Below, one piece after another: positions 1 through 20,137 of a stretch of DNA of 20,137 nucleotides. Every line of letters begins with the position of its first letter. Position 1 is the first letter of the stretch. This DNA is from a virus. The position numbers were made by a program, and so were the translations under genes. The notes under the pieces are model-generated. The model saw only the letters and a program-made list of their open reading frames with translations. It did not search any database and was not told the DNA's origin. Location: positions 1 to 20,137 of the IMG/VR virus record IMGVR_UViG_3300032093_001064. One strand, given 5' to 3'.

Positions 1-1
1 T

Positions 2-2760
2 TGAAATTAAATTACTAACAGTTGCTAATACACCTACACTTAAATTAGATGTGATTGTTGAATTACCAATTGTTTCATTATTTGCATTTATATTTCCTGA
101 AACAGATAATGATGCACCTGAAATTGCCTGAGTTGCGCTTATTACACCACTAGTCAATAAATTAGCACCTGTTACATTACCACTTGCGCTTATTAATCCA
201 GTGTTGATACTACCACTAGTTAAAGCACCAGTAGCACTTATTATTCCTGCAGTTCTTAAATTACCTGCCTGTACGTTCCCTGTTGCGCTTAATATTCCTG
301 TGTTTACATTAGCACCGGTAATATTACCCGTAGCACTAACTATACCACCTGTTAATAAATTACCACCAGTTATATTTGCATTAGCAGTAACGACATTTCC
401 TGCCCATTGTACTCCAACAATGTTTCCTATATTGGCATTTGGTGCGTTTACTTGCACTGCGGTTAATACATTACCTATTGTTGCATTAGTACTAACGGAT
501 AAATTACCGGTAACAGAAGTTGCTGCTTCACTTATTAAGACAACATTAGGAGCGCCATTAATAGTTATACCTACATTTCCAGATGAGGTTGGTATAGCAA
601 TATTAGATGTACCGTTGAAAACAGTGCCTCTTAGATTTCCAATAAAGTTGGTAGCGGTTATGTTAGCACCAGAAGAAATATTACCAGTAACGGATACAGA
701 GTTCCCTAATAAATTATTTCCTGTGATGTTTCCTGTAGCACTAATAGTTGCACTTGCTTGTAAATTATTAGCAACCACATTTCCTATTGCAGTTACATTA
801 GACGTTAAAACGTTATTTCCGACGTTAATGTCGCTAGTTATATTAGCAGTCACAGCATTAGCGTTTCCAAACACATTTAAGTTTTGACCTATTATGTTTC
901 CAGATGCACTTACTATCCCAGTTATAACATTAGCACTTATTAAGTTATTACCTATGGTTGCATTAGCAACTATATTTGCATTTTGAGCTGTAACATTTCC
1001 TACTGCGCTTATGATTCCGCCAGTTAAAATATTCTGACCTGTTATATTACCTGCTGCTGTAGCTTGTCCTGTTAAGGTTAAATTAGCACCACTTATATTA
1101 TTTGAAGTTGCTATGTTTCCTGATACACTAACTCCTGTAGTGGAAACAACTTGTATGTTAGCTGTGCCTGCAACACTTGTTCTTACGTTGCCATTAGGAT
1201 CAATAGAGATATTACTTGTGCCATTATTAATTTGACCTGTTGATCCAGTCAAAATACCAGTTAGAAATGCGCCATTACCATAAATATAATTTCCTGTAAC
1301 GTTTCCAATTGTAGTTAAGTTTCCACCAACTACATTTCCAGTTGCACTAACTAATCCGCCTGTGTTAATGTTTGCTGCTAATAAATTACCTGTTGCTGAA
1401 ATATTACCAGTGTTCACATTTGCACCAGTAATATTGCCACCAGCACTAACTTGACCAACTGCAGTAATACTTGATGTTGTTGTTATATTACCACTTGCAG
1501 AAATTGTTGTAACAGCAGCATTACCTATATTTGCATTACCAGTCATCACTACATTACCTGCAACCGATATTCCTGTATTAGTTACACTTAGTACGCTAGG
1601 AGTGCCACCCACACTTACTCTTACTGCACCATTTAAATCTGGTATTGCTATATTACTTGTACCATTAGTAATTGCTGTAACTGCAGCTGGGTTTATTCCT
1701 GTTAAATAGAAACCATTACCTACAAAATAATTTTGTGTTGCAATATTTCCTGTTGCCGTAATTGTATTTGCTAAAACTACGTTTGCTGAAACGCTTCCTG
1801 CAGTTGATATATTACCACCTGCTACATTGCCTGTTGAACTTATTAGAGTAGAAGCGAAAACGTTTGCTGATTGTACAGTAGTGGCATTTACTGTAGTAGC
1901 ATTTGCATTCCCTGTTGCTGATAAATTTTGACTGGATACGTTACCAGCTGTCGATAGATTCCCACCGGCTACGTTTCCTACGGCGCTTATTCCAGCAGCA
2001 GCAAATATACTTGAACCACGTAAATTACCTGTAGCACTTACTTGTCCACCTGTTAATAAATTAGCACCAGTTACATTTCCTGTTGTGCTAACATTGCCAC
2101 CAAAAACTGTTCCCGCTGCGCTTATGACATTACTTGCATTTAAATTATTTGCTAAAACATTACCTGTTATAGAAGCAATACCAGTCGCTCTTAAATTTCC
2201 TGCTTGTACATTGCCTGTTGCACTTACAAATGGAGTTTGTAGTGTGGTCGTTAAAGGATTAAATGTAAGGTTAGCACTTGCAGCAAAACCATCATTAAAG
2301 TTATATTGTATCCAATTATTTTCGCCTGCTGCTTCTGCAGTGCCTGCCCCGCCTCCCGGTGCCCAGCTTAAATTACCTAATCCATCAGTCGTTAGTGTAT
2401 AATCTGGATATCCGCCGTTTATTCTAACTTGACTTACATCACCTAAATTAGTAATACCATCAACTGTTAGTCCGGTAAGTGGACCTAATGTTGTAATATT
2501 AGGTTGATTAGATGCTGCAAAAGTAATCGTTGACGTTATGGTATTTGATGTTATGTTATCGTATATTAACGCATTATTTGCAGTTAAAGTATTACTAGCA
2601 ATACCATCTTGATCACTTGAAATAGATGTATTACCTAAATAGATCGTGTTCCCAGATAGATATAATGATCTCCATCTGTTATTAGGAGTTCCTAAATCAT
2701 ACTCAATATCTACTTGAGGGATCAAATTGCCCCTGACTGATCCTGTAACACTTAAATTAC
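2..2760 (-). repeat. Degenerate tandem coding repeats of the fibre shaft
   Basis: The shaft is built from many imperfect copies of a coding unit of roughly 30-60 bases (ISATGNVxGxNLxTxGx). Some copies are nearly identical in DNA, for example AATAAATTAGCACC on the plus strand at about 158 and again near 2056. Such repeats allow shaft length to change by recombination. They also suppress stop codons on the opposite strand and so create long antisense open frames. Confidence 0.8.
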
Positions 2761-3826
2761 CTACATTTGCGTTACCAATTGTATTAATGTTTCCAACTGT
2801 TGCTGTACCACCTGCACTAATTTGCCCAACAGTTCTTAAATTAGCACCAGTTACATTGCCACTAGCACTAATTGCTCCATTTGAATTTAGAGAACCTACG
2901 TTAGCAATACCTGTAGCCGAAATTACAGCGGTATAAACATTACCCAATGTTGCATTACCTGAGGAGCTTAATGTACCTTGTATGTTGGCGTTACCTGCTA
3001 AGCGTAGGTTACTTGTGGTTTTGTCGAATGTTAGATTGCCAGTTCCACCAAATGATCCGCCGGTATCTTGAAATTGAATTTGTGTATTAGAACCTCCCGG
3101 AGTTCCATCACCAGATTGATAGAATGATACAATTGCATTACCTGTGTTTGGATCAGCAGGAGTGAATCCGTAGCTATTAAGTGCTATGCTTAAGTTTTGA
3201 TTAGTGTAAAGTTCTACTTCTTTTGTGCTAATTTTCTTAGCATAATATTTATTAGTGCCGCCCTCACCTGAGTTAGCCAACTGTGTCATATTACCAACAC
3301 CAACGACGGTTATAGGAATGCCAGATGTAATATTGTTATCAGCCTTAGTTTTTAGAACAGCTATTAAAGCTTTGGTTACGCTTTCAATTTCAAAAGTAAA
3401 AACACCAGTGCTTTGCCATGATACGTTGCCAGTTCCGTCTGTAGTTAAAACGTAACCATTAAGACCGCCACGTAATGTAACATTGTTTGCGCTACCTAAA
3501 TCAATCTCTATATTAGAGTTTGCTCCAGCATTTACCCATGTATTTGCATTAGCAACCAATAATTGTCCATTTTGGACTGGAGAATTTAAATTTATTTGGG
3601 TGTTGGCCGTTCCTGCTATTTTTGACCAGTTTAACGATGAAACCTCAGTCAATATTTCTGTTTGGGTTGTAGTGTTTAAACCCTCTGGTGGATATAAACT
3701 AGGATCGTTTCCTATATATAATCTGCGCTCGTCTGTCGCAAATCCTAGCTCGCCCTCAGCTAGTTGGGGCAAGTCAACGTTAGCCCCTGTACGGTGTTGA
3801 ATCTTAGAAATCTGTATAATAGCCAT
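2..3826 (-). CDS. Very long repetitive tail fibre protein, C-terminus beyond window edge
   Basis: Reading the minus strand from ATG at 3826 gives 1275 codons without a stop, and the frame runs off the left edge. Residues 1-40 (IQHRTG, then LAEGELGFATDERRLYIGND) match the N-terminal domain of Mtd-type fibre proteins, which I take as the virion attachment end. Residues about 119-134 and 471-488 repeat a module with core LTTDGxGN(L/V)SW. A stretch near residues 365-395 (EYDLGTPNNRW, then LYLSGNTIYLG) is a common phage-fibre motif. From about residue 270 onward the protein is mostly a 10-20 residue repeat of the type SATGNVxGxNL, with three copies of a GTSNIxI module near residues 720, 866 and 1069. 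It is rich in Gly, Asn, Ala, Ser and Thr, as expected of a beta-rich trimeric shaft. A late promoter box lies 30 bases upstream. Receptor-binding residues are probably in the missing C-terminus. Confidence 0.85.
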   Translation of the reverse strand, partial: MAIIQISKIQHRTGANVDLPQLAEGELGFATDERRLYIGNDPSLYPPEGLNTTTQTEILTEVSSLNWSKIAGTANTQINLNSPVQNGQLLVANANTWVNAGANSNIEIDLGSANNVTLRGGLNGYVLTTDGTGNVSWQSTGVFTFEIESVTKALIAVLKTKADNNITSGIPITVVGVGNMTQLANSGEGGTNKYYAKKISTKEVELYTNQNLSIALNSYGFTPADPNTGNAIVSFYQSGDGTPGGSNTQIQFQDTGGSFGGTGNLTFDKTTSNLRLAGNANIQGTLSSSGNATLGNVYTAVISATGIANVGSLNSNGAISASGNVTGANLRTVGQISAGGTATVGNINTIGNANVGNLSVTGSVRGNLIPQVDIEYDLGTPNNRWRSLYLSGNTIYLGNTSISSDQDGIASNTLTANNALIYDNITSNTITSTITFAASNQPNITTLGPLTGLTVDGITNLGDVSQVRINGGYPDYTLTTDGLGNLSWAPGGGAGTAEAAGENNWIQYNFNDGFAASANLTFNPLTTTLQTPFVSATGNVQAGNLRATGIASITGNVLANNLNASNVISAAGTVFGGNVSTTGNVTGANLLTGGQVSATGNLRGSSIFAAAGISAVGNVAGGNLSTAGNVSSQNLSATGNANATTVNATTVQSANVFASTLISSTGNVAGGNISTAGSVSANVVLANTITATGNIATQNYFVGNGFYLTGINPAAVTAITNGTSNIAIPDLNGAVRVSVGGTPSVLSVTNTGISVAGNVVMTGNANIGNAAVTTISASGNITTTSSITAVGQVSAGGNITGANVNTGNISATGNLLAANINTGGLVSATGNVVGGNLTTIGNVTGNYIYGNGAFLTGILTGSTGQINNGTSNISIDPNGNVRTSVAGTANIQVVSTTGVSVSGNIATSNNISGANLTLTGQATAAGNITGQNILTGGIISAVGNVTAQNANIVANATIGNNLISANVITGIVSASGNIIGQNLNVFGNANAVTANITSDINVGNNVLTSNVTAIGNVVANNLQASATISATGNITGNNLLGNSVSVTGNISSGANITATNFIGNLRGTVFNGTSNIAIPTSSGNVGITINGAPNVVLISEAATSVTGNLSVSTNATIGNVLTAVQVNAPNANIGNIVGVQWAGNVVTANANITGGNLLTGGIVSATGNITGANVNTGILSATGNVQAGNLRTAGIISATGALTSGSINTGLISASGNVTGANLLTSGVISATQAISGASLSVSGNINANNETIGNSTITSNLSVGVLATVSNLIS

Positions 3827-3856
3827 AGTATAATTCTTAAGAAAAGATGATTATAC

Positions 3857-3864
3857 TATTTATC
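3857..3864 (-). promoter_or_regulatory. T4-type late promoter box for the fibre gene
   Basis: The minus strand reads GATAAATA here, a T4-type late promoter -10 box, with 30 bases to the fibre ATG. The following bases (GTATAATCATCTTT) nearly match those after the late box at 5998-6005, so the initially transcribed region is also conserved. Confidence 0.75.
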
Positions 3865-3880
3865 AATCTAAAATAGATTG
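3864..3880 (-). terminator. Weak AT-rich hairpin after the exonuclease gene
   Basis: A 7-bp inverted repeat (CAATCTA / TAGATTG, 3-base loop) lies four bases after the exonuclease stop codon and touches the fibre late promoter box. It has no strong U-tract, so it may be a leaky terminator or an mRNA end stabiliser rather than a full stop. Confidence 0.3.
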
Positions 3881-3884
3881 GAAA

Positions 3885-4571
3885 CTATAGGAATTTTGAG
3901 TAATATTCGTCTAATTTTCGGAACCAAATGTCAGTGTACTTGTCAAATTCAGTGCCTTCAACAATAAATTCAAGGTACTGATTGTCAGCAGTACACATAA
4001 AAATAACACCTTTTTTAATTTTTGTTCCGTGAACTTCGTTATGTGCGTTTGCATATGCTGCTGATTGAATGAAATAATCTTCAATCCATTCTCGTTTTTT
4101 TACTTTGTTACTTTGCTTATGATCCATAATTGCTTCGTCACCGTCATGTATTCCACATAAGTCTGTAGTGCCTGCGTATATTTTTGGAAAATATAATGGA
4201 ACCTCTACACCCCACGCTTCATCAACATTACACAATCCTTTTTCAATAATAGATTTTGCCATAGTATGGCTTTGCACACTATAAGGATTACTACCAGGCT
4301 CTTTTAATATACCCTCTTTAATGTAATCCTCAATGAACTTATGCATACGTGTACCACGTCCTGCTGCTTCAGTGGTTATTTCTTGCGCACGTTTATGGCC
4401 CACACGATTGCGCCATTCCATTAGTGCTTTTTTAGATTCTTCTGATTTTGTTGCGTCAAGGATTGTTGTTACGCTAGGAAGTTTTTCTCCGTCTGGAGTG
4501 GCATATTTACGTGAGCCATCAATAGTTTCTTTACTGAATTTAACGTAGTTGAATTTATTTGGATTGTACAT
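3885..4571 (-). CDS. PD-(D/E)XK exonuclease (RecB/MGME1-like)
   Basis: A 228-aa protein with the layout of single-domain RecB-family nucleases. The sequence shows LPSVTTIL at 31-38 (N-terminal motif typical of MGME1-like phage exonucleases), GRGTRMH with H77, E123 in GVEVPL, GTTD with D137, the D150-H-K152 catalytic pair, and QSAAY at 169-173 (the Q-x3-Y motif). These are the expected metal and DNA-binding positions. Members degrade linear DNA or process ends, so roles in host DNA breakdown, recombination or replication-end processing are possible; the sequence does not decide among these. It is a single-gene unit with its own early promoter, placed between two late units. The ATG at 4571 is supported by the promoter spacing; no Shine-Dalgarno is visible. 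Confidence 0.85.
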   Translation of the reverse strand: MYNPNKFNYVKFSKETIDGSRKYATPDGEKLPSVTTILDATKSEESKKALMEWRNRVGHKRAQEITTEAAGRGTRMHKFIEDYIKEGILKEPGSNPYSVQSHTMAKSIIEKGLCNVDEAWGVEVPLYFPKIYAGTTDLCGIHDGDEAIMDHKQSNKVKKREWIEDYFIQSAAYANAHNEVHGTKIKKGVIFMCTADNQYLEFIVEGTEFDKYTDIWFRKLDEYYSKFL

Positions 4572-4577
4572 TAAAAG

Positions 4578-4606
4578 ATTGTATTACACTATTGCTAATA
4601 ATACAA
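4578..4606 (-). promoter_or_regulatory. Early sigma-70 promoter, predicted leaderless start
   Basis: Minus strand: TTGTAT (4601-4606), 17-base spacer, TACAAT (4578-4583), then six bases to the ATG at 4571. A start site about seven bases past the -10 box would fall on the start codon. The same geometry occurs upstream of three other early genes in the window. Confidence 0.7.
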
Positions 4607-4607
4607 T

Positions 4608-4934
4608 TTAAATGGTAAAACTTTCTCCACAACCACAACGTGCTTTTTCATTTGGATTAATAAAGTTAAATCCTTCATTCAATCCTTCACGTTTGTATTC
4701 CATAGTTAGACCTGTTACGTAAGGTAAATCTTTTTGATCAACTATGATGATAATATCATTGCTATTGTAACTCATAAAATTACCATTGGCTGGTAAATTA
4801 TCTACGTATTCTAATTTATAGGCAAGACCACTACATCCAGTAGTCTGAACTCCTATCATTATTCCTATACCTTTACCTCTGTTTGCAATTTTTTGTTTGA
4901 CTTTTTTTGCTGCGGTTTCAGTTAATGTAATCAT
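4608..4934 (-). CDS. iscA: IscA/HesB-type iron-sulfur cluster carrier
   Basis: A 108-aa A-type carrier protein of normal family length. The three conserved cysteines are present: C34 in TTGCSG and C100/C102 in the C-terminal CGCGESF motif (C35, C99 and C101 in E. coli IscA). These residues bind iron or a [2Fe-2S]/[4Fe-4S] cluster for delivery to apo-proteins in the cytoplasm. Its ATG overlaps the stop of the upstream 108-aa gene as TAATG, so it is translationally coupled and co-transcribed with that gene and the 236-aa gene from a late promoter. This suggests late delivery of clusters to a host or phage Fe-S protein, or a cluster-linked role in virion assembly. No cognate apo-protein is recognised in the window. 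The family call is secure; the phage role is open. Confidence 0.93.
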   Translation of the reverse strand: MITLTETAAKKVKQKIANRGKGIGIMIGVQTTGCSGLAYKLEYVDNLPANGNFMSYNSNDIIIIVDQKDLPYVTGLTMEYKREGLNEGFNFINPNEKARCGCGESFTI

Positions 4935-5260
4935 TATTTGTCGCTTGCTCGTTGAGCCATTTTTGCTACAGTTTTTTCTTTTTCATCGGGACTTGTTGGC
5001 ATTTTATCTGTCTGTTTTTGTCCTTTAAAAAAGACTTCATCGCCTTTAACATCATCTATGATGTTTACTAAAGGCTCTTTTGAAATCATGTCTCTCAAAT
5101 CACTTATGTCTACACTGATATCATTATCATTAAGTAATTGCAAGAATGAGTCTACTGACATTGGTTTATTTGAATGTTGGTAGCGGTCTTTAAGTTGGTC
5201 GGTTATAGCGACCAACTTAACTCTTAAAGGATCGTCGTTTACAAATTCAAATAAACGCAT
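4934..5260 (-). CDS. Unknown 108-aa phage protein, late unit
   Basis: I do not recognise a defined domain. The N-terminus MRLFEFVNDDPLRVKLVAI resembles short conserved proteins of marine T4-like phages as I remember them. The middle is helical and acidic (LLNDNDISVDISDLRDMI), and the C-terminal 30 residues are charged and probably disordered. It starts two bases after the stop of the 236-aa gene and ends in a TAATG overlap with iscA, so it is the middle gene of a three-gene late unit. A virion or assembly role is inferred from context only. Confidence 0.75.
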   Translation of the reverse strand: MRLFEFVNDDPLRVKLVAITDQLKDRYQHSNKPMSVDSFLQLLNDNDISVDISDLRDMISKEPLVNIIDDVKGDEVFFKGQKQTDKMPTSPDEKEKTVAKMAQRASDK

Positions 5261-5262
5261 TA

Positions 5263-5973
5263 TTATCTTTTTCCGCGACCTATACTTGGGGCAGGTACTT
5301 CTTCATCTTCTGGTGGTGTTGGTAATTCTTCTGCATCCTGTGCCATAGCGTCAACTTCACCGCCCATTTCAGGTTCACCCATGCCACCTGCCATACCCAT
5401 TCCAGGCATACCAGCAAAGCCAGCACCGTCACCTTTTACGATACCCAATGCACTTTGTAATCCTGCTTTAGATTGAGTTAATGCAGCCTGTAATCCAGTT
5501 AATGATTCTGTTGCAGCACTATTGAACTGTTCACCAACTTCATCACCCTTTTCTCCGCTAACACTTTCTACAACAGCAGGCAATTCCTTAACTAACATGT
5601 CAGAAACATCTTCAATCATTTTCTGAATGCTGTCAATCATGTCCTTTGCTGCTAATATTACCTGTGCTTCTTCAATTGCCTCATCTTCAAAAACAATTTT
5701 TGCATTGTATTTTGGCTGTGCTTTTAATTCATTGTAGTAGTCAGAAAGTGCTTGTTCCATAAACACTAGCTTTAGGTATTGTGGGTTATTTTCGCTAGAA
5801 TAATACATTCTGTCGCTGTCCTTAACTTCACTCATTAAGGATCTTACTCTACCCAACATGCTTTTGGTAGCACTTAGGTCTAATTTTTCAAGTGCTAGAT
5901 CAGTATTAAAGTTCTCTTTAAGAGCTTTTTTTGCCATTGTGTAGGGCTTTTGGTTAAATTCTGTAAGTTTCAT
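5263..5973 (-). CDS. Putative late virion-associated or assembly protein, 236 aa
   Basis: Residues 1-150 are strongly helical and charged (for example KLDLSATKSMLGRVRSLMSE). Residues 150-190 are small-residue helix. The tail is Gly/Met-rich (GMPGMGMAGGMGEPEMGG) and then acidic and Pro-rich, ending in a basic IGRGKR. This helical body with a flexible low-complexity C-terminus suggests a scaffold-like or internal virion protein; I recall similar proteins annotated as structural in marine T4-like phages. It is the first gene of a late unit with iscA and has a late box 25 bases upstream. No enzymatic motif is visible. Confidence 0.7.
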   Translation of the reverse strand: MKLTEFNQKPYTMAKKALKENFNTDLALEKLDLSATKSMLGRVRSLMSEVKDSDRMYYSSENNPQYLKLVFMEQALSDYYNELKAQPKYNAKIVFEDEAIEEAQVILAAKDMIDSIQKMIEDVSDMLVKELPAVVESVSGEKGDEVGEQFNSAATESLTGLQAALTQSKAGLQSALGIVKGDGAGFAGMPGMGMAGGMGEPEMGGEVDAMAQDAEELPTPPEDEEVPAPSIGRGKR

Positions 5974-5997
5974 AGTTTTTCCCGAAAGATGATATAG

Positions 5998-6005
5998 TAT
6001 TTATC
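5998..6005 (-). promoter_or_regulatory. T4-type late promoter box for the 236-aa/108-aa/iscA unit
   Basis: The minus strand reads GATAAATA, 25 bases before ATG 5973. The next bases (CTATATCATCTTTCGGG) closely match those after the fibre-gene late box. Confidence 0.75.
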
Positions 6006-6015
6006 TTAATTTAAA

Positions 6016-6492
6016 TTATTTGTAGGAACTTTTGGGGATAGAGCTTAAATGGTACTGTTTGGCCTTTAGTGAAAAGTCATCCAATTCTTTTACGATTAGC
6101 TTCTGTTTAAGTTTACTCTCTACAATTTTGTTATAATAGATATGTTTTTTGTCTAATAATTTAGTCTGTTTGCTGTACTTTTCGTACAATTTTAGTGCAA
6201 TTTTAATTGACGCTAACGTATCGTCTAAGAAACAAATACGCTGACTTTCTACTATTTTGTTCCTGTTGTCCATTGTACAGTATGCAAGAGCATATTTTGC
6301 TGATGAAAAAATGTGTACTTTATCAGATGTATTTGAAGTAACTTTAAAGCCAACTTTTGTTCTTTTGATTTGATATTTTTCAAAAACTTGATAACTGTCA
6401 TGATCAGGAAGAATGATGTATTTTTTAAGACTGTTGACCGTATTTTGATCAAGCATCTTTTTAAAAACTTCGTATAAATCAATATCAGTCAT
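6016..6492 (-). CDS. Unknown 158-aa phage protein
   Basis: No domain is recognised. The protein is basic and Lys/Tyr-rich. A central part (residues about 60-95, SSAKYALAYCTMDNRN, then RICFLDDTLASI) looks like a compact fold, and the second half looks like a helical charged tail. Its ATG lies inside the end of the 150-aa gene (8-base overlap), so the two are coupled. Together they form a late unit between the terminator at 6956-6984 and the late box at 5998. Similar small proteins sit beside structural genes in marine T4-like phages as I recall, but function is unknown. Confidence 0.75.
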   Translation of the reverse strand: MTDIDLYEVFKKMLDQNTVNSLKKYIILPDHDSYQVFEKYQIKRTKVGFKVTSNTSDKVHIFSSAKYALAYCTMDNRNKIVESQRICFLDDTLASIKIALKLYEKYSKQTKLLDKKHIYYNKIVESKLKQKLIVKELDDFSLKAKQYHLSSIPKSSYK

Positions 6493-6937
6493 TTGTCAAA
6501 ACCCTAAAGTATATGTTTCGTAATTCAGGACTAATGTCTAAAAAAGGTGGAAGTTGCATAATATCGTTAATACTCTTAATCATTGGAACAGATTGACAGT
6601 CAGAATATAAAGCTCCCAAATCTTCTTCACCGTCAGAAAATACCCCTTTATAGTTTACAGAAAACTCAAAAGACCAGTATGACAAGTTTTCTTCATCGTT
6701 GTAAAAAAAGCCAAAATCATGTTCTACCGAATACAGGTCTTGTTTTATGGGTTCAGTTATATCCTCAGGTTGGGCCCTTAAAGAAACAACCTGAACAATA
6801 GTATCTAAGTTACACTGTGTGTTCCTACGATTTTGCCAGTATAAATTTTCTTCCTCAGATCCAAAAAGCACACTTTTTTTGTTAATTACATTGCTTTTTG
6901 TTATGTCAAACAATGTATAACATCTTAATTTTGTCAT
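6485..6937 (-). CDS. Unknown 150-aa phage protein, start next to a late promoter
   Basis: No domain is recognised. The sequence is acidic and aromatic-rich (EHDFGFFYNDEENLSYW), probably a globular cytoplasmic or virion-associated protein. The N-terminus MTKLRCYTLFDIT looks like a genuine protein start. The late box TATAAATA ends only five bases upstream of this ATG and no Shine-Dalgarno is visible, so the message may be leaderless. It overlaps the 158-aa gene by eight bases. Confidence 0.75.
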   Translation of the reverse strand: MTKLRCYTLFDITKSNVINKKSVLFGSEEENLYWQNRRNTQCNLDTIVQVVSLRAQPEDITEPIKQDLYSVEHDFGFFYNDEENLSYWSFEFSVNYKGVFSDGEEDLGALYSDCQSVPMIKSINDIMQLPPFLDISPELRNIYFRVLTND

Positions 6938-6942
6938 AACGT

Positions 6943-6950
6943 TATTTATA
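6943..6950 (-). promoter_or_regulatory. Perfect T4 late promoter box TATAAATA
   Basis: An exact TATAAATA on the minus strand sits between the terminator at 6956-6984 and ATG 6937. The five-base gap places the expected start site at or next to the start codon. Confidence 0.75.
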
Positions 6951-6955
6951 GAGGT

Positions 6956-6984
6956 AAAAAAGCCCGCAGAATTTGCGGGCTTTT
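6956..6984 (-). terminator. Strong Rho-independent terminator after the 123-aa gene
   Basis: An 11-bp stem (arms 6958-6968 and 6974-6984, GC core GCCCGCA/TGCGGGC, 5-base loop) is followed on the minus strand by T6 (6956-6961). It ends the single-gene 123-aa unit. The plus strand has only four T residues, so the reverse direction is weaker. Confidence 0.92.
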
Positions 6985-7001
6985 GTTAAAACTAATTCAA
7001 A

Positions 7002-7373
7002 TTAGTTTGAGAATGTTGCGCTTCCTGCAACTGAAACGTTTGCACTTGTCCAAGCATTAGCTAATTCATTACCTAATGTTACAGTTGTCCATGCACCTGT
7101 AGGATAAATAGCTACTGCTAATGTATCGTCCGTTGCATTAGTGTACTCATAAATGTGAACAGTTGCTAATTGTCCTACTGTTTGAAAAACAGTGCTAATA
7201 TTGTCTAAAACTTGTGTTCCGTTACCTGTGATAGTAAAGAAGTCTAGTTTTGGACCTTGTGGTTGTACTGTTACTGCTGAAGTAACTGCGTCTAATGCAC
7301 CAACTGTGTAACCAGGTGCGTCATAGTTCATTACTTGTTTAAAATCACCGTGTACTTTTGTAAAATATGCCAT
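7002..7373 (-). CDS. Putative small structural protein, independently transcribed, 123 aa
   Basis: A beta-rich protein with many Thr, Val, Ala and Gly residues and no enzymatic motif. Recognisable blocks are MAYFTKVHGDFKQVMNYD, TVQPQGPKLDFFTITG and ATVHIYEYTNATDDTLAV. The composition resembles small virion or decoration proteins, and I recall related sequences in marine T4-like phages. It is a one-gene unit: late box upstream, Shine-Dalgarno AAGGA about nine bases before the ATG, and a strong terminator 18 bases after the stop. This isolation suggests high late expression. The structural role is inferred from composition and context. Confidence 0.75.
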   Translation of the reverse strand: MAYFTKVHGDFKQVMNYDAPGYTVGALDAVTSAVTVQPQGPKLDFFTITGNGTQVLDNISTVFQTVGQLATVHIYEYTNATDDTLAVAIYPTGAWTTVTLGNELANAWTSANVSVAGSATFSN

Positions 7374-7416
7374 GATATCTATTCCTTATAAAATGTGAGC
7401 GCAAAGGCTCTACTTT

Positions 7417-7424
7417 TATTTAGT
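7417..7424 (-). promoter_or_regulatory. Late promoter box (ACTAAATA) for the 123-aa gene
   Basis: The minus strand reads ACTAAATA, a variant of the late box, 43 bases before ATG 7373. The leader holds a short GAGC/GCTC hairpin and an AAGGA ribosome-binding site. Confidence 0.55.
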
Positions 7425-7459
7425 CCTTTTACAAAAAAATGGATAACTGTGTGCTTGTT

Positions 7460-8197
7460 TTAGGACAATTTTTGCAGTTGAGCCATCAATTCTTTCTTTT
7501 CAGCAGGGTCTAAAAGCTGAAATTTATATAGAATTTGTTGTACTTCAAGTGATTCAGGCTCTTTTTCTTCAGGTGGTTGGGTTTCGGCTTTACGTGTGGC
7601 CGCTAGGTCATATAGCAAATCACCCAATTTTCTTAAAGCAGGAACTCCGCCGTTTTGCTTGTATGTAAATTCAATCATTTTAGCTAAGTCAGTAATCTGC
7701 TTCATATTTTGTGTTAGATCAACACCCTGCATATATTGCATCACTACTTTTACAATATAATCAGCCATTGTAAGCTTTACAGTTTGAGGAGGTTGGGCAG
7801 GTGCCACTGCTTCAAAAAATGCTTTTTTAAACATTTTATTATAAAAGTCATAGGACTCAGCTTGCACAGTGCCGGGAGCAGGAGTTTGCGCTGCATATCG
7901 TTCTGCTTCCGCAGCAGCTGGATTTTTATTAAATTGATAGTTGTTGACTTTTGCTTGCATCTGCTGTTGAACTAGTTCAGCTTGTTGCTGCAATTCCTGT
8001 TGTCTTTTGTCTACTTCAGGCCACTGTCCTTGTAGAATTCCGATCATCTTTTTGACAAAGATGTTCCTAAAATTCATTTTAGCCTGAACATTTTTGTTAT
8101 ACGTTCTAGATGTTCGGTTACCGTTTGGATCAACGGGTCCTTGAACAAGGTCTAAAACTGCCTCATCTACACGGGTATGAACATCCTGTAATTTCAT
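7460..8197 (-). CDS. Unknown 245-aa helical Gln-rich protein, late unit
   Basis: No domain is recognised. Residues 60-90 are a Gln-rich likely coiled coil (RQQELQQQAELVQQQMQ). A Pro/Ala segment follows near residues 100-115, then a helical region (YIVKVVMQYMQGVDLTQNM), a Pro/Glu linker near 210 (TQPPEEKEPE) and a short C-terminal helix (DPAEKKELMAQLQKL). This fits a structural, scaffold or adaptor protein rather than an enzyme. It overlaps the 77-aa gene as ATGA, so the two are translationally coupled and under the late box at 8445-8452. Confidence 0.75.
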   Translation of the reverse strand: MKLQDVHTRVDEAVLDLVQGPVDPNGNRTSRTYNKNVQAKMNFRNIFVKKMIGILQGQWPEVDKRQQELQQQAELVQQQMQAKVNNYQFNKNPAAAEAERYAAQTPAPGTVQAESYDFYNKMFKKAFFEAVAPAQPPQTVKLTMADYIVKVVMQYMQGVDLTQNMKQITDLAKMIEFTYKQNGGVPALRKLGDLLYDLAATRKAETQPPEEKEPESLEVQQILYKFQLLDPAEKKELMAQLQKLS

Positions 8198-8427
8198 TTT
8201 CTAATGCTTTTTGTAAATCTTTCTTGATCCTTGCTTTTGATTGCACTAAGTAGTTTTTTCTCAAGAATAGCAGCTTTTTCAGGATCATAATGCTTATTAA
8301 TCATTTCCACAAGGTTAATAGCACTTGTGATAATATTATGGGCACGACTCTCTATAATATGTTTGGTGTCACGGTTGTTTCCAAGTGCCTCCAATTCTTC
8401 TAATAAACTTTTAGTTTTGCGTTCCAT
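8194..8427 (-). CDS. Unknown small conserved protein, 77 aa
   Basis: A charged all-helical protein (MERKTKSLLEELEALGNN, then IITSAINLVEMINKHYD) with no recognised domain; I recall similar small proteins in cyanophages and other marine T4-like phages. I start it at ATG 8427 rather than at the upstream in-frame GTG at 8454. The GTG lies inside the late promoter box, while the ATG has the Shine-Dalgarno AAGGGGA about nine bases before it. Its last bases overlap the 245-aa gene (ATGA). Confidence 0.75.
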   Translation of the reverse strand: MERKTKSLLEELEALGNNRDTKHIIESRAHNIITSAINLVEMINKHYDPEKAAILEKKLLSAIKSKDQERFTKSIRK

Positions 8428-8444
8428 AATAGAGTTCCCCTTAA

Positions 8445-8452
8445 TATTTATC
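8445..8452 (-). promoter_or_regulatory. Late promoter box overlapping the helicase stop codon
   Basis: The minus strand reads GATAAATA; its first two bases are the last two of the helicase TGA stop. It separates the early primase-helicase unit from the late 77-aa/245-aa unit without a spare base. Confidence 0.75.
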
Positions 8453-9869
8453 ACTTTTTAAGACTATTAAGCATAGCTTTTAATTTAGCACTTTGTACGT
8501 CAGCGACTACTTTAGGAACATGTTCATCTATCATTTCGCTTTCATGTGTAGGGTTTAACTTGGCAGTGGGTTTTAGTCTGGACATAATGTCATTGGGACT
8601 AGGTTGAGGATTATTATATTTGACGCTAGCACTTTGTCCATCTTCACCCGGGTCTGTTATGCGCAATGTTTCTACATTAAATTCAAGTTCAATTTTAGTC
8701 CCTACCCCTGAACTACTACGTGTTTTCATAAGCTGAATCTGATACTGGCCACGTTCACGCATACTGCGACTTGTAAAGATACCGAATACATTATCCGCTG
8801 TGTTAATCTTTGAAATACCACCTGATATATGACTATGATCAAACTCAATTTCTTCCACTGCACTACGATTTAATTGACTAGCTGTAACTAGCAGCACGTT
8901 CAATTCTTTAGACAAATTACGCAATTCTTCCGACACATACTTGTCTTTAATAAACAAGTCTGAGGGGCTGACCTTTGCGCTGACGGGCATAAGGAGATCA
9001 AGATAGTCAATACAAAGAAAATCAATCTTTGCACCAGTCTTAATCTCATACTCTTTACAATATGCTCGTAAGTCATTTACTGTACTCTGTGCCGGCAAAT
9101 ACTTGATTTGTAATTTACCAGCTTTCTTTGCCAACATTCTGACTTTCATTTCAATGTCGTCAATGCTTTTAAAAATATCACGACTGCTAGTCTCTGTCAT
9201 CATACTATCTATACGCATTGAACATAGGCCCTCGGCAAGTTCAAGCGTAGCATAGATACCATTTAATCCTGCTTGACTCCAATTGACTGCAAGATTTTGC
9301 ATGAACAATGATTTACCTGATCCTGAGCCACCTGCAAAAATTTGCAATTCACCGCGGTTAAATCCACCGTAAAGTTTACTATCAATTGTAGGCCAACCAG
9401 TACTGATTTGTCCATTATTACTTTTTAGTGCCATTAATCTACCACGTGGATCTGCAAAGTAATCAGTGCCCATATCTTTTGTGATACTAATTTGCACTGC
9501 ATCTTTTACAAGTTTTTCAACAGGATCGTAGTTGCCCTTTTCTAGTAGATCGGCTGCTTTTAATATTGCACGTTCTAATTCTTGTCTGCGTGTGAACTTT
9601 TCAAATTCATCTAAAAACCATTCATAGTGCCCTGTTGATAATTCAGCAATAGGTTCAATTTCTATAGAACACGTAGCTTGTATTTGATCAGGATCAGGTA
9701 ATACGTTATATTTTTCTGAATGTTCTTTGAAAAATTTTGCAACTGTCCTTAAGGACTTATCAAAATTTTCAGAATTCATTATGTTACTGACTCTGGTATA
9801 CAGTTCACCATTACTAACCATCATTCTTAAAAATAATTTTTGAACATCTATATTATAATCAGTTAACAA
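8451..9869 (-). CDS. Replicative DNA helicase, DnaB family (T4 gp41-like)
   Basis: A 472-aa hexameric-type SF4 helicase that would unwind DNA ahead of the phage replisome and work with the primase encoded just upstream. Residues 1-130 form the helical N-terminal domain. The RecA-like core has Walker A GGSGSGKS at 180-187, a catalytic Glu candidate in ATLELAEG near 210, Walker B FLCIDYLD at 284-291 and SQLNR at 331-335. The C-terminal 70 residues are low complexity. The start is TTG 9869, supported by AAGGAAGAAG immediately upstream; the next in-frame ATG would remove conserved N-terminal residues. It overlaps the primase by 11 bases. T4 gp41 has a similar length (475 aa). Confidence 0.93.
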   Translation of the reverse strand: MLTDYNIDVQKLFLRMMVSNGELYTRVSNIMNSENFDKSLRTVAKFFKEHSEKYNVLPDPDQIQATCSIEIEPIAELSTGHYEWFLDEFEKFTRRQELERAILKAADLLEKGNYDPVEKLVKDAVQISITKDMGTDYFADPRGRLMALKSNNGQISTGWPTIDSKLYGGFNRGELQIFAGGSGSGKSLFMQNLAVNWSQAGLNGIYATLELAEGLCSMRIDSMMTETSSRDIFKSIDDIEMKVRMLAKKAGKLQIKYLPAQSTVNDLRAYCKEYEIKTGAKIDFLCIDYLDLLMPVSAKVSPSDLFIKDKYVSEELRNLSKELNVLLVTASQLNRSAVEEIEFDHSHISGGISKINTADNVFGIFTSRSMRERGQYQIQLMKTRSSSGVGTKIELEFNVETLRITDPGEDGQSASVKYNNPQPSPNDIMSRLKPTAKLNPTHESEMIDEHVPKVVADVQSAKLKAMLNSLKK

Positions 9870-10824
9870 TCTTCTTCCTTTGCATTTCTATTTTTATTTT
9901 ACTTGTTGTCGTATGTTGCATTATACTTAACAACGTAGCCAGTTTACCATATTTTATTACTGCATCATTTACATCTTTTACACCGGGATCCCAATTAGGT
10001 ATACTGACCTGATATCCTAATTCTAAGGCTCGGTCACATGTTTCAAACCCAGTTTTGTCTCTATCTGGGACAAAAATAATTTGCTTATTTAATTGTTTCA
10101 ATAATCTTGCCTGATCATCATTTATTGTGTTATGAGTTAGAGCCAATCCATCAATACACAATGCATCAAATATGCCTTCCATAAGCAAAGCCACTTGCCA
10201 GTGAGACTGTTGTCTATCGTACCCAAACACGTAACCTGATTGCTGATCATTGATATATTTTGGAGTTCTGTCATCTAAAAATCTACTTGTGTGTCCTACA
10301 ATCTCATTGTTATAATAGTACGGAATTATAATTCTATTTGCATTTCTGCCTTCGTCAAAGGGTGCAACGTAGAATGTGAATGACTTATAATCTATCTTTC
10401 TGTTGTCTAAATATTGAACATATTTTATATGTTCTGGATTAGTGTCATCTAGCGGCTCACTATCAGGTAATAGCTTTGGCACAAACTCAATTGGTTTTTC
10501 TCTTGTAAACTTTTTAGTAAAATCAAGTAAATCCTTGTTTTGTAAACTTTCTAAATTCCATCTTTGAATTTGTGATTCGTCTACGCCGCACCAATTAAGT
10601 AATTCTCGTACACGTTTGGATAAGCTTCTACCTAACTCATAATGACAGCTATATGAGCAGTTGAAACAATTATATGTCCAGTTATTACCATCTAACTTGA
10701 TTCCTCCCCTATGCCGACGATCAGCTTTGTGTCCTCTTTTGTCACAACATATCGCATTAAAACTATACCAACCACTTTGAGTAAGTTTTTTTCGGGTAGG
10801 AATTATTGATAGGATATCAAACAT
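9859..10824 (-). CDS. DNA primase (T4 gp61-like, zinc finger plus TOPRIM)
   Basis: A 321-aa primase that makes RNA primers for lagging-strand synthesis. The N-terminal zinc-binding region has C26/C27 and H32, then C53-x2-C56 and C60. The TOPRIM fold shows LLMEGIFDAL with E216, FVPDRDKTG with D254/D256, and DVND at 284-287. Length is close to T4 gp61 (342 aa). It is the first gene of a two-gene early unit with the helicase, fitting the gp41-gp61 primosome. The ATG at 10824 has no Shine-Dalgarno and lies six bases after a perfect -10 box, so its mRNA is probably leaderless. Confidence 0.92.
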   Translation of the reverse strand: MFDILSIIPTRKKLTQSGWYSFNAICCDKRGHKADRRHRGGIKLDGNNWTYNCFNCSYSCHYELGRSLSKRVRELLNWCGVDESQIQRWNLESLQNKDLLDFTKKFTREKPIEFVPKLLPDSEPLDDTNPEHIKYVQYLDNRKIDYKSFTFYVAPFDEGRNANRIIIPYYYNNEIVGHTSRFLDDRTPKYINDQQSGYVFGYDRQQSHWQVALLMEGIFDALCIDGLALTHNTINDDQARLLKQLNKQIIFVPDRDKTGFETCDRALELGYQVSIPNWDPGVKDVNDAVIKYGKLATLLSIMQHTTTSKIKIEMQRKKIVN

Positions 10825-10830
10825 ACTATG

Positions 10831-10859
10831 ATTATAGCATATTGTTACTGTAAAAGCAA
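10831..10859 (-). promoter_or_regulatory. Early extended -10 promoter of the primase-helicase unit
   Basis: Minus strand: TTGCTT (10854-10859), 17 bases, TATAAT (10831-10836) preceded by TGC (extended -10), then six bases to ATG 10824. Confidence 0.75.
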
Positions 10860-10873
10860 GAGTTTGGTAATTG

Positions 10874-11617
10874 TTATCTGGCTAAAATAGAATCTACATT
10901 TCCACCTGTAGATACAAACTCTAGCTTGATATATGGATGGAAACCTTCTATGGTCGTACCGATTGTAAGATTGCTTGTATTGAAGTTGAGTGATTCTATC
11001 GTATACCAATCCGAATCAGGCTCTGTTGATCCTAATACATTTACGTTACCTGAATAGTTTGCTAAATTAGTTTGGATAGTCAAATATTTTGCACCATATA
11101 AACCTAGAACACTGCTATAGTAAGTTGTTCCGGTGTTTGATACTTCACCATGCGAAGGTATCGTTATTGTTACACTAGGTAGATGTTTTGGTAATACACT
11201 ATCAGCTATTTGACAAACGCCCCTTGCTCCTGCTTCGCTATTAACGAAAGCAGGTAAATTTAGATTACCATCAGAAATTTCTAAACTATAACTTCCTAGC
11301 TGAGCATCTATATCAAATAAATCTGATTGGGTAACTGTTAGATTTGCCAATCCGGTTAATGGAAGAAAACTTTCTACTGTTTTCTGTAACTGGACTTCAG
11401 CTCCACTGGAGTCTATAAATCTGAACGTTATTTCTTTTCCAGTGATATCAACAGCTTTTTGCTCTTGGTTTAGGAATTGGAATTGAATCCTATTATCAAC
11501 TCCTTTATTTAGGGTTATAGTTTTGGCATACACGATTTGATATCTCCTATTAGATTGTCCAGAGTATAAAACTACCTGATATCTAGGGGTATAATTATAA
11601 ACAGATGTAGAGTACAC
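10874..11617 (-). CDS. Putative virion structural protein, beta-rich, 247 aa
   Basis: The first half (residues 28-145; VDNRIQFQFLNQEQKAVDIT, TFRFIDSSGAEV, GSYSLEISDGN) resembles the immunoglobulin-like N-terminal domain of baseplate upper proteins. The second half has a predicted beta-sandwich look (YLTIQTNLANYSGNVNVLGS, then DWYTI). No catalytic motif is seen. The start is GTG 11617 with AAAGGA about eight bases before it. A late promoter box lies just upstream, and it is a single-gene late unit facing the plus-strand gene. A baseplate or fibre-associated role is inferred. Confidence 0.72.
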   Translation of the reverse strand: MYSTSVYNYTPRYQVVLYSGQSNRRYQIVYAKTITLNKGVDNRIQFQFLNQEQKAVDITGKEITFRFIDSSGAEVQLQKTVESFLPLTGLANLTVTQSDLFDIDAQLGSYSLEISDGNLNLPAFVNSEAGARGVCQIADSVLPKHLPSVTITIPSHGEVSNTGTTYYSSVLGLYGAKYLTIQTNLANYSGNVNVLGSTEPDSDWYTIESLNFNTSNLTIGTTIEGFHPYIKLEFVSTGGNVDSILAR

Positions 11618-11635
11618 AATCTCAATCCTTTATTT

Positions 11636-11643
11636 TATTTATT
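11636..11643 (-). promoter_or_regulatory. Late promoter box (AATAAATA) for the 247-aa gene
   Basis: The minus strand reads AATAAATA 18 bases before GTG 11617, with AAAGGA between them. It sits back to back with plus-strand late boxes, giving a divergent late promoter region. Confidence 0.6.
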
Positions 11644-11645
11644 CT

Positions 11646-11653
11646 TATAAATA
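11646..11653 (+). promoter_or_regulatory. Upstream plus-strand late box TATAAATA
   Basis: An exact plus-strand TATAAATA two bases from the minus-strand late box. It may be a second, distal promoter of the 125-aa gene, giving a leader of about 60 bases; chance occurrence in AT-rich DNA is possible. Confidence 0.4.
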
Positions 11654-11692
11654 AGCTTACACTATTAATAAATATTTTGGTTAAAATCCTAA

Positions 11693-11700
11693 TATAAATA
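11693..11700 (+). promoter_or_regulatory. Plus-strand late promoter box of the 125-aa gene
   Basis: An exact TATAAATA ending 18 bases before ATG 11719, the best-placed late box for the only plus-strand gene. Confidence 0.65.
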
Positions 11701-11718
11701 TACCAAGAATTATAAAAA

Positions 11719-12096
11719 ATGAAAAACGACTTTTTTAAGAAATTATCAGAAAACCACCCTTTTATTACAGTATGCTCCTACTCCGGTCAGGATTATGTTG
11801 GAATTATTCAAAACAGAGATGATGTTGTTACTACTTTGTATGATTATGGATCAATTATAGAATCAGAGCTTAGAGAAAAATTTCTAGAATTAGGAGAAAT
11901 TTGGTGGTGGGAAAGTAACAGACTTATTCCAATTAATATGTTTTTAAGGGTAGAATGGGCTACTTTTAAACCATATTTGCGTACATTCAATAACAAGAGT
12001 CTAGAAATTATACATGGACCTATTTGTAGCATAAGTGATCTTAGCAAGAAAAAGACCAAAAGACGCAGCATTACTTTAGTACAAAGAATGAATTAA
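11719..12096 (+). CDS. Unknown conserved 125-aa protein, only plus-strand gene
   Basis: No domain is recognised. It has an aromatic-rich core (ITVCSYSGQDYVGIIQNRD, LGEIWWWESNRLIPINMFL, WATFKPYLRTF) and a basic C-terminus (KKKTKRRSITLVQRM). The regular composition and well-placed late box make it a real gene rather than an antisense shadow. I recall similar proteins in marine T4-like phages, without a function. It converges on the DnaE-like gene with the two stop codons overlapping, so late expression of this gene produces RNA antisense to an early unit unless a terminator intervenes. Confidence 0.82.
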   Translation: MKNDFFKKLSENHPFITVCSYSGQDYVGIIQNRDDVVTTLYDYGSIIESELREKFLELGEIWWWESNRLIPINMFLRVEWATFKPYLRTFNNKSLEIIHGPICSISDLSKKKTKRRSITLVQRMN

Positions 12097-12662
12097 TTTC
12101 TCTCTAATAAGTTCATATGTACGACCACTAAATGTGCGTATGCAACACTATGACTTTTCTTAAAACTATACCCGTCGTCGGTTTTATCCCAAACAGTTTT
12201 AGATACTTCAGACCAATTTTTTCCTAATAGATGTTTTTTAGCAGGTCTAATACAGGCCAAAAACATTGCAAGTCTAGGGATACTATTTACAGGCTCTGGC
12301 ATTTTCTGTAAATTATTATAATGATTTCCCAAATGAACTAATTGTTCTACAAAATCTCTTTTTTGTAGTAGATTCCAGTTTGGTTCCTTCATTAATTCAA
12401 TTAATTCTGCTTCTGATTTTATTTGATCGTAAACATGTACGTTAAGAAAATCTAATTTTATATAGCCACGTTCTTCGGCTTCAGTATAATCAATGTTTGC
12501 CATATCATTTAGCGCATCATATGGAACTTCTGTAACATGGACTCCTGTATTGTGTTTACGCATAGGTGTGACATTACGCATGGCAGCAGGAACATATTTA
12601 ATATGCTCTAATATCAAATCACGATTACCAAAATCAATGTCAATGTCTGACTTGAATTTCAT
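12093..12662 (-). CDS. Condensed DnaE-like protein (Pol III alpha active-site segments), 189 aa
   Basis: Short segments match, in order, the polymerase core of bacterial DnaE, which normally exceeds 1000 aa. SDIDIDFGNRDLILEH at 5-20 corresponds to the PDFDVDF motif that holds two catalytic Asp in E. coli (here D6 and D8, with D10). HNTGVHV at 37-43 resembles the HxAGVVI strand. GYIKLDFLNV at 67-75 resembles VKFDFLGL and keeps the third catalytic Asp (D71). YSFKKSHSVAYAHL at 165-178 resembles YGFNKSHAAAYALL of the fingers. The PHP, thumb, beta-binding and OB regions are absent, so this is an internally condensed relative, not a C-terminal fragment. ATGA overlap couples it to the exonuclease upstream. 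Whether it polymerises DNA, binds nucleotides or DNA, or is regulatory is not known. The gene is certain; the homology is my motif reading. Confidence 0.7.
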   Translation of the reverse strand: MKFKSDIDIDFGNRDLILEHIKYVPAAMRNVTPMRKHNTGVHVTEVPYDALNDMANIDYTEAEERGYIKLDFLNVHVYDQIKSEAELIELMKEPNWNLLQKRDFVEQLVHLGNHYNNLQKMPEPVNSIPRLAMFLACIRPAKKHLLGKNWSEVSKTVWDKTDDGYSFKKSHSVAYAHLVVVHMNLLERN

Positions 12663-13225
12663 TTTAAAGCAAACCCCTTGTCCATCAATTTCTTATATGC
12701 ATCCTGCACAACCAATGCTTGATGTTCTGCATCTTCTACGGCTTTGTGAGTTGTTTTGGTGCCATATTTTTTATCTTTGAGACTGACACCTGCTATCTCA
12801 AACAATGTTCTAGTATCACGTACTGTGTAGAAAGGCCACGGAATAGGGTTAGGTCTATCCGTCAATGTTTGACGCATTGCTGTTTCCATTACTACTACGT
12901 CAAATGGTGCACCATGGCTCCATACTGCTTTTCTGTTCCAGCAAAAACTATATAACTTTTCCATACAATCTTTAAGTGATTCTCTACCCCAATCGCCCAT
13001 TGCTTCTTCCATTGCTGAAGAATTTTGTGTACTCCACCAACGAATAGTATCATCATTAATAATTCTATTGTATTGTTCAGTTTGATCTTCTAATGTAGGA
13101 CGTAGTTCTAGTTTTTCTACAATGCCATCACCTCTAGGATCAAATCTGACTGCACCAATAGTTAGGATCACACAGTACGGGCTTGTGTCCAAACTCTCAA
13201 TGTCAATCATAATATCATTTGCCAT
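12659..13225 (-). CDS. dexA: DEDDh 3'-5' exonuclease (DexA / Rv2179c-like)
   Basis: A 188-aa DnaQ-superfamily exonuclease. Motif Exo I is MIDIES with D8 and E10, Exo II is WSHGAPFDVVV with D109, and Exo III is THKAVEDAEHQA with H160 and D165, the DEDDh pattern. Family members, including T4 DexA, remove nucleotides from 3' ends of DNA or RNA with two metal ions. It overlaps the 62-aa gene by 11 bases upstream and the DnaE-like gene by four bases downstream. Being next to and coupled with a DnaE-like protein recalls the alpha-epsilon pairing of bacterial Pol III, which is an inference. The ATG at 13225 lies within the 62-aa coding end. Confidence 0.88.
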   Translation of the reverse strand: MANDIMIDIESLDTSPYCVILTIGAVRFDPRGDGIVEKLELRPTLEDQTEQYNRIINDDTIRWWSTQNSSAMEEAMGDWGRESLKDCMEKLYSFCWNRKAVWSHGAPFDVVVMETAMRQTLTDRPNPIPWPFYTVRDTRTLFEIAGVSLKDKKYGTKTTHKAVEDAEHQALVVQDAYKKLMDKGFALK

Positions 13226-13403
13226 TAGTATGATCTTTCTTTACTATTGGGCTGCATAAAGTAACAAATTTCTTTTCCCATTCTTCTTTAGCTACAAAGC
13301 ATTCTTCTCTCGTAGGATATTCTTTTTTATAAATGAATTTCATCGTAGGCGGAGGATCATCCCAAAGCTGAACAATTAATAACCAAACTGTTATAACTTC
13401 CAT
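13215..13403 (-). CDS. Small 62-aa protein with hydrophobic N-terminus
   Basis: The N-terminal MEVITVWLLIVQLW is hydrophobic and may be a membrane anchor or uncleaved signal; the rest is charged (KKEYPTREECFVAKEEW). No family is recognised. I chose ATG 13403 rather than the in-frame ATG at 13427 because AAAGGAG lies six bases before 13403. Small membrane-associated proteins in phage early units often target host functions; this is a guess. Confidence 0.65.
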   Translation of the reverse strand: MEVITVWLLIVQLWDDPPPTMKFIYKKEYPTREECFVAKEEWEKKFVTLCSPIVKKDHTNGK

Positions 13404-13435
13404 TATTTCTCCTTTGTAAATATCCATGCACTCAT
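13403..13435 (-). CDS. Possible 10-codon minicistron before the 62-aa gene
   Basis: ATG at 13435 opens a 10-codon frame (MSAWIFTKEK) whose TAA overlaps the 62-aa start codon as TAATG. It follows GGGGGTGA at the end of the preceding gene and covers the Shine-Dalgarno of the next. It could keep ribosomes on the message by termination-reinitiation; coding significance is unproven. Confidence 0.25.
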   Translation of the reverse strand: MSAWIFTKEK

Positions 13436-13436
13436 T

Positions 13437-13667
13437 TCACCCCCAAACAAGTAAAAAAGCTGTTATCTCTTTTTGGTCTTTAAACTTAAACATATCAAAT
13501 GACATTCTAACACCGCATTTGGATTTTTCACACCACTCTTGTACCGGAATTAAATCTTCTTCACGCAATCCCGTAGGAGTTATTGCACCATGTGTATACT
13601 CCAAATTAGCGTACAACACTAACGGCTTAGATTCATGTTCTTTCCAAACTATTCTCACAGTTTTCAT
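13437..13667 (-). CDS. Small paralogous protein C of a tandem trio, 76 aa
   Basis: It shares with the 69-aa protein two genes upstream an EWCE motif near the middle and a C-terminus of hydrophobic residues ending in WG (EITAFLLVWG). The start at ATG 13667 overlaps the upstream stop as ATGA and has AAGGTGG just before it; an in-frame codon at 13688 lacks this support. No known domain is seen. Similarity within the trio suggests duplication followed by divergence. Confidence 0.68.
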   Translation of the reverse strand: MKTVRIVWKEHESKPLVLYANLEYTHGAITPTGLREEDLIPVQEWCEKSKCGVRMSFDMFKFKDQKEITAFLLVWG

Positions 13668-13882
13668 ACCCACCTTAACACAAACCAAGTTGCACAGGCT
13701 TCAGTATAGAAAGTAAAAACGGTGTGTTCAGGATCTGCGGTGTCCCCGCTCCAATCCTTATACTTTGCTTGGTTATATCTAAAGTCAAAATCTTTACCCT
13801 GAACCATACCGTTCTCTCGCATTTCTCTTACAATGTCAACTATTTCGGTTGGGTTACGCTCTTTAAGAACTATCTCTTTCAT
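13664..13882 (-). CDS. Small paralogous protein B of a tandem trio, 72 aa
   Basis: Middle member of the trio. It ends in FTFYTEACATWFVLRWV, the same C-terminal pattern as its neighbours (FxLRW), but lacks the EWCE motif, so it is the most divergent. I start it at ATG 13882 (ATGA overlap with the upstream stop, AAGGTGG upstream) instead of the GTG two codons earlier. Function unknown. Confidence 0.68.
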   Translation of the reverse strand: MKEIVLKERNPTEIVDIVREMRENGMVQGKDFDFRYNQAKYKDWSGDTADPEHTVFTFYTEACATWFVLRWV

Positions 13883-14088
13883 CCCCACCTTAACTCAAAT
13901 AATGTATATTCTTGTGCAGAATTTAATGTGACCAGTGAACCTTGAAAGGCTTTTGCCCCTAGTTCCAAAGTATTTTCACACCATTCATGTAATTCAACTG
14001 AATGATCTGACCAAAATTTAAAGTCTACTAAAACAACATGATAAGGAGGTACGTCACTTACATTAACAACATATTTCTCTTTTACCAT
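13879..14088 (-). CDS. Small paralogous protein A of a tandem trio, 69 aa
   Basis: First member of the trio, with ELHEWCEN near the middle and a C-terminus EYTLFELRWG. The TTA AGG TGG codons of LRW supply the Shine-Dalgarno for the next gene. The ATG lies inside the end of the zinc-finger gene (7-base overlap). I recall phage proteins with the same LRW-type ending, but no function. Confidence 0.68.
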   Translation of the reverse strand: MVKEKYVVNVSDVPPYHVVLVDFKFWSDHSVELHEWCENTLELGAKAFQGSLVTLNSAQEYTLFELRWG

Positions 14089-14792
14089 TTTAGTTCTTTA
14101 AGTAATGATTTTACTTCATCAACCTTGTCTGTTTCTTTACTGAACTTTATTGCCCATTGTACAGGATTAATGTAATCATATATAATCTTAATTAAATCTT
14201 CTTGAATATCATCTAAAAATTTAGTACCACTTTCACTCTGATATAACACCCATGGACTAATTCTTCCTGCAACTATTAAATGACAAATTTTATTTCTATT
14301 GCCATAACGCAAGTAATCTTTACTTTGTATTTTTTCTTCTTCTGCGTTTTCAATGCAAATTTCTACACTACGATGCACCGCATCTAAGTAATCCTCTGTT
14401 TTTAAATAGTCAATCAGATAAGAATTATAGTTTATATCGCTGGTCCAATTATCAATTTTTACGTTTTCTTTTAAATAATACTCAACTAATCTAGAAACAT
14501 TTAATGCGTTTATGTCAACACAGTAATTACCAAACTTTACGAAGGCTGTATAATAAGCAGATTTAATAAATTCTTCATAAGTTTTTTCTTTCTTTGCAGT
14601 ACTATGTTTTTTATAAAACTGAACAAAGCTTTGAAAGCCTATTTGATTTCCCCGACGGTCACGCTCAAGCCAACGATGTTTGTACTCGCAGATGTGCTTA
14701 AGCATCGTACTTTCTCTTATAAAAGTACGCTTGCAAAATTCACATCCAAAATTAATTTCCGTGTTCTTTTTCATACTCAAGTATTTGTTCAT
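14082..14792 (-). CDS. Unknown 236-aa phage protein with a C2H2-type zinc finger
   Basis: The N-terminus carries C17-x2-C20-x12-H33-x5-H39, a classical C2H2 zinc finger spacing that suggests nucleic-acid or protein binding. The remaining 190 residues contain well-defined blocks (KTYEEFIKSAYYTAFVKFG, IDNWTSDINYNSYLIDYL, GRISPWVLY) that I recall as conserved in marine T4-like phages, with no assigned role. The start is uncertain: ATG 14792 has no Shine-Dalgarno, and ATG 14774 has a weak GAG; both leave the finger intact. It overlaps the end of the gp62-like gene. It sits in an early replication unit, so a role in phage DNA or RNA metabolism is plausible. Confidence 0.75.
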   Translation of the reverse strand: MNKYLSMKKNTEINFGCEFCKRTFIRESTMLKHICEYKHRWLERDRRGNQIGFQSFVQFYKKHSTAKKEKTYEEFIKSAYYTAFVKFGNYCVDINALNVSRLVEYYLKENVKIDNWTSDINYNSYLIDYLKTEDYLDAVHRSVEICIENAEEEKIQSKDYLRYGNRNKICHLIVAGRISPWVLYQSESGTKFLDDIQEDLIKIIYDYINPVQWAIKFSKETDKVDEVKSLLKELKW

Positions 14793-15339
14793 CAGAAATT
14801 AGTTCACTTAGAGTTTCTATGTCTGAAATTTTTAGATTTGGAAAATATTTCCCAAGTTTTACCTTTCGTTTTTGTACTTTTACATACTCAGTACTCACTT
14901 CATTGATCAAATCTTTATTAGTATTAGGGTATACTTTAACAAAATAATCTTGCACATCTTTTAATTTAGCTTCTTCTGTTAAGAGAGCATAATTTCGTTT
15001 TAGATGGGGTATCCATTTATGATATTGCTTTCCCATATTAGGGCTTATAGCACAAAGCATTAACCATTGAAGTTTATTATGTTTAATTATATTTTCATGG
15101 AATATGTTAACGTTTGCTGCATACTCTGTACTTTGCAAGTAGTAATTTTGTAGATTTTTATTTCCAGACACGTTACTCATGTAGGTCAACAACAAAAACG
15201 GAACAAAGCCTTTCTGCTGTTCTACTGTCAGCCTATCAAAAAAATCATAGTCTTTTCTATCCAATGCTTCAATCGCTTGAAACAACGGAAAATCAATATC
15301 TGTAAATTTTTCGTCTGTTGCTGTTTTAGTTTTTGCCAT
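14752..15339 (-). CDS. Probable clamp-loader small subunit (T4 gp62-like)
   Basis: A 195-aa all-helical protein (T4 gp62 is 187 aa). The central block NKLQWLMLCAISPNMGKQYH followed by KWIPHL resembles the T4 gp62 block NYLMAAVPRGKRYGKWAKL, and the block DYFVKVYPNTNKDLINE resembles KLLAKRYQVNTNDAIN. gp62 joins four gp44 ATPases to load the sliding clamp gp45. No gp44 or gp45 is seen in this window. It starts as TAATG with the 166-aa gene. The similarity is low and read by eye; an alternative is an unrelated conserved early protein. Confidence 0.55.
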   Translation of the reverse strand: MAKTKTATDEKFTDIDFPLFQAIEALDRKDYDFFDRLTVEQQKGFVPFLLLTYMSNVSGNKNLQNYYLQSTEYAANVNIFHENIIKHNKLQWLMLCAISPNMGKQYHKWIPHLKRNYALLTEEAKLKDVQDYFVKVYPNTNKDLINEVSTEYVKVQKRKVKLGKYFPNLKISDIETLSELISDEQILEYEKEHGN

Positions 15340-15839
15340 TAGAACGCCTGTTTATAATCAACAATCTCACAATTTCGGCTTATCTCTTTTACGAAATATA
15401 CGCATCTAGGCTTTTCACTTTCTTCAATTGGCACACACAAAAATTGTCCGTTTTTTAATCTAGGCGCATACCAAACTACATCGTGATATATGTCCATAAC
15501 TTCTATATCACAGAATGTAGGTTTAAAACTACTCAATGGATTAAACTCAAATGCTTTAAAGCCTCTATCATTGATACTTGTTAGCGGCAATGTTTCTAAG
15601 TCACCTAGTTCAGGTTCTCCTATAAGTATTTGCCATTCAACAGGCATCTTGATTATACAATCATTAATTCTTAACACAAGTGCAGGACTGTTAAAGCTTT
15701 CTAAAAAAATTAAAGGAATATACCGATAGTCAACGTTTGCTGGATTACTATTGTCCAAAATTGCAAAACGTAGATCGTCTATCTCTTCTGGTAACGTTTC
15801 TAAGTTATAAACTGTGTTGTCTAAGGTTAATATTTTCAT
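15339..15839 (-). CDS. Unknown 166-aa protein heading an early unit
   Basis: No domain is recognised. The sequence is a mix of beta-like blocks (PALVLRINDCIIKMPVEWQI, FCDIEVMDIYHDVVWYAP, CVYFVKEI) with an acidic N-terminal half, probably a compact cytoplasmic protein. It is the first gene of a nine-gene early unit that ends with the DnaE-like gene. Its ATG lies six bases after a -10 box with no Shine-Dalgarno, so translation is probably leaderless. Its stop overlaps the gp62-like start by one base. Confidence 0.75.
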   Translation of the reverse strand: MKILTLDNTVYNLETLPEEIDDLRFAILDNSNPANVDYRYIPLIFLESFNSPALVLRINDCIIKMPVEWQILIGEPELGDLETLPLTSINDRGFKAFEFNPLSSFKPTFCDIEVMDIYHDVVWYAPRLKNGQFLCVPIEESEKPRCVYFVKEISRNCEIVDYKQAF

Positions 15840-15845
15840 ACTGTC

Positions 15846-15874
15846 ATTGTATCATTTATAATCTAACTTTTCAA
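15846..15874 (-). promoter_or_regulatory. Early promoter of the nine-gene unit, predicted leaderless
   Basis: Minus strand: TTGAAA (15869-15874), 17 bases, TACAAT (15846-15851) preceded by TGA (extended -10), then six bases to ATG 15839. The -35 box and part of the spacer lie within the end of the UvsW gene. Confidence 0.72.
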
Positions 15875-17309
15875 TACTGAATGGATAGTTAGCCTCACGA
15901 TAAAACTCTTTGCGTTTGGTTAAGTGCCTTTTAGCAAACTTACATGAACTGGTTATATCCCAAATTTGAACGAAGTCTTTGTCCTCAGCCTTACGAATAC
16001 CTCGCCCAATACTTTGTATGACCCTAACAAAACTCTTACCAGGCTCTACAAGAACCAAATTAAAGATTCGTGGAATGTTGATACCTACAGCAGCAACACC
16101 ATAAGTCGCAATAGCTACTTTGTCATCACTGGTTGCAAAGTCATCATATTCTTCTTTCCGTTCTGTGAGTTTAGTGTCACCGCTAACAAACACAGCACCA
16201 GGCAATCTGTCTAACAGTTCCTTACCAGCATTAACTCTATCAACTAATATAAGAGTATTACCCGACTGTTTAATGTTTAATGCTAGTTCTGCAATTGTGT
16301 CTAATCGTTTTTTATCTTCAAGCAAATGCTTTAGTTCGCTTTGATAATTCGTAAACTCTACGTGATCCTGTAGTTGCACTATGTTCACATGGCAATTTGC
16401 TAGCACGCCTCGGTCTTGTAATTCACTTGCTGCAAGTTTGTTGATTACAGGGCCTATACTAACAAACAATGATTGACTTGCGAACAGTTCTTTAGGTATC
16501 GTTCCTGTTAATCCCCAACGAATAGGTACGTTCGCAAATATACCAGTCAACATAGTTTTAAGTACGTCTGCCTTTGCTTGATGTACCTCGTCAATCATTA
16601 CGCATATTAAATCCTGCATGAATGATTCAATCTTTTCCTGAGAGGTTAATTCTTCTCTAGTTTTTATAAGATGATTAAGACTTTGCCATGTACATATAGT
16701 ATGTGTGTGTCCTAATTCTTTTCTGTCACCAAAGTATACACCCACGTCAAGACCAAGGTTGATGTAGTCTGCTTCAGTTTGTACTACAAGTGACTTGTTA
16801 GGAACGATAACAATGCTGCGGCCATATTCTTCTATACTTTTACTAAGTGCAGCAGTCATCAATGTTTTTCCTGCACCAGTCGCTACCTCTTGTATGCTTT
16901 GTGGGTTCTCTAAAAAGCCATTAATGATTTCAATCTGATAGTCTCTAAGTAATATAGGCTGACCTGCTTGCGGATGCCCTACAGGCCAAGTCTTGTCAGA
17001 AAATGTATCCTCGGACACTTGAGTAAAATTAAAACTATGAACTGTTTCACGCAAATCATCTAATTCAATATCATACCCTGCACTATCAACTACAGGAATA
17101 ATTTTATCTAATAAATTGATGTAGGAGCTGCCACCTAAGCTAAAGTAGCTTACCTTACCATTCCATCTACCTAATTTAACAGAAGGAAGATACCTCGCAC
17201 CTGGTACCTCGTATTCAAACATCTTCATTAATTTCTTGCGTTCGGTTAACTCAAGACCTTCTATCTTACAGTTTACCTCATCTTTGATTATTATTTTACA
17301 TGGTTTCAT
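15852..17309 (-). CDS. uvsW: UvsW-type SF2 DNA helicase
   Basis: A 485-aa superfamily-2 helicase. Residues 1-110 form an N-terminal DNA-binding domain (VKLGRWNGKVSYFS at 44-57). The helicase core has the Q-motif-like LLRDYQ at 120-125, motif I ATGAGKT at 143-149, motif II DEVH at 240-243, motif III LTGT at 267-270, motif V in ATYGVAAVGINIP and motif VI QSIGRGIRK. T4 UvsW (about 500 aa) unwinds R-loops and branched DNA and regresses forks, linking origin-dependent to recombination-dependent replication. It overlaps the 344-aa gene as ATGA and is the second gene of an early unit; T4 makes UvsW late, so the timing here may differ. Confidence 0.93.
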   Translation of the reverse strand: MKPCKIIIKDEVNCKIEGLELTERKKLMKMFEYEVPGARYLPSVKLGRWNGKVSYFSLGGSSYINLLDKIIPVVDSAGYDIELDDLRETVHSFNFTQVSEDTFSDKTWPVGHPQAGQPILLRDYQIEIINGFLENPQSIQEVATGAGKTLMTAALSKSIEEYGRSIVIVPNKSLVVQTEADYINLGLDVGVYFGDRKELGHTHTICTWQSLNHLIKTREELTSQEKIESFMQDLICVMIDEVHQAKADVLKTMLTGIFANVPIRWGLTGTIPKELFASQSLFVSIGPVINKLAASELQDRGVLANCHVNIVQLQDHVEFTNYQSELKHLLEDKKRLDTIAELALNIKQSGNTLILVDRVNAGKELLDRLPGAVFVSGDTKLTERKEEYDDFATSDDKVAIATYGVAAVGINIPRIFNLVLVEPGKSFVRVIQSIGRGIRKAEDKDFVQIWDITSSCKFAKRHLTKRKEFYREANYPFSIEKLDYK

Positions 17310-18340
17310 TTAAGGTCTATTGGTTTAGAATTTACTAGTTCTACTACTTTTGCTGCAAATGCACTTCCTGAACCGGAATAACTAAAGCTGTTCATTTTAA
17401 TAAGCACAGGCATATTAAATTCTTTAATATCAAACTCATTCTTCTTATCTTTACGATGTTGCACTTTAGTAGGTATATTTGTTCGTGAAATTATTTTTTC
17501 AATATGTTCATTACTTTCTTTACCATATAAGATAGCAAAGCTCATAAAATCACAATCTATTAGTTTTAATTTATGAGTTAAGCCGTCAATGTCAAAAATT
17601 TCGTGTTTAACCTCTCTTGATGTGGCAAATATGATATCATCAAGTTCATATATATTTGTTAGTTCTGCATACAAATCTTTATGAATAGTTATTCCGTACC
17701 ATACTAATTTTGATAAAGTTTTTAACGAAGTTTCTAGTGGTATATCTTTAACTGCCTCTGCTAAATTTTCATTCAATGCAGCTATATATAATCTGCCATT
17801 AATTCTGACTAACGTAGGATTCCAAATTAGCGATTCATCAAAACTAGAAAAACCATTTATAATCTCTTTAATTTTATCATCAAAAATAACTGTGTCATAA
17901 TGTTTGCACACACAGTCTATAATTATTTTTAGTTTGTATAGACCAAACTCAGTATAATAAAGTTTATTATCCCGATCCCATTGCATTACAGAATGTTCTC
18001 TAAACTCTTGTACGAAGGAAGGTTTGTAGGGACTTTTTAAAATTATTAGATTATTTTCAATATTAATAGATGGAGTGGTGAATTCTGCCTTACTAGGAAC
18101 GACTTGTAGTGTCCATCTTAGTTCTGATAACTCATTAGCATCGTAATTTTGTTTTTTTAATTGTGTATTATATTTTTTAACTACTTTTTTAAATAATTCT
18201 GCTTGATTACTTGTGATAGCCTTTTTAGGCAATACGTTTTGTAATTGCAAATTATAGAAAAACTTTTGGTCGTAACGGGATAAACTTACATGATTTAACA
18301 TCAAGTCCAAAACTTCTTCTGCGTTTAATATCCTGTTCAT
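17306..18340 (-). CDS. Unknown 344-aa protein co-transcribed with UvsW
   Basis: No domain is recognised. A segment near residues 98-133 (SPYKPSFVQEFREHSVMQWD, then KLYYTEFGLYKLKIII) resembles the N-terminal accessory modules of some SF2 helicases that compare an observed and a computed strand (WDRDxKxYY), so it could be a UvsW partner or DNA-binding protein. Residues 60-75 and 285-310 are Lys-rich. The end is FSYSGSGSAFAAKVVELV. The last base of ATG coupling (ATGA) joins it to uvsW. It heads an early unit with a predicted leaderless start. The DNA is very AT-rich, about 25% GC in its middle. Confidence 0.75.
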   Translation of the reverse strand: MNRILNAEEVLDLMLNHVSLSRYDQKFFYNLQLQNVLPKKAITSNQAELFKKVVKKYNTQLKKQNYDANELSELRWTLQVVPSKAEFTTPSINIENNLIILKSPYKPSFVQEFREHSVMQWDRDNKLYYTEFGLYKLKIIIDCVCKHYDTVIFDDKIKEIINGFSSFDESLIWNPTLVRINGRLYIAALNENLAEAVKDIPLETSLKTLSKLVWYGITIHKDLYAELTNIYELDDIIFATSREVKHEIFDIDGLTHKLKLIDCDFMSFAILYGKESNEHIEKIISRTNIPTKVQHRKDKKNEFDIKEFNMPVLIKMNSFSYSGSGSAFAAKVVELVNSKPIDLK

Positions 18341-18346
18341 AGTAAT

Positions 18347-18375
18347 AGTATAACTTAGTTAGAAACTTTATACAA
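18347..18375 (-). promoter_or_regulatory. Early promoter of the 344-aa/uvsW unit, predicted leaderless
   Basis: Minus strand: TTGTAT (18370-18375), 17 bases, TATACT (18347-18352), six bases, ATG 18340. Same geometry as three other early starts in the window. Confidence 0.7.
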
Positions 18376-18385
18376 CACAAATGGC

Positions 18386-18409
18386 TAATGGGAGCCGAAG
18401 CTCCCATTA
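18386..18409 (-). terminator. C(UUCG)G tetraloop hairpin after the AAA+ gene
   Basis: A perfect 10-bp stem with core GGGAGC/GCTCCC closes a TTCG loop with a C-G pair on the minus strand, the very stable UUCG tetraloop favoured in T4 intercistronic hairpins. It starts 15 bases after the AAA+ stop. The following bases are only moderately T-rich, so it may be a terminator or a 3'-end stabiliser. Confidence 0.75.
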
Positions 18410-18424
18410 CATTTACTACAAGTA

Positions 18425-19459
18425 TTACGCACGTTTCATGCAAGTAGTGCTTGCAAGATTTTCCCAGTTCGGGCTAATCTTAACCAGATCAGCAATTTTT
18501 AAGCACATACGCAAACTCAATTCATGCAATTTGTTTTTGTTTTTTTCCATAAAATTAAAGATTGCCTCTGCTTGACCATCTTCAAAATTGTAGTCGCGGA
18601 ACAGACCACCATCGCTATCGCGGTGTACTTGCTTGATACGCAACATTTTGTCACGCTCTGTATCAATCGTCAGGTCAAGAAAGTGACAACGTGACTGCAA
18701 TGCCTCAAGGTGATCTTGCAATTTCTTAGACTTGACGTTTTCAAACTTCAAGTTAGTAATGAAGATAGCACTACCCTCAAAGTTAAACTGATCGGGAATA
18801 CCCTCACGGCGTAGCATTGCACTATCACTGTTCCAGCAAATGCGTCTACGTTTGCCTGAATCAAGTGCTGCCTTAAGAATATTCAGTGACAGGTCATCTT
18901 GAAACACAGAATCACAGTCATCAAAGACCAGTACATTTTTCTTGTCAGAATATTTGTACAGTTGAGCATACAGACCCAGTGCAGTCATTGCACCTTTAAC
19001 AATCTCAAAGCGAACACGCTTGCCTGCAAGTTTGTCAAACATGCTTGCCTTTTCTAGTTGAGTTTCAACGCCGAAACTCTTACCGACACCGGGAGGACCT
19101 GAAACAATCATTGCCCGAATATCGCTATTGATTGCTGCTTTTGTCATTTCATCAAGTACAGCAAAACGGGTAGCAATACGATTCATTGCTTCCTCATCAG
19201 TTTCTACTTGCTTAACTTCTTTTGCTTTAAAAGCAATTGCGTTTTCACTCACTTTAGGCTCTCCATCTACAAATACAATATCGTTAATAGAATTGACTTT
19301 CACTTTGACAACATCAATTGCAATGTCAAACTGACCGTCGTTTTTTACAGTAATATAACTACCTTTTTTACCTGTCTGAAAATCTTTGACAAGTGTGAAT
19401 TCTTGATTGACTACGGGCTTGTTGCGATATTCACCGAATTTGACAAGAATCGTACTCAT
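18425..19459 (-). CDS. AAA+ ATPase, phage type
   Basis: A 344-aa protein. Residues 1-80 form a beta-rich N-terminal region, followed by a helical linker. The AAA+ core has Walker A GPPGVGKS at 121-128, Walker B VLVFDD at 176-181, sensor 1 AIFITN at 231-236 and a candidate Arg finger R257 in LQSRCHF. Stretch LKAALDSGKRRRICWN links the motifs. It is not a close match to clamp-loader gp44; family members in phages have uncertain roles in DNA metabolism or remodelling. The gene has two strong sigma-70 promoters, a good Shine-Dalgarno (AGGAGC, five bases before ATG 19459) and a stable 3' hairpin, and its DNA is GC-richer (about 50% in one sampled 60-base line) than the neighbouring gene. All of this points to high expression. 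Start at 19459 is well supported. Confidence 0.9.
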   Translation of the reverse strand: MSTILVKFGEYRNKPVVNQEFTLVKDFQTGKKGSYITVKNDGQFDIAIDVVKVKVNSINDIVFVDGEPKVSENAIAFKAKEVKQVETDEEAMNRIATRFAVLDEMTKAAINSDIRAMIVSGPPGVGKSFGVETQLEKASMFDKLAGKRVRFEIVKGAMTALGLYAQLYKYSDKKNVLVFDDCDSVFQDDLSLNILKAALDSGKRRRICWNSDSAMLRREGIPDQFNFEGSAIFITNLKFENVKSKKLQDHLEALQSRCHFLDLTIDTERDKMLRIKQVHRDSDGGLFRDYNFEDGQAEAIFNFMEKNKNKLHELSLRMCLKIADLVKISPNWENLASTTCMKRA

Positions 19460-19489
19460 TTATAGCTCCTAATTATCAAGTTATGTGAC

Positions 19490-19518
19490 ATTATACATGC
19501 AACCTGATTTATTGTCAA
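19490..19518 (-). promoter_or_regulatory. Consensus sigma-70 promoter P1 of the AAA+ gene
   Basis: Minus strand: TTGACA (19513-19518), 17-base spacer, TATAAT (19490-19495), a perfect sigma-70 consensus. The predicted leader is about 24 bases and contains AGGAGC. Confidence 0.92.
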
Positions 19519-19520
19519 GT

Positions 19521-19547
19521 GTTGCAATTTATACAACATATTGCAAC
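19521..19547. promoter_or_regulatory. Inverted repeat between promoters P1 and P2, possible operator
   Basis: Arms GTTGCAAT (19521-19528) and ATTGCAAC (19540-19547) are perfect inverted repeats separated by 11 bases. The element lies just downstream of the P2 start region and two bases upstream of the P1 -35 box, a good site for a dimeric regulator. It could also form a hairpin in P2 transcripts. Confidence 0.45.
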
Positions 19548-19556
19548 AATGAAGCT

Positions 19557-19585
19557 ATTCTATACCCGAACGGATTTATTGTCAA
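19557..19585 (-). promoter_or_regulatory. Sigma-70 promoter P2, upstream of P1
   Basis: Minus strand: TTGACA (19580-19585), 17 bases, TAGAAT (19557-19562). Both promoters begin with the same 13 bases (TTGACAATAAATC), suggesting duplication. Confidence 0.85.
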
Positions 19586-19592
19586 TGTTATC

Positions 19593-19617
19593 AAAAAAGT
19601 AACTATTATAGAGTTAC
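19593..19617 (-). terminator. AT-rich terminator overlapping the uvsY stop
   Basis: A 6-bp stem (GTAACT/AGTTAC) with a seven-base loop is followed on the minus strand by T6 (19593-19598). The stem includes the final uvsY codons and stop. The stem is weak, so readthrough into the AAA+ gene is likely. Confidence 0.5.
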
Positions 19618-20061
19618 ATCTTCCATACCTGCAGTACGCAATCTAACAATATGTCCCATCTGCCATTGTTTGGCATCAAGACCCTTAAGTACACCTAACC
19701 AACGATTACGTAGTAATGCTACTTCGTTGATTATAGTTTCAAAATCAATAACCTCTTCTTCACCGTCTACATACTTTTCAGCATCACGGCTGGTTAATAC
19801 TCTATTATAAGCTTCCAAGTATTTTTGAAAATGCTTTCGGCGAATTTTCCGTAATTGAATATTTAGGTAATTGAGCACCGCTTCAATCTCTTGTAACTGA
19901 TTAAAACGGTGTTCGGTGACTCCTGGAAGTGCTGAGATATTCTTTTCTAAGTTACCATAAATCTTTACGTCACCTTTTGCCTGTAATAGTTCGGCATCAT
20001 AGTGTGCAATGAAATCGGGTATAGATGATAAATCAGTTGAAACTTTGGTGTACCAAGTCAT
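19606..20061 (-). CDS. uvsY: UvsY recombination mediator
   Basis: A 151-aa protein (T4 UvsY is 137 aa). The family block at residues 45-90 (LPGVTEHRFNQLQEIEAVLN, LRKIRRKHFQKYLEAYNR), SRDAEKYVDGEEEV at 91-104 and LLRNRWLGVLKGLDAKQW at 117-134 are typical of UvsY proteins of marine T4-like phages as I know them. UvsY helps load the UvsX recombinase onto gp32-coated single-stranded DNA. No UvsX is seen in the window. ATG 20061 has AGGA about six bases before it, placed in the gap after the upstream gene. Confidence 0.85.
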   Translation of the reverse strand: MTWYTKVSTDLSSIPDFIAHYDAELLQAKGDVKIYGNLEKNISALPGVTEHRFNQLQEIEAVLNYLNIQLRKIRRKHFQKYLEAYNRVLTSRDAEKYVDGEEEVIDFETIINEVALLRNRWLGVLKGLDAKQWQMGHIVRLRTAGMEDVTL

Positions 20062-20072
20062 GTGTGTCCTAT

Positions 20073-20137
20073 TTAATAACGGTCATCGTCATAATCATAA
20101 TCATCATAATCATCTTCTTCCTCATCATGTAGATTAT
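20073..20137 (-). CDS. C-terminal acidic tail of an upstream gene, partial
   Basis: The minus strand reads an open frame from the window edge to TAA at 20073-20075: about 20 residues ending NLHDEEEDDYDDYDYDDDRY. The density of Asp, Glu and Tyr with no other composition shows a disordered acidic tail. Acidic C-termini occur in single-stranded DNA-binding proteins such as gp32, where they recruit partners; its position directly before uvsY fits this, but other proteins have such tails and the identity is unproven. Confidence 0.65.
   Translation of the reverse strand, partial: NLHDEEEDDYDDYDYDDDRY

Follow-up and report, generated by a model that had tools for sequence, protein, structure and literature searches.

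An IscA-Type Iron–Sulfur Carrier in a Putative Late Transcription Unit of a Jumbo T4-like Phage Lineage, with Phage Radical-SAM Enzymes as Candidate Clients

Introduction

Genes for iron–sulfur (Fe–S) cluster assembly have precedents in phages. The portions of Nishimura et al. 2017 (PMC5332604) drawn on here describe T4-like marine viral genomes in which an A-type carrier and/or IscU is accompanied by as many as 12 radical-SAM genes; the authors suggest that host and viral Fe–S proteins alike are served by these assembly proteins. A precedent of another kind comes from the virion itself, where the late tail tip protein gpL of lambda and the tip protein of RcGTA carry Fe–S clusters (PMC10721106).

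Here we analyse an iscA gene in a virus DNA window, by which we mean the whole 20,137-bp stretch of IMG/VR record IMGVR_UViG_3300032093_001064 (positions 1 to 20,137). The window carries T4-like replication genes (gp41 helicase, gp61 primase, and a UvsW-type helicase), and the isolates closest to its phage are the jumbo phages PA5oct, Phosso, and Atu_ph07. The gene order resembles that of PA5oct gp260–gp244 (NC_071039), in which the gp41 helicase, virion protein genes, an orf236 homologue, and an exonuclease follow one another in the same order; unlike the window, however, the PA5oct genome has no iscA, even though the orf236 homologue is present.

The present case belongs to the kind published in 2017, namely phage A-type carriers accompanied by sets of radical-SAM genes. 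Relative to the genomes as presented in those portions of PMC5332604, the window lineage is set apart by its proximity to PA5oct, Phosso, and Atu_ph07, by a carrier gene in a slot that appears to end a late unit with an early-type promoter behind it, and by relatives that have an iscU–radical-SAM–iscA operon and late motifs on their radical-SAM units. Beyond that text, the analysis adds a probable regulatory class for the carrier and its clients, describes the accessory slot and the operon that encloses a radical-SAM gene, and gives evidence against clients among the adjacent virion proteins. The putative late iscA unit also invites comparison with lambda gpL; unlike that system, no such protein was identified at the iscA locus, and the neighbouring proteins lack conserved cysteines.

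The IscA Protein

The iscA gene (4608..4934, minus strand) encodes a protein of 108 amino acids that scores 57.2 bits against Pfam Fe-S_biosyn (PF01521), well over the curated cut-off of 26.3. The original prediction had noted all three cluster-binding cysteines, and these residues, C34 and the CGC at 100–102, proved invariant in 34/34 dereplicated phage homologues. Among the NCBIfam subtypes, TIGR02011 (129.7 bits) ranks ahead of SufA (92) and ErpA (62), though this top-ranking score stays under the TIGR02011 equivalog cut-off of 150.6. The closest solved structures are those of E. coli IscA (listed as YfhF; 1r94 and 1s98, ~4e-30), with which the phage protein aligns across residues 2–107 and shares family, length, and the three-cysteine motif. 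Unlike bacterial IscA, the phage gene lies outside any iscRSUA-hscBA-fdx operon, and the phage copies score below the equivalog cut-off and fall into one clade: in a tree of 56 sequences, all 34 sit on one side of a branch with support of 98/96, and the neighbours of this clade are beta- and gamma-proteobacterial IscA.

Purifying selection acts on the intact gene, with dN/dS values of 0.04–0.15 where dS was estimable. Judged by its sequence, the window gene encodes a true A-type carrier of the IscA subtype, and we infer that the protein acts as a cluster carrier. A tblastn search of IscA against phage isolates returned for the most part records that were short, unannotated, or apparently of bacterial origin, plus two metagenomic large phages, and was not used.

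The Late Unit and Its Promoters

All features of the unit lie on the minus strand. A late-type promoter motif, GATAAATA (5998..6005), stands 25 nt upstream of orf236 (5263..5973), just outside the interval 4608–5973 that the original prediction had covered. The next gene, orf108 (4934..5260), starts 2 nt after orf236 and is followed by iscA through a TAATG in which the orf108 stop and the iscA start overlap (4932..4936); this coupling, too, had been predicted and was read in the sequence.

The bare NATAAATA count in the window shows no excess over chance, with 6 occurrences on that strand against ~8 expected; the count was therefore dropped as evidence for late promoters and positional conservation used in its place. 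The motif is found upstream of orf236 in 43/52 upstream regions of distinct relatives, at a median of 25 nt, in keeping with the predicted late promoter of the unit. It likewise precedes orf86 in 12/14 relatives and the tail fibre gene in 45/48, the window copy of the latter being GATAAATA at 3857..3864 (minus strand). Directly upstream of gp41, gp61, exo298, iscA, and orf108, no late-type motif was found among the relatives. The tail fibre itself (2..3826, minus strand) has an Mtd_N domain (PF18454) and long SATGNV-type repeats, runs off the window, and reaches up to 3,072 aa in relatives.

A T4 gp55-family late sigma factor is encoded by a 223-kb relative with window-like synteny, and members of this family (phrog_12791, phrog_234) occur in 12/13 related records; the window record itself spans only 20 kb. 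Given the conserved motif position and the gp55-type sigma factor in the long relative, late switching-on of the orf236–orf108–iscA unit is well supported at the level of sequence, and the late timing of the original prediction stands, helped by the absence of a promoter of its own before iscA.

The promoter behind the unit appears to be of a different class. Sigma70-type promoters were scored against TTGACA-17-TATAAT, out of 12, with a match defined as at least 9. The exo298 leader holds such a promoter in 68/89 distinct relatives, compared with 10% of shuffled sequences; in the window, the copy (TTGTAT, 17 nt, TACAAT; 4578..4606, minus strand) scores 8/12 by hand count and is weaker than those of many relatives. 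In the exo298 leader, the -10 hexamer lies ~8 nt ahead of the ATG, and a nearly leaderless transcript is thus possible. Upstream of orf108, none of 77 regions from relatives reached 9, and upstream of iscA only 1/64 did so (60 nt), on which ground an early promoter for iscA was rejected; in the window itself, two score-9 matches lie within orf108, 66 and 150 nt ahead of the iscA start and thus beyond the 60 nt covered in the relatives. With a late motif before orf236 and a sigma70-type promoter behind iscA, the carrier gene would be the last of the late unit, and directly behind it would begin an early-type unit headed by exo298.

In a subset of loci (L218, L260, L274, L276, L279), a near-perfect dyad, TTGTACTAC...GTAGTACAA, extends across the -35 and -10 hexamers of the exo298 leader, which suggests an operator. 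A G+C-rich hairpin with a T run lies between orf123 and orf150 of the window (6953–6990), directly followed by TATAAATA six nt from the orf150 start; this arrangement looks like a terminator and then a late promoter.

The Neighbouring Proteins

Orf236 is a helical protein with an acidic, disordered C-terminal tail. All 33 of the orf236 family members searched match phrog_14154, and hhalign pairs the protein at 96.9% with PA5oct gp247, which is annotated as a virion structural protein with ESI-MS/MS; its AlphaFold model (mean pLDDT 76.3) found only uncharacterised phage proteins in a fold search. Orf236 is thus, by homology, a probable virion protein, and to this extent the virion-type neighbours of the original prediction hold. 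The same cannot be said of orf108, a conserved small protein present in nearly all syntenic loci, for which family searches returned no consistent family.

In alignments, conserved cysteines are absent from 39 orf236 and from 31 orf108 sequences, and the adjacent virion proteins were set aside as IscA clients for that reason. Downstream of iscA, exo298 (3885..4571, minus strand; phrog_298, 2.4e-55) encodes a PD-(D/E)XK-type exonuclease that forms the downstream edge of the accessory slot. It was considered as a client in the form of a Cas4-like Fe–S nuclease and ruled out, since a protein with a single invariant cysteine is not a Cas4-type Fe–S nuclease.

Elsewhere in the window, a 189-aa protein (12093–12662) matches solely DNA polymerase fragment families (best phrog_11778) and adjoins a separate ORF with an exonuclease domain (12659–13225); together they are possibly a split DNA polymerase.

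An Accessory Slot with Mobile Cargo

With exo298 as the anchor, we surveyed 117 loci that span the whole interval from orf236/orf108 to exo298. The iscA gene is present in 88 of these and missing in 29, and the two sets comprise 70 and 23 distinct exo298 proteins, respectively. Most of the iscA-free loci keep orf108 and a leader of 29–68 nt, and two (L269, L271) have no called orf108. Other cargo of the slot includes iscU and a 2OG-Fe(II) oxygenase (PF13759), along with glycosyltransferase-like, SGNH-hydrolase-like, and HNH-like proteins judged by sequence only.

Two sets of relatives, here called group 2 and group 3, carry iscA in other arrangements. In group 2, an orf108-like gene follows orf236 and is itself followed by iscU, a B12-binding radical-SAM gene, iscA, and exo298, with the ends of the genes from iscU to the exonuclease mostly overlapping or nearly abutting. 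In group 3, iscU and iscA follow ribonucleotide reductase and glutaredoxin, several loci also have a PAAR-like gene (by sequence only), and neither orf236 nor orf108 was found nearby. At most loci where iscU and iscA lie outside an orf236 unit, a late motif was not found directly upstream.

Between window IscA and the copies of groups 2 and 3, identity is mostly 66–71% (59% for L043), against 50–57% for exo298 and about 28% for orf236; conversely, window IscA is just 50–60% identical to that of 72 relatives whose median exo298 identity is 76%. Identities so far out of step imply that iscA has moved between phages independently of the adjoining virion genes. These comparisons mark iscA as mobile cargo of an accessory slot that appears to lie between a late unit and the early-type exo298 promoter.

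Three long records (G025, 303 kb; G029, 524 kb; G032, 352 kb) have two or three IscA copies each. IscU matches interrupted by in-frame stop codons were recorded in G025 and G029; a decayed copy, a faulty assembly, or recoding could account for these.

IscU and Radical-SAM Genes in Relatives

The phage IscU passes the TIGR01999 cut-off and retains C37, D39, C64, H106, C107, and the LPPVK motif that binds HscA. It was found in group 2, in group 3, and in some exo-anchored relatives, and not in the window-like records searched, the 223-kb one included; in these window-like records, the carrier, if it works there, must draw on host clusters.

The original prediction left the client protein open and proposed a search of the rest of the genome for Fe–S proteins. 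Profile searches detected no radical-SAM gene within the 20-kb window. The 223-kb relative with window-like synteny has two such genes, and other relatives have many: 17 in the 221-kb record, 13 in one of 127 kb, 19 in one of 303 kb, and 16 in one of 352 kb; the maximum among records that carry iscA is 19. The group 2 radical-SAM protein, of 560–580 aa, combines PF02310 with PF04055, and three submitted radical-SAM proteins, one of them from the 223-kb relative, pass the NCBIfam twitch-domain model NF033640.

The two radical-SAM genes of the 223-kb relative share a unit whose first gene is preceded at 16 nt by TATAAATA, and in the 221-kb relative NATAAATA stands 4–5 nt before the head gene in 3/5 resolved radical-SAM units. 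Over both records, the late motif heads 4/6 units, with an expectation of ~0.007 per 40-nt window. In the relatives examined, the carrier and its likely clients thus seem to share the late class. L123 and L124 (G009:140001-180000) are densely packed with radical-SAM genes, interspersed with accessory ones, and many unit heads there have NATAAATA just 4–5 nt from the ATG, as if the late transcripts were leaderless.

Counting only records of 100 kb or more, the iscA-positive ones together have 104 radical-SAM genes over 2.77 Mb, compared with 8 in 1.60 Mb for four iscA-negative isolates. The rank test gave p 0.03, or 0.05 without near-duplicates and 0.09 when iscA-selected records were also dropped, on records that are not independent and whose hosts differ; after both removals, the enrichment is weak. 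Phosso and Atu_ph07 each have 4 radical-SAM genes without iscA, so a phage IscA is not strictly required. In several iscA-positive fragments of 88–111 kb, no radical-SAM gene was detected, which makes the association uninformative in short records.

Discussion

Taken together, these data make it somewhat more probable than its negation that iscA encodes a functional carrier, made with the late unit, that supplies phage radical-SAM enzymes. In the mechanism we propose, an IscA-type carrier of a jumbo T4-like phage lineage, encoded in an accessory slot that ends a late transcription unit, would be loaded with Fe–S clusters by the host ISC machinery (or, in relatives that encode it, by phage IscU) and would pass these on, during the second half of infection, to radical-SAM enzymes of the phage, some of them likewise encoded in late units. 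We infer the cluster source, the delivery to radical-SAM enzymes, and the extension of the same logic to the window's phage. A stronger version is less likely than not: a dedicated late-phase supply line, comprising the carrier with or without IscU under a T4-type late promoter, that loads co-expressed radical-SAM enzymes, with iscU–(B12 radical SAM)–iscA as a carrier–client module and IscA specific to its enzyme.

A-type carriers are broad in specificity, and the phage protein might instead sustain decaying host Fe–S proteins of respiration and metabolism through a long infection, as an auxiliary metabolic gene without a dedicated phage client. The presence of iscA in records with no detected radical-SAM gene would fit such a role, as would the window-like relatives searched, which lack iscU and would need host clusters. 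Late expression, however, suits host maintenance poorly, and the group 2 radical-SAM gene sits between iscU and iscA; we regard this explanation as rather unlikely. Still further from the data is the passenger idea, in which iscA would be drifting cargo without selected function: the slot is permissive, holding varied accessory genes or none, and iscA has been exchanged between phages, but the low dN/dS, the invariance of the ligands in all 34 homologues, and the occupancy of 88 of the 117 loci leave it very improbable.

The original prediction had favoured a cluster needed in assembly, and IscA might indeed mature the cluster of a virion protein, as for the lambda tail-tip gpL. In its favour, iscA is translated together with orf236, whose PA5oct homologue is a virion protein, and Fe–S clusters do occur in gpL and the RcGTA tip protein (PMC10721106). 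Against it, orf236 and orf108 have no conserved cysteine and exo298 has only one; 29 of the 117 syntenic loci keep the orf236/orf108 neighbours without iscA; PA5oct has the same gene order and no iscA; and group 3 phages carry iscA elsewhere, beside iscU and away from these neighbours, an arrangement that the original prediction itself had named among its grounds for refutation. We consider this explanation improbable; in a variant of it, the virion client would be encoded far from iscA. Of the original interpretation, the late timing is retained and the assembly role is not.

Most plausibly, then, the clients of IscA are phage radical-SAM enzymes rather than the adjacent virion proteins. The question of the client, which the original prediction had left open, thereby becomes testable, with radical-SAM enzymes as the leading candidates, and a timing argument is gained for carrier and clients alike. 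Adjacency to virion genes can stem from an accessory slot and not from a role in assembly, and the relatives with iscU, a radical-SAM gene, and iscA in a row may serve as compact systems in which to ask about the client specificity of A-type carriers.
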